Shown in pieces: positions 1-64,000 of a DNA stretch of 64,000 nucleotides. Every line of letters begins with the position of its first letter. Positions within the stretch are counted from its first letter, which is position 1. The notes beneath the pieces were generated by a model. The model was not told where the DNA came from. It ran no database searches and worked only from the letters and a program-made list of their open reading frames with translations. This stretch comes from Candidatus Gastranaerophilales bacterium (GTDB lineage: Bacteria; Cyanobacteriota; Vampirovibrionia; Gastranaerophilales; Gastranaerophilaceae), in the NCBI GenBank assembly GCA_944324865.1, contig CALUXW010000003.1, positions 1-64,000 on the forward strand, given 5' to 3'. The position numbers and the translations under genes are program-made.

Positions 1-1
1 A

Positions 2-148
2 GGTGTGTTCAAGGCATTAAATTACGGCTCTGCTGGCGCAGGAGGCGGTGGCGGAGGCTGGAGTAGTGATACTGTAAATTATCCAACACCTGGAATAGGT
101 GCAAAGGGTCAAGACGGATATGTTTACATCTATTGGACAAAAAAATAA
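2..148 (+). CDS. C-terminal fragment of a glycine-rich protein
   Basis: Only the last 48 codons are inside the window; the reading frame is open from base 2 to the TAA at 146-148. The visible part has a run of glycines (GAGGGGGGW) followed by a tail ending DGYVYIYWTKK. Glycine-rich tails of this kind close phage tail-fibre-like and pilin-like surface proteins, but the domain that would decide the function is upstream of the window. A strong terminator follows 17 nt after the stop, so this is the last gene of its unit. I infer a surface or appendage protein with low certainty. Confidence 0.6.
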   Translation, partial: GVFKALNYGSAGAGGGGGGWSSDTVNYPTPGIGAKGQDGYVYIYWTKK

Positions 149-164
149 TTTAATTACTTGTTTT

Positions 165-200
165 GGGCGTATTTCCAGTTAAAAATACGCCCTTTTTTTT
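165..200 (+). terminator. Intrinsic terminator after the glycine-rich gene
   Basis: A perfect 10-bp stem GGGCGTATTT (165-174) / AAATACGCCC (183-192) with an 8-nt loop is followed directly by eight T. It separates the upstream unit from leuS. Confidence 0.93.
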
Positions 201-209
201 ATTTTGCTG

Positions 210-215
210 TATAAT
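210..215 (+). promoter_or_regulatory. -10 box of the leuS promoter
   Basis: TATAAT lies just after the terminator T tract. No convincing -35 is present. Transcription would start near 222, about 30 nt before the GTG start chosen for leuS, leaving room for the AAGAGG ribosome site. Confidence 0.6.
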
Positions 216-251
216 ACTAAAAGTAAAAGTATGATTAAGAGGAATTTTAAC

Positions 252-2714
252 GTGTTAGAAAAAGAGTACTTCCCTCAACAGATAGAAAAAGAATGTTTTG
301 AAAACTGGGAGAAAACAAACCCGCATAAAACGCTTGATGACAGTGATAAACCGAAATATTACGCACTGTCTATGTTTCCTTATCCGAGCGGAAAGTTGCA
401 TATGGGACACGTTAGAAACTACACTATAACGGATGTAATTGCAAGATTTAAAAAAGCTCAAGGCTACAACGTACTTCACCCAATGGGTTGGGACAGTTTT
501 GGCTTGCCTGCTGAAAACGCAGCAATTCAGCATGGTGCAAATCCCGCAAAATGGACAGATGAAAACATTGCATATATGAAAATGCAACTTAAAAAACTGG
601 GTTTAAGTGTCGATTGGGACAGAGAAGTAACAACTTGTAAGGAAGATTACTACAAATGGACTCAATGGCTATTTATACAACTGTTTAAAAAAGGTTTAGC
701 TTACAAAAAACAAGCCGCCGTTAACTGGTGTGAACATTGCGCAACGGTTCTTGCAAACGAGCAGGTAATAGACGGCAAATGTTGGAGATGTGACAGCGAA
801 GTTACAAAGAAAAACCTTTGGCAGTGGTTTTTAAAAATTACAGACTATGCCGAAGTTTTACTTCAGGATTTAGACAAACTAACCGGCTGGGGCGACAATG
901 TTAAAACTATGCAGGCTAACTGGATAGGTAAATCCACAGGTACAATTTTAAAGTTCAAGGTTGATGAAATAGAAGGGCTTGAAATTCCTGTTTATACAAC
1001 ACGACCCGATACGGCATACGGTATTACATATCTTGTTGTAGCACCTGAATACCCTGATATTGAAAAACTTACAACGCAAGAGCAAAAAGACGAAGTTGAA
1101 AAATATCGTGAAAATGCTCGCAAAATGTCAGAAATAGAAAGACTTTCAACCGAGCGTATTAAAACAGGTGTTGCCCTTGGAACACATATTATTAACCCTC
1201 TAACAGGTCGTAAATGCCCGATTTATACTGCAGATTACGCACTTGTTGACTACGGAACGGGTGCGGTAATGGCAGTTCCCGCCCATGATGAAAGAGACTG
1301 GGCGTTTGCTAAAAAATATGACTTGCCTGTAATTAGAGTTATCACCGGCGAAGGAGATGATGGTGAAAACTGCTATCCTAACTACGGAACACTTATCAAC
1401 TCGGGCGAATGCACAGGTTTAACAAGTGAAGAAGCTAAAAAGAAAGTAACACAAATTGCTGAAAAAGGTGGCTTTGGATATGCTAAAACGCAATACAGAC
1501 TAAGAGATTGGCTGATTTCACGCCAAAGATATTGGGGTGCACCAATTCCTATTGTTTACTGCGAAAAGTGCGGTACAGTTCCTGTTCCGGACGAACAATT
1601 ACCCGTAAAACTTCCTGAAGATGTTGATTTTAGTGTTCAAGGCAAATCTCCGATTTTAACGTCAAAAACCTTTATAGATACAACTTGTCCAATCTGCGGT
1701 GCTCCGGCTAAGCGCGAAACAGATACAATGGACACATTTATGTGCTCAAGCTGGTATTATATGAGATACGCTGATGCTAGGGATGACAAAAAGGCTTTTG
1801 ATAAGGACCTTGTAAATAAATGGCTGCCGGTTGACCAATATGTCGGCGGCATTGAACATGCTATCTTACACCTTTTATACTCAAGATTCTTTACAAAAGC
1901 TCTAAGGGATATTGGCTTGCTGGATTTTGACGAGCCGTTTAAAAATCTTCTAACACAAGGTATGGTACTAAAAGACGGTTCAAAAATGTCAAAATCCAAA
2001 GGAAATACTGTTGACCCTGATGAGATTTTTGCAAACTACGGGGCTGATACGGCAAGGCTATTCATAATTTCAGACTCGCCTCCGGCAAGAGATTTTGACT
2101 GGTCTGATGCAGGTGTAGAAGGCTGCTATAAATTCTTATGCAGAGTTTATCGCTTGTATTCTAAATTCCAAGATATAATAAGTCTTGACTACAAAATACC
2201 TGAAAATCTTGACAAAGAAAGTGAAAAGCTACTGCGCGAAGTTCACATTTCAATAAAGAAAATTACAAATGATATTGAAAACGAATTCCAATTCAACACT
2301 GTAACATCAAGATACAGAGAGCTTACAAACTATATATATGAATACATTCGAGATGAATCCAAGATTGAAAAAAATGTCTTAAGTTTCGCACTATTAATGC
2401 TGTTAAGACTAATATCACCCGTTGCGGTATTCATGAGTGAGGCAATTTATGAAGGACTTGGTGCAAAAGTATCAATTCATGAGGAAGCATGGCCGAAATA
2501 TGATGAAAATCTGGCGAAACAAGCAGATATAACATTTATACTTCAAATTAACGGTAAAATACGTGACAAAATTGAAATTGCAGTAGATACTCCAAAAGAT
2601 GAGCTTGAAAAAATTGCCCTTAGTAATGAAAAAATAAAATCGGCACTTTGCGGGAAAACCCCAAATAAAATAATTATTGTGCCAAACAAACTGGCCAATT
2701 TAGTTGTAAAATAA
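252..2714 (+). CDS. leuS: Leucine--tRNA ligase
   Basis: Class I aminoacyl-tRNA synthetase that charges tRNA-Leu in the cytoplasm. The catalytic signature HMGH is at residues 50-53 and KMSKS near residue 578. The CP1 editing domain begins near residue 249 with TTRPDT and includes GTGAVMAVPAHDERD. Paired cysteines (CEKC, CPIC) look like a zinc-binding insertion. I chose GTG 252: AAGAGG at 237-242 gives a 9-nt spacing, and the protein then starts MLEKEYFPQQIEK, as usual for LeuS. In-frame ATG 231 is possible; the TTG at 204 overlaps the promoter and is unlikely. About 820 residues is normal for the family. Confidence 0.97.
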   Translation: MLEKEYFPQQIEKECFENWEKTNPHKTLDDSDKPKYYALSMFPYPSGKLHMGHVRNYTITDVIARFKKAQGYNVLHPMGWDSFGLPAENAAIQHGANPAKWTDENIAYMKMQLKKLGLSVDWDREVTTCKEDYYKWTQWLFIQLFKKGLAYKKQAAVNWCEHCATVLANEQVIDGKCWRCDSEVTKKNLWQWFLKITDYAEVLLQDLDKLTGWGDNVKTMQANWIGKSTGTILKFKVDEIEGLEIPVYTTRPDTAYGITYLVVAPEYPDIEKLTTQEQKDEVEKYRENARKMSEIERLSTERIKTGVALGTHIINPLTGRKCPIYTADYALVDYGTGAVMAVPAHDERDWAFAKKYDLPVIRVITGEGDDGENCYPNYGTLINSGECTGLTSEEAKKKVTQIAEKGGFGYAKTQYRLRDWLISRQRYWGAPIPIVYCEKCGTVPVPDEQLPVKLPEDVDFSVQGKSPILTSKTFIDTTCPICGAPAKRETDTMDTFMCSSWYYMRYADARDDKKAFDKDLVNKWLPVDQYVGGIEHAILHLLYSRFFTKALRDIGLLDFDEPFKNLLTQGMVLKDGSKMSKSKGNTVDPDEIFANYGADTARLFIISDSPPARDFDWSDAGVEGCYKFLCRVYRLYSKFQDIISLDYKIPENLDKESEKLLREVHISIKKITNDIENEFQFNTVTSRYRELTNYIYEYIRDESKIEKNVLSFALLMLLRLISPVAVFMSEAIYEGLGAKVSIHEEAWPKYDENLAKQADITFILQINGKIRDKIEIAVDTPKDELEKIALSNEKIKSALCGKTPNKIIIVPNKLANLVVK

Positions 2715-2720
2715 AATTTA

Positions 2721-2742
2721 GGCGGGTTAATACCCGCCTTTT
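2721..2742. terminator. Bidirectional terminator between leuS and the convergent gene
   Basis: GGCGGGT (2721-2727) pairs with ACCCGCC (2732-2738) around a 4-nt loop. A T-rich tail follows on the plus strand, and an A-rich lead-in would give U residues on the minus strand. Confidence 0.8.
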
Positions 2743-2749
2743 AAATTTA

Positions 2750-3073
2750 TTATCTGCTATAAGCCATTTGAATATTTGAATCGATTGAAGAATTAACGCT
2801 TTGTATTTCACTTTCAATCATTTTAAGTTGAATTTGATACCTTTGTGCCTGTTCTTCAAGTCTTTGCTCAACAACTTTTAAGCGTTCCTGTCGTTTTTGC
2901 AATGCTTTTGCCTCGGCTGATTCAGGATCCAAATCCGTACCTAAAGTTTCAAGTTCACCTGTTGAAGTTGTAAGTTGCAAACGAGAAGAATTAATCAGCA
3001 TGAGTTTATATTCGAGATTTAACCTCATACTGTTTAATTGAATTAATCTGATTGTTGAAACAATTAAGCCCAT
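2750..3073 (-). CDS. Unrecognised 107-residue helical protein sharing a module with the 341-residue protein upstream
   Basis: No family recognised. The first 35 residues align without gaps to the start of the protein at 4420-5445, with identity at positions M1, G2, S6, R9, L13, N19, E21, Y22, N28, R31 and L34. Residues 50-100 are a charged, Q/E-rich predicted coiled coil (KRQERLKVVEQRLEEQAQ). There is no signal peptide or membrane segment. The start lies 1 nt after the stop of the 89-residue gene upstream on the same strand, so the two are probably translationally coupled. I infer a small partner or assembly subunit of the 341-residue protein. Its function is unknown. Confidence 0.8.
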   Translation of the reverse strand: MGLIVSTIRLIQLNSMRLNLEYKLMLINSSRLQLTTSTGELETLGTDLDPESAEAKALQKRQERLKVVEQRLEEQAQRYQIQLKMIESEIQSVNSSIDSNIQMAYSR

Positions 3074-3074
3074 T

Positions 3075-3344
3075 TTATCTCATTTCGTTAAATTTATTTC
3101 CCCTCAGGAAAGTATGTTCATTATTTTGTGCAATAAGTTTCTCCATTTGATTAAGTTTATAGAGTTGATAATTCAACCTATATTTTATCATTTTTCTTTT
3201 TTTGTTAATTGAGAAGAAGCCTTTTAGCATTGAAACAAATTCTTTGGAGAACAATTTAAACGGATTTTTTCTAATTAAAAAGCTTTTTGAAAATCCAAGA
3301 AAATTTTTCATCCTTTTTAAATTTATTTGAATACTTTGTTGCAC
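3075..3344 (-). CDS. Unrecognised basic 89-residue protein
   Basis: Very lysine-rich and amphipathic, with a helical C-terminal half (YRLNYQLYKLNQMEKLIAQ) and short hydrophobic stretches, but no clear signal peptide. The start codon is GTG, supported by GGAG 7 nt upstream. Immediately downstream on the same strand is the 107-residue coiled-coil gene (1-nt gap), so both belong to one transcript. The basic character could suit binding to a membrane or an acidic partner, but no domain is recognisable. Confidence 0.65.
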   Translation of the reverse strand: MQQSIQINLKRMKNFLGFSKSFLIRKNPFKLFSKEFVSMLKGFFSINKKRKMIKYRLNYQLYKLNQMEKLIAQNNEHTFLRGNKFNEMR

Positions 3345-3359
3345 GAGCTTACTCCATTG

Positions 3360-3375
3360 TTAGGGGTAACCCTAA
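3360..3375. repeat. Short inverted repeat upstream of the 89-residue gene
   Basis: TTAGGG GTAA CCCTAA, a perfect 6-bp dyad ending 16 nt before the GTG start of the minus-strand gene at 3344. It could be an operator or a leader hairpin close to the ribosome site. Confidence 0.4.
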
Positions 3376-3523
3376 ACTAATAAAAACATTACCTGAAATA
3401 AAATTGCCAGAGTAATTTTGAAATATATTTTCATAAAATTCTCAAAATGCAATCTATATCTATATTTAATAACGACATAGAATACTTAAAACTTTATTTT
3501 TAAAAAGAAAATTTTACAAAATT

Positions 3524-4345
3524 TTACAAATCTTGGGCAAGCTTTTGATCTGATTCAATATCGTTTTTAAGAGTTTTTCTTACAATATCAGCTTGAGTAT
3601 CAAGCATTTTGCAAACTGTTTCTATATTTTTAACTCTATCCGATAAAATTACATCAGCATTACTTGTAATTCTGCCAGTAACATTTTGATAGGCACTTAC
3701 TGCAGCATTTCCTGTACCTTGCATCAAATTACCTGCAACAATTGCACCAAGACCCCACTCACCCATATAAGGCGACATAGCCTGCAATAAACCACCCCAG
3801 CCGGATATCATGCCTGCAAGTGGAAGTACAATATTTTGACCAAAACTAAACCCACCTGATGCAGTCCCCAGAGCAGCACTTGCAGTATTCATTGCAGCAA
3901 CACCTGCAGAACTCACAGCATAACCTGTAGCAAGACCTGCTGCACCTCCAGTAGGAGAACCTTCAGAACCAAAACCCAATGTAATTCCTGCTGCACCAGA
4001 TGGAAATCCGGGATATGAACCAAGATCTCCTATTCCAAAGGCAGATGTGGCGCCATCATAAGAGGAAGTAGAACCTGTAATTGGCGACCAATAAGAAGTT
4101 CCGGGAATATTCATCATATTACTTCCACCCATAACTGGCATAAATATGCTTGGTGAAAACATGCTTGCCAACTGCCACAAAAAACCACCGGCAGTACCAA
4201 AGCCACTACCCGACGATGCTGAACTTGAAACAGTTAAATCTCTCAATCTGTCATACGTTTCGTATAATTCAGCCTTTGCAATGGAACTGGCAGAACCGTA
4301 CTTATTTGCAATTGTTAGCGAATGCATATTTTTGTAAGATACCAT
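3524..4345 (-). CDS. Unrecognised Gly/Ala/Ser-rich 273-residue protein
   Basis: The start ATG is preceded by GAGGG at about 8 nt. Residues 1-40 form a short helical lead (KYGSASSIAKAELYETYDRL). Residues 45-225 are a low-complexity, hydrophobic Gly/Ala/Ser/Met region, and the last 45 residues are a charged helix (DRVKNIETVCKMLDTQADI). There is no signal peptide. The arrangement of polar helix, glycine-rich hydrophobic middle and polar helix is seen in some translocator-like or membrane-inserting exported proteins, but that is only analogy. It lies between two gene groups on the same strand that share an N-terminal module. Confidence 0.7.
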   Translation of the reverse strand: MVSYKNMHSLTIANKYGSASSIAKAELYETYDRLRDLTVSSSASSGSGFGTAGGFLWQLASMFSPSIFMPVMGGSNMMNIPGTSYWSPITGSTSSYDGATSAFGIGDLGSYPGFPSGAAGITLGFGSEGSPTGGAAGLATGYAVSSAGVAAMNTASAALGTASGGFSFGQNIVLPLAGMISGWGGLLQAMSPYMGEWGLGAIVAGNLMQGTGNAAVSAYQNVTGRITSNADVILSDRVKNIETVCKMLDTQADIVRKTLKNDIESDQKLAQDL

Positions 4346-4374
4346 AAAACTAACCCTCGTGTACTTTTTTATTT

Positions 4375-4406
4375 TTGCACCATATCAATAATATGACATG
4401 GTGCAA
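4375..4406. repeat. Inverted repeat in the 4345-4420 spacer
   Basis: TTGCACCAT (4375-4383) pairs perfectly with ATGGTGCAA (4398-4406), and an inner CATAT/ATATG dyad is also present. On the minus strand it follows the stop of the 341-residue gene and precedes the 273-residue gene. No U tract follows in that direction, so it may be a regulatory hairpin or 3' stabiliser rather than a simple terminator. Confidence 0.55.
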
Positions 4407-4419
4407 ATTACCGATTTTA

Positions 4420-5445
4420 TTATGCGAACGTCTTAAATGTAGATTCAACGTTCTTTTGTATAACCTCTTTAACTGCATCCATTTCGGTTTTAAGAGCTTC
4501 TTGTTCAGTGTCAAGTTGTTTTAACCTTAATTCAAGAGTTCTGTCTTGTTGTTGGATAATTTCAGTTCTTGCGTTAATATCTTGGATTGCTCTTTCATAT
4601 ACCATTTTTTGATATTCATAATCCTTCATTGCAGCTTCATAGCCTTCAGTATCATCTACTTGAGTTAAATCAAGTTCAAATGTTTTTCCTGCAAGTTTTT
4701 GACTCAAGCTTTCATTATCAACATTTGTAATAGTAACAGATTCAAACCTACCATCAGATGTTGCTTGGAAAGATGCTGTTGCATTACTTTTCTTTTTAAC
4801 TGTTGCATCTTGTGCAAAGTATTGAGTTAAGCCACCTGTGTACATTTCTGCAGGGTCACTGGGCAAGGTTGCATTATTAATATCATAAGAAGATATATAA
4901 TAAGTTCTTTCATCAGTTTGTCCTTTATTTAATGTGTATTTATAATATGTATCTTCTTCCGGGCGTCTTGTAGAATCACTACCTATAATTGCAGCATTGA
5001 TAATTTCAATATTACCCTTATCTATACCAGTTGTATCAGCAGGTTCAATTTCATATTCAGTGCCATTAAGATAAATTTTTGTCGGAGTTTTATCATTGAA
5101 CTCCATAGGAGTACCTTGAGTAATAGGAACTGAAGAATAACCTTTCTTCTCTGTTTCAGAATATTCTATAACAATATTGTACGAACCAGATGTAGAACCT
5201 GCAGCAGTATCAAATTTTGTTATGGAAAAATCTTCGCCCATTGAATCAAAGACATAACGGGTGTTATAATAATCAGTTGCACTCGGCGGAGTTGGTACTT
5301 GCAATTCAAGCATTTGGTTAAACAAACCAGCACTTTCATTTGAAAGAACAGTTCTTTGTTGGTTAACCTGTTGACCTTCATATTCAACGTTAGTTTTTCG
5401 TGCCGTAAGACCTAAAAATCTTGCTTGGCTTGCTGCCATTCCCAT
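4420..5445 (-). CDS. Unrecognised 341-residue helix-beta-coiled-coil protein (possible filament subunit)
   Basis: No family that I can name with certainty. Three parts are visible: an N-terminal helical module (residues 1-50, with RFLGLTARKTNVEYEGQQ), a beta-rich middle (about 60-255) with alternating polar and hydrophobic strands, and a C-terminal coiled coil (about 262-335, with LELRLKQLDTEQEAL) ending FKTFA. There is no signal peptide or membrane segment. Helical ends around a variable beta domain are the plan of flagellins, hook-associated proteins and some type III secretion filaments; the resemblance is architectural only. GGAGG lies 11 nt before the ATG. The N-terminal module recurs in the 107-residue protein at 2750-3073. 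Confidence 0.8.
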   Translation of the reverse strand: MGMAASQARFLGLTARKTNVEYEGQQVNQQRTVLSNESAGLFNQMLELQVPTPPSATDYYNTRYVFDSMGEDFSITKFDTAAGSTSGSYNIVIEYSETEKKGYSSVPITQGTPMEFNDKTPTKIYLNGTEYEIEPADTTGIDKGNIEIINAAIIGSDSTRRPEEDTYYKYTLNKGQTDERTYYISSYDINNATLPSDPAEMYTGGLTQYFAQDATVKKKSNATASFQATSDGRFESVTITNVDNESLSQKLAGKTFELDLTQVDDTEGYEAAMKDYEYQKMVYERAIQDINARTEIIQQQDRTLELRLKQLDTEQEALKTEMDAVKEVIQKNVESTFKTFA

Positions 5446-5610
5446 TGTTTTCTATGCCTCCATTGTTCTTATGTGAATGATATCGACATTAGAATATTTA
5501 AACTTTAATTTTTTAAAGACATTGTTACATTTTGTAAACATAAAGGTAAAAATCTCAGTATAAACACACATAATGTATTTAATATTTTTTATAAAAAAGT
5601 CAAAAAGGAG

Positions 5611-5616
5611 TATAAT
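5611..5616 (+). promoter_or_regulatory. -10 box directly upstream of the nagA-like ATG (leaderless)
   Basis: TATAAT ends 6 nt before the ATG at 5623, so transcription should start at or beside the start codon. The AAGGAG at 5605-5610 would then lie outside the mRNA. An alternative upstream promoter using that AAGGAG as a distant ribosome site cannot be excluded. Confidence 0.5.
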
Positions 5617-5622
5617 ATTTTT

Positions 5623-6492
5623 ATGAAACTAATTGACATACATATTCATGGTGGCTATGGTGTAAATTTTAATACATCAGATAAAAAGAACATAAAAAGT
5701 TTACTAAAAAAACTGTATTGCAGAGGCATAGTAGGGATTTGTCCAACTCTTGTTGGCGATAGTATAGAAAATTTAAGAAAAAGATTTAAAATTTTCAAAG
5801 AATTAAAAAACGAGCAAAGCAACAATGAGTCGACGATAATCGGCCTACACCTAGAGGGTACATTTTTAAACCCAAAAAAACCGGGAATACAAGATAAAAA
5901 ATTTTTTTTAGAACCAGATGTTAATAACTTTAAAAATCTTACACAAGGATTTGAAGATATTATAAAAATTGTAACTATCGCCCCTGAGCTTGATAAAAAC
6001 AATAAATTTGCAAATTACCTTGAAAAAAATAATATAAGAGCCCATGCAGGACACACATTAGCAAGCAATAAGGGTGGAACGAGTGCAACAACACATCACT
6101 TTAATGCAATGCCACCAATAAATCACCGAGGAGAAAATTTAGCTCTGGACAGCCTTTTTGACGATAATATGTACTGCGAAATTATAGCAGATGAAATACA
6201 TACAAGCAATAATATGTTAAAAATGTTTTTCAAAACAAAAAAGCACTCAAAAATTATACTTGTAAGCGATGCACTGCCTGCTGCACACTCCAAAAAAGAA
6301 ATAATATTCTGTGGTAAAAAAATTAATTTCAACGGTAAAGATAAAAATAATACTCTGGCCGGTTCCGTATTATTTTTAGATGAAATTGCAAACAAAGCTG
6401 TCAAAAATCAGCTAATCTCGCAAAAGGAAATTGAAAAATATGCTTTTAAAAATCCTCTTGAGCACCTTGGATTAAGTGAAAAACAAATTTAA
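5623..6492 (+). CDS. nagA: N-acetylglucosamine-6-phosphate deacetylase-like protein (compact)
   Basis: Amidohydrolase-superfamily enzyme expected to remove the acetyl group from GlcNAc-6-phosphate during amino-sugar recycling. Visible NagA landmarks are HIH (7-9), the metal ligand Glu in LHLEGTFLNPKKPG (E78), H144 in HAGHT, THHFNAM (about 157-163), ADEIH (189-193) and the catalytic Asp in LVSDA (D216). At 289 residues it is much shorter than the usual roughly 380: the N-terminal beta-sandwich part before HIH is missing, and the C-terminal part is trimmed. It could have a related substrate. It stands alone, without nagB. Confidence 0.8.
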   Translation: MKLIDIHIHGGYGVNFNTSDKKNIKSLLKKLYCRGIVGICPTLVGDSIENLRKRFKIFKELKNEQSNNESTIIGLHLEGTFLNPKKPGIQDKKFFLEPDVNNFKNLTQGFEDIIKIVTIAPELDKNNKFANYLEKNNIRAHAGHTLASNKGGTSATTHHFNAMPPINHRGENLALDSLFDDNMYCEIIADEIHTSNNMLKMFFKTKKHSKIILVSDALPAAHSKKEIIFCGKKINFNGKDKNNTLAGSVLFLDEIANKAVKNQLISQKEIEKYAFKNPLEHLGLSEKQI

Positions 6493-6531
6493 AATTTAGC
6501 ATAAATCGGCTATTGTGCCGAAGATAAAATA

Positions 6532-6540
6532 TGCTAGAAT
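6532..6540 (+). promoter_or_regulatory. Extended -10 promoter of the 154-residue secreted gene
   Basis: TG-C-TAGAAT (6532-6540) is an extended -10 element. Transcription would start near 6547, ahead of the AAGGAG at 6555-6560. Confidence 0.5.
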
Positions 6541-6566
6541 ATATTTATATTGAAAAGGAGTTTAGA

Positions 6567-7031
6567 ATGTTTACAAGAATAAAGAGTATTATATTTTGTG
6601 TACTTTTTTGCTCATTTATTACATTTTCGCCATCATTTGCTGACACAAATACAAATACAATCTTAAATGTTGCACCTTTAACCATTGTAAGTGCGCCACA
6701 AAAATTTTTAAATAAAACAGTTGTTATGAAAGCAACATTTGACAAATTTTCTACCCTGGGGCTTGATTACAAAAAAGCCATGCGTTCATCATCGGACTAT
6801 ATTGGTTTTTTAATTCAGAGGGATGATGTGGAAGACCACAACGTACCATTATCGGAAATGAAACTTTTTGTAAAAAGGGATTACGCAGAAAAATTTATAG
6901 AACTGGATACCGGTGACAAAATACAAATAACGGGTAAAGTATTTTCAAACGCATTAGGTGATCCATGGGTTGATGTGAATAAAATTGTAATCTTGCAGAA
7001 AAAGACAAGTCCAGAAAAGACTAAAAAGTAA
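6567..7031 (+). CDS. Secreted 154-residue protein, possible OB-fold
   Basis: The start ATG 6567 is chosen because AAGGAG lies 6 nt upstream; an earlier in-frame start would overlap the promoter. It has a classical signal peptide (basic start, long hydrophobic run, cleavage near SFA-DT, about residue 27). The mature part runs from APLTIV through KTVVMKATFDKF to GDKIQITGKVF, an alternating-strand pattern that recalls bacterial OB-fold periplasmic proteins. The fold assignment is inference. It is followed 30 nt later by the GH57 gene and may be co-transcribed with it. Confidence 0.75.
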   Translation: MFTRIKSIIFCVLFCSFITFSPSFADTNTNTILNVAPLTIVSAPQKFLNKTVVMKATFDKFSTLGLDYKKAMRSSSDYIGFLIQRDDVEDHNVPLSEMKLFVKRDYAEKFIELDTGDKIQITGKVFSNALGDPWVDVNKIVILQKKTSPEKTKK

Positions 7032-7061
7032 AGACTAAATTTTAAAATTAAGCAGAAAAGT

Positions 7062-9593
7062 ATGAAAGAAACAAAAAACAAAGAAAATAAACACACCAAA
7101 TACCTTACAATTCATGGGCATTTCTACCAACCACCAAGAGAAAACCCATGGATTGAAGAAATTGAACTACAGGACAGTGCGGCACCAAGACATGACTGGA
7201 ACGATAAGATTTGTTGGCAATGCTATGAACCAAATTCTGTGTCAAGAATTGTTGATAATCAAAACAGGATTTTAAACATAGTAAACAACTATGAATTAAT
7301 GAGTTTTAATTTTGGTCCCACCCTTTTAAGTTGGATGGAAAAAAATGCCGAAAATGCATATAAAAGAATAATTGAGGCAGACAAAAATTCATTATTACTG
7401 CATGACGGACACGGATGTGCAATAGCACAAGTATACAACCATATTATTTTACCGCTTGCAAACCTAAATGATAAATATACACAAGTTATCTGGGGTATAA
7501 AAGATTTTGAAAAAAGATTTCAAAGAAAACCCGAAGGCATTTGGCTTGCAGAAACAGCTGTAGATGATGAGACACTTGAAGTGCTCATTGATTGCGGAAT
7601 AAAATACACAATTTTATCACCTCATCAAGCGCAATGCGTAAGAAAAATGGATGAAAATGACACATGGCATGATGTAAGTTGGGGAAGCATAGACCCGTCT
7701 ATGCCATACCGTTATTTTCCTGATGAAACAGATAAAACAAAATTCATAGATTTATTTTTCTATGATGGAGCAATTTCAAAATCTGTTGCATTCGACAATT
7801 TACTATGTGACGGCAATAAATTTGCATACAGACTGCAAGACGGATATGTTCAAGACAGAAGACACCCCCAATTAGTCAATATAGCTACAGATGGGGAAAG
7901 CTACGGGCACCATACAAAATTTGGAGATATGGCACTATCGTATGTACTTGAAGTAAAAGCAGAAGAATTAGGTTTTAAAATAACAAACTACGGTTGGTTT
8001 CTTGAAAAATTTCCTCCTATATTTCAAGTTAATATTAAACCTGAGTCTTCCTGGAGTTGTTGCCATGGCGTTGGCAGGTGGACCGAGGATTGTGGTTGTT
8101 CAACCGGAGCACAAGCGGGTTGGAACCAAAAATGGAGAAGACCACTGAGAGATGCTCTTGATTATGTTAGAGATGAACTTATTAAGTTGTGCTCTTCGGA
8201 AGGAACAAAATACTATAAAGATTTTTGGGATGCCAGAAATAATTATATAGATGTCATTTTAGACAGAAGTCAAAAAAGCTATGAAAAATTTTTCAAAGAA
8301 AATTCATGTAAAAATCTTTCACAAAAAGAAAAAATTAAAGCAATTAAACTCATGGAAATGCAGCGCTTTTGTCAACTTATGTACACAAGCTGCGGTTGGT
8401 TTTTTGCTGAAATTTCAGGAATAGAAACAACACAAATTATGAAATATGCACTGCGTGCAATAGAGCTTGCAGGCGAGTTTACAAAAACAGATATAGAAAA
8501 AAAATTTCTCTCTATTTTAAACAAAGCAAAAAGCAACATTGAAAATTATGGAACAGGGAAAAATGTATTCGAAAAATTTGTCAAACCTTCTGTTGTTACA
8601 ATAGAGTGCATTGGTGCTCAATGGGCATTTGCAAGCAAATTTTTGACACCTGAAGATCTTGATGAAATATACTGTTATTGTGTCAAAAAAATCAATGCTA
8701 AAACAGTGAAGAAAAATCAAGCCTCAATAAATTTTGGCCACATTGAACTGACATCAAAAATTACTTTTGAAAAATTTGACATTTCTTTTGTTATATTAAA
8801 TACAGCAAGCGGTGAATTTTACTGTAGTGTAAAACAACTTAAATCATCAGATGAATATAGCAAGGACAAAGCCGAAATTACAAAAATATTTATGACCGGC
8901 GATTTAATAGAAACCTTAAAAGTTATTCAAGAAAGAATAAGTGCAACTTATTATACTTTAAAAGATATACTAATCGACAAAAGAAAAGTTATATTAGAAA
9001 AAATACTTTTTTCTAAACTTGTAAAAATGGAAAAAACATATAAAGACTTATATGATGAGCTCAAAGCACCTGTTTCTTATTATATGGATTTAGGTATGGA
9101 TATACCTGATGTTTTCAGGGTAAGTGCCAAATTTACTCTTTTGCGCAGGTTAGAAGACGAGCTTAATACTCTGGAAAACTTCTGTGATGAAAAAGCACTT
9201 GCAAAAATAATTTTAATCAAACAAAATGCAGACAGATTTAAACTAAACTTAAATAAATGCAGAGCAGGAGCAATTATTTCAAAAAAACTTGAAATGCTAA
9301 TCAAAAAACTTGCTTCAGATATGGAAATTTTAACAGCGCAAAACATTGCAGGACTTTTAAATATTCTTGAAAAATTAGAAATTCAGGCAAACATAAACGA
9401 AGCGCAAAACATATTTTTTGATGAAATTTACTCTAAAATCAGTATTTTAATAGAGCATTTAAAGACTTCAAAAAATAAAAATCAAGACAGACAAATTGCA
9501 CTAAAAATTCTTGAAATTGGTCAAATGCTGAACATAAATACAGAGTTTTTCAGACCACATATCGATAAGGCAAGCCTGCCTAAAAGAAAATAA
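7062..9593 (+). CDS. Glycoside hydrolase family 57 protein with DUF3536 domain
   Basis: Large alpha-glucan-type hydrolase or branching-like enzyme of the family common in Cyanobacteria and relatives. GH57 signatures in order: HGHFYQPPR (18-26), LLHDGHG, the catalytic-acid region WLAETAVDDET (near 162) and the Asp region ATDGESYGHH (near 275). The C-terminal half (about 400-840), rich in helices, corresponds to DUF3536. There is no signal peptide, so action on a cytoplasmic polysaccharide such as glycogen is likely. The exact substrate cannot be read from the sequence. The last codon lies 3 nt from the convergent gene at 9597. Confidence 0.9.
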   Translation: MKETKNKENKHTKYLTIHGHFYQPPRENPWIEEIELQDSAAPRHDWNDKICWQCYEPNSVSRIVDNQNRILNIVNNYELMSFNFGPTLLSWMEKNAENAYKRIIEADKNSLLLHDGHGCAIAQVYNHIILPLANLNDKYTQVIWGIKDFEKRFQRKPEGIWLAETAVDDETLEVLIDCGIKYTILSPHQAQCVRKMDENDTWHDVSWGSIDPSMPYRYFPDETDKTKFIDLFFYDGAISKSVAFDNLLCDGNKFAYRLQDGYVQDRRHPQLVNIATDGESYGHHTKFGDMALSYVLEVKAEELGFKITNYGWFLEKFPPIFQVNIKPESSWSCCHGVGRWTEDCGCSTGAQAGWNQKWRRPLRDALDYVRDELIKLCSSEGTKYYKDFWDARNNYIDVILDRSQKSYEKFFKENSCKNLSQKEKIKAIKLMEMQRFCQLMYTSCGWFFAEISGIETTQIMKYALRAIELAGEFTKTDIEKKFLSILNKAKSNIENYGTGKNVFEKFVKPSVVTIECIGAQWAFASKFLTPEDLDEIYCYCVKKINAKTVKKNQASINFGHIELTSKITFEKFDISFVILNTASGEFYCSVKQLKSSDEYSKDKAEITKIFMTGDLIETLKVIQERISATYYTLKDILIDKRKVILEKILFSKLVKMEKTYKDLYDELKAPVSYYMDLGMDIPDVFRVSAKFTLLRRLEDELNTLENFCDEKALAKIILIKQNADRFKLNLNKCRAGAIISKKLEMLIKKLASDMEILTAQNIAGLLNILEKLEIQANINEAQNIFFDEIYSKISILIEHLKTSKNKNQDRQIALKILEIGQMLNINTEFFRPHIDKASLPKRK

Positions 9594-9596
9594 GAA

Positions 9597-10217
9597 TTAA
9601 AAAGGCTTTGAAAGTGTCTTTATTCCCTCAAATTCGAATAGTTCAGACGTTTTACCGCCAAATGCAATATACTTTGCAAACATAGCGCAGATTATTGCCT
9701 CAAGAGAGGATGCAGCCAGCATGTTTTCAGGCAATTCATTAAAACCAAATTTAATCTTAAGCGAAGTTTGCAAATTCTTACAATCAAGCGAAGTCCTTGA
9801 TAAATAATGTGCATTTAACCCATAAGCCTGTCTTAACTGATTAATGTCACAACGAAAAACATTTACACCTTCTTCCCTTAAATTTAAAAGAGAATCACAA
9901 AGCCTTGCAGACAATCTTTTTGTCCATTTTTGTCGATTTATCTTAAAATAATTTCCAAGCATTTTATAATTTTTTGAATGAATTCTCCATTTACCTTCAA
10001 GAAGGGAATTATCATAAGGCACAGATGCACACAAAATTGAATTATGAATGTAAGGCGAAGATTTGAAAAATAAGTCAATATCTTGAGTAAAATAAAACTT
10101 ATCTAAAAGCATAATTTTAGAATTTCTATCAAGTACACAAACAGAACTGTCATAATTTGAAGAATTTGATAGAGATAAACCTATGAAAAAATTTTGATTG
10201 CTTGACTTTTGAACCAT
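9597..10217 (-). CDS. DUF429-like protein (RNase H-like fold)
   Basis: Starting at ATG 10217 it has 206 residues and begins MVQKSSNQNFFIGLSLS. The pattern FIGLSLSNSSNYDSSVCVLD, followed by a strand and a middle helical domain with RLSARLCDSLLNLREEG, resembles DUF429 proteins, predicted RNase H-like nucleases of unknown role. A catalytic Asp typical of that fold is not obvious at the first strand (Leu/Ser instead), so activity is doubtful. A longer in-frame start at 10253 would place the coding region over the promoter, so I reject it. Confidence 0.6.
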   Translation of the reverse strand: MVQKSSNQNFFIGLSLSNSSNYDSSVCVLDRNSKIMLLDKFYFTQDIDLFFKSSPYIHNSILCASVPYDNSLLEGKWRIHSKNYKMLGNYFKINRQKWTKRLSARLCDSLLNLREEGVNVFRCDINQLRQAYGLNAHYLSRTSLDCKNLQTSLKIKFGFNELPENMLAASSLEAIICAMFAKYIAFGGKTSELFEFEGIKTLSKPF

Positions 10218-10224
10218 ATTTAAG

Positions 10225-10253
10225 AGTATAATTAACAGTAAGTATTTTTTCAA
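10225..10253 (-). promoter_or_regulatory. Consensus promoter for the leaderless DUF429-like gene
   Basis: On the minus strand TTGAAA (10253-10248), a 17-nt spacer and TATACT (10230-10225) lie just 7 nt before the ATG at 10217. The transcript should begin within 1-2 nt of the start codon. No ribosome-binding sequence precedes the ATG. Confidence 0.8.
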
Positions 10254-10270
10254 GGAAAAGTTTATCCTTT

Positions 10271-12031
10271 ATGTTTATTGGAGTTTTTTTTGATTTTATA
10301 AATAATTTTGCCAAAAATTACACAAGTAAATTATTGGTCCTTGTCTTATCTTCTACAATTGCAGCTTGTTTGGAGTTTGCAGGTCTGTCTTTTATTTATA
10401 TATTTGTAGCATTGCTCACAAAAAACTCCATATATTTACCAATTTTGTCTCAATATGAATTATTTCAAAGTAAAGAAGGTGTAACCCTTGGGCTGGGCAT
10501 TATTGTGGCAATAATTTACATTTTAAAAGATTTATTCATGATAATTCATATTAATTTTCAAAATTCTTTACTTACTAAAATATCAAATGACATTTTTAAG
10601 AAAAATTATGCAAGATTTATTTCACAAAATTACCTGAAAACAAGAAAAATACCTTTATCCGACAAATTTAAAATTCTCGATAACTCTATTACATCGGTTG
10701 TAAATATTTTTTGTGGATCTGTTCTATCACTTTTTGCCAACATGTTTTTAGCTTTTTCCATAATATTGTATCTTTTTATAAAATTTCAAATAAATGCAAT
10801 TATTATAAGCATTTTTATCTTCACAATTTGGTTTTTTGAAAATAAATATCTAAAATACAAAGCAAAAAAACACGGAGAAATGCTACATTACAGCGAAAGA
10901 GAAAAATATAATTTTGTACTTTCTACAATTGATTCGCAAAAAGACATAATAATATACAACAAAAAAAATGCTTTTAGCAAAAAGGCCTATGAACTGCAAA
11001 AAAACTGTTCAAACCAGCGTAAAATAGTTACCATAAACTCACAACTTCCAACATATTTAACAGAAATAAGTATAATGAGCACATTTATAATTTTTGTAGC
11101 GCTTTTATTGATAAGACAATGTGATTTGACGTATCTGGCAGCAAGCTTAGCAACAATTGCCGCAATAGTAATTAGGCTTATACCAGCAATAAATAAAACA
11201 CAATTTTGTTTGCAAGCAATAAACGCAAGTAAAGTTGAAGTTCAATGGTTTTGTAACACGATAAAAACACTTTATAAGGAACCACCTGTACAGGAAACAG
11301 AAAAGAAAATGCCCTTTCAAAATATTATTAAATTTGATAATGTCAACTTTAGCTATGAAAAAAATACTCCTGCTCTTAAAAATATAAGTTTTGAAATACA
11401 AAAAGGTGAGTTCATAGGCATCACAGGATCATCAGGAAGCGGTAAAACAACACTTTTTAACTTAATATGCGGGCTTTTTAGTCCTGACGAAGGAAGAATT
11501 CTAATAGACAATATATGTTTAAACAATAAAAACATTAAAAAATGGCAAAATAATATAAGTATTTTATCTCAAGAATTTTCTTTACCTTTTAATACAGTAT
11601 GGCAAAATATTACTCTTGAACCCGACTGCAACCATAAAAAAGATAATTCCAAAATAATTCAGTCCCTGAAATTTGCAAATATATATAATGAAATTGATGG
11701 GAATATTGAAAAAAATGCAAATGAATTATCAAGCGGACAAAAACACAGAATAGCACTTGCAAGAGCATTTTATTTTGACAGAGAACTTTTAATGCTCGAT
11801 GAAGCAACGGCAGCACTTGATGTAAAAACAGAAGATGAAATAGGTAAAAGCATAGAAAAAATAAAAGGCAAAAAAACAATTATAGCAATAGCGCACAGAT
11901 TAAAAACTTTAAAAAATTGCGATAAAATCATCTACATAAATAATGGCAAAATTATAGACATAGGAACACTAAATCAATTAAAAGAAAAGCACGCATCTTT
12001 TGAAAAAATGATAGAATTATCAGGATTTTAA
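10271..12031 (+). CDS. ABC exporter half-transporter (fused membrane and ATPase domains)
   Basis: Type IV ABC exporter of 586 residues. Residues 1-325 contain about six hydrophobic segments. The nucleotide-binding domain has Walker A GITGSSGSGKTT (about 383-394), signature LSSGQ (about 485), Walker B LLMLDEAT and the switch histidine in AIAHRL. The family works as a homodimer or heterodimer exporting lipids, oligosaccharides or peptides. The single-gene context and the LSSGQK form recall PglK/MsbA-like flippases, but the substrate is not readable. It is divergent from the DUF429-like gene, with 53 nt between start codons. Confidence 0.9.
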   Translation: MFIGVFFDFINNFAKNYTSKLLVLVLSSTIAACLEFAGLSFIYIFVALLTKNSIYLPILSQYELFQSKEGVTLGLGIIVAIIYILKDLFMIIHINFQNSLLTKISNDIFKKNYARFISQNYLKTRKIPLSDKFKILDNSITSVVNIFCGSVLSLFANMFLAFSIILYLFIKFQINAIIISIFIFTIWFFENKYLKYKAKKHGEMLHYSEREKYNFVLSTIDSQKDIIIYNKKNAFSKKAYELQKNCSNQRKIVTINSQLPTYLTEISIMSTFIIFVALLLIRQCDLTYLAASLATIAAIVIRLIPAINKTQFCLQAINASKVEVQWFCNTIKTLYKEPPVQETEKKMPFQNIIKFDNVNFSYEKNTPALKNISFEIQKGEFIGITGSSGSGKTTLFNLICGLFSPDEGRILIDNICLNNKNIKKWQNNISILSQEFSLPFNTVWQNITLEPDCNHKKDNSKIIQSLKFANIYNEIDGNIEKNANELSSGQKHRIALARAFYFDRELLMLDEATAALDVKTEDEIGKSIEKIKGKKTIIAIAHRLKTLKNCDKIIYINNGKIIDIGTLNQLKEKHASFEKMIELSGF

Positions 12032-12032
12032 A

Positions 12033-12060
12033 AATTCCCTTTTTCTAAAAAAAGGGAATT
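12033..12060. terminator. Hairpin terminator between the ABC gene and the convergent small gene
   Basis: A 12-bp perfect stem AATTCCCTTTTT (12033-12044) / AAAAAGGGAATT (12049-12060) with a 4-nt loop. The U tract is better on the minus strand, so it most clearly ends the 80-residue gene. Confidence 0.75.
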
Positions 12061-12080
12061 AGCCAAGAGAAGATTAAAAT

Positions 12081-12323
12081 TTATTTTTGCAAAAAGCACT
12101 GCCTTGTAACACTAAATAAACGCACAAGCGATTCGATAAAAGCTATCAAAGCTTCTACAAGAGCTTTTTCTTCTTCCTCTCCGACTCCTTTTATATCAAT
12201 TAACTCTAGTAAAAAGTTATAAATAAAAGTTTTTTTATTTCTTGTTTTTGCATACTCGCTCAACATGCCCGCAAAATTGCACATTCTGGAAAATACATCT
12301 TTAATGATCTCAGTTTTAGCCAT
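12081..12323 (-). CDS. Unrecognised helical 80-residue protein
   Basis: The start ATG 12323 is supported by AAGGAG 7 nt upstream; the residues read MAKTEIIKDVFSRMCNF. It is predicted all-helical, with an acidic patch GVGEEEEKA in the middle and two cysteines. There is no signal peptide. It is a single gene with its own terminator on the minus strand. The family is unknown; it may be a conserved lineage-specific cytoplasmic protein. Confidence 0.65.
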   Translation of the reverse strand: MAKTEIIKDVFSRMCNFAGMLSEYAKTRNKKTFIYNFLLELIDIKGVGEEEEKALVEALIAFIESLVRLFSVTRQCFLQK

Positions 12324-12460
12324 ATTCAAACTCCTTTATTAAGTAACAATATAATTTTAGTAGTTATACTTTTTAGAAAAAATATTCACGTATTATAAAA
12401 AGTAAAAAACTAGCTAAAAATGTTAATTTTGTGTTACAATTCATACAAAAGAAGGGTACA

Positions 12461-12733
12461 ATGAAACAAGAAGAGCAAACAAGATATTACTGGATAGGAA
12501 CATTTTTCTTATCAGTCGCAATGATGCTAGTTACAATTATACCTGTAATTGTAACCAAATATCTGCCAATTATTTATATTGAAATAAGAAATTACATAAG
12601 TACTGCAGCTGCACTTTTTATTATTACACTGATACTATACCTTTTGAGTAAAAACACATTTAAAAAGCAAATTATTTCTCTTTTACTGGCCTTTATATAT
12701 TTTTATGCATTTATAAACCTTTTCGGTGATTAA
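12461..12733 (+). CDS. Small membrane protein, three predicted TM segments
   Basis: The start ATG 12461 is preceded by GAAGGG at 5 nt, and TACAAT upstream could be a -10 box. The 90 residues contain hydrophobic stretches at about 12-33, 46-65 and 72-87, separated by short basic loops (KNTFKKQ). Function is not recognised. Its stop codon TAA overlaps the stop of the convergent TolC-like gene in the shared tetranucleotide TTAA at 12730-12733, with no terminator between them. Confidence 0.7.
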   Translation: MKQEEQTRYYWIGTFFLSVAMMLVTIIPVIVTKYLPIIYIEIRNYISTAAALFIITLILYLLSKNTFKKQIISLLLAFIYFYAFINLFGD

Positions 12734-14430
12734 ATTCCTTCATCATCACTTTCGATGGCGGGTAAGGTTTGCCCTATTGCGCGCTCTAAATTTGCTTTGG
12801 CACTGTTATATTGGTAAATTGTATTTAAATATGCAAGTCTGGCATCATAATATTGGATTTGTGCTTCTTTATACTCTATAGCATCACTTACTCCAACACT
12901 ATAGCGACCTTGTGAAAGTTCGTAATTTTCTTTTGCTTTTTTAACCGCCAACTTGGCAACAGGAACCCTTTGTTTTGCATCAACTAATTTTACATATGTA
13001 CTTTGTATATCATAGTATACATCATTAACCGTAGCTTTGGTATCAAATTTTTGTTTCTCGAGTAATGCCCTTGCCTCTTTAATTTGATTTCTGATAAGAA
13101 AAGGGTTTATGGCCGGGAATGTAAGATAACCACCAAAATCCCACCAGTTGGTATCCGCAACAGTATTATTTACCCCACCTATTGAATAATTTGCTGATAT
13201 ATTTAAAGTAGGGTAAAAAGTCTTTTTTGCAAGTTTAACGGCCTGATCGGCAGTTTCAACGTTTATCTTTGCAATCTTTAATTCAGGCCTTGACTCATTT
13301 GCAATCTCTACAGCATGGCGCATATCAATTTCTACATCCTGAAAAGGCGCATGGGTATCAATTATATATGGAGGTATAAAAGGCAAACCCATAATATTAT
13401 TTAAAGCCGAAATTGCAATATCTACATTATTACTTGCACTAATTAATCTTGCCCTGGCATCTTCCATATTTACTTGAGCAATTGTAACATCTACTTTTGG
13501 TTTTGTGCCAACCTGATAAAAAGCCTCAGCTTGTTTGTACATTATTTCAAACTGCTCCAGGGTTTCTTGCGCTACCCTTTTTGCCTCAATTGCATATATC
13601 AAATTATAATATGCATCTTTTACCTGACATACAACCTCATTTACAACTGAATCTATATTTGATTTTGAAGACTCCCAACTTAACTTATCAATTGTATACT
13701 GGTTTTGAGTAATTCCAAAATCGTAAACCAGCTGTGATATACCTATAGAACCCATTACGTATTTTGTAAACGGATCAATTACAAAACCACGACTTCTAAA
13801 ATTACTCATATCAGGCTTGATACGAGAAATATTGCCCTGCAGGTTTACAACAGGTGAGTAATTTGAAAGAGTTTGCCCCTTTTTAAATTTTACAGCCTCA
13901 GCATTTGCATAAGCTGATTTAATCTTAGGGTTATTTATTAAAGATAATTCTAAACAATCAGCAAGATTCAACTCCAGGGTTTTTTGTATCGAACCGGTAA
14001 TTTTTATTGATTTGTCAGAACTGTTTCCAACAGGCATATAAACATCAACAGGAATTAAATATTCGCTATACTTATCTTTGTTTTTCTTTGATTTATTTTG
14101 CTTTTCTTTTTTCACATTTGACTTATCGTCGTCCGATTTAACAATCTGTTCTTTTTTTTCATTCTTTTGTACTTGCAGTGTTTTCTCTTTTCTTTTGAAT
14201 AGTTCAAATGTTTTTGCTTCACGTTTTTTTTCTTCCGCATCTTCGTTTTTATCTTTTTTAAATAATTTAAAAGATACGTTTTTAGAGTTATTTTTCATTT
14301 TTGCATCTGAATCATTTTTATCAAGGCTAATACCCTCGTGCCAGTTGGACACATTTTCAACCGTTGATGCACTACAAGGAACTATGAATACAATATTTAA
14401 AATTATTAAAATACAAACTATCCTATTCAT
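12730..14430 (-). CDS. TolC-family outer-membrane efflux protein with Lys-rich N-terminal extension
   Basis: Outer-membrane channel of the tripartite efflux system encoded just upstream. The start ATG 14430 gives a signal peptide ([20 protein letters not shown]); the ATG overlaps the stop of the pump gene by 8 nt, implying translational coupling. Two OEP repeats follow from about residue 150, each with the usual helical pattern ([44 protein letters not shown]). Between signal and OEP domains lies an unusual stretch of about 100 residues, very rich in Lys and Glu and probably disordered, with a repeated F-x-L-F-K motif. About 566 residues is long for the family. Confidence 0.9.
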
Positions 14431-17400
14431 TTTTATTATTCCCTTTACTGCGTGCCTTTCTTTCTTGCCTTTTTTGTGCAAATTTTTCTCTAGACTCTTG
14501 AATTACAACATAAAATGCAGGAACTAAAATTGTGCCAACAATTGCAGCAGCTATCATACCGCCAAATACAGTCATGCCAAGTGAGCGCCTACTTTCCGCT
14601 CCTGGCCCGACTGCAAGTACCAAAGGAACCATACCCAGAATAAAGGCTATAACAGTCATCATTACTGCTCTAAATCTTATTCTTGCAGCTTCTATCGCAG
14701 CATCAAATATACTCATACCCTGTTCTTCATGAGCCGTTTTTGCAAATTCTATAATCAAAATTGCTTGCTTTGCAGCAAGACCAATCAACATTACAAGACC
14801 TATTTGCGCATACAGGTCAAGGGAATAGCCTGCAATGTATTGGAACAGTAGTGCGCCTAACATTGCAATCGGGGCAATCAACATAACGCCAACAGGCAAC
14901 ATCCAACTCTCATAAAGTGCAACAAGAAATAAATATACAAATATAAGTGACATCATAAGGACAATCGTTGTTTGCCCACTTGATTCAATTTCTTGCAAAC
15001 TTGTACCGGACCATGCAAAAGTCATATCTTCAGGCAAAATTTTATTTGAAATTTTTTCCATTTCTTTAATGGCATCACCGGAACTTTTACCTTTTGCAGG
15101 GTTCCCGCTTAACTGAACAGATTTGTACATATTAAATCTCGTTATGTTATAAGGACCCGTAATAGGTTCAATTCTAACAACAGAGCTTAATGGAGAAGTT
15201 TTACCATCAGAAGATTTAATGTAAACTTTATCCATATCAGAAGGTGTTGATCTAAAAGATTCCTGCGCTTGCAGGACAACCCTGAAAACACGTCCGTATA
15301 AATTAAAGTCATTAACATAAGTTTGACCAAATTGCGAAGAAAGTGCAGTATAAATTTCATCAACCGGTATACCCTGCGCAAGTGCTTTTTTATAGTCAAT
15401 ATTTATCAAAAATTGCGGAATATTAGCATTATATTGAGTAAAAACACCTGTAACATTAGAACTTCTATTAGCTTCGTATATAAGCTTGTTTGCTTCTTCG
15501 TTTAACTCTTGGGGTGTCCTGTTTGCCTTATCTAAAAGTTGATATTCAAACCCGCCATACATACTTAAACCTGTAATTGCAGGTGGGACAAAAGAATAAA
15601 TTTTAGCATCCGGATACTTTGAACTAAGAGCATTTACTTTTTTTTGTATATCTTCTAAAGAACGTTTAGAATCAATTCTTTTTTCCTTGTTCATAAAAAT
15701 CTGCTTAAACCAAGGAACATCACGCCTTTCTTCCCAGGGTTCAAAATGAGTTATAATCATAGAAGTATTTTGACCGTTTATACCTTCTAAACCAAGAACA
15801 TTATGCACTCCAGGAATTTCTTTTATATCTTTTTCAAGTTCATCAGTAACAGACATAGTTTTAGACAGAGAAGATCCATCTTTTAACTGCACACTTGTAA
15901 ATAAAGCACCTGAATCTTCTGTTGGTAAAAATCCTGTAGGAATAATCTTAAATAAAAACAGTAGTGATAATACAAGAAAAACATATGTTAGTTTTGTTCG
16001 CGAAGGTTTTTGAATATAATACTTTGAGCCTTCAATATATGTATCTCGTATTCTGTCAAACATTCTGTTAAATTTTTTGATTGTAACTTCCCATGCTGTC
16101 GCTAAAAATTCTCCCCAAGCTTTCAGCAATTCTACACCAACCAAATTTTGGTTTTGAGACCAATAATTTCTATATAATTCCCTATACTTATTAAAAAATG
16201 TACGTTTTGGCATTTCATCTTTAGATCTTAATATGGTAGCACAAAGTGCAGGGGCTAACGTAAGTGCAACAAGGGTGGAAAAGCCAATTGAAACAGCAAT
16301 TGTTACTGCGAATTGTTGATACATTTTGCCTGTTATACCTGGGATAAAAGCAACAGGTACAAATACCGCCATAAGGACTAATGAAGTAGCCAATACCGCA
16401 CCTGAAACTTCATCCATTGAAACAATAGATGCCTCTCTAGGTGACAAACCTGCTTCAATATGTCTTTGTACATTTTCAATAACAACTATGGCATCATCAA
16501 CTACTGTACCTACTGCAAGCACAAATCCAAAGAGAGTTAAAGTGTTTATTGAAAAGCCCAACATAGCAAAAATAATTATTGTACCAATCAATGAAACAGG
16601 AATGGCAACAAAAGGAATAAATGAAGCTCTAACATCACCAAGAAACAAATAAACCACCATAATGACAAGAAATATAGCAAGAACAATTGCCTTGATTACT
16701 TCACTCAATGACTCTTTAATAAAATCTGTAGAATCTCTGAATATCTCATATGATATACCACTTGGGAAATTTTTTGATAATTCTTCCATTTTTTTATTAC
16801 AATTATTTGCAAGCTCCACAGCATTAGCATCTGCTAATTGAATAACCTGTATAACAGCAACTGGTTGCAAATCTACACGCCCAAGATAATCATATGTTTC
16901 AGCTGCAAGCTCTACTTTTGCAATATCTGAAACTTTTATTGATGAACCATCAGGATTTGATTTTACTATTACATTTTCGAATTCTTCAACAGTTTTAAGT
17001 CGACCTTGAGTTCTCAAAACTATAGACATATCTTTTTTATTCACAAGAGGTTCGTTACCAATGTTTCCGGCAGGCACTTGAGCATTTTGCGCAGCAATTG
17101 CAGCGTTAACATCAGCAGGTGAAATATTTAATGCGGCAAGTTTTTGCGCATCTAGCCAAATTCTCATTGCGTAATCCTTGCCACCAAAAACGACAACTTC
17201 CCCTATGCCCTCCACACGTGCAAGCTCATCTTTAATAAATATGGAAGCATAATTAGCAAGATCAACCATATTTTTAGAATTATCCGGCGAAAATATCTTA
17301 TAAATAACCAAGCCTGCACCTGCAGTAGATTCTTTTATTGTCAAGCCGTATCTTTTTACTTCATCAGGCAAACGAGCAGTAGCAAGAGAAGTTTTATTTT

Positions 17401-17722
17401 GAACATTTACAACTGCCATATCGGGATTAGTACCAACCTTAAAATAAATACTTAATTTATAACTGCCATTTTGCGAATTTGAAGTCATATAAAGCATGTC
17501 TTCAACACCGTTAACTGCAGACTCTAAAGGTGCAGCAACAGTAGACTCTATAACATCAGAGCTTGCGCCGGGATACGTAGCTGACACTATAACCTGTGGA
17601 GGAGTAATAGTAGGGTACTGCTCGAATGGTAAATTTTTTAACGCAATCAAACCTGCAAGTGTTATTACAAGTGAAATTACAATTGCAAATCTTGGTCTAT
17701 CTATAAAAAACTTTGAAAACAT
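14423..17722 (-). CDS. RND multidrug efflux pump, HAE1/AcrB type
   Basis: Inner-membrane proton-driven drug exporter of 1099 residues. It has the AcrB plan: TM1 at the N-terminus ([19 protein letters not shown]), periplasmic porter domains, then TM helices in two halves. The proton-relay Asp pair is in [13 protein letters not shown] near residue 405, and the second-half motif [15 protein letters not shown] supplies the partner lysine. The C-terminus is highly charged. It lies between the adaptor gene (12-nt gap upstream) and the TolC gene (8-nt overlap downstream), forming a complete tripartite operon on the minus strand. Confidence 0.95.
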
Positions 17723-17734
17723 ACTTTAATTCCA

Positions 17735-18898
17735 TTATTTCTTATCTTTTAACTTTACCAGTTCATCATCTTTTAAAACAACTACCGGCTTGTCGGGTAT
17801 TACTTTTACAACCCCTTCGCTTATATATTCATCAGATAGGCTTATACCACCAGTTACTATCCAAAATTTTTGGTACTCTTTAGATACATTAATATATTTC
17901 TTTCTTGCAATTGAATCTTTGTCAACTACAAAAACATATCTGCCTTGAGAATCCTGCAATACACAATCCTGAGGTATAGCAAGCCTTTTGTTCAATTTAT
18001 TTGAATAAACTTTTACTTTTACAAAATCACCTGGTATCAATCTGTTTTGAGGATTTTTAAAAGTAGCCCTTAATGCAATTGTGCCTGTTGTCTGTGAAAT
18101 TTCATTATCCCAAAAATCTTCCACACCCTTGTATTCATATTTTGAACCGTCAGGCAATGTTACCTCAACACTAATAGGCATTTCATTCTTATTTGTCGGA
18201 ATAATCTCACTATCACGCAAATTTGCAAATTGTTTCGAATCTACACTATATGTAACATATATTGGGTCTGTGCTCACTACTCTTGCCAAAGCCCCGCTTT
18301 GAGTGCTTACATAATTACCCTGGGTTACATTTAACATGCCTATTCTGCCATCAATAGGCGAAACGATTCTTGTATAATTATAATTTCTTTTTGCATCGTT
18401 CAGGGCGGCAACAGCAGCCTTTACATTGGCATTTGCAACATCCCTTTGCGCAAGATTATCATCATAAGTCGACTTTGCAATATAATCCTTTGCAACAAGT
18501 TCTTTTGAGCGGGCAAAATCTTTACTTGCTTTTATTGCTTGGGCTCTTGCAGTAGCAAGGTCAGCTTGGGCTTTATTTAAAGCAATTAAATACTGTTGAG
18601 GCTCAATAACAAATAATACTTGCCCTTTTTTAACAAAATCACCTTCGTTAAACCTTTTTTCTTGCAGGTATCCATCAACCCTTGCTACTAAATCCACCTG
18701 ATACTTAGCTACAACCCTGCCCGGAGCTTCGATTTCATTTTTATATTCAATTTCACCGACTTGGGAAAGTTTTACTTTGGGAGTCATCATAGCACCCATC
18801 ATTTTTGCACGCATGAACTCGCCAAATTTTCCACTACACCAGCGGAAAGCAACAAGTGCAACTATAACAAGCAATACAATGCTTACTTTTTTCTTCAT
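17735..18898 (-). CDS. RND periplasmic adaptor (membrane fusion protein)
   Basis: Adaptor linking the RND pump and TolC. The start ATG 18898 is chosen because TGAGG lies 5-6 nt upstream and the residues MKKKVSIVLLVIVALVAF make a signal anchor. The lipoyl half-motifs flank a coiled-coil hairpin (VDGYLQEKRFNEGDFVKKGQ; IVSPIDGRIGMLNVTQGNYV), followed by the beta-barrel and membrane-proximal domains (LKPNRLIPGDFV-like segment NPQNRLIPGDFVKVKV). The 387 residues match the AcrA/MexA family. It is the first gene of the three-gene efflux operon. Confidence 0.93.
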   Translation of the reverse strand: MKKKVSIVLLVIVALVAFRWCSGKFGEFMRAKMMGAMMTPKVKLSQVGEIEYKNEIEAPGRVVAKYQVDLVARVDGYLQEKRFNEGDFVKKGQVLFVIEPQQYLIALNKAQADLATARAQAIKASKDFARSKELVAKDYIAKSTYDDNLAQRDVANANVKAAVAALNDAKRNYNYTRIVSPIDGRIGMLNVTQGNYVSTQSGALARVVSTDPIYVTYSVDSKQFANLRDSEIIPTNKNEMPISVEVTLPDGSKYEYKGVEDFWDNEISQTTGTIALRATFKNPQNRLIPGDFVKVKVYSNKLNKRLAIPQDCVLQDSQGRYVFVVDKDSIARKKYINVSKEYQKFWIVTGGISLSDEYISEGVVKVIPDKPVVVLKDDELVKLKDKK

Positions 18899-19068
18899 AA
18901 TATCCTCAAAAATGCTTCTCCTCAAATAAAATACTATCATTAAAAAAATATTGAATCAACAACAGGGATAATACTTTTGTACTAATGCTAAACATATACC
19001 CAAGCAGAATATTTTTTTTAAAAAATATGGGATAATCAAGATATAAAACTTAACGGTTGGAATAGATT

Positions 19069-19242
19069 ATGAAAATATATAAATACTTTAAAGATATCAA
19101 CTCAAAAGTAGATGCTATAAACAAAAAAGCTAAAAATCCTTTTATTGATTACGATTATTCTACAAATCCATTCAAGGGTGCATTTAAGCAAACTTACATT
19201 TGGATAGAAAAAGAAGATAAAAAAGACACTGTTAAAGATTAA
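19069..19242 (+). CDS. Small 57-residue basic protein
   Basis: ATG 19069 to TAA 19242 encodes 57 residues ([20 protein letters not shown]...[10 protein letters not shown]), rich in Lys, Asp and Tyr, with no signal or membrane segment. A GGTTGGA sequence lies about 6 nt upstream of the ATG. The stop codon shares TTAA (19239-19242) with the stop of the convergent ATPase gene, the arrangement seen for other gene pairs in the window. No family is recognised. Protein-like composition and tight packing make it likely real. Confidence 0.6.
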
Positions 19243-20315
19243 TTTAAGGCTTCTTTCGTATAAATATCAAAAAACTTGAGTTTCATTGGATCAATTGAAA
19301 AATCAATCAAATCACCAGTTCGGTAATCATTCGAAGCCTTCGCAACAGTATCTGTATTTCCTATTTTAAAATAAACAACTTTCTGCGAACCTAAACTTTC
19401 TTCAAATTCAGGCTTTATGCTAAATTTTATAAGATTAAAAGGGTAATTAACGTTAGTTCTGTCAACAATATCTTCAGCCCTGACACCCACAATGACATTT
19501 TTTATATTTTTAGGATAATTTACCGGAGTTGTCGAAAGATTGACGTATATATTGCCAAAATTCAGCAATCCATCTTCAATGGTGGCATTGTATAAATTCA
19601 TGGGATAAGTTCCCATAAAAGTTGCAACAAAGGTGTTCTTCGGATGGTTGTAAATATTGTCTGCACTGTCGGCTTGTTGTATTATACCATTATTCAACAC
19701 CACTATTCTATCACCCATAGTTAATGCTTCAGTTTGGTCATGCGTAACATAGATAAAAGTAGTGTCGAGTTTTTTATGTAGCCTCTTTATTTCAGAGCGC
19801 ATTGCAACACGCAATTTTGCATCAAGGTTACTTAAGGGTTCATCCATTAAAAACACACTAGGTTCACGTACTATTGCGCGACCAAGAGCAACTCTTTGTC
19901 TTTGGCCGCCTGACAACTCTCGAGGTTTCGAATTAAGATAATCTTCAAGCCCCAATATTTCTGCCACATTATTTACTCGTCTTTTGATTTCACAACTCGG
20001 AACTTTTCTCACAGTGAGGCCAAAAGCCATATTATCATATACGCTCATATGTGGATAAAGTGCATAACTTTGAAAAACCATTGCGATATCTCTGTCTTTT
20101 GGCAAAACTTTATTGACACATTTTGAACCAATATAAATTTCCCCACAATTAGGTTTTTCTAGCCCGGCAATTGTCCTTAGCAAAGTTGATTTACCACAGC
20201 CTGACGACCCAACCAACACGACAAACTCTTTATCCTTAACATCAAGAGAAATATCATCCAATATGGTTTTTTTGCCAAAACGTTTTGTTATGTTTTTTAA
20301 TACAACTTTTGCCAC
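19239..20315 (-). CDS. ABC importer ATPase, MalK/UgpC/MsmK type (orphan)
   Basis: Sugar-importer ATPase of 358 residues. Walker [10 protein letters not shown] (36-44), Q-loop [10 protein letters not shown], signature [14 protein letters not shown] (about 133), Walker [17 protein letters not shown] and H-loop [11 protein letters not shown]. The C-terminal domain of about 120 residues is the OB-like regulatory domain of the MalK group (GVRAEDI). The start is GTG with GAGGG at 7-8 nt. No permease or binding-protein genes are nearby, so it may energise several importers, as MsmK does. It is 13 nt downstream of the kinase-like gene and likely co-transcribed. Confidence 0.93.
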
Positions 20316-20328
20316 AGCAATCCCTCAA

Positions 20329-21462
20329 CTATTTCCTATCCACAGGCACAACAAAACTAATCATTGTACCGAATGAAGGTTTAGAGTAAACCCAAATATC
20401 ACCCTTAAACTGTCTGATAAATTTCTTTGCCAAAACAAAAGAAAGTTTTGTACTTATTGGACGCTTATTTTTATTTGCACAAGAATAAGGATCAAAAATT
20501 GACTGCAATTCTTCTTCATCAAAAAAAAGCTCGCTTGCCTTCATTTCAAAAAGAACATAAAAATTCGGATCTTGTGAATTTTTTCCATCAAATTCTTGTC
20601 TTTCAAGGAAAGCTAATGGCGGATTACCAGCACTTAAAGTAATTTTGCCAACTTGAGAGTTAATAAGAAAAATATCCAGAATACTTTTTATAACATACTC
20701 AAGAACACTTTGATCCAAAAAGCAACTTCTTGATGCAAGTGACGAAAAATTATATTCGAAAAACATTTTTTTTCTTATAAAGTAAGGTTCATACTGCTTT
20801 ACTATAGAATTTAATAAATTTACCAAATCAAAATTTCTATAATCAAATTGATATAAATTAGACTCAAGTCTAAAAATAGTAAATAATTTTTCCAAATCAT
20901 AAGTAAGTTCACGGGCATTTTTATTAATTATATTTATATATTTCATTTGTTTGTCAATAAGTACACCTCCGACACCGTCAGAAAGAGCTTTTGAAAACCC
21001 GTCTATTGTAGCAAGCGAAGATAAAATTTCACCCGAAATATTTACCAAATAATTATTTTTTTCATCAATTATATTTTTTGCAATTTCATATTGACCATTA
21101 ACCATATTTTGCATTTTATAATTATGTGAAACATCACGCAGAGTGACATATACTTTTTGATTATTTGTATCTCTTGTAGCAGATATTTCAAAATAACGAT
21201 CACTTTCATCATTTTTTACTTTAACTTTTGAAATAAGAGGTTTCTTTTGATATACTATTTTATTTAAAAGATTAGAACCACCTTCAAAATAAACAGAAAA
21301 AAACTGACCTGTAATCTCAAACTTTGATGCATTTAACATATCAAGAGCTTTAAAATTAGCATCGATAATCTTACCTTCCAACGAAACAATTAAAACTCCG
21401 TCAGGGAATTTATCAAACAAATCATCCTTATTGGGTCTTTTTAAAAATCTCAATAAATCCAT
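20329..21462 (-). CDS. PAS-containing degenerate histidine kinase (pseudokinase)
   Basis: The N-terminal PAS domain (about 15-115; FPDGVLIVSLEGKIIDANFKAL) is followed by a linker and a dimerisation domain that aligns to HisKA (YLVNISGEILSSLATIDGFSKAL). The phospho-acceptor His of the usual SHELRTPL motif is Gly144 here. The ATPase-like domain keeps the F-box-like IFDPY, but the N box and the glycine-rich G1 and G2 boxes are absent or altered (TKLSFVLAKKF in place of TGLGLAI-like). Phosphotransfer is therefore unlikely; it may sense a ligand and act through binding. It is in an operon with the orphan importer ATPase. Confidence 0.85.
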   Translation of the reverse strand: MDLLRFLKRPNKDDLFDKFPDGVLIVSLEGKIIDANFKALDMLNASKFEITGQFFSVYFEGGSNLLNKIVYQKKPLISKVKVKNDESDRYFEISATRDTNNQKVYVTLRDVSHNYKMQNMVNGQYEIAKNIIDEKNNYLVNISGEILSSLATIDGFSKALSDGVGGVLIDKQMKYINIINKNARELTYDLEKLFTIFRLESNLYQFDYRNFDLVNLLNSIVKQYEPYFIRKKMFFEYNFSSLASRSCFLDQSVLEYVIKSILDIFLINSQVGKITLSAGNPPLAFLERQEFDGKNSQDPNFYVLFEMKASELFFDEEELQSIFDPYSCANKNKRPISTKLSFVLAKKFIRQFKGDIWVYSKPSFGTMISFVVPVDRK

Positions 21463-21608
21463 TATGTGCTTAATATTAACACAAAAAAAATTAAAAAAAC
21501 AAATCGTAAACCAAACTAAAGTATAAAAAAATTATAACTAAACTGTAATTATATAAAACAAACAAAAAAGTTATAATTATTAAATCATTTTTACAAGGAT
21601 GTAATAAA

Positions 21609-21935
21609 ATGGATTTTATTTTAAAAAAATATGGCAAATACAATTTTGTCAATGTTAAAAAAAAGGTGTTGGATGCAAAAACAATAAGCACAATATGCGG
21701 ATTTATTAAAAAGAGCAAAATTGCCATCGATTGCAAAAATATAGAAAGATTTGAAAATTCTATCACAGTTAGTCTTTTATATTCCTTAGATATTGCCTTA
21801 ATAAACGCAGATCCATACATAATTGCACAGGCAGGTTTACTCGGTGGAAAAAACTTTCCAAAAATATATTTGAATAAAGACGACTACATAAAAAACAAAA
21901 GACAACTTGTAAGAAGAAGATTTAAACTCGTATAA
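21609..21935 (+). CDS. Unrecognised 108-residue protein, possibly STAS-like
   Basis: Starts at ATG 21609 with AAGGA about 9 nt upstream. The core KIAIDCKNIERFENSITVSLLYSL resembles the strand-loop-helix of STAS-domain proteins, with the phosphorylatable Ser position not clearly identifiable. The protein ends in a basic tail (KNKRQLVRRRFKLV). There is no signal peptide. It is divergent from the pseudokinase gene (147 nt between starts), so a signalling link is conceivable. The STAS assignment is tentative. Confidence 0.55.
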   Translation: MDFILKKYGKYNFVNVKKKVLDAKTISTICGFIKKSKIAIDCKNIERFENSITVSLLYSLDIALINADPYIIAQAGLLGGKNFPKIYLNKDDYIKNKRQLVRRRFKLV

Positions 21936-21948
21936 AAAATAAAAAAAG

Positions 21949-21969
21949 CCGATAACAAAAAGTTATCGG
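21949..21969. repeat. A-tract plus hairpin lacking a plus-strand U tract
   Basis: CCGATAAC (21949-21956), loop AAAAA, GTTATCGG (21962-21969). It is preceded by an A-rich run, so a U tract exists only on the minus strand. It lies after the 108-residue gene. A similar element is at 29579-29604. Confidence 0.5.
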
Positions 21970-22106
21970 GCAAAACAGTTTACGAGTGAGAGTGGAATAT
22001 GCACTATAAGAATAATAAAAGTCTTAACACATTTTGTAAATAACCCGAATGTCTATATTAAAAACACAATTTTTTACTAAACTTATTTTCAAAACATTAC
22101 TAAATC

Positions 22107-22115
22107 TGTTATAAT
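22107..22115 (+). promoter_or_regulatory. Extended -10 promoter of the leaderless PilZ gene
   Basis: TG-T-TATAAT ends 8 nt before the ATG at 22124, giving a predicted 5' leader of 0-3 nt. There is no Shine-Dalgarno sequence upstream. A weak TTTCAA at 22087-22092 could be the -35. Confidence 0.65.
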
Positions 22116-22123
22116 AACAAAAT

Positions 22124-22774
22124 ATGAACGAATTTTTAGATTATATAGAATCAGGCAAAAGGGTAGAATTAATAACTCATGCGCATAATAGTACAACAAG
22201 GTTTTACTGTGCATATTATGGCATAGAAAATAATAGCATAGTTTTAAGTTGCCCAAAAAATAAACATATCAAATTTAATTTGCCGACAGGAGAAAATATT
22301 TATCTTTATGCTTACACCAGAGGTGGTGTATTTAAGCTTACCTGTAAACTTTTAAGTTATAACGAAAAACAATGCATACTCTCCCTGCCCTTAAATGTTG
22401 AAAAAATACAAAGAAGGGAATATATAAGAGTAAAAATGCAAATTGACACTGTTATAAAAATAATTGATTACACAGGTACAAAAATAATACGTACAAAATC
22501 AAAAGATATAAGTGCAAAAGGAATAAGATTACTTTTAGATCATGATATATCAAAGTCAGTTAAAATTGAAATTTCCATTATATTTCCGGAACAAACAATT
22601 AATACTCTTGCAAAAGTTATAAAAATAAAGCAAACTGACACAGAAACATTTAAACAATTCAATACCTCATTAACTTTTATTTCAATAACCGACAAAGAAA
22701 TGAATTTTATAGTCAAAAAATGTTTTGAATACGAAGCAGCACAAAGAAAAAAGATGCTAGAAAAAGAAATTTAA
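22124..22774 (+). CDS. PilZ-domain protein (predicted c-di-GMP receptor)
   Basis: 216 residues with a YcgR-like N-terminal flagellar-brake-type beta domain (1-93) and a PilZ domain (94-205). The c-di-GMP binding motifs are present: RxxxR in QRREYIRV (R98 and R102) and DxSxxG in DISAKG (D128, S130, G133). The protein should bind cyclic di-GMP and control motility, adhesion or polysaccharide export, but no partner gene is visible. The downstream secreted gene begins 10 nt after the stop, with its AAGGAG overlapping the PilZ stop codon, so the two are co-transcribed. Confidence 0.88.
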   Translation: MNEFLDYIESGKRVELITHAHNSTTRFYCAYYGIENNSIVLSCPKNKHIKFNLPTGENIYLYAYTRGGVFKLTCKLLSYNEKQCILSLPLNVEKIQRREYIRVKMQIDTVIKIIDYTGTKIIRTKSKDISAKGIRLLLDHDISKSVKIEISIIFPEQTINTLAKVIKIKQTDTETFKQFNTSLTFISITDKEMNFIVKKCFEYEAAQRKKMLEKEI

Positions 22775-22783
22775 GGAGAAAAT

Positions 22784-23512
22784 ATGTTATTCAAAAAAAC
22801 TTTCACTACTCTGCTTGCAACCTCCGTATTATTTGGTTTCAACTTTACGAGAGCTCTTGCACAGGATTTTGAAAATCCGCCTTTTGATAACGAAGTTTGT
22901 GTTGAACACCTTGCAACAAATAAATATTCAAAAATTAATCTTGTTAAAGTTACAAACTTTTCAAATATAGTGCAAAAAGAAAATGTAATTGAAATTTCAT
23001 TTGCTCAAAATTTTAACTCTAAATACTACAAGGAAGGCGATTTTGTTCAATTTGAATTCATTGATGGCTTATCAACGCAAGAAGGCACTTGCATTATTCC
23101 TAAGGGCTCTTCTCTTATTGCAAAAATAGAAAAAATTAAAAAACCTCGTTGGTTTTCAAGAAATGCTATAGTTTGCATAAATTTTACACATATAATCTTC
23201 CCTGATGGTAAAAATATTCCTATAGTTGCTAAAATTTCAGGTAAAAAAGATTACTTGCAGTTGGGTGCAAAAGATACGGCAAAAAAAATAGCGGCCTACA
23301 CACTCTCGATAGGCGGAGTAGGGACGGGCTTAGGTGCTGCAATAGGTGTTGCGGGCGGTAATGTTATAACTGGTGTTATTATTGGTGGTTCAGTCGGAGG
23401 CGGAGTTGGATTACTAAGCGGTATTGTTTCACCTGGTTTACACTATAGAGCTAAAAAAGGTCAAAAATTGCCAATAATTCTTGAAGAAAATCTTAAAACA
23501 CCAAAATTATAA
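22784..23512 (+). CDS. Secreted protein with C-terminal glycine-zipper segment
   Basis: Signal peptide 1-27 (ATSVLFGFNFTRALA-QD). The mature part is beta-rich up to about residue 170 (VIEISFAQNFNSKYY; GTCIIPKGSSLIAKI), with a pattern that recalls periplasmic TrbI/VirB10-like or conjugation-type beta domains, although this is only an impression. From about 173 to 216 there is a long Gly/Ala/Val stretch with GxxxG spacing, able to insert in a membrane. It is translated from an AAGGAG site overlapping the end of the PilZ gene and is likely part of a c-di-GMP-controlled envelope function. Confidence 0.75.
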   Translation: MLFKKTFTTLLATSVLFGFNFTRALAQDFENPPFDNEVCVEHLATNKYSKINLVKVTNFSNIVQKENVIEISFAQNFNSKYYKEGDFVQFEFIDGLSTQEGTCIIPKGSSLIAKIEKIKKPRWFSRNAIVCINFTHIIFPDGKNIPIVAKISGKKDYLQLGAKDTAKKIAAYTLSIGGVGTGLGAAIGVAGGNVITGVIIGGSVGGGVGLLSGIVSPGLHYRAKKGQKLPIILEENLKTPKL

Positions 23513-23651
23513 GCCATTGTAAACAATTGTAAAATATTTTTAATAAATTTAAAGTTTAAAACTGAGTGTGCCGAATTCATATCTGTACACTCATTTTTTA
23601 TGTATAAATAACAAGGATAAGATAGAAAAACAGGTGCGAAAGGAAATTAAT

Positions 23652-25856
23652 ATGGGAACAGACTTAAACTCAAATATTTTGGGAGCAAAAAGAGCAAGTG
23701 AACTTACAAAAGTTACGGGCAATTTAAACAGTATATATTCAAAATCCAGAACAGAGCAAAAGGAAGCACTTTCGCAGCTTTTTGAACAAAAATATTTTAA
23801 TTCGACAACTGAAAAAGCAACTATTGAACAACAAATAGCAAATCTTGAAGACAAAATTGAAGAATTTGATAAAAAAATTGAAGAATTGGAAGAACAAATA
23901 TCTGATAAACAAGACGAACTAGACAAATTAAAATCCGATATTTCAGATAAAGTTGCAAAAATAGTAGAAGAAACAGAAGAATACGAGGCAACTTCAAAAC
24001 GAAGAGTTGACCAAGCAATGGACAATGCTTTAGATCACTATAAAAACGACAGTCATTCCAAAAGAAATGGAGGAGAAAGGACTCTTACCGAATTTATCAT
24101 AGAACAAATGGGACTTGTAAACAGTCAAATTGCGGGTGGAAGGACAGGTATAGACAGAGCTATTGAAGAACTTGGCACACCCCAAAGTGAACTAAACGGA
24201 ATAATTGGCGAAATGGAAGGCCTGGTAGGTGATATTGACGGATTAAACTCTCAATACGCTACTACAAAAAGTACCCTCGACTTGTTAAAACTTACTAAAG
24301 ACAATATGACAAGTGCTGCAGGAAGCTATCAATCATCTGACACAGACCCATCAGTACCAATTTTTACACCTGCAAAAGAAGACTTGGCAGACGGATTTCT
24401 TGCACAATACACATCTCGTATGGCAAACAGAGAAAACCAAACCACAGTAGCAAGCGCTGCAGATAAAGAAGCTATAGTAAATAAATATAAGGAAATTGCT
24501 GTTCCGGTAACAAAAGGTGTAGACAGCTACTCTGGAAGCAATGCGCAATTAAAATCATTCTCAAAAGCTATAGATAGTGGCATGCTAAGTGAAATGCAAG
24601 CTGCAGGCTTTTCGCAAAAAGAAATTTTAGAATCAATCAAAGAAATTTTTCCATCAATAGGAATTTCACATGGTGATGATGGCAAAGCTATTGTACCATA
24701 TGGCCATGGGTCTGATGCGCAAGCTATTTACAATAAATTCCTTGAAGGTTTTAATGTAGATGAACAAATTGCACAAAGAGATGATTTGCAAGTCGCAGAA
24801 ATGGATAAAGCAATTAAAAATGATAAAATCGTAACAGAAATGAAAGACAATAATTTTAGCTGGAAAGAAGCGGCATATACTCTTACAAGATTGTGGCCAG
24901 CAGGCGGAATTGGCTTTAATCTTGGTGAAAAAGAAGTTACATTACCTGTTGGAGATGATAAATCAAAAGGAACGTATGATGCTCTTGAAGAAGAAATTAA
25001 AAAGAATTACCCTGATGTAAAAATAAACAGAGGTACTTCAGATAAAAACTTAGCAGAAGATGCAACTCGTACAGACCCTGTAGGATTCCATATAGGTGAT
25101 AACAGCTATGAATTTGTAATCGACAGAAATAAAGACGGAGTTATAAATGATTTTACCGAAATGATGGGCGCAGATGGTGTCGACGGCATGGAAGAACTTA
25201 AAATGTTTGATACGGACGGCGATGGCATAATTAAAGGTGATGAACTGGAAAATGTACTTGTTCTGAACACTGAACATACAAACAGAGATTACGAATTCTT
25301 GAGTGCAAAACAACTCGGCATCGAAAGTATAGATCTTAATTCATTCACAGAAAAAACACAATCGCGTGGCGAAGGTGTCGAAGGTGAAGAAGATTTTATA
25401 AACATAAATAACTCATTAATTAGTGGAACATTTGATATTAAAATGGAAGACGGAACAAATGCCGAAGGATACCAAAAATTTGTTACAGATGATTATATGA
25501 AAGCTGTTTACGATCCGATACTTGGCGAAAATATATATTCACAACTTGACGGTAGCACTGTAGATAATGTTATTGATGATAATTACAAAGAAGCAGATGA
25601 AAAGCTTGGAGATTTAAATGAATTTGCAGATTTAATTAAAGATGCAAAAGAATATGGAAATATCAAAGCTGCGCTGAGAACAAAAGTAAACAATGCACAA
25701 AATGAAGCCTATGGATACAAAGCTCAACAAATATCAAGTAATATTCAGGATTATCAAGCTGAAGTACCTCAAGCAGAACTGGAAATGACAGTAGATGAAG
25801 CTGACAAGGTAATAGATGCATACCTTGACAAAGAAAAAGAAGAAGAAGAAAAGTAG
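23652..25856 (+). CDS. Large coiled-coil protein with paired EF-hand calcium loops
   Basis: 734 residues from ATG 23652 (AAAGGA about 7 nt upstream). There is no signal peptide. Residues 50-120 form a strong coiled coil (IANLEDKIEEFDKKIEEL). The middle is helical with repeats of a K-x-x-F/G-S-x-K-E pattern (GFSQKEILESIKEIF; NFSWKEAAYTLTRLW). Two calcium-binding-type loops occur near residue 490 (DRNKDGVINDFT) and 520 (DTDGDGIIKGDE); the second is a textbook EF-hand/dockerin loop. The C-terminus is acidic. It could be an exported structural or effector protein stabilised by calcium. I do not recognise the family. Confidence 0.8.
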   Translation: MGTDLNSNILGAKRASELTKVTGNLNSIYSKSRTEQKEALSQLFEQKYFNSTTEKATIEQQIANLEDKIEEFDKKIEELEEQISDKQDELDKLKSDISDKVAKIVEETEEYEATSKRRVDQAMDNALDHYKNDSHSKRNGGERTLTEFIIEQMGLVNSQIAGGRTGIDRAIEELGTPQSELNGIIGEMEGLVGDIDGLNSQYATTKSTLDLLKLTKDNMTSAAGSYQSSDTDPSVPIFTPAKEDLADGFLAQYTSRMANRENQTTVASAADKEAIVNKYKEIAVPVTKGVDSYSGSNAQLKSFSKAIDSGMLSEMQAAGFSQKEILESIKEIFPSIGISHGDDGKAIVPYGHGSDAQAIYNKFLEGFNVDEQIAQRDDLQVAEMDKAIKNDKIVTEMKDNNFSWKEAAYTLTRLWPAGGIGFNLGEKEVTLPVGDDKSKGTYDALEEEIKKNYPDVKINRGTSDKNLAEDATRTDPVGFHIGDNSYEFVIDRNKDGVINDFTEMMGADGVDGMEELKMFDTDGDGIIKGDELENVLVLNTEHTNRDYEFLSAKQLGIESIDLNSFTEKTQSRGEGVEGEEDFININNSLISGTFDIKMEDGTNAEGYQKFVTDDYMKAVYDPILGENIYSQLDGSTVDNVIDDNYKEADEKLGDLNEFADLIKDAKEYGNIKAALRTKVNNAQNEAYGYKAQQISSNIQDYQAEVPQAELEMTVDEADKVIDAYLDKEKEEEEK

Positions 25857-25881
25857 ACAATGCATTTAAAACATAAGGATT

Positions 25882-25909
25882 AAAAAGCCTCTCTCTCGAG
25901 AGGCTTTTT
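25882..25909. terminator. Bidirectional terminator between the EF-hand gene and recF
   Basis: A perfect 12-bp stem AAAAAGCCTCTC (25882-25893) / GAGAGGCTTTTT (25898-25909) with loop TCTC. Symmetric A and T tracts make it effective on both strands. Confidence 0.95.
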
Positions 25910-25911
25910 AA

Positions 25912-27003
25912 TTAAACTATTTTGCCGTTAGAAATCTTTACTATATCGACATCAGACAGAAATTTCTCGTCAAATGCAAGTGTATCAACACTTGTTATAA
26001 TTGTTTGCGTACTCTCGTCTATTGCATTTAATAAATAATTTTGCCTAACATTATCAAGTTCTGCTAAAACATCATCCAACAACAAAAGAGGTGTCTCGCC
26101 GGTTTTATCTTTTATTATATCCAGCTCTGCAAGCTTAAGCGCCAGTACCAAAGTTCTCTGTTGCCCTTGCGATGCATATTTTTTTGCATCAATTTCATTT
26201 ATAAAAAATGAAATATCGTCCCTATGCGGACCAAAAAGACACTGTGAACGACGAATTTCATCATCCTTGATTTGCGTTAATTTTTCATAAATAATTTGCG
26301 AGAGTTCCTTTACGCAAAGATTTTTAGGTAAATTTGAATCATATTCAAAGCTTAATTTTTCCTCCGGTGAAACACTACTGTGCTTTATACTTGCTATTTT
26401 TTCAAGCTCATTTAAAAATTTTATCCTAAGATAAACAATATTTGCAGCCGCTACAGACATCTGCGTATTAAATGCATCCAATAAACTCTCATTATGGTTA
26501 TACTGAGAAAGAAAATTACTTTTTTGAAGTCTTATCTTATTATATTTTGAAAGCTTTTCATAATATGCCGCATATATCTGACAAATAGCCATATCTAACC
26601 ATTTTCGCCTGTCAGAAGGATCCCCTCGCATAAGGGTCAGGTCTGCACTTGAAAAATACACTACTTGCAAAACGCGCAGAAATTCGCTTGATTTTGTTTT
26701 TTTTAAACCGTTTACTTTTAAAATTTTATTTCTGGGCGGGTTGATTAAAACATCCAATGTAATATCAAGATCACACTTTATACAATCTGCAGAAATCAAA
26801 CATTGTGTTTCTTTAAATTTGACAAGTTCTAAATCTTTTTTTATCCTATTTGAACTTAAAGCACTTAAATAATAAACTGCCTCTAAAAGATTAGTCTTAC
26901 CTTGAGCATTTTTACCAACAAACAATGTTTTTTTCTTTGTAAATTCATGCTCAAGATAAGAATAATTTCTATAATTTTTTAATTTAATGCTTTTTAAAAA
27001 CAT
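25912..27003 (-). CDS. recF: DNA replication and repair protein RecF
   Basis: SMC-like ATPase that loads RecA at gapped DNA. Walker A GKNAQGKT (30-37), the RecF signature region LRVLQVVYFSSADLTLMRGDPSDRRKWLD, and the Walker B/D-loop LLLLDDVLAELDNVRQNYL near residue 325. The 363 residues are normal. AAAGG precedes the ATG. It is not beside dnaN or gyrB here; it faces the EF-hand gene across a shared terminator and is divergent from the PfkB kinase. Confidence 0.95.
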   Translation of the reverse strand: MFLKSIKLKNYRNYSYLEHEFTKKKTLFVGKNAQGKTNLLEAVYYLSALSSNRIKKDLELVKFKETQCLISADCIKCDLDITLDVLINPPRNKILKVNGLKKTKSSEFLRVLQVVYFSSADLTLMRGDPSDRRKWLDMAICQIYAAYYEKLSKYNKIRLQKSNFLSQYNHNESLLDAFNTQMSVAAANIVYLRIKFLNELEKIASIKHSSVSPEEKLSFEYDSNLPKNLCVKELSQIIYEKLTQIKDDEIRRSQCLFGPHRDDISFFINEIDAKKYASQGQQRTLVLALKLAELDIIKDKTGETPLLLLDDVLAELDNVRQNYLLNAIDESTQTIITSVDTLAFDEKFLSDVDIVKISNGKIV

Positions 27004-27071
27004 ATTTAACCTTTTAAGTGTTATTATATTATGTATAATATAGAAAAGACAATTTATAAAGAGGATTCAAA

Positions 27072-28124
27072 ATGTTTGATGTTATTACCATAGGTTCTGC
27101 AACACTGGATATATTTGTCGAAAGTGATGGGGCAAATATAGTTTCAGTTAATTCATTAAAGAAAAAAACAGAGTTTATGTCATTCCCATACGGAGCAAAA
27201 GTCGAAATAGACGGCTTTTCAAGAAATATTGGAGGTGGAGGAATAAATACTGCTGCCAACTTTGCAAATTTAGGTCTTAAAACATCAACAGTTATAAAAC
27301 TTGGCGATGATGAAATAGCTCCTGTTATTAAGAAGAAAATGGAACATGACGGTGTTGATACATCCAATATAATTCAAGCAAAAAATGACTTTACAGGACT
27401 TTCAATAATTCTTGTAAGCTTTCAAGGTGACAGAACAGTCCTTGCTCACCGTGGCGCAAACGCAACAATAAGTGAAGATGAAATAGACTTTAATTTATTT
27501 AAAAAAACATCATGGATATACGTTGCTCCACTTGCAGGCGATACAAATAAACTTTTAGACAAAATTGCAGATTTTGCAGGACAAAACAATATTAATTTAG
27601 CAATTAATGCAGGAAGTACTGCGATAAAAAAAGGGGAGAAATATTTTAGCAATATTTTAAAAACTGCAAAAATAGTTGTTATGAACAAGGAAGAAGCTTC
27701 AATGCTTACAAAAATCCTTGTCAGACCTGACACAAAAGAAGAAAAATTTTCTAAGATGCAAATACATCCTGATGTTATAACTATGCTAAAAAAATTATAT
27801 TGTAAAAAAGGTTCAATCGCAGTTATTACGGACGGCAAGTATGGAGTATATTGCTACGACGGTCAAAAATTATACCATGCACCAGAATTTAATGCGAAAG
27901 TTGTTTCTACACTTGGTGCGGGTGATGCCTTCAGCTCAACATTTGTTGCCTCGATAAATAAATTTGGAAATGATGTAAAAAAAGCGCTCACATACGCCTC
28001 TGTTAATGCTGCAGCAGTAATAGAAAAATTTGGTGCACAAGAAGGATTTTTAACCTTTGAACAGATAGAGGAAAAGCTAAAAGAACAACCACAATATGAG
28101 GTAAAAATAATTAATGAGGCTTGA
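27072..28124 (+). CDS. PfkB-family carbohydrate kinase
   Basis: Ribokinase-fold sugar or nucleoside kinase of 350 residues. The N-terminal GSATLDIFVE motif, the glycine-rich NIGGGGINTAANFANLG segment (substrate and lid region) and the C-terminal GAGDAF with the catalytic Asp (near residue 284) are present. The substrate could be a ribose-, fructose- or adenosine-type compound and is not readable. AGAGG lies upstream of the ATG. The downstream rqcP gene starts 11 nt before the stop, implying coupling. Confidence 0.9.
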   Translation: MFDVITIGSATLDIFVESDGANIVSVNSLKKKTEFMSFPYGAKVEIDGFSRNIGGGGINTAANFANLGLKTSTVIKLGDDEIAPVIKKKMEHDGVDTSNIIQAKNDFTGLSIILVSFQGDRTVLAHRGANATISEDEIDFNLFKKTSWIYVAPLAGDTNKLLDKIADFAGQNNINLAINAGSTAIKKGEKYFSNILKTAKIVVMNKEEASMLTKILVRPDTKEEKFSKMQIHPDVITMLKKLYCKKGSIAVITDGKYGVYCYDGQKLYHAPEFNAKVVSTLGAGDAFSSTFVASINKFGNDVKKALTYASVNAAAVIEKFGAQEGFLTFEQIEEKLKEQPQYEVKIINEA

Positions 28125-28359
28125 TAAATTTCTAAAAGTATCCAGATTAATCAAAAGAAGAACTATAGCTAATTCAGTCTGTGAAAGCGCAAGAGTTTTT
28201 GTTAATGACAACCCGGCAAAACCGGCAAAGACTGTTAAAATAGGGGATATAATAACAATAGAATTCAAAGATTCGTACAAAAAAGTTTGTATACTAAAAA
28301 TCCCTCAAGGGAATGTTTCAATTAATGAAGCTTTGCAATTATATAAAATAATAAAATAG
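28114..28359 (+). CDS. rqcP: RqcP-like S4-domain RNA-binding protein
   Basis: 81 residues matching the small S4 proteins RqcP (YabO)/HslR: MRLDKFLKVSRLIKRRTIAN, then RVFVNDNPAKPAKTVKIGDII. In bacteria with ribosome-associated quality control, RqcP binds the 50S subunit with RqcH and supports alanine tailing of stalled chains. The gene overlaps the end of the PfkB gene by 11 nt, and its start is read from inside it. The GC-rich repeat element begins 2 nt after the stop. Confidence 0.85.
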   Translation: MRLDKFLKVSRLIKRRTIANSVCESARVFVNDNPAKPAKTVKIGDIITIEFKDSYKKVCILKIPQGNVSINEALQLYKIIK

Positions 28360-28360
28360 A

Positions 28361-28409
28361 TTATGCACTCATCTTCGCTCGCTAAGCGCAGTCGCGCTAG
28401 AGCTCGCTC
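28361..28409. repeat. GC-rich 49-bp direct repeat, copy 1
   Basis: Starts TTATGCACTCATCTTCGCTC and ends GAGCTCGCTC; identical to copy 2 at 28471-28519. It contains a small dyad AGCGC-AGTC-GCGCT. Its base composition contrasts sharply with the AT-rich surroundings. Confidence 0.9.
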
Positions 28410-28470
28410 TTTAGTAAGGTTACGCAAAAGTCCGCCAAGCTCTCGCTTGCCGTACATTTGCTTCACACAC

Positions 28471-28519
28471 TTATGCACTCATCTTCGCTCGCTAAGCGCA
28501 GTCGCGCTAGAGCTCGCTC
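28471..28519. repeat. GC-rich 49-bp direct repeat, copy 2
   Basis: Exact repeat of 28361-28409, offset by 110 bp. The 61 bp between the copies also carry related short pieces (CTCTCGCTTGC). Together they fill the otherwise empty 28360-28520 interval after rqcP. They look like a REP-type intergenic element rather than a gene. Confidence 0.9.
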
Positions 28520-28538
28520 GATTCGTGTATAAAAGAAG

Positions 28539-28554
28539 AGCCGCAAAAGCGGCT
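28539..28554. terminator. Hairpin after the repeat element, terminator-like
   Basis: AGCCGC AAAA GCGGCT. No U tract follows on the plus strand. It may end rqcP transcription weakly or belong to the repeat element. Confidence 0.45.
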
Positions 28555-28562
28555 GATTAGGG

Positions 28563-28598
28563 ATATTTAATTGTTACATTAATGTAACAATTAAATAT
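28563..28598. promoter_or_regulatory. Perfect 36-bp palindrome upstream of the sigma factor gene
   Basis: The two 18-nt halves (first half ATATTTAATTGTTACATT) are exact reverse complements with no loop. The core TTACATTAATGTAA has the form of a dimer-binding operator. It lies about 135 bp upstream of the sigma-28-type gene. It has no U tract, so it does not look like a terminator. Confidence 0.75.
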
Positions 28599-28656
28599 TT
28601 TACCCACATGTTTTAAAAGTAACATCGTCTGTTAAAGCGAATAAAATTAAATGTTT

Positions 28657-28672
28657 TCATATAGATATATGA
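28657..28672. repeat. Second dyad in the sigma factor upstream region
   Basis: TCATATA GA TATATGA, perfect 7-bp arms, 61 bp before the sigma gene ATG. It is a possible second operator in the same region. Apart from the dyads and TATAAT at 28700-28705, I see no gene in 28555-28732. Confidence 0.45.
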
Positions 28673-28732
28673 TGTCAAAAAAATCTAATTAACTGACAAT
28701 ATAATTAAATAGGACTTGGGATATAACATTAA

Positions 28733-29560
28733 ATGAATCAAGAAAATATAGAGGTCGATTCATACAAGAAAATCGTGAGATTATCTGACGAAGAATTAAA
28801 AAGTTTGTGGGAGGAATATTATCTTGACCGCACAAATAAGGTTGTTCGCGACAAATTAATAGTACAGTACATTTACCTTACACGTTATGTTATAGGACGT
28901 GTAAAAGTAAATTTACCCCCAAGTTTTTCATATGAAGATATAGCAAGCTATGGTGTTGAAGGTCTTATTGATGCAATTGAAAAGTTTTCACCAAACAAAG
29001 GTGCAAAATTTGAAACATATGCACTTATGAGAATAAGAGGAGCAATTATAGATAGGATACGCTCATCAGACTGGCTTCCAAGAACAGTAAGAAAAAAAAT
29101 AAAAGATATAAAACTTACAGCAGAAAAATTAAAACAAGAGTTAGGTCGTGCAGCTACAACTAAAGAAATAGCAGATGTTATGGGCATGGAAAAAGAAAAA
29201 GTTGAAGAAATTTTGGCCTCTGATGCATCAGTTGATTCATTGTATGATAAAAAAGGTGTTGGAGAAGACAGTGTAGAAATAATAGATACTATCGAAGATA
29301 AAAATTCACAAAGACCCGAAGAAGAAATGGAGAAAAAAGACGCTAAACGTGAACTTGAAGCGGCACTAAAAAAACTACCGGAACGTGAAAGAATGTTATT
29401 GGTTTTCTACTATCATGAAAATATGACGTTAAAAGAAATAGGTGAAGCAATAAATGTTTCAGAATCTCGTGTTTGTCAACTCCATGCTCAAGCAATTATG
29501 AAACTTAGAAACATACTAAGTGCAAAACGTAGTGAAAGAATGAATAAATCAATAGTATAA
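28733..29560 (+). CDS. RNA polymerase sigma factor, FliA/WhiG (sigma-28) type
   Basis: 275 residues with regions 2, 3 and 4 of a group 3 sigma factor: region 2 around LTRYVIGRVKVNLPPSFSYE and RIRGAIIDRIRSSDWLPRTV (typical of the FliA/WhiG/SigF branch), region 3 (AATTKEIADVMGMEKEKVEEIL) and region 4 helix-turn-helix (MTLKEIGEAINVSESRVCQL). It would direct transcription of a special regulon such as motility, surface appendages or stress. No flagellar gene is in this window. The upstream 370 bp carry a perfect palindrome, suggesting its own regulation is elaborate. Confidence 0.93.
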   Translation: MNQENIEVDSYKKIVRLSDEELKSLWEEYYLDRTNKVVRDKLIVQYIYLTRYVIGRVKVNLPPSFSYEDIASYGVEGLIDAIEKFSPNKGAKFETYALMRIRGAIIDRIRSSDWLPRTVRKKIKDIKLTAEKLKQELGRAATTKEIADVMGMEKEKVEEILASDASVDSLYDKKGVGEDSVEIIDTIEDKNSQRPEEEMEKKDAKRELEAALKKLPERERMLLVFYYHENMTLKEIGEAINVSESRVCQLHAQAIMKLRNILSAKRSERMNKSIV

Positions 29561-29578
29561 CTTTTGCAAACATAAAAA

Positions 29579-29604
29579 AAATGTTTGTCGGGTGACAAAC
29601 ATTT
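29579..29604. repeat. A-tract plus hairpin after the sigma factor gene
   Basis: AAATGTTTGTC (29579-29589), loop GGGT, GACAAACATTT (29594-29604), preceded by an A run and followed by AAAACACGAGG. No plus-strand U tract. It resembles the element at 21949-21969 in layout. The rest of 29605-29780 shows nothing recognisable. Confidence 0.55.
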
Positions 29605-29780
29605 AAAACACGAGGATATTAAGAGAGAGTAATAAATGTACCTGTTTTATAAAGACAAAAGTGCATAAATAGCTATTGCCTTAATTTTTTTCCTTTAATT
29701 TTAATTCCCTTACTCTTTAATAAAGTATTTATGTATTTAAAAATTGCTCAACGCCAAAATAATATTAAGAAATATTAAAA

Positions 29781-29803
29781 AGCCTGCCATCTAAAGGCAG
29801 GCT
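29781..29803 (-). terminator. Terminator of yidC
   Basis: AGCCTGCC / GGCAGGCT stem with a 7-nt loop. On the minus strand it is followed by TTTT and more T-rich sequence. It lies just after the yidC stop. Confidence 0.88.
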
Positions 29804-29817
29804 GGAAAAATATACTT

Positions 29818-30903
29818 CTATTTAACCTCTTTAGGCTCTATTTGTTTTGCACCATCAGCATCAATCTCTACAGTTATTTTTTTCTTGTCGTCCTCTTTGT
29901 CAAGTTGTTTATTAATAATAACTGTTTGGACAATTTGGAATACATTACTGGTCACGAGATACAATAACACACCTGCAGGGATTGGTATAAAAATAAAAGT
30001 CAATCCTATCATCAGAGGCATAACAGTTCCCATAGACTTTTGAATAGCTTGCTGAGTTGCATCTTGTTGTATTCCTTTTTGTGTAGACATCATAACTTTT
30101 TGCGAAATCCACATGGTAAAAGCAAACAATAGCACCAATAAAATGACATCATAATGGACTTCATTTTGAACATCGGCAACAGGAACATTTGCAGCCAAAA
30201 TATTATCTATAGGTTCAAATGTAACTTTCTCGGTTTCCTTAGTCTGATTATCAATAACATTAATCTCAACTTTTGTAATCGCTTTCAGCTCCGCAAAAGA
30301 AAGATTTAAACTATCAGGATACATTTTAAGATCAAAATTTTGTTTAGGTTTAATATCCCCCTGTACAGATATAGCTTTTGTCGGACGATCAATTTTAACA
30401 TTTTCTAATACCTTATCGCCCAAATACACAGTTGCTGTCTTTCCGGCAGTAAATGTATCATAGGGGCCTACAACAAATTTACCATCAAAAGATTGCCCGG
30501 CATTGCTTTTTATAGTAGCATCAAGGCGGTTTATAAACAGAAATTTTGCATTACCTGCTTGCTGAATAAATTGTGGACTCATAAGTGCAGTATAGAGTAA
30601 AATAAAAATCGGTAACTGCAATAACAAAGGCAAACATCCTGCCATAGGATTAAACTTATGCTCTTTGTAAAACTCCATCATTTTTTGTTGCATCATTTGA
30701 GGGTTACTTTTATATCTTTCCTGAATAGCCTTCATTTTAGGTTGTAAAAGTTGCATATTGCGCATTGAACGTTGTTGAGATATGCTCGATGGCCACATGC
30801 AAGCCCTTACTATAATTGTTAATAATATTATTGCAAGTCCCCAATTTCCGGCAATTTTTGCCAATGTTTGCAAAATTGAAAGAGTAAAACCTATAAAATC
30901 CAT
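29818..30903 (-). CDS. yidC: Membrane protein insertase YidC/Oxa1 with a long periplasmic loop
   Basis: Inserts and folds inner-membrane proteins. The conserved core is clear: TM1 with the functional Arg (R33 in IIVRACMWP), the cytoplasmic hairpin (residues 45-85), TM2 (about 90-108), TM3 (about 252-270), and TM4 and TM5 (about 290-335, PLMIGLTFIFIPIPAGVLLY). The loop between TM2 and TM3 spans about residues 110-250, roughly 100 residues longer than the usual short loop. It is beta-rich (TATVYLGDKVLENVKIDRP), as if an extracytoplasmic domain had been inserted there. TAGGAGA precedes the ATG. The neighbour rnpA/rpmH group is absent. Confidence 0.93.
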   Translation of the reverse strand: MDFIGFTLSILQTLAKIAGNWGLAIILLTIIVRACMWPSSISQQRSMRNMQLLQPKMKAIQERYKSNPQMMQQKMMEFYKEHKFNPMAGCLPLLLQLPIFILLYTALMSPQFIQQAGNAKFLFINRLDATIKSNAGQSFDGKFVVGPYDTFTAGKTATVYLGDKVLENVKIDRPTKAISVQGDIKPKQNFDLKMYPDSLNLSFAELKAITKVEINVIDNQTKETEKVTFEPIDNILAANVPVADVQNEVHYDVILLVLLFAFTMWISQKVMMSTQKGIQQDATQQAIQKSMGTVMPLMIGLTFIFIPIPAGVLLYLVTSNVFQIVQTVIINKQLDKEDDKKKITVEIDADGAKQIEPKEVK

Positions 30904-30963
30904 AAAATCTCCTATGCTTTCATGCCAAATCGGCTTTTATAATTTTTAATTTTACCTTAAACA

Positions 30964-30972
30964 TGATATTAT
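30964..30972 (+). promoter_or_regulatory. Extended -10 promoter of the leaderless mnmE gene
   Basis: TG-A-TATTAT ends 6 nt before the mnmE ATG at 30979, so the mRNA is predicted to start at the start codon. No Shine-Dalgarno is present. Confidence 0.6.
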
Positions 30973-30978
30973 TCACAT

Positions 30979-32307
30979 ATGAAATATACATTTGATACAA
31001 TTTGCGCAATTGCCACACCGTTAAGCACCGGAGGAATAGGTGTTATAAGAATTAGTGGGGAAAATGCATTTACAATAGTTCAAAATATTTTTAATAAAAA
31101 AATAGTACCTAAGGTAATAAATCACGGATGGATTATTAATGAAAATAAAAAAATTGACGAAGTTATAATCTTGCCTTTTATTGCACCACACAGTTATACC
31201 GGTGAAAATGTAGCAGAAATACAAACTCATGGGTCTCCAGTTGTTATAAATGAAGTTTTAAATCTTGTACTAAAACAAGGTGCAAGATTAGCACAAAGAG
31301 GAGAATTCACAAAAAGAGCGTTTTTAAATCACAAAATTGATTTGTCACAGGCAGAGGCAGTTTTGGATTTAATAAATGCAAAAACATCAAAATCAGCGCA
31401 TGGTGCTGCAAATAATTTATCAGGTTCTCTTAAAGTAAAAATAGAAGAAATAAAAACACAAATAAGTGAAATTTTAGGCAAAATAATAGCATCGCTTGAT
31501 TTTCCTGAAGATGTAGCAGAAGTAGAACATTGCGAGATTGCAGAAAAAATTAGAAATACAATAAACGATATTAATGAAATTCTGAAAAATGCACGAGTTC
31601 ACAATATTTTAAGACAAGGGATAAAAGTTGCTGTTGCAGGACGTCCAAATGCTGGCAAATCTTCACTTTTTAATGCACTTTTAAATCTTGACAGAGCTAT
31701 AGTTACCGAAATAGAAGGTACGACAAGAGATACAATAACAGAAACTCTTGACTTAAACGGCATAAGTACAACCTTAATAGACACTGCAGGCATAAGAGAA
31801 CAAAGCTTTGATAAAGTAGAAAAAATAGGTATTGAACAGTCAAGACTTGCAATAGAACAAGCAGATATTGTACTTTGTCTTTATGATGGACAATGCGGAT
31901 TAGGTGAATACGACAAAGAAATTTTTGCACTTGCAAAAGATAAAAAACATATAATGGTTCGCACGAAATGTGATTTGTGTAGCAAGTCAAACAATAAAAA
32001 CGAAATTTCAATAAGCTCTATTACAAGAGAAGGAATAAAGGAACTAAAGCAAGAAATTTATCAGCAAATAATTGGATTAAACCCCACAGAAAATGAATTT
32101 TTAACAAATCAAAGACACCAAAGCTGCCTCAGAAGTGCTCTTGAAGCATTGAATAATGCATTGGAAGGAGCAGAGCGAAATGAAATGCAAGATTTAATCA
32201 GTATAGATTTAAAAACCGCACTCACAAGTTTAGGCGAAATAAGCGGTGAAGTTATCACAGACAATATTTTAAATAACATATTTGAAAATTTTTGCATAGG
32301 CAAATAG
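30979..32307 (+). CDS. mnmE: tRNA modification GTPase MnmE
   Basis: With MnmG it makes the 5-carboxymethylaminomethyl modification at wobble U34. 442 residues: an N-terminal THF-binding domain (DTICAIATPLSTGGIGVIRISG), a helical domain, and the inserted G domain with G1 GRPNAGKSS (about 220), the TTRDTITE switch, G3 DTAG and G4 TKCD. The C-terminus ends in CIGK, the conserved catalytic cysteine motif. The stop codon abuts the stop of the convergent DUF1796 gene with no gap. Confidence 0.97.
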   Translation: MKYTFDTICAIATPLSTGGIGVIRISGENAFTIVQNIFNKKIVPKVINHGWIINENKKIDEVIILPFIAPHSYTGENVAEIQTHGSPVVINEVLNLVLKQGARLAQRGEFTKRAFLNHKIDLSQAEAVLDLINAKTSKSAHGAANNLSGSLKVKIEEIKTQISEILGKIIASLDFPEDVAEVEHCEIAEKIRNTINDINEILKNARVHNILRQGIKVAVAGRPNAGKSSLFNALLNLDRAIVTEIEGTTRDTITETLDLNGISTTLIDTAGIREQSFDKVEKIGIEQSRLAIEQADIVLCLYDGQCGLGEYDKEIFALAKDKKHIMVRTKCDLCSKSNNKNEISISSITREGIKELKQEIYQQIIGLNPTENEFLTNQRHQSCLRSALEALNNALEGAERNEMQDLISIDLKTALTSLGEISGEVITDNILNNIFENFCIGK

Positions 32308-33135
32308 TTAAAATAAATCAAAAGATTTTATATAATTTCTTATTTCATTTCCAACATTTTTTGCAAAATCTCTACCATCTTTTGTTTTACGAATTTTATC
32401 TGCCCATCCGTCCGTATTAAAGTAAGATAAGTCAATAAAAAATGTGTTTTTCATTTCAAACACCTCATTTTTTAGATTTTTGTTATGATTTAAAATTATA
32501 AAAGCAAATTTTTTATCACCCCTTAACTTCTGTACTATATTATACAGTTTTTCTATTGAATCTCTTTTGGTTTCCGTAGCATAGCTTATTGAATAAATAA
32601 CAAACAAAAATTTCTCATCATTAATGTAATCATAAAAATTTTCAATTCTTTTTTTATATAATCTTATAAAATCATCCTTGCTCAATCTTGCATCATGGTT
32701 GTATATAGCCCCCAAGGTATTATTAATCCAGCAATTTTGCTCTTGATCAAACTCAACATCGTCAAAAAAATTTTTAAAATTTGTATTTATTAATTTAATT
32801 ACCTGATCAAGATTAGAATGAAACGCCAAATCAAAAACTGAAGACTTTTCACCATATATTTTTCTCGGCTTTATTTTTGCATAAGTTGTAACCACTCTAG
32901 GAAAGCAAAATGACCCCAAAGATAAAATTCTATATTTATTTTTTTTAAATTTAAAATAATCAACAATATTAAAATATTGTACCAAATCACGTACGTATTT
33001 TCGAGTATTTCTATCAATAATAAATATTGAAACTAATAATGCTAAAAACTTTCTCAAAACTCCCCCAATGTAAAGAAATGTAAAATAATAAAAAAATAAT
33101 GTTATAAAATATTTTACCAGAGGAATAGTACACAT
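32308..33135 (-). CDS. DUF1796-family protein (putative papain-like cysteine peptidase)
   Basis: The core RILSLGSFCFPRVVTTYAKI and SSVFDLAFHSNLDQVIKLI match the DUF1796 pattern, with the Cys of LGSxCxP as the possible nucleophile and a later NHDARL histidine. Such proteins occur near surface-polysaccharide genes in many bacteria and their activity is unproven. Residues 1-40 are hydrophobic, but the true start is uncertain: no good ribosome site lies at ATG 33135, and GGGGGAG occurs near codon 25. The gene is especially rich in Lys, Asn and Phe and sits alone between housekeeping genes, so transfer is possible. Confidence 0.75.
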   Translation of the reverse strand: MCTIPLVKYFITLFFYYFTFLYIGGVLRKFLALLVSIFIIDRNTRKYVRDLVQYFNIVDYFKFKKNKYRILSLGSFCFPRVVTTYAKIKPRKIYGEKSSVFDLAFHSNLDQVIKLINTNFKNFFDDVEFDQEQNCWINNTLGAIYNHDARLSKDDFIRLYKKRIENFYDYINDEKFLFVIYSISYATETKRDSIEKLYNIVQKLRGDKKFAFIILNHNKNLKNEVFEMKNTFFIDLSYFNTDGWADKIRKTKDGRDFAKNVGNEIRNYIKSFDLF

Positions 33136-33199
33136 GTAAAGATAATATGGCAGAATAAAGTTTTCTCTCTAATTCCTCTCTCTAATATGTGGTAAATTT

Positions 33200-33226
33200 A
33201 CTGGCTCTCGTGGGTCAGTTTTTTTT
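33200..33226 (+). terminator. Intrinsic terminator inside the panD leader region
   Basis: ACTGGCTC (33200-33207), loop TCGT, GGGTCAGT (33212-33219); 8 pairs with two G-U, then eight T. No plus-strand gene ends nearby: the gene immediately upstream is on the minus strand and starts at 33135. It may therefore be an attenuator of panD or the end of a short RNA. Confidence 0.7.
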
Positions 33227-33270
33227 ATGCTTGTTTTTTATTTTTTTGTTAAAATAAGTAGGTTATGTTA

Positions 33271-33612
33271 ATGGAATTTTTATACGCAAAAATACACAGA
33301 GCTACAGTAACCGATGCGAATCTTGAATATATCGGCTCTATTACAATAGATAAAGCGCTTCTTAGAGCATCAGACATTAAAGCAAACCAAAAAGTTGAAA
33401 TATTGGATATTAATAATGGCGAAAGATTTTCTACATACGTTATAGAAGGCGCAGAGAACTCCGGCATAATTTGTCTAAACGGAGCTGCTGCGAGAAAAGT
33501 ACAAAAGGGAGACAAGGTAATTATTGTCGCATATGCTATTATGGATGAAAAAGAGCAACAATCATTTTGTCCTAAGATTGTCCATGTTGATGAAAATAAC
33601 AAAATTGTCTAA
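33271..33612 (+). CDS. panD: Aspartate 1-decarboxylase
   Basis: Pyruvoyl enzyme that makes beta-alanine for pantothenate and coenzyme A. The self-cleavage site is the Gly-Ser in EYIGSITID (G22-S23), producing the pyruvoyl group on the serine; K7 and Y20 match conserved residues. I chose the second ATG (33271) because TAGG lies 8 nt upstream of it; ATG 33265 has no room. 113 residues is close to the norm. Its stop overlaps the stop of the convergent ilvH gene by 4 nt (CTAA). Confidence 0.95.
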
Positions 33613-34088
33613 TTTCTGGACATTGCCACTTTGCCACTTCTTACAAAGTCTTTGTAGCCGTATGGTTTGATTAGTTCAATCAAAGCTTGAATTTGCTTAT
33701 CATCGGCAACTATTTGCAATGTATAGTTTTTATCTGTTATATCAATTATTTTAGAACCTGTTACTTCTGCAATTCTCAGGATTTTATCCACATCCTCGTC
33801 TTTTACTTGTAATTTTACCATTACAATTTCGCGCTCCATCGCATCGCTGACAGATAAATCAGAAACTTTTAATACTGGTATCAACCTGTGCAATTGCTTG
33901 CAAATTTGCTCAACTGCTTCATTTGTTGCAATTGTTGTTATTGTTATTTTCGAATAATTTCTATCAATAGTAGGAGCGACTGTAAGACTCTCTATGTTAT
34001 ACCCTCTACCTGAAAATAAATCTACTACACGCGAAAGTACTCCGGATTCATTTGTTACCAAAATAGACAACGTATGTAATGTACTCAT
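33609..34088 (-). CDS. ilvH: Acetolactate synthase small (regulatory) subunit
   Basis: 159 residues beginning [31 protein letters not shown], the N-terminal ACT domain that binds valine for feedback control, followed by the C-terminal domain ([23 protein letters not shown]). It activates and regulates the large subunit, whose gene lies 8 nt upstream on the same strand. Both serve valine, leucine and isoleucine synthesis. Its 3' end overlaps panD by 4 nt. Confidence 0.96.
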
Positions 34089-34096
34089 TTTTTCTC

Positions 34097-35812
34097 CTAA
34101 TAAACCTTTTGATCGTTAGACAACAAAACTTTGTTCAAAGGTTGCCCTGCAAGTACCCAAGGATAAACCATCTCAAAGTTTTCTACAACAAAGTCGATAA
34201 ATACCGAACATTTTGAACTAATTGCTTCTTGTAGAGCAGGTAAAATTTCATCTTCTCTCTCTACTCTAATACCTTTTGCCCCATAAGCCTGAGCAAGTTT
34301 TACAAAGTCGGGCGCAGAAATTTTTGTTTGGCTATAGTGTTTATTAAATAATTTTTCTTGCCACTGGCGTACCATTCCCAAATATCCGTTATTAATAACA
34401 CAATTTATTACCTTTAACCCATAATCCATACAGGTGGCGATTTCTTGAATATTCATTTGTATCGAACCATCACCTGCAATATTTAGCACAAGGGCATTTT
34501 TCTCCGCTATTGCAGCGCCCACTGCAGCTGGAAAACCAAAACCCATTGTACCCAAACCACCCGATGTAATAAATCTTCTTGGCTCATCAAACTTAAACAT
34601 TTGAGCACACCACATTTGATGCTGACCGACCTCAGTACAGACAATAGGCTTATATTCTTTTGTATACTCATATATAGCTTCTATTACCCTTAGTGCGCTT
34701 AACTTGTCTGACGGACAATCAGGAATTGCACGCTTTTGTCTCCATTCATCTATTTGTCTCAACCATTTTTCTTTTACATTATGATCAATAATAACAGGTT
34801 TTGAAGTCAGTTCTTTGATCATTGCACTGAGAACATTTTTTGCATCACCTACAATTGGAATATCGACTTTTACGTTCTTTGAAATAGAGCAAGGATCAAT
34901 ATCTATATGAATAACTTGCGAATCACGTGCAAAACGTTTTAAACAACCAGTAATTCTATCATTAAAACGTGTACCTACTGCAAAAATTACATCAGCATGG
35001 ACAACAGCGTAATTTGCCCAGTAATTTCCATGCATACCAAGCATACCAAGACTTTGCGGGGAACTTTCTGGATAAGTACCCTTACCCATAAGAGTATGAG
35101 CAACAGGCATTTCTAATATTTGAGCAAGCTGAGTAAGCTCCTTGCTTGCACCTGCTTGCAAAACACCTCCACCTGAAATTATAACCGGTCTTTGTGCTTC
35201 TCTTAAAAGTTTTAACGCTTTTGAAATCTGCAAGGGGTGCCCCTTATAAGTTGGATTATATCCCACAAGTTTGACTTCTTTAGGGTAATTAAAAACAGTT
35301 TTTGCAGTTAAAATATCCTTTGGCATATCAATAACAACTGGACCTGGTTTGCCAGTTGTTGCAATGTAGAATGCCTCTTTTATAATTCTTGCAAGGTCTT
35401 TAACATCTTTTACAAGATAATTATGCTTGCAGCATGAGCGCGTAATTCCCACTATATCGGCTTCTTGAAAAGCATCATTCCCAATTTGTTCAGTTGATAC
35501 CTGACCTGTAAAAACGACTAACGGATATCCGTCATAATATGCATTTGCAATACCTGTCACAGTATTTGTAGCACCCGGACCTGATGTAACAAGGGCAACA
35601 CCAGGTCTTCCTGACACACGTGCATATCCTTCCGCAGCATGAATTGCAGCTTGTTCATGACGTACAAGATAGTGTTTAATTTTATCTTGATTATATAAAG
35701 CTTCGTATATGTTTAAAATAACCCCGCCCGGATACCCAAAAATCTCATCAACTCCTTGCGCTTCCAAAGATTTTAGGAATATCTCCGCACCGCAATATAC
35801 TTCCTTAGTCAT
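34097..35812 (-). CDS. ilvB: Acetolactate synthase large (catalytic) subunit
   Basis: Thiamine-diphosphate enzyme condensing pyruvate into acetolactate or acetohydroxybutyrate. The catalytic Glu is in VRHEQAAIHAAEGYAR (E53). The central domain contains SGGGVLQAG, and the TPP motif is NIAGDGSIQMNIQE ... VINNGYLG. 571 residues, FAD-type (biosynthetic) AHAS rather than catabolic AlsS, consistent with the adjacent regulatory subunit. TGGAGA lies 7 nt before the ATG. A TATAAT on the minus strand at 35850-35845 could be its promoter. Confidence 0.97.
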   Translation of the reverse strand: MTKEVYCGAEIFLKSLEAQGVDEIFGYPGGVILNIYEALYNQDKIKHYLVRHEQAAIHAAEGYARVSGRPGVALVTSGPGATNTVTGIANAYYDGYPLVVFTGQVSTEQIGNDAFQEADIVGITRSCCKHNYLVKDVKDLARIIKEAFYIATTGKPGPVVIDMPKDILTAKTVFNYPKEVKLVGYNPTYKGHPLQISKALKLLREAQRPVIISGGGVLQAGASKELTQLAQILEMPVAHTLMGKGTYPESSPQSLGMLGMHGNYWANYAVVHADVIFAVGTRFNDRITGCLKRFARDSQVIHIDIDPCSISKNVKVDIPIVGDAKNVLSAMIKELTSKPVIIDHNVKEKWLRQIDEWRQKRAIPDCPSDKLSALRVIEAIYEYTKEYKPIVCTEVGQHQMWCAQMFKFDEPRRFITSGGLGTMGFGFPAAVGAAIAEKNALVLNIAGDGSIQMNIQEIATCMDYGLKVINCVINNGYLGMVRQWQEKLFNKHYSQTKISAPDFVKLAQAYGAKGIRVEREDEILPALQEAISSKCSVFIDFVVENFEMVYPWVLAGQPLNKVLLSNDQKVY

Positions 35813-35844
35813 GCATTTTCTCCATTAGTTTTTGGTATAATTGC

Positions 35845-35850
35845 ATTATA
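35845..35850 (-). promoter_or_regulatory. -10 box of the ilvBH operon
   Basis: TATAAT on the minus strand, about 32 nt before the ilvB start. A weak TTCGCC at 17-nt spacing could be the -35. No leader peptide or T-box is visible in the short leader. Confidence 0.55.
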
Positions 35851-35880
35851 CTATGAAAAAATAAGACGGCGAACTTTTTT

Positions 35881-37488
35881 ATGAAAAAAATCAAAATATC
35901 AGGGGATTTAACAGGTGGATTTTTAGGCGCAGTCATTGCACTTCCACAGGCTTTAGCCTTCGGAGTAGCAATAGGTATTGGAGCAACAAGTGGTTTATGG
36001 GGAGCAGTAATTTTATGTTTTACAGCAGGTATTCTCGGATGCAATCAGCCACTTTTATCAGGTCCAACAGGTCCTGCAGCTATAGTTACAGCTTCAGCAT
36101 TTGCAACACTACATGGTAAACCTGAAACACTTTTTGCGGTTATTTTTCTATCAGGTATTTTTCAGATAATAATTTCTCGTACAAGATTAACAGACATTGT
36201 TAAATACATTCCATACCCTGTTATTTCAGGCTTCATGAATGCCGTAGGTACAATTTTAATTATTTTACAACTGGGTCCGTTTTTAGGAAATAAATCTTTG
36301 GCTACACCTCTATTATCAATAAAAAATTTCCCAAATAATCTTGCATGTATCAATGAAAATGCACTTGTTATAGGAATTTTAACACTTTCGATTATTTTTT
36401 GGACACCAAAAAAAATTACAAAAATTATACCATCGCAAATTTTAGCACTTGTAATATCGACCCTTACAGCAATTTTATATAATATGGAACTACCTACCGT
36501 ACAGGGCGTAAGTTCACATTTACCACAAATTGCTTGGGCTGATTTTTCCAACATTAAAACCCTTCTAATACCGGCATTAATTATCGCAATAGTATGCTCC
36601 TCGGAAAGTCTTTTGACAAATTTAGTTGTTGACACATTAACAAAAACCAGCTGCAATACAAACAGAATGATACTTTCGCAAGGCATAGGAAATCTTGTTT
36701 GCTCTCTTTTTGGTTCAATTCCTGGCTCAGCTGCCACAATGCGTTCAGCTGCAGCTATAAAAGCTGGTGGCAAAACAAGATTTTGTGCAATTGTCTGTGC
36801 AATTGTTCTACTTTTAATTATTTTATTTGCAAGTGGTTTTGCAAATAAAATTCCACTAAGTGCACTTGCTGCAATACTTTTTAAAGTAGGACTGGACATA
36901 ATAGATACAAAATTGTTAAAAATTATTAAATATGCCCCAAGACAAGATTTATTTGTTATGTTAATTGTCTTTTTGCTCACCATATTTTACGACATAATCA
37001 TTGCCGTAAGCACAGGAATTGTGTTAAGTGCCTTAATTTTTGCAAAACAACTTGCAGATAAAACAAATGTAAAATTTAAAGATATTAATGACAAACACAT
37101 AATGGAACTTGAAAAAAAATTACAGTACGAAACAGACTATAAAATAAGAGTAGTACATATTTTAGGTGAATTATTTTTTGGCAGTGCAACACAAGTCATT
37201 TCGCATTTTGAAGAAATTTTAGGCACAAAATATCTTATAATTTGCTATGAATCTGAAAACACATTTGATATAAGCGCAATTTTTGCACTTGAAGACATAA
37301 TAACAAGATTAAAATCTCAGAATATCATTCCCCATCTTGTTGTAAAAAATGAACAAATCGTCAATCAATTGGAAAAATTAAATATAGCAGAGCAAATTGG
37401 AAAAGAAAACATCTTTTACAATGAAGAAGATGCAATAGAACATGCAAAAAAACTTCTTAAAATAAAGGCAATTAAAAAGCGCAACTGA
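35881..37488 (+). CDS. SulP-family anion transporter with STAS domain
   Basis: 535 residues. The membrane part (about 1-395) has the SulP signature at the start (LTGGFLGAVIALPQALAFGVAIG) and SGPTGPAAIVTASAF, with about 12-14 hydrophobic segments. The C-terminal STAS domain (about 415-520) starts YKIRVVHILGELFFGSA. Members carry sulfate, bicarbonate or dicarboxylates; the substrate is not readable here. It is divergent from ilvB, with only a weak ribosome site, and is followed by the dfx-ftn operon. Confidence 0.92.
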   Translation: MKKIKISGDLTGGFLGAVIALPQALAFGVAIGIGATSGLWGAVILCFTAGILGCNQPLLSGPTGPAAIVTASAFATLHGKPETLFAVIFLSGIFQIIISRTRLTDIVKYIPYPVISGFMNAVGTILIILQLGPFLGNKSLATPLLSIKNFPNNLACINENALVIGILTLSIIFWTPKKITKIIPSQILALVISTLTAILYNMELPTVQGVSSHLPQIAWADFSNIKTLLIPALIIAIVCSSESLLTNLVVDTLTKTSCNTNRMILSQGIGNLVCSLFGSIPGSAATMRSAAAIKAGGKTRFCAIVCAIVLLLIILFASGFANKIPLSALAAILFKVGLDIIDTKLLKIIKYAPRQDLFVMLIVFLLTIFYDIIIAVSTGIVLSALIFAKQLADKTNVKFKDINDKHIMELEKKLQYETDYKIRVVHILGELFFGSATQVISHFEEILGTKYLIICYESENTFDISAIFALEDIITRLKSQNIIPHLVVKNEQIVNQLEKLNIAEQIGKENIFYNEEDAIEHAKKLLKIKAIKKRN

Positions 37489-37555
37489 TATAGACCATAG
37501 GGGAATAAAATTTTAAGTCGTTTTGTATAACCTTTTTTAAAAGAAAGGAAACAAA

Positions 37556-37957
37556 ATGACTAATAAACTTGATATTTTTAAATGCAATGTCTGTGGCAAC
37601 ATTATCGAAGTAGTATTATCAGGTGGTGGAAAACTCGTATGTTGCAACCAGCCTATGGAGCTTTTAAAGCCAAAAACAGCAGATACCACAACAGAAAAAC
37701 ATGTACCTGTATTAGAAGAAAATGGCGAAGAAAAACTTATTCGCATTGGTTCAACTCCGCATCCAATGGAAGATGAACATTATATCCAGTTTATCGAAGT
37801 AATTTCAAAAGACCACAAATGGGTTAAGAGAAAGTACCTTAAAGCACATGAACAACCCGAGATGAAATTTAAATGTAAATGTGAAAATAAATTTGATGCA
37901 TTTGAATTGTGTAATATTCATGGGCTTTGGGAAAATAAATTCGAAGGAGAAAACTAA
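37556..37957 (+). CDS. dfx: Desulfoferrodoxin (superoxide reductase)
   Basis: Two-iron superoxide reductase that converts superoxide to peroxide without making oxygen, typical of anaerobes. Center I rubredoxin-like ligands are C10, C13, C29 and C30 (CNVC; GKLVCC). Center II ligands are H49 (EKHVPV), H69, H75 (HPMEDEHYI), C119 and H122 (ELCNIHGLW). 133 residues is normal. AAAGGA precedes the ATG. The ferritin gene starts 1 nt after its stop, using a ribosome site inside the dfx 3' end, so iron storage and superoxide defence are co-expressed. Confidence 0.97.
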   Translation: MTNKLDIFKCNVCGNIIEVVLSGGGKLVCCNQPMELLKPKTADTTTEKHVPVLEENGEEKLIRIGSTPHPMEDEHYIQFIEVISKDHKWVKRKYLKAHEQPEMKFKCKCENKFDAFELCNIHGLWENKFEGEN

Positions 37958-37958
37958 T

Positions 37959-38441
37959 ATGGACAACAAAATAAACGAGCTTTTAAACCAACAAATAAAT
38001 TTCGAATTTTACAGTGCATATTTATACCTTGCAATGTCAACATACTTTAGTGAAATTAATATGGACGGATTTGCAAAATTTATGAAAAATCAAGCAAAAG
38101 AAGAACTTGAACATGCACAAAAAATTTATGATTATTTACTTTTAAGAAATGAAAAAATATCATATCAAGGAATTGAAGCACCTGATACAGACTGGCTAAA
38201 TGCTCAAGACGTTCTTGAAGATGCTATCGAACATGAAAAAATGATAAGCAATAAAATACATAATTTATATAAAAATGCAAAAGAACACGATGATTTTGCA
38301 ACGATGAATTTTTTAAACTGGTTTGTTGAAGAACAACTTGAAGAAGAAGAAAAATTCAGAATTTTAAGAGAAAAGATAAAAGCCTTTGATGAGTGCAGCT
38401 GCACATTAGAGGCAATGGATAGAGAACTTAACAAAGATTAG
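37959..38441 (+). CDS. ftnA: Bacterial non-haem ferritin
   Basis: Iron-storage ferroxidase of 160 residues. The ferroxidase ligands correspond to E16 (NFEFYSAYLY), E49 and H52 (KEELEHAQ). The four-helix pattern and the later EEQLEEEEKF helix match FtnA. The start ATG 37959 is chosen: GAAGGAG lies about 9 nt upstream within the end of dfx, and the start MDNKINELLNQQIN is standard. It forms a two-gene operon with dfx and ends at a hairpin terminator. Confidence 0.96.
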   Translation: MDNKINELLNQQINFEFYSAYLYLAMSTYFSEINMDGFAKFMKNQAKEELEHAQKIYDYLLLRNEKISYQGIEAPDTDWLNAQDVLEDAIEHEKMISNKIHNLYKNAKEHDDFATMNFLNWFVEEQLEEEEKFRILREKIKAFDECSCTLEAMDRELNKD

Positions 38442-38444
38442 ATA

Positions 38445-38462
38445 AAGGGGCTAATGCCCCTT
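38445..38462. terminator. Bidirectional terminator between ftnA and nth
   Basis: AAGGGGC / GCCCCTT stem (7 bp) with loop TAAT, then TTATTTT on the plus strand. It also overlaps the 3' end of nth. Confidence 0.82.
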
Positions 38463-39117
38463 ATTTTATATTTTTTTTGCAAAAAAACTTTATAGAACAT
38501 TTTTCACACAAAGGCTTTTGTGGCTTACAAATATTCTGTCCATGCGTAACAAGAAGCGTATTAAAATCAATCCAATATTTTTTTGGCAACTTTTTTCTCA
38601 GCGCAAATTCGGTTTCATTAGGATTTTTAGTATCAACATAACCCAGGCGATTTGAAATCCTGTGTACATGAACATCAACACAAATGGCAGGTTTATTAAA
38701 ACCTTTTGTCAACACTAAATTTGCAGTTTTTCTACCAACGCCTTTTAATTTGATTAATTCTTCAATAGAATCAGGAACTTTTGAATCAAATTTTTCAACA
38801 ATCTCTTTTGACAAATTTATTATTTGATATGCCTTATTACGATAAAATCCTACGGGGTAAATAGTCTCAGAAAGAGTTTTGGCATCAATTTTCATCATCT
38901 CTTGCGGCGTTTTTGCAAGTTTTAACATTCGCATAGCTGCAGGATAAGTTGTCTTGTCATTTGTCCTTAAACTCAGAATACAGCAAATTAAAACCAAGTA
39001 AGGATCAGCAACTTGTTCCATAAACTCGACAAATTCAGTTCTTTTTACTGCAGATAAATCGTTATCTTTTTTTAAATTTTTTACAATTTCATCTATATCC
39101 ATTTTGGCAACTTGCAT
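38461..39117 (-). CDS. nth: Endonuclease III (DNA glycosylase/AP lyase)
   Basis: Removes oxidised pyrimidines. The helix-hairpin-helix is LKGVGRKTANLVL with catalytic Lys130, followed by catalytic Asp148 in CVDVHVHRISNRLG. The [4Fe-4S] ligands C197, C204, C207 and C213 have the exact C-x6-C-x2-C-x5-C spacing. 218 residues. There is no Shine-Dalgarno before ATG 39117; M6 (MDIDEI) is an alternative start. A TATAAT lies 15 nt upstream, so the leader is short. It shares its upstream region with divergent trxA. Confidence 0.95.
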   Translation of the reverse strand: MQVAKMDIDEIVKNLKKDNDLSAVKRTEFVEFMEQVADPYLVLICCILSLRTNDKTTYPAAMRMLKLAKTPQEMMKIDAKTLSETIYPVGFYRNKAYQIINLSKEIVEKFDSKVPDSIEELIKLKGVGRKTANLVLTKGFNKPAICVDVHVHRISNRLGYVDTKNPNETEFALRKKLPKKYWIDFNTLLVTHGQNICKPQKPLCEKCSIKFFCKKNIK

Positions 39118-39164
39118 ATAATAATAATTGTGATTATAATACGTAAAAAAGGAGAATACAAATT

Positions 39165-39488
39165 ATGAGTAATGCTAAAGACATAAACGATGCAACTTTC
39201 GATGCAGAAGTTTTGAAAAGCGAAAGTCTTACACTTGTTGACTTTTGGGCACCATGGTGTGGTCCATGTAGAAAAATGGGGCCTCTTTTGGATGAAATTG
39301 CATCCGAATTCGAAGGCAAATTAAAAGTTGTCAAAATAAATACAGATGAAAACTTAAAAACAGCAAAAGAATATCAAATAAGTGGATTACCGAGTTTATT
39401 ACTGTTTAAAAATGGTGAAGCCAAAGAGGTTATGGTTGGTTTAATGCCAAAGTCGGCAATTATTTCAAACATTGAAAAACTTTTATAG
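39165..39488 (+). CDS. trxA: Thioredoxin
   Basis: 107-residue disulfide reductase with the active site WCGPC at residues 31-35, the upstream VDFWAP strand, the cis-Pro region ISGLPSLLLFKNGEA and the final MPKSAI helix. AAGGAG lies about 9 nt upstream of the ATG. It stands alone and is divergent from nth; both relate to redox damage. Confidence 0.97.
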   Translation: MSNAKDINDATFDAEVLKSESLTLVDFWAPWCGPCRKMGPLLDEIASEFEGKLKVVKINTDENLKTAKEYQISGLPSLLLFKNGEAKEVMVGLMPKSAIISNIEKLL

Positions 39489-39492
39489 AATT

Positions 39493-39516
39493 AACGCCTC
39501 CAATCGGAGGCGTTTT
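39493..39516. terminator. Bidirectional terminator between trxA and the phosphohexomutase gene
   Basis: AACGCCTCC (39493-39501), loop AATC, GGAGGCGTT (39506-39514), followed by TT on the plus strand; on the minus strand TAATTCT follows. Confidence 0.88.
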
Positions 39517-39523
39517 AATACTT

Positions 39524-41752
39524 TTATTTTAAAAATGTATTTTTGTAGTTTGGAATTTTAAACTCTCTTTTATCTTCATCTGTTTGTGCAAATTTTTCAT
39601 ATATTTCAAGAGATTTTTCTTTTACATTTATCAAATAGTCTTCATTTATGTATTTTTTATATGTTTCATTTAAATCTCCATTGTAGTTACCTAAAGTTTT
39701 TGCAAAGTCTAATAGTTCATTTTTATTTGCACCACCTGCATAAGCTTTTGTTTTTGCATCTGTACCAGATGGTCTTATTTCTACAAATTTATCTTCAAAA
39801 TCAAAATACGTGCCATCCCCAACAAATTTAACATCCAACAATCTTGAAAAATCAAGGTTGCTGAAAGTTGAAGACAAAATTTCCTTTATATTTTCAAGCG
39901 TAATCTTATTTTCATATTTTGCTATAGCAAGTGCAAGATAAAAAATATCATTTTTTGTCCTTAAACCTTCTCCTAAGAGTTTTGCCTCTTTTAATTTTTC
40001 AATATTTGGCTCAGATTCATTATAATAAGCAATGTCTTCTCTTACGTCAAATTTCGCGACAATATTGTTTTTTGTATAAACATTGCTCAAATGTTCCCAC
40101 AGAAAAACATCAAGACTTGCAACAAGGGCTGAAGTTACAATAATTGCTTCTGTTGCACTTTTTTCACGCATTGCAAGGGCATATCTGTTACCGAGAGATT
40201 TTATTAATTCTTCAGAACCAATAATCATACCTCCTGATTCTTCCCCGCCAAAAATCATCCTTGGTGAATCACCCAAGGAAATAGTTTTTCCAAAAATATC
40301 AACAATCTTGATATCTTTTTCGCCTTTTTCAATCTGATACTCAATTTTTTTAGTAGCATTTGCAATTTCTTTAAAACCAACAGGAGTATTAATTACTTCA
40401 ATACCATTATTCTCAGCCCACTCATCCCAAGTTTTTGAACTTGCCGTAGTTTTAACTATAAAACGCTTATGATTGTCAAATGCACCATTATCCTTCAAAA
40501 GATGTGTCCAAAAGTCCATTATCATCAAAAATGCTTGATTGGCACTAAATACACACAACAAGCGATTATCGTCAAGTTTAACAGTGTCAACTCCAACAGC
40601 TTTTATTTTATCAAAATTTTTAATGTCTTCAAGTTGAACAACGCTAAGTCGATCATGATCAGGGTCAGTTATAAGACAAACTGTGCCTATTGGATAATCT
40701 TTAAGTTTTTCATTATACTTTAAAGTTTCTATTACAGGGAAATATTCTCTATGGCATTTGTCTTTTGAAACAACGGTAATATCAAGCGACCAATCATAAA
40801 ATTTACCATCCTTAATATCTTTTCCTATTGAATGGAAAAAAGGATCCTCTTGCGTGTTTAACCACACAAAATTATTTGCAACTCCCAATTTATCTAGAAT
40901 TTTACTCAATGTATTATATGCAGCTCCGCCCACAGCATCAATAATAATTTTTTTATTAAACTTTTTTATAAGCTCAACATTATTTTGATTTGCAACACCG
41001 TTTTTCAAATACTCCACATATAAATCAATACCATTATTGAGTTTTGCCATTGTATCTTCATCAATTAATTCATTTTGCGAAGCTTCAAATTCAATTTTAT
41101 ATTCACCGTTTTGTTTAACTGTTTCTAAAATTTGTTCAATTTTTGCTACGAATTCTAAGCTCTCATCCGGCAAAAACTGTGAACCTTGATTATTTAAATC
41201 CTTGGTAGCATTTTTAACACTAATTCCATGAGAACTTGTAATATACTCACCCCCGACTAAATCAAGTTTAAAAGCCAGAAAAGAAGCAAGCCAAATAGGT
41301 ATTGTTTGACGATCCTTAGGGACAAGTGTCCGTATTCCCAGAGCACTTTGAATACGTGCAATAATATCGAGATATATTTTTGAATTATATCTTACTTCAC
41401 AGCCTACAAGTTTTACAAGCTCATCATTGGGATATTTTTCTTTTAAAACAAGAGCTTTTGCAAGAGTCGCAAGAGTTATACCTATTGTATTAATCGGAAA
41501 TCTTGTATCATGTGGATACAGTACATTTTGAGGTCCTCTAATGCCTGCAGTTGAAACCATTGCTTCTTTTTTATAAGCTTCAAACCACTTTTCAAGCTCA
41601 AGCTTGTCAACAATTTCTTTTGTAAGTGTAAAAGTAAACTTATTTTTATCATTATAATTAAAAATCTTATTCTGTTTAATCTCATCTGGCGTGTTGTTTT
41701 CGACACCTTCTAGTAACAACTTTTCAAGTTGCGAGGGATTTTCTTTACTCAT
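39524..41752 (-). CDS. Phosphoglucomutase/phosphomannomutase-superfamily protein
   Basis: 742-residue alpha-D-phosphohexomutase. Four landmarks in order: STAGIRGP near the start, the active-site loop with the phosphoserine region EYITSSHGIS, the metal-binding DPDHDRLS loop, the sugar-binding FGGEESGG and the phosphate-binding RPSGTDAKTK near the C-terminus. The usual TASHNP is TSSHGI here; the serine remains but Asn-Pro is lost. It is longer than the usual 450-580, with extra sequence in the first and third domains. AAGGAG precedes the ATG. It would interconvert hexose-1- and -6-phosphates. Confidence 0.9.
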   Translation of the reverse strand: MSKENPSQLEKLLLEGVENNTPDEIKQNKIFNYNDKNKFTFTLTKEIVDKLELEKWFEAYKKEAMVSTAGIRGPQNVLYPHDTRFPINTIGITLATLAKALVLKEKYPNDELVKLVGCEVRYNSKIYLDIIARIQSALGIRTLVPKDRQTIPIWLASFLAFKLDLVGGEYITSSHGISVKNATKDLNNQGSQFLPDESLEFVAKIEQILETVKQNGEYKIEFEASQNELIDEDTMAKLNNGIDLYVEYLKNGVANQNNVELIKKFNKKIIIDAVGGAAYNTLSKILDKLGVANNFVWLNTQEDPFFHSIGKDIKDGKFYDWSLDITVVSKDKCHREYFPVIETLKYNEKLKDYPIGTVCLITDPDHDRLSVVQLEDIKNFDKIKAVGVDTVKLDDNRLLCVFSANQAFLMIMDFWTHLLKDNGAFDNHKRFIVKTTASSKTWDEWAENNGIEVINTPVGFKEIANATKKIEYQIEKGEKDIKIVDIFGKTISLGDSPRMIFGGEESGGMIIGSEELIKSLGNRYALAMREKSATEAIIVTSALVASLDVFLWEHLSNVYTKNNIVAKFDVREDIAYYNESEPNIEKLKEAKLLGEGLRTKNDIFYLALAIAKYENKITLENIKEILSSTFSNLDFSRLLDVKFVGDGTYFDFEDKFVEIRPSGTDAKTKAYAGGANKNELLDFAKTLGNYNGDLNETYKKYINEDYLINVKEKSLEIYEKFAQTDEDKREFKIPNYKNTFLK

Positions 41753-41806
41753 ATAAACTCCTTACGGTTAATGCATCTTTGCAATTATTTTAACATAAAA
41801 TTTAAT

Positions 41807-44125
41807 TTATGCCTTTTTAGCCTTTTTCTTTTGTTCATCTTGAACTTTTTGAGAAATAGTCTTTTTGCCTGTTAACTTAGACATGAAACGGAAATACTTA
41901 CCCCAGAAATCGTCCCTTTCAATATTTCGCCTGTCATGTTCTTCAATTTCAGCACGAGTCATCTTGCGAGTAGGCACTCCGATTGATTTACGTATCAGAT
42001 TTTCATTTGTAAATTCCGTAGCTGCAGCAACCGCACCTGCACCAAGAAGACTACCATGATATGCAGTTTCAAATACAGAATTAAATAAATTCATAAGCAA
42101 TGAATTGAAAAAGAAATTGGAAACCTTATGCATTATTCTTTCTTTTGCAACAGCATTTGCACCTTCAACATCCTTGCCCTCAGATGTTATTAAAACCTCA
42201 TTCCTATAATCATTTACAAAGAAATAGCTTGCAATCAAAGTTACAAAAGGTCTTGATATAGCAGCAAGAGAAGAATTTTTATAAGTAGATTTTCCTGTTT
42301 TATTTTCAGCAGCAATTAAAACTTTTCTTTTGATAAAATTATCAAATTCACTTAAGCTTATTTTGCCTGAGTTAAGCTTTTCTTGAGTTTTATTGTATAT
42401 TTTATACAGTCCCATCAAATCATGGGATGTAATTTTTGAAAGATCTTTTGATGCCTCTTTCTCAAATACTCCACGCAGTATTTTTGTTGGAAACCTGACA
42501 ACACCCCAAATAAAGCCAAAAGGATATGTAAGTGCTTTTATGAGAGGAGCAATTACTTTTTTATCAACCTTGCCCAATTTTACAAATGCAATTTTTTCAC
42601 CATTGATATTCTTGATTGTTTTTTCGTATTTATCTGACGACAATGCATTTTTCAATTTTTGCGCACAAGCAGTTAATTTATATTCTGAGGAAATTCTGTT
42701 CAGGATTTCCTCCATTTTGTCTTGACGTACCCAAAAATCTTTTTTAGTAATTAAATCATAGGCATCATCCATACCTGATCTTATATTTTTAAGGAGAGTA
42801 TTGAATTTTTCGTTTCGGCTTCTAGCAAAACATACCGCAATCCCTGCCAAAAGAAACACGCCTGCTGTTTTTAATATATTTTGAAGATTTAAAGGCGTAT
42901 AGTCTTCATCTTTTTCAATTTTATAATTTCCTTTAAATTTTGTGGAAGTATTGTCATTTTTTGAAATGTTCGAAAATGCTTCAAACACTTTTGGCATATC
43001 AGCATCTGCAATTTTTTCTACATTACTTGCATCTGAAAGCTTAGAAACTTTTTTCTTTTTTATTTCTTTTTCATGTTTATGATAAGCAAAATCTTTTGCC
43101 TCATTAGGCTTTAAAGGTCTTAGCGGCATACCGTTTAAAAGTCTTGAAAGTATTTCTGATATCAAAGTTGTCCCGGCAATAGTAAATAAGGCTATATATT
43201 TATTTGCATTTGCGTATTTTGATAATGCACCCAGGGTTAAAAACGTCATTGCCGCGCTCATTAATATTCTTGAGCTTTCTTGTTTTAAACGCTTCTTTTG
43301 AGATTTTTTAGCCAGCTCATCACTGTCATTTTGCATTCTGGAAATATTATAAAAATCAATCCCTGCCATAATAGAACTCACCATGCCTGTGCAAAGCCTG
43401 TTGAAAGTCCTTTCATCAGCAGTTTTATAGTTACCTTTTATACTTCCTGCCGCATGGGCTAAATTTTCTACGATTGTTTCACGTGAATCTTCTTGCAAAA
43501 CAGGAAGTATATTATTACCCTTTTGAACAATATTTTGAGTTAAACTTTTTTTTAGTTTAAGTATTGATTTATCATTTTTTGCAATATCTGAAAAAGCGCC
43601 CTGTAATATGCAAAATGTTTCTTCCGCATTTGCCGCATTTGCACGTTTAGATAATGCTTTTGTATTTAATAATTTTTGAGCAAAATCAGAAATTGCAGGT
43701 ATTTTTTTAAATCCTGCAGCAGCGTTTAATGCCCAATTTGCAATATCAAGCCATAAGTCGCAAAAGGGATAAAGCGCACTTTTAAAAAATTTAGGCAAAA
43801 TTCCATCTTCTACAAAAGTCACCCCGCCTTTATCATCAAAAATTATCCTCTTACTAAAATTAAAAATATTGGGTGACATATTTCTAAGCTCATTTTCCAT
43901 TTTAGTAAATTCATCACCCAGTAAATCATTTAATGTATTCTTTCTTGAAATATAATCACTAAAATGCGAAGGGCTTTTTGTAAGTTTATCCGCAACACTT
44001 TTTGCAACACCCCCCAATCCTGTAAATGAAATTTTACTTGCATTATTTGAGGACTCAATTTGATTTACAAAAAAAATATTACTGTATTTTTTATTCTCGT
44101 AGTGATTATTTATCTTAAGACTCAT
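41807..44125 (-). CDS. Large unrecognised membrane-associated protein with ISFTG motif
   Basis: 772 residues from ATG 44125 (AAGAG about 5 nt upstream; an in-frame ATG at 44191 is less likely). No known domain. Near the N-terminus is SKISFTGLGGVAKS, and a second K-F-K-G-N element is at about residue 390. Hydrophobic stretches near residues 285-330, 415-435, 530 and 630 (SAAMTFLTLGALSKY; AGVFLLAGIAVCFA) suggest membrane insertion; there is no classical signal peptide. The C-terminus is highly basic. I have an impression that N-terminal IxFxG motifs recur in proteins of gut Melainabacteria, but cannot verify it here. Confidence 0.75.
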   Translation of the reverse strand: MSLKINNHYENKKYSNIFFVNQIESSNNASKISFTGLGGVAKSVADKLTKSPSHFSDYISRKNTLNDLLGDEFTKMENELRNMSPNIFNFSKRIIFDDKGGVTFVEDGILPKFFKSALYPFCDLWLDIANWALNAAAGFKKIPAISDFAQKLLNTKALSKRANAANAEETFCILQGAFSDIAKNDKSILKLKKSLTQNIVQKGNNILPVLQEDSRETIVENLAHAAGSIKGNYKTADERTFNRLCTGMVSSIMAGIDFYNISRMQNDSDELAKKSQKKRLKQESSRILMSAAMTFLTLGALSKYANANKYIALFTIAGTTLISEILSRLLNGMPLRPLKPNEAKDFAYHKHEKEIKKKKVSKLSDASNVEKIADADMPKVFEAFSNISKNDNTSTKFKGNYKIEKDEDYTPLNLQNILKTAGVFLLAGIAVCFARSRNEKFNTLLKNIRSGMDDAYDLITKKDFWVRQDKMEEILNRISSEYKLTACAQKLKNALSSDKYEKTIKNINGEKIAFVKLGKVDKKVIAPLIKALTYPFGFIWGVVRFPTKILRGVFEKEASKDLSKITSHDLMGLYKIYNKTQEKLNSGKISLSEFDNFIKRKVLIAAENKTGKSTYKNSSLAAISRPFVTLIASYFFVNDYRNEVLITSEGKDVEGANAVAKERIMHKVSNFFFNSLLMNLFNSVFETAYHGSLLGAGAVAAATEFTNENLIRKSIGVPTRKMTRAEIEEHDRRNIERDDFWGKYFRFMSKLTGKKTISQKVQDEQKKKAKKA

Positions 44126-44249
44126 TTTTACTCTTATACTGTTAAAGCACATAGCCCATGCTTTATTAAACTCGTATATTTGAATATACAAAACATGTAA
44201 TAAAATCGATTTGCCTTTTTTTGAAAAAATTTGTATTTTTGTAAAAAAT

Positions 44250-44278
44250 TTGTCCGAATTAAATAAATAAATTATCCT
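44250..44278 (+). promoter_or_regulatory. Promoter of the receiver-PAS-kinase operon (leaderless)
   Basis: TTGTCC (44250-44255), 17-nt spacer and TATCCT (44273-44278), which ends 6 nt before the ATG at 44285. There is no Shine-Dalgarno. Both boxes are imperfect but the spacing is exact. Confidence 0.45.
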
Positions 44279-44284
44279 GTAAGT

Positions 44285-45838
44285 ATGGAAACTTGTGGGA
44301 AAATTGTACTTGTAGATGATGAAATAATGGTCACAAAGACACTTGCAACTCTATTAAAGCTTGAAGGGTTAAGTGATGTTGTCACTTTTAACGACCCGGT
44401 GGAAGCATTAGAGTACTTAAAAAATAACTCTTGTGAACTTTTAATTTCAGATTTCATTATGCCAAAAATGGAAGGCATTGAATTTTTATCAAATGCAAAA
44501 AAATTACCCTCGCAAGAAGATACTACTCAAATACTTTTAACGGGTTATGCCGACAAAGAAAATGCCATAAAAGCAATAAATGAAGTAGGTATATTTAAAT
44601 ACATTGAAAAACCATGGAATAATAACGATTTAATTTTAAATATTAAAAATGCAATTGAACGCACTAATTTAAAAAGAACACTGAAAGAAAAAATAATACA
44701 ACTAAAAAAGGCAAATGATGAACTGGAAGATTACTCCAGGAATCTAGAAGCTTTAGTACAAAAAAGATCACTGGAACTGTGGGAAAGTAGAGAAAAACTA
44801 AACGCAATTTTTTCTAATTGTGCAGACGGGATTATAACATTTAAAAAAGATTGTTTAATAAATTCATTAAATAATGCTGCCTTAGAGCTTTTTGGAACAG
44901 AGGAAAAAAATCTTATAAATAAAAATTTTTTTGAGCTTTTAATAAATGAAAAAAACAAAAAATTTGAAAATCCTTTCAAAATAAAAAAACCAATGTTTTT
45001 AAGAGATTTTAGCCTTATAAATTACAAAAATAACACAAAAGTACCAATTGAGGTAAGTCTTGCAAAAATTGAAAATGATAAAGACACTTTTGTGGTAGCA
45101 GTTGTAAGAAATGTATCATACCAAAAAGAAAACGAAAGACTACGCGATGATTTTATTGCAACCTTGACTCATGATTTAAGAACTCCTTTACTTGCGGCAA
45201 TAAGCGGGCTTGATTTTATTTTAAAGGGTACATTGGGCGAAATAAATGAAAAACAAAGAGAACTTGTTTTTGCAATGAAAAAAAGTAATGAAGATATGCT
45301 TGGTTTAACAAATGCTCTTTTGGAAGTATACAGATACGAAGCAGGCAAAATATTTTTATGCAAGACAAGATTTTGTGTAAATGAACTTATAAAGCAATGT
45401 ATAAAAGAGCTGGAAATGCTTTTTGTACAAAACAATACGAAAGTCGTATTTGATTATGAAAATAAAGAACTTTATATAAATGCAGACAAAAATGAAATTA
45501 GACGTGTAATTTTAAACTTATTGGGAAATGCAATAAAACACGGCGGAGAAAATATAAAAGTGACTGTAAAAAGTCAAAGATTAGGTAAAGATGCCCAAAT
45601 AAGCGTTGAAGACAATGGCACCGGACTAAGTGTAGAAGACCAAAAAAAACTTTTTAAAAGATTTTCACAAGGCACAAGCAAAAAACGCTCTTGTTCTACA
45701 GGGCTTGGGCTTTATCTCTCTAGAAGAATTATAGAAGCACACAATGGTTCTATATGGGTTGAAAGTGAGTTAGATAAGGGTTCAAAATTTACATTCAACC
45801 TTAAAAATGCTGCACTCGAAGACAAGGTTTTACTATGA
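44285..45838 (+). CDS. Hybrid sensor: receiver domain - PAS - histidine kinase
   Basis: 517 residues. N-terminal receiver (1-125) with the phospho-acceptor Asp in LLISDFIMP (D56) and the LTG/KPW ends; a coiled coil (135-175); a PAS domain (about 178-290, NCADGIITFKKDCLINSLNN); HisKA with H in THDLRTPLLAAISG (about 295); and a complete HATPase with N box NLLGNAIKHGG, G1 DNGTGL, F box RFSQG and G2 TGLGLYLSRRI. The kinase is intact. The receiver at the N-terminus suggests it is part of a phosphorelay. The next gene, a NarL-type regulator, overlaps its stop by 4 nt (ATGA) and is the probable partner. Confidence 0.95.
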   Translation: METCGKIVLVDDEIMVTKTLATLLKLEGLSDVVTFNDPVEALEYLKNNSCELLISDFIMPKMEGIEFLSNAKKLPSQEDTTQILLTGYADKENAIKAINEVGIFKYIEKPWNNNDLILNIKNAIERTNLKRTLKEKIIQLKKANDELEDYSRNLEALVQKRSLELWESREKLNAIFSNCADGIITFKKDCLINSLNNAALELFGTEEKNLINKNFFELLINEKNKKFENPFKIKKPMFLRDFSLINYKNNTKVPIEVSLAKIENDKDTFVVAVVRNVSYQKENERLRDDFIATLTHDLRTPLLAAISGLDFILKGTLGEINEKQRELVFAMKKSNEDMLGLTNALLEVYRYEAGKIFLCKTRFCVNELIKQCIKELEMLFVQNNTKVVFDYENKELYINADKNEIRRVILNLLGNAIKHGGENIKVTVKSQRLGKDAQISVEDNGTGLSVEDQKKLFKRFSQGTSKKRSCSTGLGLYLSRRIIEAHNGSIWVESELDKGSKFTFNLKNAALEDKVLL

Positions 45839-46512
45839 ATAAAGATAAAATCAAAATTTTAATTGTTGAAGATCACTTGGTTGCAAGAATGGGTATTGCA
45901 ATAGTAATTGAAAATACTGAACAATTCGAACTTTTAGGACAAGCTCAAGACGGGTTGGAGGGCGTTAACCTTGCATTAAAATTAAATCCTGATGTCATAT
46001 TGATGGATATAGGCTTACCAAAAATTGACGGAATTGAGGCAACAAGGCGAATTAAAGAGGCGGGACTAGACTCTTCAATTCTTATGTTTACATCACGAGA
46101 TAATAACGAAGATGTTTTTGCAGCCTTAAAAGCAGGTGCTGACGGGTATATAATGAAAGGATCAAATGAACAAACTTTAATTAATGCAATTGAAGCCGTA
46201 AGTCAAAAGGCAGGGTGGCTTGATCCGCAAATAGCAAGAATTGTTTTATCGGGCATTAATGCTCAAAAAGACTCTCAAAATAACAACGAAAAAAATAAAA
46301 CGACAAGCAATAAATATGGATTGACCAAAAAAGAACTTGAGGTCTTATCCTTAATTGTGGAAGGATTATCAAATCAAGAAATAGCACAAAAACTTGTGGT
46401 GTCGCTTTCCACAACAAAAGCCCATGTGCATAGTATTTTACAAAAATTATATTTATCTGATAGAACGAAGGCAGCTGTCACGGCCCTTAAAGAGGGTCTT
46501 GTACAAAGATGA
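45835..46512 (+). CDS. NarL/LuxR-family response regulator
   Basis: 225 residues: receiver domain (6-125) with phospho-acceptor D58 (VILMDIGLP) and KG of YIMKG; and a C-terminal LuxR helix-turn-helix (about 160-220; LTKKELEVLSLIVEGLSNQEIAQKL). It binds DNA when phosphorylated. The start overlaps the hybrid kinase stop by 4 nt (ATGA), and the downstream secreted gene starts in the same way, so three genes form one tightly coupled operon. Confidence 0.95.
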   Translation: MNKDKIKILIVEDHLVARMGIAIVIENTEQFELLGQAQDGLEGVNLALKLNPDVILMDIGLPKIDGIEATRRIKEAGLDSSILMFTSRDNNEDVFAALKAGADGYIMKGSNEQTLINAIEAVSQKAGWLDPQIARIVLSGINAQKDSQNNNEKNKTTSNKYGLTKKELEVLSLIVEGLSNQEIAQKLVVSLSTTKAHVHSILQKLYLSDRTKAAVTALKEGLVQR

Positions 46513-47462
46513 AAAAATACATCAGCATAATTTTATTTTTTTTCTTACTTTACAATGTGCAAGTTGTTCATGCCATAAAATTTCACAACCCTTTTTCTAA
46601 AAAAGCAAAACAAGAAATCGAAAAAATGGTTCAAACCAAACAAGAATGGGAGGAAAAAGCAAAAAATATTGACATTGAAGATAGAAATGCCCCAGCCTAT
46701 GAAAAACCGCAAGATAAAGATTTTAAACCAAAAACTCCTCCGTCAAAAAAATTTGTCAAATATAATGTAAGTCCAGGAGGCAGAGAAGTTAACTTTTATG
46801 AAATAAAAAATAAACTTGATATAAAAAGTCAAGCAGTTTTTGATAAACAGTTAAATTTTATGGCATATGGACAGTACTATTACTCACCTGAATACAATCA
46901 AATATCAAGCGAAATTTATGTTCAAAAAATTAAACAAAGTGTAAATAAAATCAAAACAGCATTAAGCGCAAATGTCTTAAACACAAGAAGTATTCTTGCA
47001 ATTTCAAGTGGTGAGAAAGAATTTAGAAAAGATCTTTTTAGCACACTTACAATTGTAGATTTCTCATCAGACTCAACAAAGTTACTCGTTAAAGAAAAAA
47101 TAGGGTCTGCAACAGAAGGAATCTTTAGAAACTATGTCTGGATATATTACATGCAAGGCGAACAATCTCAATGGTTTGCAATTAAATTTAATAATTTAAA
47201 TGAAGAAATCAAAAAATACTACTCAAGCGCCAATATAGCCTTAGATAATTACAGATGGGATATAAAACCATTGGGCTTTAGTAAAGAAAATCCACAAATG
47301 GTTATTGTTGAGGCTTTTGCCTGGGACAAAAATAAAAAAGAAATATTCTTGGGCTTGTGGGGAATTGACTCTAACAATGCCTCAATCACACTTGTATCAA
47401 AAAAACCCATACCTATTGAAATTTCTGCAAACGGTTCAATTGTTAAAGAATTTCTACCCTAA
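46509..47462 (+). CDS. Secreted 317-residue protein of the two-component operon
   Basis: Signal peptide MKKYISIILFFFLLYNVQVVHA (about 22 residues). The following 40 residues are Lys/Glu/Pro-rich and probably disordered. The C-terminal two thirds are beta-rich with repeated WxxxxYxxxx-type strands (FRNYVWIYYMQGEQSQWFAI; MVIVEAFAWDKNKKEIFLGLWGI), reminiscent of beta-propeller blades or envelope-associated domains. It shares ATGA with the response regulator stop, so its synthesis is coupled to the signalling pair. It may be the periplasmic sensor or an output of the system. Unknown family. Confidence 0.8.
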   Translation: MKKYISIILFFFLLYNVQVVHAIKFHNPFSKKAKQEIEKMVQTKQEWEEKAKNIDIEDRNAPAYEKPQDKDFKPKTPPSKKFVKYNVSPGGREVNFYEIKNKLDIKSQAVFDKQLNFMAYGQYYYSPEYNQISSEIYVQKIKQSVNKIKTALSANVLNTRSILAISSGEKEFRKDLFSTLTIVDFSSDSTKLLVKEKIGSATEGIFRNYVWIYYMQGEQSQWFAIKFNNLNEEIKKYYSSANIALDNYRWDIKPLGFSKENPQMVIVEAFAWDKNKKEIFLGLWGIDSNNASITLVSKKPIPIEISANGSIVKEFLP

Positions 47463-47486
47463 ACACTGTTGAAAAATTTAAAAATA

Positions 47487-47495
47487 TGCTATAAT
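47487..47495 (+). promoter_or_regulatory. Extended -10 promoter of the SprA-like gene
   Basis: TG-C-TATAAT. TTGAAA at 47469-47474 gives a 15-nt spacer. Transcription would start near 47502, just ahead of GGAAGGG at 47506-47512. Confidence 0.75.
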
Positions 47496-47522
47496 TATAG
47501 TAGTTGGAAGGGCAACGGCAAG

Positions 47523-47921
47523 ATGATTGATGTTAGGAACTATCCATTTTTGGGACAAAGAAACCAAAAACAGGAATTAGAACAACTTAAAAAAGAAAAT
47601 TATAGCAGAATTTATGCTCATGAGGCTGCACACAAAGCTGCTGCAGGTTCACTTGGTGGGCCTATAGTTATTGAATACAATCCGCAAGGTATTCCTGTAA
47701 GCGGTCATGTTAGTATTAAAATACCGGTTTTAAATAAGTCAAATCCGGATGAAACAATTGCGCAAGCAAAACAAGTAAGAAAAGCGGCTCTTGCGCCAGG
47801 TTCAGACTTATCTGATGCAGACTTAAATGTTGCAAGACAAGCACAAAATATCCTATTTGAAGCTCAGAATTTTAAAAAAGACAGTTCTAAAAAAGGTGAA
47901 AATCTTGATTTAATAGGTTAA
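47523..47921 (+). CDS. SprA-family putative metalloprotease (HExxH), small
   Basis: 132 residues. The start ATG 47523 has GGAAGGG about 10 nt upstream; an earlier frame start would lie over the promoter. The zinc-type motif AHEAAH (H33, E34, H37) is followed by AAGSLGGPIVIEYNPQGIPVSGHVSIKIP, which matches the CJM1_0395/SprA-related family (Pfam PF12118 as I recall). Whether it is proteolytic is not established. The third zinc ligand is not identifiable. Its stop shares TTAA with the convergent tsaB. Confidence 0.85.
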   Translation: MIDVRNYPFLGQRNQKQELEQLKKENYSRIYAHEAAHKAAAGSLGGPIVIEYNPQGIPVSGHVSIKIPVLNKSNPDETIAQAKQVRKAALAPGSDLSDADLNVARQAQNILFEAQNFKKDSSKKGENLDLIG

Positions 47922-48565
47922 TTATTTTTTGAAAATACAGGCGGTGTTTGTATATAATTTGCCTTTAGTTTGTCATGTGAAAAATCACCGGCAATATTTT
48001 TTGAATCTTTTATTTTTTCCAAGCCCAGTTCGTACATTACTTTTGCAAGATTATAATTTTGCTCTTCATAATTTATAAACCTGCTTTTTTTTACCATACA
48101 ATAATCTTTATATACATTTGAATCACACACAATTGTTTTATTAATGATTTTTTTATCAACTTCTTCTTTTAAAATAAGGCTTATTTCAATGCCATCAAAA
48201 AAATAATACATTAACCTTCTCGCATCAAGCAAAACCAACGCATCATCATAACCACATGCCTTTTTTAAAATTTCACAAGAATTTAGTCCAACAACAGGCA
48301 GATTTAGTTCTGTTGCCATAACTTTAGCAACACTCAACCCTGCACGAATGCCTGTAAAACTACCGGGGCCACAGTTTGTAACTATTGCATCAAGATTTTT
48401 AATTTGCATATTTAGTTCTAAACTCATTTTTTTTATTTCAGGTATTAAATAAGCACTATGATAATTCCTTTCGTCACTTTTTATTGTCCTGAAAATAATT
48501 TTATCGTCAAAACTGATTGCAATATATGTTTTATCCAAAGATGTATCAAAACAAAGTATATTCAT
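47918..48565 (-). CDS. tsaB: tRNA threonylcarbamoyladenosine biosynthesis protein TsaB
   Basis: 215 residues, an ASKHA-fold partner of TsaD in making t6A at position 37 of tRNAs. Landmarks MNILCFDTSLDKTYIAI and the LDAIVTNCGPGSFTGIRAGLSVAK segment match TsaB. Its ATG overlaps the tsaE stop by 1 nt, so tsaE-tsaB is an operon. The 3' end overlaps the convergent SprA-like gene by 4 nt (TTAA). Confidence 0.94.
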   Translation of the reverse strand: MNILCFDTSLDKTYIAISFDDKIIFRTIKSDERNYHSAYLIPEIKKMSLELNMQIKNLDAIVTNCGPGSFTGIRAGLSVAKVMATELNLPVVGLNSCEILKKACGYDDALVLLDARRLMYYFFDGIEISLILKEEVDKKIINKTIVCDSNVYKDYCMVKKSRFINYEEQNYNLAKVMYELGLEKIKDSKNIAGDFSHDKLKANYIQTPPVFSKNN

Positions 48566-49062
48566 TAATTTGCCTCAAAATCTCGCATTATTTTATTTAC
48601 AAAATCAGCATTTTCATTACCTAAGGGCTCAAATTCAAATATTCTGTTGTCGCCATCATCACAATATTCAACAACTTCAGGATAAACTATTTTAATATTC
48701 AATCTGTCATAACTTAGCATACCTTGTGAAAAATCCGCCCATTCAACAAAAGTTAAAGTTCCACGCTTTGAATATTCTGCAAGTTCCTGCTCAATTGTTT
48801 TAATTCCCTCATTTTCAAGACGATATAAATCAAAATGATATATCGGCATTTTATAGCCCATATACTCATTTAATATTACAAAACTTGGACTTGTAATTTT
48901 CTCTTTTACTCCAAGCGCTTTTAAAATAAACCTGACAAAAGTTGTTTTTCCTGCTCCAATATCACCATACAAAGAGACAAAACAACCCTCAGTGGGCAAA
49001 TTATTTGCAAAAGCATTAGCCAATTTTTTTGTATCAGTCAAATTTTCGCATTTAATCTTCAT
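48565..49062 (-). CDS. tsaE: tRNA threonylcarbamoyladenosine biosynthesis ATPase TsaE
   Basis: 165 residues with Walker A YGDIGAGKTT (about 32-41) and the conserved SPSFVILNEY, YHFDLYRL and FVEWAD segments. It partners TsaB/TsaD in the t6A cycle. It is the first gene of the tsaE-tsaB operon. An extended -10 on the minus strand ends 6 nt before its ATG, so the operon is predicted to be leaderless. A minimal size of 150-165 residues is standard. Confidence 0.95.
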   Translation of the reverse strand: MKIKCENLTDTKKLANAFANNLPTEGCFVSLYGDIGAGKTTFVRFILKALGVKEKITSPSFVILNEYMGYKMPIYHFDLYRLENEGIKTIEQELAEYSKRGTLTFVEWADFSQGMLSYDRLNIKIVYPEVVEYCDDGDNRIFEFEPLGNENADFVNKIMRDFEAN

Positions 49063-49068
49063 AAATAA

Positions 49069-49077
49069 ATTTTAACA
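49069..49077 (-). promoter_or_regulatory. Extended -10 promoter of the leaderless tsaE-tsaB operon
   Basis: On the minus strand TG-T-TAAAAT (49077-49069) ends exactly 6 nt before the ATG at 49062. There is no Shine-Dalgarno in between. Confidence 0.6.
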
Positions 49078-49165
49078 TAAATATACAATTACTAAAGTTT
49101 AGACAAAAGCATGCCGAATCATTAAATACAAGGATATTTCTATATATGGCAGAAAGGTTAATTTA

Positions 49166-49342
49166 ATGAACGAGTATTTTAATTATGAGGAATACAATCC
49201 TGAAATGTGTGAATTTAACCCCAGAAGTGCAGAGTTAGAAACAGAATTGCGAAATCTGGTACAAAATGTTGAAAACCCTAAAATGTCATTTTTTCAAGGT
49301 TTTATGAAAAAAATTATACTCCTGACCTCCGCACAAAACTAG
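49166..49342 (+). CDS. Small 58-residue protein, divergent from tsaE
   Basis: ATG 49166 to TAG 49342 encodes 58 residues (MNEYFNYEEYNPEMCEFNPR...). AGAAAGG lies about 8 nt upstream, and a strong terminator begins 2 nt after the stop, so the gene is well framed. It is acidic in the first half and basic at the end (FMKKIILLTSAQN). No signal peptide or known family. It may be a small regulator. Confidence 0.7.
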   Translation: MNEYFNYEEYNPEMCEFNPRSAELETELRNLVQNVENPKMSFFQGFMKKIILLTSAQN

Positions 49343-49343
49343 T

Positions 49344-49372
49344 AAAAATCCCCGAATTCACGGGGATTTTTT
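49344..49372. terminator. Strong bidirectional terminator
   Basis: AAAAATCCCCG (49344-49354), loop AATTCA, CGGGGATTTTT (49361-49371). It serves both the 58-residue gene and the convergent gene whose stop (49371-49373) touches the stem. Confidence 0.95.
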
Positions 49373-50009
49373 AAAACATTTTTTTTCCGCCCTGCTCATG
49401 AAATTGCCCACCGGCACAAACTAGCTCAATTACCTTCAATAAAAACTCTCTCGATGCATCTATTGGGCTTATTAAAAATTCCTGATTATCTTTATGTCTG
49501 ATTGTCATAATTGAATTTTGTGTCTTCTCGGCAGGGACATACAAAGATGCAATTTCGTTATCCAACAGTGCACGCATCTGAGAATCGTAATCTTCTGCAC
49601 CCTTCATTATAAGATTATAGTTACCGTTCAATGCAAATATTCTTCCACAAAACAATGGGGCTCTTCCTTCTTGCGGAAGTGCCTTTGGAGATATATTAAA
49701 ACGTGAAGTAAAAGTAATTTTATGCCATAAAATATTAATATAGGCTAACGTTTGCGAATTGTCGACTTCGCAATAGACATTTTGCGTTGGTATATTTCTA
49801 ATTTTGAATGATTGCTTCAAATATTCTATAACAGAGTGCATAGTATCAATCATTTTTATAAACATTTCCTGGGTATATTGACTAGATTGTTGAAAATCAA
49901 GAAATTGCTTATACATATAAACAGCAACAAGTCCTGCTCTTTCTTGCACAACAGAAGATTTTCTGACTTGTATATCAAGGTTATCAAGGCTATTAAAATT
50001 ATTTTGCAA
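49371..50009 (-). CDS. Unrecognised 212-residue protein
   Basis: A TTG start with AAAGG 9 nt upstream. Mixed alpha/beta, no signal peptide. The N-terminal half is helical (SSVVQERAGLVAVYMYKQFLDFQQS). The C-terminal half has alternating strands (YNLIMKGAEDYDSQMRAL; FLISPIDASREFLLKVIELV). I recognise no domain. It is a single gene ending at the shared terminator, with no obvious partner. Confidence 0.7.
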   Translation of the reverse strand: MQNNFNSLDNLDIQVRKSSVVQERAGLVAVYMYKQFLDFQQSSQYTQEMFIKMIDTMHSVIEYLKQSFKIRNIPTQNVYCEVDNSQTLAYINILWHKITFTSRFNISPKALPQEGRAPLFCGRIFALNGNYNLIMKGAEDYDSQMRALLDNEIASLYVPAEKTQNSIMTIRHKDNQEFLISPIDASREFLLKVIELVCAGGQFHEQGGKKMF

Positions 50010-50173
50010 TTTTACAGTACCTTTTTTTGTTTAAAGGATATTTAAATGATATAACAAAAATGGGGAATAATATATATAAGAATAATATTAATCTTTACAA
50101 TTTTGAATACGGAATTTATATTATTTTTTTAAAAATATGTGTATAATTAAAAAATAGAGTTCTCGAGGATTTT

Positions 50174-51076
50174 ATGGGAGTTAACAATAATTCCAAACAA
50201 TATTTGGAAGACTTTAAAATTTATTTAAAAAGTGAAAAAAACTTTTCCTCACACACTATACGTGCCTATTCCAGCGACGTATACACTTTTCTGATATGGG
50301 CCGATAATTTAAATGTAGATGAAATTGATACAAAAAAATTTAGTGAATACCTTTACTTTATACAAAAAATTAATTATACAAAAACTACAATAGCAAGGAA
50401 AATAGCTTCTATCAGAGCATTTTATAAATTTTTATTCACAGAAGAGATTATTGAAAATAACCCCTCTGACGCTATTTGCGCCCCCAAAAAACCAAAATCC
50501 TTGCCGGATTTTATGAGTGAAGAAGAAGTTGAAAATATTTTAAGAAACGTAAAAATTGAAACTCCTGCAGGGTTTAGAAACAGGGTAATCTTTGAACTGC
50601 TTTGGGTCTCAGGAATGCGTATTAGCGAACTTTCAGGACTAAACTATGAAAATTTAAACCTCGAGCAAAATGAAATAAAAGTTTTAGGCAAAGGCTCAAA
50701 AGAAAGGATTGTTTTAATCCCTGATAAAACCAAAGAAAGCCTTAAAAATTATATCGAAAATGTTTCTGACTTAATTTGTAAAACGAAAAAAACACCATCA
50801 TCGCCACTTTTTATTAACTATAATGGTTTCAGACTACAAAACCAAAGCATCAGAAAAGCACTTAATGAAGTTGTTCAAAAAATTGAATTACCCAAAAAAA
50901 TAACTCCGCATATTTTTAGACATAGTTTTGCAACAAAATTGCTAGAAAATGGAGCAGATTTAAGAATTGTACAAGAGCTACTAGGCCATGCCAGTATATC
51001 CAATACACAAATATACACTCATATTTCAGGTGCAAGATTGAAATCAGTCTACGACTCGGCACACCCGCGCGCTTAA
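50174..51076 (+). CDS. Tyrosine recombinase XerC/XerD
   Basis: 300 residues with the N-terminal SAM-like core-binding domain (about 8-95) and the catalytic domain. Active residues R149 (VSGMRISEL), K173 (GKGSKER), H246 and R249 (HIFRHSFAT), H272 (LLGHASI) and Y281 (TQIYTH), with the typical C-terminal HPRA. A chromosomal Xer that resolves chromosome dimers at dif is likely; XerC versus XerD cannot be decided from this window. TCGAGGA precedes the ATG at about 8 nt. No integrase-associated att sites or phage genes are near. Confidence 0.93.
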   Translation: MGVNNNSKQYLEDFKIYLKSEKNFSSHTIRAYSSDVYTFLIWADNLNVDEIDTKKFSEYLYFIQKINYTKTTIARKIASIRAFYKFLFTEEIIENNPSDAICAPKKPKSLPDFMSEEEVENILRNVKIETPAGFRNRVIFELLWVSGMRISELSGLNYENLNLEQNEIKVLGKGSKERIVLIPDKTKESLKNYIENVSDLICKTKKTPSSPLFINYNGFRLQNQSIRKALNEVVQKIELPKKITPHIFRHSFATKLLENGADLRIVQELLGHASISNTQIYTHISGARLKSVYDSAHPRA

Positions 51077-51133
51077 ATATATTGTCCAATCAGGCAATAA
51101 ACGCATATTAAAAATTGTAATAATATTTTTTTG

Positions 51134-52201
51134 ATGAAAAATAATATTTTGTTTACAATTTTACTCTTAACACTTGTATTTACAACGGCATGTACGCAGC
51201 AGAACGAGCAAGATATAAGGCCTGTTGAATATATGGTCGTACAAAGTGGTACAGATATAACAAACAAAACATTTTTTGGATATTTAAAGTCAAGCTCACT
51301 TACGGATTTAAGTTTTCAAATTGAGGGCACACTCAAAAAAATTCTCGTAAATGAAGGACAAGCCGTTAAAAAAGGGCAAATAATAGCAGAACTTGATGCA
51401 CCTTTATACAATATTCAAGTACAAGAAGCAAAATATGCTCTTTCTGATGCAATAATTCAATATCAAAATGCCAAAAATTATTATGAAAGGATAAAAAAAT
51501 TACATGCTGCCGGCGGAATTTCCGATAATGATTTAGATAATGCCAAAACAAAAATGGAATCATCAAACGTTCAAATACAAATTGCACAAGAAAAACTAAA
51601 TTATATGAGTCACCGATCAGGTTATGAAAGAATTTATGCCCCGACAGACGGAATTATTCTATCTAAGGCAGTATCAGAACAGCAATATCTCAGTCCGGGC
51701 GCCACAGTTGTGCAATTTCAAGGAAATTCAGATGTTGAAGCTTTTATATTTGTTTCACAAAATTACATAAATAAAATCAATCGAGGACAAAAAGCAAAAG
51801 TAAAAGTTGATGCTATAAAAAATATGATTTTTGACGCCTATGTGAAAGAAATAAGCGAAACCAGCTTGGAACAACTTTCATATAGAGTTAAATTAAAAAT
51901 TAACAACCAAAGTCCAATGCTAAAGGATGGAATGAGTGCAAGCGCAGTTTTTGAGATTGAACCAAAAGATAAAACCCAAATTTACATTCCAATAAATTCA
52001 ATTATAAAAGAAGGAAACAACGATATAGTTTTTACAATAATAAACAGGAAAGAAGGCTTTGGAGAAATAAAAAAGAATATTATTACTACAGGAGAACTAA
52101 ATAATGAAAAAATAAGTGTGAAAAGCGGTTTAAACAGCGGGGACTACCTTGTAACAAGAGGGGTAAGTGAAGTCCAGGAAGGGCAAAAGGTTAAATATTA
52201 A
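51134..52201 (+). CDS. RND efflux adaptor, lipoprotein type
   Basis: 355 residues. The signal MKNNILFTILLLTLVFTTAC is a lipoprotein signal with lipobox Cys20, so the adaptor is membrane-anchored by lipid. The hairpin (about 85-160) and the lipoyl halves (FQIEGTLKKILVNEGQAVKKG; IYAPTDGIILSKAV) fit the MFP family. The ATG is 51134; a TAATAT 7 nt upstream and no ribosome site suggest a leaderless start. The pump gene starts by overlapping its stop by 1 nt (TAATG). Confidence 0.92.
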   Translation: MKNNILFTILLLTLVFTTACTQQNEQDIRPVEYMVVQSGTDITNKTFFGYLKSSSLTDLSFQIEGTLKKILVNEGQAVKKGQIIAELDAPLYNIQVQEAKYALSDAIIQYQNAKNYYERIKKLHAAGGISDNDLDNAKTKMESSNVQIQIAQEKLNYMSHRSGYERIYAPTDGIILSKAVSEQQYLSPGATVVQFQGNSDVEAFIFVSQNYINKINRGQKAKVKVDAIKNMIFDAYVKEISETSLEQLSYRVKLKINNQSPMLKDGMSASAVFEIEPKDKTQIYIPINSIIKEGNNDIVFTIINRKEGFGEIKKNIITTGELNNEKISVKSGLNSGDYLVTRGVSEVQEGQKVKY

Positions 52202-55200
52202 TGCATTTGACCGGTTTTTTTCTTAAAAATAAATTTTTACTTATCACTCTGGTTACTATACTAATTTTAGGAGGTATCTCTTATTATATAACAACTCCGA
52301 GAAATGAAGATCCAGGATTTAAAATCAGGACAGCAGTTATTACTACAGATTATAATGGCGCCAATGCAAAACAAGTGGATAAATATGTAACCGATAAAAT
52401 CGAAGTTGCAATTGAACAAATGAGTGAAGTAGAAGAAATAAAAAGCCGTTCTTATGAGGGAAAAAGCCTTGTATATGTTAATGTATATGAAACATACAAA
52501 AACTTACAACCAATTTGGGATAAATTAAGAAGGAAAATTAATAATGCAATACCTACCCTCCCAAAAGGTGTAACGCCGGTTATTAATGATGAATTCGGTG
52601 ATGTTTTTGGAATTGTTATAGCAATTGTCGGACAAGATTTTGAATATATAGAACTAAAAAGCTATACAGATACTATAAAAGATGAACTAATTAAACTAAA
52701 GGACACTGCCAAAGCAGAAATAATAGGTGCGCAGCAAGAAGTTGTATACCTTTACTATGACAACTCGAAACTTGCAAGATACAATTTAAGTCCCGATGAA
52801 CTGCAAAAAGTATTAAGTAGTGCAAATATAATAGCACCAAGCGGAGAAATACTTGTTGGAGACAGATATATTTTAATCCAAACACAAGATAACTACAAAG
52901 ATATAGAAAATATAAAAAATACTGTTATTTCACTTCCTAAAAAAGGCGATGCACTAAAACTGGGGGACATATTAACTATTGAGAAAACTTATCTGAATCC
53001 AGCGCAAGTTATAACAGAATTTAATGGCAAAAAGGCACAAATTATTGCACTTTCTATGAAAGAAAATGGAAACATTTTAAAGTTTGGCACGGCAGTTAAG
53101 AAAAGACTAAATGAACTAAAAAGTTATATACCAATTGGAGTAGACATTGAAATAGCAGCGTTTCAACCTGATTACGTAAAATATTTGACAAATAAATTTA
53201 CAAACAGTTTATTTCAAAGCGTAATTATCGTTATAGGACTAATACTCTTAATATTGGGTATAAAAGCAGGCTTAATGGTAGGGCTCATAATACCTGTGAC
53301 AATCTTAGCAACATTTTTTATAATGGGAAATTTAAAAATAGGATTAGATAAAATTTCATTAAGCGCACTTATTATATCTCTTGGTATACTTGTTGATAAC
53401 TCAATTGTAATATCTGAAGGAATCTTAAAAAAAATTAAGCAAAAATCACTGGATTTAAAACAAGAAGCAATAAAAGTATGCGAGAAGTTTCAAACTCCGC
53501 TTTTAATTTCAACTCTTACTACCTCTTGTGCATTTTTACCTATATACCTGGCTAATTCAACCGTGAGTGAATATACATCAAGCTTATTTAAAGTTGTTGC
53601 AACAACATTATTAATCTCATGGTTTTTATCAATAACATTCTTACCCTATTTAATCCAAAAATTTTATAACAAAGGCACAAATAACACGTTTAAAGAAATA
53701 AATGTATCAAAATACTTGGCACATTATTTAAAAATTGCACTTAAAAACCCAAAAAAAACTATATTTATAGCTTGGATTTTTGTTGGACTTTCATTTACAC
53801 TTTTTAGTTTTGTTCCTAAGATATTTTTCCCTGATTCAGACAGGGCAATGTTTGAAGTTGAATTTAATCTGCCTGAAGGAACAGACATAAAAGTAACACA
53901 AAAAACTGTGGAAAAGGCTCAAGAATACATAAAAACACTAAAAAATGTTAAAAATTATTCAAGCTACATTGGAACTTCTGCACCGAGATATGTACTCAGT
54001 GCAAGTCCTGAACCTGTAAAAAGTAACTATGGTATGATTCTTGTAAACACGAAAAATTACAAACATGTTGGTCAAGATGTTAAAAATGTTCAAGAATATT
54101 GCACAAATACCTTTGCAGATGCAAATGTAATTGCAAGAAAAGTTCCTTTAGGCCCACCATATGATGCCCCTGTTGAAATTAGAATATCCGGCGGAGATGA
54201 GAACAAACTTTTTGAAATAGTAAGAGAAGTACAAAAAAAATTAAGAGAAATAAATGGTGTAATACTTGTAAAAGATGACTGGGGGGCAAAAACACCAAAA
54301 ATAAAAATAAATGTTGACGAACAAAGTGCTTCAAGACTTGGAATAACAAATGAAAGCGTAGCAAAAACATTACAAACAGGATTAAGTGGTTATCAAGTTT
54401 CAAGTTATTGGCGTGATACCACCGCAATACCAATTATTTACCGCCTAAATGCGCAATCCAGAAATAATATAGATAAAATTGATTCTATGAGCATATATTC
54501 TTCACTGTATGGAAACTCGCTGCCTCTGTCAGAAATTGCGAAATTATCGCTTGTGTTTGAATATCCAAAAATATTTAGACGTAACAGGTTATTAACAGTC
54601 ACAGTACAAGGATACATTGATAACGAAAAAACTACAGCGCAAAAAGTGACAGATGGAATAAAACCCTTTCTTGAAAGTTTTAATTATCCCCTGGGCTACG
54701 GTTGGGAATTTGGAGGAAGTGTAGAAAACTCCAAAAAAGGAAACAAATCCATAGCAGAAAAGTTACCATTTGCTTTTGGTATTATTCTCATGCTTTTAAT
54801 AGGATATTTTAACTCTTATAAAATCCCTATTATTATTATGATAAGCGCATTTATGGCTCTTAGTGGCGCAAATATAGGTCTGTTAATTACACACAGCGAC
54901 TTTGGCTTTATGACATTTCTTGCATATATTTGCCTTATTGGTATTGCAACAAATAATGCAGTAGTATTGCTTGACACAATTAAAATACTAAGAAGGGAGG
55001 ATGAAAATAAAAATTTAACCCTAACAATACAAAAAGCAACAAGGAGTCGAATAACACCAATAATACTAACGGCGCTCACAACAATTGGCGGCATGCTTCC
55101 ACTTTGGATAGGAAAAGATCCAATGTTCTCATCTCTTTCAGTTGCAATAATTTTTGGTTTAATAAGTTCAGTCGCAATTACACTTTTTGTAACACCTTGC

Positions 55201-55233
55201 ATGTATTTTGTTTTATGTCATAAAGAAGATTAA
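52201..55233 (+). CDS. RND efflux pump, second system
   Basis: 1010 residues. It has the RND plan: TM1 (FFLKNKFLLITLVTILILGG), porter domains, TM2-6, then the second half. The proton-relay region is SLGILVDNSIVISEGI with a single Asp rather than the AcrB pair, and the later GIATNNAVVLLD segment corresponds to the second half. It resembles the VexF/AcrB-D-F-type group. It forms a two-gene operon with the lipoprotein adaptor; no outer-membrane factor is encoded nearby, so it may use the TolC protein at 12730. Its 3' 56 nt overlap the convergent bioF. Confidence 0.93.
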   Translation: MHLTGFFLKNKFLLITLVTILILGGISYYITTPRNEDPGFKIRTAVITTDYNGANAKQVDKYVTDKIEVAIEQMSEVEEIKSRSYEGKSLVYVNVYETYKNLQPIWDKLRRKINNAIPTLPKGVTPVINDEFGDVFGIVIAIVGQDFEYIELKSYTDTIKDELIKLKDTAKAEIIGAQQEVVYLYYDNSKLARYNLSPDELQKVLSSANIIAPSGEILVGDRYILIQTQDNYKDIENIKNTVISLPKKGDALKLGDILTIEKTYLNPAQVITEFNGKKAQIIALSMKENGNILKFGTAVKKRLNELKSYIPIGVDIEIAAFQPDYVKYLTNKFTNSLFQSVIIVIGLILLILGIKAGLMVGLIIPVTILATFFIMGNLKIGLDKISLSALIISLGILVDNSIVISEGILKKIKQKSLDLKQEAIKVCEKFQTPLLISTLTTSCAFLPIYLANSTVSEYTSSLFKVVATTLLISWFLSITFLPYLIQKFYNKGTNNTFKEINVSKYLAHYLKIALKNPKKTIFIAWIFVGLSFTLFSFVPKIFFPDSDRAMFEVEFNLPEGTDIKVTQKTVEKAQEYIKTLKNVKNYSSYIGTSAPRYVLSASPEPVKSNYGMILVNTKNYKHVGQDVKNVQEYCTNTFADANVIARKVPLGPPYDAPVEIRISGGDENKLFEIVREVQKKLREINGVILVKDDWGAKTPKIKINVDEQSASRLGITNESVAKTLQTGLSGYQVSSYWRDTTAIPIIYRLNAQSRNNIDKIDSMSIYSSLYGNSLPLSEIAKLSLVFEYPKIFRRNRLLTVTVQGYIDNEKTTAQKVTDGIKPFLESFNYPLGYGWEFGGSVENSKKGNKSIAEKLPFAFGIILMLLIGYFNSYKIPIIIMISAFMALSGANIGLLITHSDFGFMTFLAYICLIGIATNNAVVLLDTIKILRREDENKNLTLTIQKATRSRITPIILTALTTIGGMLPLWIGKDPMFSSLSVAIIFGLISSVAITLFVTPCMYFVLCHKED

Positions 55234-56356
55234 AAAGCGGTTTTAAATCATCAAATTCAATTGCTGAATTAAGCGAAATCCTAAGACGAGCAGAACTTTT
55301 TGCCACAGTCGGATATCTAATTGCAAGAGAATAAAACCCATTATCGTAAAGTAATTTTGATGCCTCAAGAGCTTTTTTATTATCACCCAACACTACAGGC
55401 ACAATGTAACTTGAGCCCAAAATATTAAGACCCGAAAGATTTTTATGAACATAATCTTTTAAATTTAATAGTTTGTTTTGTAAGAGATTAGAAGAAAAAA
55501 TATAATTTTTCAGAACAAAATATGCAAACTCTGCGCTAATTTGTGGAAATACTGTAGAAAAGATAAAAGAACGTGCAAAATTTATTAAATAATCAATTAA
55601 AACCTTATCCCCAACGCAAAATGCTCCATAAGAACCAACTGCCTTACCAAAAGTTGCCATTATTAAGTCAACTTTATTGTCAAAACCTTCCTGTGCGCAA
55701 AATCCCTTGCCATTACCATAAACACCAAAAGAGTGTGCCTCATCTATAACCAAAATTGAATCATATCTTTCTTTTAGTTCAACAAGTTTTTTAATATCAC
55801 AAAAGTCACCATCCATGGAAAAAAGGGCCTCGGAAGAAATTATGACATTACGATATTTTTCACGATAACGTTGTATTTTAGATTCCAAATCTTCATAATT
55901 TTTATGCTTGAAAGGTATTAAATCAGCACCACCTAAACGAATTCCATCTATTATGCTTGCATGATTTAATTTATCACAAAAAACCGCATCGCCTTTTTTT
56001 GCAAGCGCACTATATATACCCACATTAGCATGATAACCGCTGTTAAATAAAAGTGCAGCTTCTTTAGAAAGTTTATCACACAATAATTTTTCGAGTTTAA
56101 GATACGAATTTGTATTGGCACATAAAAGCCTTGCCGAAGGAACGCTTATAGGTAAATTAAATTCACTTAAGAACTCCTGAACAATATCCTTTTTTGTACT
56201 TATGGCAAGATAGTCATTCGACGAGAGGTTTAAAAGTTTTTTATTACCTTGCAAAATATATTTTGAAGCAATTTTAAGTGGTGTTAAAGTTCTAAGGTTA
56301 AAATTTTTCCTTTGCTCATCAAGTTTATTTTCATAATATTTATACTGCTTTTTCAT
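55178..56356 (-). CDS. bioF: 8-amino-7-oxononanoate synthase (biotin synthesis)
   Basis: PLP enzyme joining pimeloyl-ACP/CoA and alanine, an early step in biotin formation. 392 residues with LNLSSNDYLAIS, HASIIDGIRLGGAD, the DEAHSFGVYGNGKG segment and the PLP Lys in TFGKAVGSYGAF (about 235). Related alpha-oxoamine synthases (e.g. KBL) are an alternative, but the context-free match favours BioF. Its start overlaps the alanine symporter gene by 17 nt, and alanine is a BioF substrate. Its end overlaps the RND pump by 56 nt. Confidence 0.88.
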   Translation of the reverse strand: MKKQYKYYENKLDEQRKNFNLRTLTPLKIASKYILQGNKKLLNLSSNDYLAISTKKDIVQEFLSEFNLPISVPSARLLCANTNSYLKLEKLLCDKLSKEAALLFNSGYHANVGIYSALAKKGDAVFCDKLNHASIIDGIRLGGADLIPFKHKNYEDLESKIQRYREKYRNVIISSEALFSMDGDFCDIKKLVELKERYDSILVIDEAHSFGVYGNGKGFCAQEGFDNKVDLIMATFGKAVGSYGAFCVGDKVLIDYLINFARSFIFSTVFPQISAEFAYFVLKNYIFSSNLLQNKLLNLKDYVHKNLSGLNILGSSYIVPVVLGDNKKALEASKLLYDNGFYSLAIRYPTVAKSSARLRISLNSAIEFDDLKPLFNLLYDIKQNTCKVLQKV

Positions 56357-57884
56357 CTTTAAACCAAGGTTTGTTAAGTTTATTTACCATTTTATATTTT
56401 TTGCAATATTCAATTAAATCTTGTTTAATTTCAGGTAATAATATAAATATTGCAATCAGGTTTGGTGCGGCCATTGCAAGCATAGTTGAATCAGTAAAAT
56501 CTATTACGCTTTGCAAATTCATCGAAGAGCCTATTACGATAAAAACACAAAACATTATCTGATATACTTTAGTACGCTTAAAGCCTTCTCCAAACATATA
56601 ATTCCAAGCTTTTTGACCATAATAAGCCCAACTGATTATTGTTGAAATTGCAAAAAGAATAATTACTATTGCAAGAACATACGGGAAGAAAGAAAAGGCT
56701 CCGGCAAAAGCAGCTGAAGTTAGCTGCACCCCTGTTATTCCTTCTTGATAGTTTAAGTACTCACCCGTTATTATTATTACAAAAGCAGTCAGAGAACAAA
56801 TTATAACGGTATCTAAAAAAGGCTCCATCAATGACACAAAACCTTGCGAAATTGGTTCATTTGTTTTAACAGCTGCATATGCTATTGGTGCGGAACCCGA
56901 ACCAGCTTCATTTGACTGAACAGAACGTCTAAAACCTATTATAATAGTACCTATAACCCCACCAACAACGGATTGGGGCATAAATGCTTCTTTAAATATA
57001 GTAAAAATAGCACTTGGCACATGCTGAAAATTAATAAGAATAATTGCAATTGCAGCAAGAAGGTAAATTCCACACATAATTGGAACAACTTTAGATGTAA
57101 CATTAGCTATTGACTTTATTCCGCCAACAATAATTAGTCCGACAACCGTGGCAACGATAAGTCCAAAAACCCAACTATGAGAAGCAAAAAAACTATTTTG
57201 ACCTCCTGTTATATTAATCATCTGCTGTGTTGCTTGATTAATTTGCAACATATTCCCACCACCCAGAGCTCCAGGGACACACATAAGTGCAAATATAAGC
57301 GCAAGTGGCTGCCCTAACCATCTTAGCCCTTTTCTAGTTAATCCATGTGCAATATAAAACATAGGACCACCAGATACAGAACCGTCTGCATTAAATCTTC
57401 TATACTTAACAGCAAGTGTGCATTCCAAAAACTTTGATGCCATCCCGCAAATCGCACCAAATGCCATCCAAAACATTGCACCAGGACCGCCTATTGAAAT
57501 TGCAATTGCAACTCCCGCAATATTTCCAAGACCAACAGTACCCGAAAGAGCTGTTGCAAATGCACCCATAGAACTCACTTCACCATCACGATCATTATCA
57601 TGATCTTTATGGTATTTTCCAAAAAGTTGTTTTAGAGAATGTTTAAAACCCCAAATACCAATGAATCTAAGATAAAAAGTAAAAAATATGCTAGATAGTA
57701 TTAAGAACAATATAATAATAGGAACACTTGTGCCGGCGATTTTTACAGACACAAAAATAATATTTGAAAAAGCATCCGAAAAAGGTGCAAAATACTTATC
57801 AATGCATTCGCTAACTCCTATTGCATGTGCACTTTGGGGAGCAAAAAATAATGTTGTTAACAATAAAAATAATCGACTGTACAT
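56340..57884 (-). CDS. Alanine/glycine:cation symporter (AGCS family)
   Basis: 514 residues. Na+ or H+ coupled amino-acid uptake. The AGCS region GAFATALSGTVGLGNIAGVAIAISIGGPGAMFWMAFGA and the later NEAGSGSAPIAYAA match DagA/AgcS. About ten TM segments. The N-terminus looks like a cleavable signal (MYSRLFLLLTTLFFAPQSAHA), which is unusual for this inner-membrane family. It is co-transcribed with bioF (17-nt overlap), so it may supply alanine for biotin synthesis (inference). Confidence 0.93.
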   Translation of the reverse strand: MYSRLFLLLTTLFFAPQSAHAIGVSECIDKYFAPFSDAFSNIIFVSVKIAGTSVPIIILFLILSSIFFTFYLRFIGIWGFKHSLKQLFGKYHKDHDNDRDGEVSSMGAFATALSGTVGLGNIAGVAIAISIGGPGAMFWMAFGAICGMASKFLECTLAVKYRRFNADGSVSGGPMFYIAHGLTRKGLRWLGQPLALIFALMCVPGALGGGNMLQINQATQQMINITGGQNSFFASHSWVFGLIVATVVGLIIVGGIKSIANVTSKVVPIMCGIYLLAAIAIILINFQHVPSAIFTIFKEAFMPQSVVGGVIGTIIIGFRRSVQSNEAGSGSAPIAYAAVKTNEPISQGFVSLMEPFLDTVIICSLTAFVIIITGEYLNYQEGITGVQLTSAAFAGAFSFFPYVLAIVIILFAISTIISWAYYGQKAWNYMFGEGFKRTKVYQIMFCVFIVIGSSMNLQSVIDFTDSTMLAMAAPNLIAIFILLPEIKQDLIEYCKKYKMVNKLNKPWFKDEKAV

Positions 57885-57936
57885 TTAAACTACTCTCTAC
57901 TTATAAAAAAGACCTTGTCTATAATTACACAAAAAA

Positions 57937-57960
57937 GGCTCAATGACAAATCATTGAACC
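57937..57960 (-). terminator. Terminator of the LysM gene
   Basis: GGCTCAATGA (57937-57946) / TCATTGAACC (57951-57960), one mismatch, loop CAAA. On the minus strand it is followed by TTTTTTG. Confidence 0.8.
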
Positions 57961-57989
57961 AATTTTGTTACATAAATTTAAAAGTCTGT

Positions 57990-58556
57990 TTATCTTTGAG
58001 CTTCTACAGGTATTAAAATAACCTGCCCTATCTGCAAAGTAGAAGGATTTGTTATATTATTAAGCTTTTGAATTGCATCAATTTTTTCAACATCATATTT
58101 TCCGTAAAATCTGTATGCAATTTTATCTAATGTATCGCCACTTTTTACTTCATATTTTTCTTCACTTAAGGACTGATTTTGAGTTGCAACAGGTTGATTA
58201 TCTGCTCCGATAACTGCAACATTTGTCTTTGGAGCTTGTTGTACTATTATCTCTTCAGTTTTTTGTGTACCAATCGAATTTGAAAAACCTGCAATTAGAG
58301 AAATTAAGCCCATAAATAAACATCCGCACACAAAACCAATTAGAAGGTAAACACCTGGAGCCTTTTGCTTTGTTACCCTTGTATCAGCATTTGTTTTTCC
58401 GACACTTCTCCAAAGTACATCAAGTTCTGGGGTCTTAGCAATAGGTTTTGTATATCTCAAATATTCGCTTTTATCCAAATTAAAAGCACGAGAACTTTCC
58501 AAAGCGGACATATTTTCTCGCGATAAACCTGCTCTATGTAACGTTGAACTTTTCAT
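57990..58556 (-). CDS. LysM-domain inner-membrane-anchored protein
   Basis: 188 residues: a cytoplasmic or short N-terminal part (1-67), one TM (about 70-92, VYLLIGFVCGCLFMGLISLIAGF), a linker and a C-terminal LysM domain (about 135-183; YEVKSGDTLDKIAYRFYGKY ... LQIGQVILIPV) for peptidoglycan or chitin-like glycan binding. The orientation places LysM in the periplasm. It likely ties an inner-membrane function to the cell wall. AGAGG precedes the ATG. It is a single gene with its own terminator. Confidence 0.88.
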   Translation of the reverse strand: MKSSTLHRAGLSRENMSALESSRAFNLDKSEYLRYTKPIAKTPELDVLWRSVGKTNADTRVTKQKAPGVYLLIGFVCGCLFMGLISLIAGFSNSIGTQKTEEIIVQQAPKTNVAVIGADNQPVATQNQSLSEEKYEVKSGDTLDKIAYRFYGKYDVEKIDAIQKLNNITNPSTLQIGQVILIPVEAQR

Positions 58557-58642
58557 AAGACCTCTTATTCGTTAACAATTGCATGTTATTGGAAAAGTAG
58601 TCTTGAAGTCAAGATTGTAACAAATACAACATTAAGAAAAGT

Positions 58643-59221
58643 TTACATTTGCCCAGGATTTTTTAAATATTTTTTTGCCCCTTCAAACATAGAATCCAAG
58701 AGTTTTTTATTCTTTTCAATATTAAATCCACCTTCTTTCAAAAATTCAGTCATTCTTCTTTGCCAAAGCTCATAAAGTTCTTCGTCACTAAGATTGAGGG
58801 CATCTGATATGTTTTTAAGTTCACAAAAATCAATCTGTATAGGTTTGGCACCTCGCAATATGTCCACCAAATTAAGACGTTTTTTTCTTTCAAACATCTT
58901 TAAAAACTCAACTGTGGAGAGGTTATTATGTTTTATTGCATCTTTTAAAAATTCAAGATTTTCATTGTAAGCAGGAGGATCTTGAGAAATTTGATACTCA
59001 ATAAATTCCTCTGGTCTTATGTCCATAACTGTTGCGATACGTTCAAGTGTTGTCGCACGAGATGAAAATGGAATTGTTTCATCAATTAAATTATAAACAT
59101 AAGACAGTGTAACACCAATCATTTGTGCAAAATCTTTTTTGTGTATATTATTACTCTCAAGAAATTTTGCAACTTTTTGTGAACTTTTTTCATTAATAAT
59201 AGGTTTATTTTTCATTGACAT
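58643..59221 (-). CDS. XRE-family helix-turn-helix regulator with C-terminal helical domain
   Basis: 192 residues. The HTH is at about residues 15-70 (VAKFLESNNIHKKDFAQMIGVTLSYVYNLI), of the Cro/C1 type. The remaining 120 residues are helical and resemble a dimerisation or ligand domain; another HTH-like repeat may lie near 105-160. GGAG is 7 nt before ATG 59221, which fixes the start at the first Met. It is a single gene, and the divergent pth lies 105 nt away. Confidence 0.85.
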   Translation of the reverse strand: MSMKNKPIINEKSSQKVAKFLESNNIHKKDFAQMIGVTLSYVYNLIDETIPFSSRATTLERIATVMDIRPEEFIEYQISQDPPAYNENLEFLKDAIKHNNLSTVEFLKMFERKKRLNLVDILRGAKPIQIDFCELKNISDALNLSDEELYELWQRRMTEFLKEGGFNIEKNKKLLDSMFEGAKKYLKNPGQM

Positions 59222-59325
59222 AATTCAACTCCGTCTAATATGATATTTTACAGATAACCCTAAAAATCTTTTTTTTAATTAGCAAAAAGAGTACACATAA
59301 GGGTAAATATAAAGAAAGGTAAAAA

Positions 59326-59880
59326 ATGAAAGCCATAATAGGTTTAGGTAACCCTGAAATAAAATATATAAAAACACGCCATAATATTGGTTTTATGCTT
59401 TTAGATAAACTTCTTAATAAAAATAATGTAACCTTATGTGAAAAATTTCAGTCTTTTTTTGGAAAAAAAGATGATGTATTATATCTTCTTCCAAAAACCT
59501 ACATGAACCTTTCAGGACGTGCGGTTGTTGAGCTTATGAACTTCTACAAGTTAAACATAAAAGACATTATAGTAATTTGTGATGACACGACACTTGAGCT
59601 TGGTACATTAAGATTTAGAAAAGACGGTTCGCACGGTGGGCATAACGGACTAAAATCAATTATAAATCTTGTCGGCTCATCTGATTTCGACAGACTAAAA
59701 ATAGGCATAGGACCAATACCGGATAATATACCTATTGAAAATTTTGTTTTGGGAAATTTCACAAAAGACGAAGAAGAAAAACTTAATAAAACGCTTGAAG
59801 TTGCAAGAAATGCCATTGAAGAGTACTTAAGGACAGATATTCAAACCGTTCAAAATAAGTTTAATAAAAAACATTTTTAA
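59326..59880 (+). CDS. pth: Peptidyl-tRNA hydrolase
   Basis: Recycles tRNA from prematurely released peptidyl-tRNA. 184 residues, with N9 and H19 (GLGNPEIKYIKTRHNIGF), Asp in the ICDDTTLELG segment (near 86) and GSHGGHNGLKSI matching the Pth active site. AAAGG lies upstream of the ATG. It precedes two secreted-protein genes and comEC on the same strand. Confidence 0.97.
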   Translation: MKAIIGLGNPEIKYIKTRHNIGFMLLDKLLNKNNVTLCEKFQSFFGKKDDVLYLLPKTYMNLSGRAVVELMNFYKLNIKDIIVICDDTTLELGTLRFRKDGSHGGHNGLKSIINLVGSSDFDRLKIGIGPIPDNIPIENFVLGNFTKDEEEKLNKTLEVARNAIEEYLRTDIQTVQNKFNKKHF

Positions 59881-59882
59881 GC

Positions 59883-59911
59883 TTTGTCTTTTTTCTATAA
59901 AAAAGTATAAT
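59883..59911 (+). promoter_or_regulatory. Promoter of the 241-residue secreted gene (leaderless)
   Basis: TATAAT (59906-59911) with TTGTCT near 59884-59889 at 16-nt spacing; it ends 7 nt before the ATG at 59919. No ribosome site is present. Confidence 0.6.
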
Positions 59912-59918
59912 CTATTAT

Positions 59919-60644
59919 ATGAAAAAGATTCTACCAATATTTTTTATTTTAATTACATTTAATTGTCATTGTGTTTTCTGTGCAGACGAAAGTACTATAA
60001 TTAGTCCCGATGGAACATATAATCAGCAAAAAAAAGAAACTATCATTGATAAAATAACGAATATTTTTAAAAAGAAGAAAAAACCTGCTACAGACGTACA
60101 AACCAAGGGATATTACGGTACACTTCCAAACATTAACGGTGACTTTGAATATAAAAGAGAAAGAAGTGAAACATTACCTCAAAAACAATACAGTGAAAAA
60201 GATTTAAAAGATGGACTTTTATTAGATGCGCCTCTAAATGATCCGTTGTTTTTAGATGTAATAATTAAAAAAGAAAAAACATCAAACTATGTCAACGATT
60301 TAATGAAAATAAAAGAGACTCTTGAGAAATTAAAAGACTGTATAAATAACAACTCATCAATTCAATTTTTCAATGCAAATGTTAATGTATTAGATTTACA
60401 AACAACAAACCTTGAAAAAAAATATCAATATACTCAATATGCACAAACCAATAGCTATTACGCCATAAGGCATGTTAATTACAGTGCAAAAATTTTAGGT
60501 AATTTAAAATTTGATGCTAACTTTTATTCGAGATACATGCCTGTTCAAGACAGTGTCTATGCCCCAAGTAATTTAAAACAACAATCTGAAGCTCTTTTAG
60601 ATGAAATAAACAAAACAATATTCGAGATAGGTAATGCCCGCTAG
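59919..60644 (+). CDS. Secreted 241-residue protein, unrecognised
   Basis: Signal peptide MKKILPIFFILITFNCHCVFCA (about 22 residues). A basic, Lys-rich patch follows (IFKKKKKPATDVQTKGYYG), then a segment with helices (LMKIKETLEKLKDCINN) and a Tyr-rich stretch (YQYTQYAQTNSYYAIRHVNYSAK). No domain is recognised. It could bind envelope polymers. The next gene is a repeat protein with a similar signal peptide; both have a -10 box almost touching the ATG. Confidence 0.75.
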   Translation: MKKILPIFFILITFNCHCVFCADESTIISPDGTYNQQKKETIIDKITNIFKKKKKPATDVQTKGYYGTLPNINGDFEYKRERSETLPQKQYSEKDLKDGLLLDAPLNDPLFLDVIIKKEKTSNYVNDLMKIKETLEKLKDCINNNSSIQFFNANVNVLDLQTTNLEKKYQYTQYAQTNSYYAIRHVNYSAKILGNLKFDANFYSRYMPVQDSVYAPSNLKQQSEALLDEINKTIFEIGNAR

Positions 60645-60670
60645 GATGATGAAAAAAAAATTTTTCGTCA

Positions 60671-60676
60671 TATTCT
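60671..60676 (+). promoter_or_regulatory. -10 box of the repeat-protein gene (leaderless)
   Basis: TATTCT ends 6 nt before the ATG at 60683. No convincing -35. No Shine-Dalgarno. Confidence 0.4.
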
Positions 60677-60682
60677 CGAAGT

Positions 60683-61546
60683 ATGAAAAAAATAATTTTA
60701 TGTTTAACAATTTTATTTTCAATACAATGCGCACATTGCGAAATTGTCATTGAAAATTTACCTGAAGTTAAGTACAGAAATCCTGACGGAACAGAATTTG
60801 TACCAGACAGCACAAATTACCCCAAAATAAGCGAAATTGAAAAACTTACATTTAACAGAACCTTTGAAGAAGAACCTATTGAGATAAGATTAAGTAGGCT
60901 CGAGAGTAGACTCTATAAAAAAGATTACTCAACCCTTTCCTTAGCACAAAGGGTTGAGGCTATAGAAAACACGCTGGACGAAAAAAGCATAAATAAAAAG
61001 GATAAAAATACGCTCAGTTCATTAGAGAAAAAAATATTTAATAAGACATATGAAAATGAAAGTACACAAAACCGAATTCAACGACTTGAAAAATCTGTTT
61101 TAGGTGCAAATCAAAGTGGAAATTTAACATCAAGGATTGAAACACTAAAAGTCGCCAGCTCTAGTCTTGAAAATCAGTCAAAGCAACTTGCACAAATGCC
61201 TTATCAAAATTTCCAAAACGACCCTTATAAAATGCAAGGCGGCTTTAAAAATGCAATAAAAAATGCTTTTAGTGCATTTTCACAAGGAAACATAACAGGT
61301 TTTTCACCAGGAGTAAATACTTTCCCGGCATATCAGCCATACAGTGCAAATAATATGTACAACGGCGTATACCAACCATATCAAAATCAAGGACAAAATT
61401 TCTATTATCCAACACAGCAAAATAATACATATTATCGTGATATATTTAAGGACAACAGTGGAGATGAAATGTACTACACTGATGGCCAATACTATAAAGA
61501 TTTAAAATCAACGTCCGGCGGTATGGGTGTAACAATAATTAATTAA
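60683..61546 (+). CDS. Secreted repeat protein, cyanobacterial-type LE-F repeat
   Basis: Signal peptide MKKIILCLTILFSIQCAHC (about 19-20 residues). Two copies of a ~45-residue repeat: EIEKLTFNRTFEEEPIEIRL-S-RLE and SLEKKIFNKTYENESTQNRI-Q-RLE. The pattern L-E-x-x-x-F-x-x-[TS]-[FY] ... R-[IL]-x-R-L-E is familiar from Cyanobacteria-group exported proteins. The C-terminal 110 residues are Tyr/Gln/Asn-rich (YQPYQNQGQNFYYPTQQ) and probably disordered, ending GGMGVTIIN. Envelope role inferred. Confidence 0.75.
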   Translation: MKKIILCLTILFSIQCAHCEIVIENLPEVKYRNPDGTEFVPDSTNYPKISEIEKLTFNRTFEEEPIEIRLSRLESRLYKKDYSTLSLAQRVEAIENTLDEKSINKKDKNTLSSLEKKIFNKTYENESTQNRIQRLEKSVLGANQSGNLTSRIETLKVASSSLENQSKQLAQMPYQNFQNDPYKMQGGFKNAIKNAFSAFSQGNITGFSPGVNTFPAYQPYSANNMYNGVYQPYQNQGQNFYYPTQQNNTYYRDIFKDNSGDEMYYTDGQYYKDLKSTSGGMGVTIIN

Positions 61547-61564
61547 TTTGTTTTAAATTTAAAT

Positions 61565-61570
61565 TATAAT
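61565..61570 (+). promoter_or_regulatory. -10 box of comEC
   Basis: TATAAT; transcription near 61577 would give a leader of about 12 nt containing AGGA just before the ATG. Confidence 0.5.
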
Positions 61571-61588
61571 TAAAATGGTTTTAGGAAA

Positions 61589-64000
61589 ATGAATCTTAAA
61601 ACCGTTTTAATTGTTTTAATTTCATTATTTTATGTTTTTGGAATATGTGCACAATTATATGATTGTGTGGAAGTTTATGCTGCGCTATGCACATTCAGCA
61701 TAATAATTATAATCTTTTCGAATGTTATAAGACCAAAATATTCTATTTTAATCTTTCTTGCATTTTGCTTAGGATTCTATAATACGGATTTTCAAGTAAA
61801 AGATTACGATTCAATATACAATGAACGGCTAAACGATATTGTGGCGCAAGGAACAGTACGCTCTATTTTGCAAATATCTAAAGAAGGCACACGCGCAAAA
61901 TTTTATTTTAATATCAACAAAATAAACTTTAAAGGAAAAAACTACAGCCTAAATAACACTACAACACTGGTTGTTATAAACGATATGGAAAAAAGATTTA
62001 ATAAAATTCAAATAGGAGATACAATAAGTATTTGTGGAAATATAAGACCACCAAAAAGTGCAACAAATCCATCTCAATTTGATTACGCAAAATATTTAAA
62101 GTACAAAGACACATTTTCAATACTGTATTCAGAAGACGAAAATTTTAAAGTTTTGAAAAAGGCAGATAAATACGCAAATCCCGAAGAATTTTATTTATAT
62201 CTAGCACAAAAAACAGATACCATTAGAAATAAAATCACCAATGTTCATGCAAAATACATAAAAAGTCCGCAACTTGAAATTTTAGGTGGCATTGTTTTTG
62301 GCAATGAGGCAATAAACCCACCTGATGAAATAAAACAAAGTTTTATTAACTCCGGACTTTTGCATCTGCTTGCTGCGAGCGGTTTGAATGTTGCCCTAAT
62401 TTTTGGAATTTGGTGGTTTTTAGCACAAAATATTTTAAAGCTCCCATATATTATTTCAATATGGCTTGGTGCATTTTTCATAATTCTATACACATTTACT
62501 ACGGGTTTTCCGCCACCTGTGCTAAGAGCATCGATTATGCTTTTATTTGTTTTATTTGGCAAACTGATAGACAGAGAAGTAAAACCTATTGCACTAATAT
62601 TCTTTGTAGGCTTTATAATGTTAATTTTTAACCCAAAAATGTTCTGTGATGTAGGATTTCAGTTGTCTTTTATTGTAACCATAGGATTAATGATAACAAT
62701 AGAACCTATTTGCGAAAAACTAAACAACAAAAATAAAGAGTACATTTACAAAATTAAACATTTTCCAAAATTTATAAAGATTATTCTGATGAGTTTTTCG
62801 CCAAAATTTCTTTTAGCCGCATTTCTTGTACCACTTTGTGCACAACTTTATGTTGCACCACTTCAAATGTATTATTTTAATACATTTACTCCATGGAGCT
62901 TAATTGCAAACCTTTGTGTAATACCTTTTATTGGTGCAGTAAGTTTTTTGGGCTTTATAAGCTCAATATTTAGCACAATACCCTATCTTCAAGATAAAGT
63001 TATCTTTATTTTTGACATTATAATCAATCCTTTTCTTGTTTTACTTGTAAAAATTTCCCAATTCTTTTCTACCCTTAAATACTCAATTATCACAACGCCA
63101 TCCCCGAACGTATTTCAAATAATTTTATTTTGGAGTATTCTAATTCTTTTTGTGCAAAATATAAAAGAGAATTTTAAAAATAAAAATATTTTTATACTTT
63201 TTTGTACAATTATTTTAATCTTTTTTGCAACTTTTATAAAAATACCATCGAAAAATTTTGAAATAATAATATTTGATGTAGGAAACGCAGATAGTGCATT
63301 AATAAAAACTCCAAACAATAAATATATTATGATAGATACAGCAATGGCACCATACAGAGGGGTATCAAACGCAAAAACAATAATTGAAGAATATTTAAAA
63401 GATAAAAATATAAAAGAGATAGAACTGCTTATTATAACACACTTTGATGCAGACCATTGTGGTGGTGCAAAAGATATTTTAAACGATTTAAAGGTTAGGA
63501 CAGTTTATTTACAAAACATAAATCCGCATCAAAGCAAAGGAATAGAAATTATAAATATACTGAAAAACAAACATATCAAATATTATGCTGCAAAAAATAA
63601 TGAAATAATATATAAAGAAAAGAACTTTAGTATAAAAACACTCAGTGCAAAAATTCCAGGCGATACAGATAAGACAGATAATGAAAATTCCATTGTAACA
63701 CTTATAAACTCTAATTCAACGAGTGCACTATTTATGGGAGATGCTGGAGTTTTAGGATATAACAAATATAAAGATAAAATTGGAAAAATTGATATTTTTA
63801 AAATCGGTCACCACGGAGCAACAAACTCAGTAAACAAGGAAATGTTAAATAACTTAAATCCTCGTTATACAATAATTTCTACAGGCTATAATATATACGG
63901 ACATCCTTCGGCAGATACCATAGAATACTTAAAAGCAACAGATACAAAAACTTATACAACAAAAGACCTTGGTGCAATAAAAATATCAAATTGCAAGAAA
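61589..64000 (+). CDS. comEC: ComEC/Rec2 DNA-uptake channel (3' end outside window)
   Basis: The frame is open from ATG 61589 to the end of the window (804 codons with no stop). The N-terminal part has two TM segments and a DUF4131 domain with the hallmark NPSQFDYAKYL (about 160). The competence domain with LLAASGLNVALIFG (about 260) and PPPVLRASIM carries the channel helices. From about 565 there is a beta-lactamase-like domain: IFDVGNADSALIKT, the metal motif THFDADHCGG (about 615), LFMGDAG and KIGHHGATNSV. It transports single-stranded DNA into the cytoplasm during transformation. AGGA is very close to the ATG. Confidence 0.93.
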   Translation, partial: MNLKTVLIVLISLFYVFGICAQLYDCVEVYAALCTFSIIIIIFSNVIRPKYSILIFLAFCLGFYNTDFQVKDYDSIYNERLNDIVAQGTVRSILQISKEGTRAKFYFNINKINFKGKNYSLNNTTTLVVINDMEKRFNKIQIGDTISICGNIRPPKSATNPSQFDYAKYLKYKDTFSILYSEDENFKVLKKADKYANPEEFYLYLAQKTDTIRNKITNVHAKYIKSPQLEILGGIVFGNEAINPPDEIKQSFINSGLLHLLAASGLNVALIFGIWWFLAQNILKLPYIISIWLGAFFIILYTFTTGFPPPVLRASIMLLFVLFGKLIDREVKPIALIFFVGFIMLIFNPKMFCDVGFQLSFIVTIGLMITIEPICEKLNNKNKEYIYKIKHFPKFIKIILMSFSPKFLLAAFLVPLCAQLYVAPLQMYYFNTFTPWSLIANLCVIPFIGAVSFLGFISSIFSTIPYLQDKVIFIFDIIINPFLVLLVKISQFFSTLKYSIITTPSPNVFQIILFWSILILFVQNIKENFKNKNIFILFCTIILIFFATFIKIPSKNFEIIIFDVGNADSALIKTPNNKYIMIDTAMAPYRGVSNAKTIIEEYLKDKNIKEIELLIITHFDADHCGGAKDILNDLKVRTVYLQNINPHQSKGIEIINILKNKHIKYYAAKNNEIIYKEKNFSIKTLSAKIPGDTDKTDNENSIVTLINSNSTSALFMGDAGVLGYNKYKDKIGKIDIFKIGHHGATNSVNKEMLNNLNPRYTIISTGYNIYGHPSADTIEYLKATDTKTYTTKDLGAIKISNCKK

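What the first reader, a model, noticed from the sequence alone, without database searches (positions are those of the whole stretch)
2750..5445. Two proteins of different size share an N-terminal module in an unrecognised four-gene cluster
The 341-residue protein (4420-5445) and the 107-residue protein (2750-3073) align without gaps over the first 35 residues, with 11 identities (M1, G2, S6, R9, L13, N19, E21, Y22, N28, R31, L34) and conservative changes at 20 and 27. Both end in a coiled coil and neither has a signal peptide. A basic 89-residue protein and a Gly/Ala-rich 273-residue protein lie between them on the same strand. One reading is a structural protein plus a short partner that lacks the central domain. 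I do not recognise the family.
Basis: partly seen in the sequence, partly recalled or inferred. Interest (0 to 1): 0.65.

Follow-up and report, generated by a model that had tools for sequence, protein, structure and literature searches.

The report
Flagellin-like proteins of second export machine
Two gut-bacterium proteins that share their start also share their end, and belong to a large undescribed family that looks like the exported, late-expressed subunits (flagellin-like in design, not in sequence) of a second, flagellum-type protein-export machine kept even by relatives that have no flagella.

Summary
The window is from a Gastranaerophilales gut bacterium. The 341-aa and 107-aa proteins share both the N-terminal ~40 residues (profile-profile E about 5e-10) and the C-terminal ~45 residues (E about 2e-8); flagellin, rod, FliE and FliJ profiles fail the same test, so this is not coiled-coil background. 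They are the long and insert-free members of one paralogous family: N module, hypervariable centre of 8 to 650 aa, C module. The family and the four-gene cluster are conserved across the order and unknown to Pfam and NCBIfam. Every genome of the order examined also carries a second flagellar-type export apparatus (here T3SS-2). In a 99%-complete non-flagellated genome it is FlgBCEFG, FliEFHIJPQR, a FliK-like protein, FlhAB and a FliA/WhiG-like sigma factor; FlgHIKL, FliG, FliN and flagellin were not found. The family accompanies the T3SS-2 FlhA (68 of 70 genomes; 76 others have neither), often lies near T3SS-2 genes, and has a sigma-28-type promoter far more often than other genes; both exact sites in the window precede this cluster. 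Best reading: late, sigma-28-class export substrates of T3SS-2, probably filament or surface subunits. Export and polymerisation are inferred.

The parts
4420..5445 (-). P341: long family member; N module (res. 1-48), beta-rich variable centre, C module (res. ~266-341)
   Evidence: AF2 model pLDDT 83 with helix 2-47, strands within 60-264, helix 266-340
3524..4345 (-). P273: Gly/Ala/Ser-rich protein (108 of 273 residues G/A/S), conserved second gene of the cluster, no own promoter site found in the window
   Evidence: no Pfam/NCBIfam/PDB hit; AF2 model unusable
3075..3344 (-). P89: basic protein (20 K+R, 4 D+E), conserved third gene; function unknown
   Evidence: no Pfam or NCBIfam hit
2750..3073 (-). 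P107: insert-free family member, N module and C module joined by a short linker
5480..5507 (-). sigma-28-type promoter TAAAGTTT-n12-GTCGATAT, 34 nt upstream of the P341 start codon
   Evidence: 2 matches in window, 0.01 expected; consensus TAAAGTTT-n11-GCCGATAA from PMC2859248
3469..3496 (-). sigma-28-type promoter TAAAGTTT-n12-GTCGTTAT upstream of the P89-P107 unit
   Evidence: a site at a similar position upstream of P89 in 17 of 38 homologous loci

Best explanation
The two proteins are the long and the insert-free member of one paralogous family of late substrates of a second, flagellum-type type III export apparatus (T3SS-2) of Gastranaerophilales. A FliA/WhiG-like sigma factor encoded beside flhB2 would switch on the family once the FlgB/C/F/G rod and FlgE2 hook are built; the export gate FlhA2/FlhB2/FliPQR2 with FliH2/I2/J2 would pass the subunits; the conserved N and C helices would form the core contacts (like flagellin D0/D1) and the variable centre would face outward. 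P107, with no centre, would be a core-only subunit or an assembly partner; P273 is a co-transcribed partner. Shown by computation: one family with shared termini, the conserved cluster, a second complete export gate plus rod and hook, co-occurrence, linkage, and the sigma-28-type promoters. Inferred: export, use of that sigma factor, polymerisation, and surface display.
For: Family architecture: 145 unique ORFs with both modules, always N before C, insert 8-650 aa. All 39 genomes of the order carry the family and FlhA; in the genomes tested, those without flagellin have exactly one strong FlhA, FlhB and T3SS ATPase, flagellated ones two. T3SS-2 operon FlgF-FlgG-FlgB-FlgC-SLT-FliE-FliF-..-FliH-FlhA-FliI and FliJ-FliK-FlgE. 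Non-flagellated G020 has this whole set and no FlgA/H/I/K/L, FliG, FliN or flagellin by phmmer. Class-wide, FlhA-2 (>=1000 bits) is in 68 genomes, all with the family; the family is in 70 of 146. In 30 of 51 f1 genomes a member lies within 15 kb of flhA2 (read by hand); the four-gene cluster precedes fliE2-flhA2 in G020, L114, L122. Promoter: 39 of 118 non-redundant family genes against 8 of 1732 other ORFs, one of those 8 being itself a family member. Cys 0.36% against 1.27%. AF2 gives helix-beta-helix; the first four Foldseek PDB hits are chains of flagellar filament assemblies.
Against: No sequence homology to flagellin, rod, hook or FliE could be detected. Foldseek matches have TM about 0.15, so they show a similar order of elements, not the same fold. 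Co-occurrence follows clades, so it may reflect few independent events. Four flagellin genes of two flagellated relatives lack the strict motif, and the motif is not enriched genome-wide in G020 (30 sites against 45 on reversed sequence), only at family genes. No L/P ring and no dedicated secretin were found for T3SS-2, so how anything would cross the outer membrane is unknown.
Confidence: 0.62

Rival explanations
1. The family are secreted effectors, adhesins or other cargo of T3SS-2 rather than filament subunits: the N module is an export signal and the C module a chaperone-binding coiled coil, and the variable centre is the active part.
For: The centre is hypervariable and ranges from 8 to 650 aa, also among paralogues of one genome; sigma-28-type sites also precede unrelated large proteins in G020 that could be cargo.
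Against: Conservation of both termini to the last residues and Cys depletion fit self-assembling axial proteins better; this is an argument from general knowledge, not a test.
Confidence: 0.22
2. The family belongs to the flagellum, or is unrelated to any export system, and co-occurs with T3SS-2 only because both are ancestral in the clade.
For: Both are near-universal in the order, so association inside it is uninformative.
Against: The family is abundant in genomes without flagellin or FlhA-1; absent from the sampled families f10-f12 that have other FlhA genes; linkage and promoter class.
Confidence: 0.12
3. T3SS-2 is a decaying flagellum, as earlier authors read the non-flagellated genomes, and the family are leftover coding sequences.
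For: Di Rienzi 2013 (PMC3787301) and Soo 2014 (PMC4040986) describe incomplete flagellar gene sets.
Against: Flagellated relatives carry both sets side by side, the second FlhA is intact and 71-80% identical across families, and family genes are open, amplified and conserved.
Confidence: 0.04

Closest known systems
Flagellin (FliC) and other flagellar axial proteins
   Same: Conserved helical N and C termini around a hypervariable beta-rich centre; sigma-28-class promoter; low Cys; multiple paralogues; flagellar filament structures lead the Foldseek list (PMC8306008)
   Different: No detectable sequence homology, no Flagellin_N/C match, present in genomes with no flagellin, tied to a different FlhA
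Flagellar hook-basal body (FlgB/C/E/F/G, FliE/F/H/I/J/P/Q/R, FlhA/B)
   Same: T3SS-2 has all of these by Pfam/NCBIfam or phmmer
   Different: In G020 no FliG, FliN, FlgH, FlgI, FlgK, FlgL or flagellin found; it coexists with a separate flagellar set in relatives
Non-flagellar T3SS (injectisome, incl. Myxococcus type; Abby & Rocha 2012, PMC3459982)
   Same: Export gate without the motility parts
   Different: T3SS-2 keeps FliE, FlgB and FlgC, which that study uses as flagellum-specific markers; no dedicated secretin identified
Flagellar genes kept by a non-flagellated bacterium (Lysobacter enzymogenes, PMC9927559; only title and abstract start seen)
   Same: Flagellar genes retained without flagella
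   Different: Here it is a second copy beside a flagellar set in related genomes, with its own candidate substrate family

Membership tests
Flagellin family (Flagellin_N/C) | sequence match to Flagellin_N/C | tested here: not met
   No such Pfam hit for P341 nor among the 25 commonest families of 24 members; hhalign to local flagellins E >= 0.12
Flagellin family (Flagellin_N/C) | helical termini plus variable centre | tested here: met
Flagellin family (Flagellin_N/C) | polymerises into a filament | not testable with these tools
   needs biochemistry or cryo-EM
sigma-28 regulon | TAAAGTTT-n11-GCCGATAA-type promoter at the expected distance | tested here: met
   39/118 family genes against 8/1732 others; spacing mostly one base longer than the E. 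coli consensus
Non-flagellar T3SS (injectisome) | absence of FliE/FlgB/FlgC rod proteins | tested here: not met
   all three present in T3SS-2
Non-flagellar T3SS (injectisome) | dedicated secretin | tested here: inconclusive
   one secretin per non-flagellated genome, identity (pilus or T3SS) not resolved
Functional flagellum (T3SS-2 itself) | motor, L/P rings, hook-filament junction, flagellin | tested here: not met
   FliG, FliN, FlgH, FlgI, FlgK, FlgL, flagellin not found in G020; FliM and FliD not tested
P341 family: 107-aa protein as member | homologous N and C modules in the same order | tested here: met

The most novel reading that the evidence does not exclude
Gastranaerophilales carry, besides or instead of flagella, a second hook-basal-body machine that builds a non-motile extracellular filament from a non-flagellin protein family (P341), with insert-free P107 as a core subunit and several paralogues per genome displaying different outer domains: a separate class of type III-exported surface filament in common gut bacteria.
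Probability: 0.4. Interest if true: 0.9.

Novelty: new variant of a known kind. Interest (0 to 1): 0.74.

Why it matters
Non-flagellated gut Melainabacteria have been described as having incomplete flagella. If instead they run a second, intact flagellar-type export machine with its own sigma-28-type regulon and a large hypervariable substrate family, that is an unrecognised surface organelle or secretion system in a common animal-gut lineage, and a natural case of a flagellum duplicated and turned to another use. It also gives marker genes and testable predictions for hundreds of uncharacterised genes.

Tried and rejected
Pfam and NCBIfam on all four proteins: only sub-threshold coiled-coil matches. 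PDB by sequence: nothing credible. P273 as another family member: not supported. P273 structure: pLDDT 39, discarded and not searched. Homology of the modules to flagellin, rod/hook, FliE, FliJ: rejected. Genome-wide enrichment of the sigma-28 motif in G020: none overall, only at family genes. IMG/VR scan gave 8 contigs with distant members, not pursued.

Full report
What was checked. They lie between a leucyl-tRNA synthetase-like gene (by eye) and another plus-strand gene. Related loci are named Candidatus Gastranaerophilales or Melainabacteria, so the window is from that gut lineage.

The shared module is real and double. The 35-residue ungapped match has 11 identities and was never equalled in 100,000 shuffles. 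Family alignments of P107 (A5) and P341 (A4) match at the N terminus with E 2.6e-8. Cut into modules, N matches N (E 4e-10 to 7e-10) and C matches C (E 1.3e-8 to 3e-8), while N against C, and both against flagellin, rod/hook, FliE and FliJ profiles, give nothing. FliJ serves as a coiled-coil control. So P107 is an insert-free member of the P341 family.

The family. Scanning the ORFs of the fetched loci found 145 unique proteins with both modules, N always before C, with inserts of 8 to 650 residues and total length 107 to 773. The window's genome has three long members plus P107; the 99%-complete relative G020 has nine members. All 39 relatives searched have it. Consensus: MGxAASQARFLxLTARKxNxEYxxQQINQxR at the start and LELRLKQLDTEQxALxTEMxAVxKVIxKNxExTFKTF at the end. 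It has no Pfam or NCBIfam name. Members are poor in Cys (0.36% against 1.27% in other proteins of the same loci) and rich in Thr, Gln and Tyr.

The cluster. The order P341-P273-P89-P107 is kept in many other genomes of the order, with tandem P341 copies in some, and in the distant family f7 (G034, L144).

A second export machine. PF00771 finds two full FlhA proteins in most genomes and a third, soluble FlhA-C protein; six non-flagellated genomes of family f1, and G036, keep only the second full FlhA. In nine genomes tested, those without flagellin have one strong FlhB and one T3SS ATPase, the others two. The two FlhA of the window's genome are 39% identical; the second kind is 71-80% identical between families. 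Its operon in G034 reads 307 aa, FlgF, FlgG, FlgB, FlgC, SLT transglycosylase, FliE, FliF, 187 aa, 319 aa (G2, unknown), FliH, FlhA, FliI. FliP, FliQ and FliR are together elsewhere, as are FliJ, a FliK-like protein and a short FlgE. FlhB2 is followed by a sigma factor whose best NCBIfam match is FliA/WhiG (E 5e-21 to 2e-23, below the curated cut-off). G020 has all of these and none of FlgA, FlgH, FlgI, FlgK, FlgL, FliG, FliN or flagellin by phmmer. Di Rienzi et al. 2013 (PMC3787301) and Soo et al. 2014 (PMC4040986) read the non-flagellated genomes as having an incomplete flagellum; the shared flagellum-related gene list of the former (flgG twice, flgC, fliF, fliH, flhA, fliI, flgE on one contig, fliPQR, flhB) looks like this second set. 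Searches of an open-access library found no description of a second system; subscription papers are not in it.

Link between the two. In 146 genomes of the class the family is in 70, and an FlhA-2 orthologue (>=1000 bits) in 68, all among the 70; the two exceptions are a 56%-complete genome and G122. Families f10-f12 have only more distant FlhA (655-775 bits) and no family member. In 30 of 51 f1 genomes a member lies within 15 kb of flhA2 (read by hand from the two tables), and in G020, L114 and L122 the whole cluster lies about 4 to 7 kb upstream of fliE2.

Promoters. The window holds exactly two TAAAGTTT-n10..14-GTCGWTAT sites (0.01 expected), 34 nt before P341 and 124 nt before P89. The E. 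coli sigma-28 consensus is TAAAGTTT-n11-GCCGATAA (PMC2859248). A strict form lies at -40 to -85 of 39 of 118 non-redundant family genes and of 8 of 1732 other ORFs; one of those 8 is a family member missed by the screen (L164). The Fisher p of 7e-42 overstates independence because the genomes are related. In G020, strict sites lie upstream of four family genes and of the P89-P107 unit.

Structure. AlphaFold2 with 24 sequences gives helix 2-47, a beta-rich middle and helix 266-340, mean pLDDT 83, pTM 0.47. Foldseek puts flagellar filament chains first (E 1.6e-4, probability 0.63), but TM is about 0.15: the same order of elements, not a demonstrated common fold.

Conclusion. Most likely the family are late, sigma-28-class substrates of T3SS-2 with a flagellin-like design. 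It works like flagellin in this reading; it is not shown to be flagellin, and the sequence membership test fails. Export, polymerisation and the way through the outer membrane remain inference.

Noticed in passing
L045:5699-7144 (+), genome G000 contig C28: A third FlhA-like protein: 481 aa, whose C-terminal part matches only the FlhA cytoplasmic domain (FHIPEP 321-656); similar ~480-510-aa proteins in most relatives. Possibly a substrate-docking platform without the gate.
   Followed up: partly
G020 C11:163821-168227, C11:184961-185464, C11:2640-3551, C4:31258-31695: Other genes of a non-flagellated relative with a sigma-28-type site just upstream (1468, 167, 303, 145 aa, unknown): candidate further members of the T3SS-2 regulon.
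   Followed up: no
G069 C2, G088 C2, G118 C3, L116/L117: Pairs of family members with identical scores lie 17-19 kb apart in several genomes, suggesting recent duplication of a larger block.
   Followed up: no
L142:13066-14025 and L043:8598-9542: An unnamed ~315-aa protein sits between fliF2 and fliH2, the usual place of fliG, but matches no Pfam or NCBIfam model.
   Followed up: partly
L128-L135: Eight IMG/VR contigs encode distant family members; may be host DNA in viral bins or phage-borne copies.
   Followed up: no
L039:10233-10868 (-): A conserved ~210-aa protein of unknown function lies convergently next to the four-gene cluster in several genomes (L078, L082, L092, L097, L111, L114, L122).
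   Followed up: no
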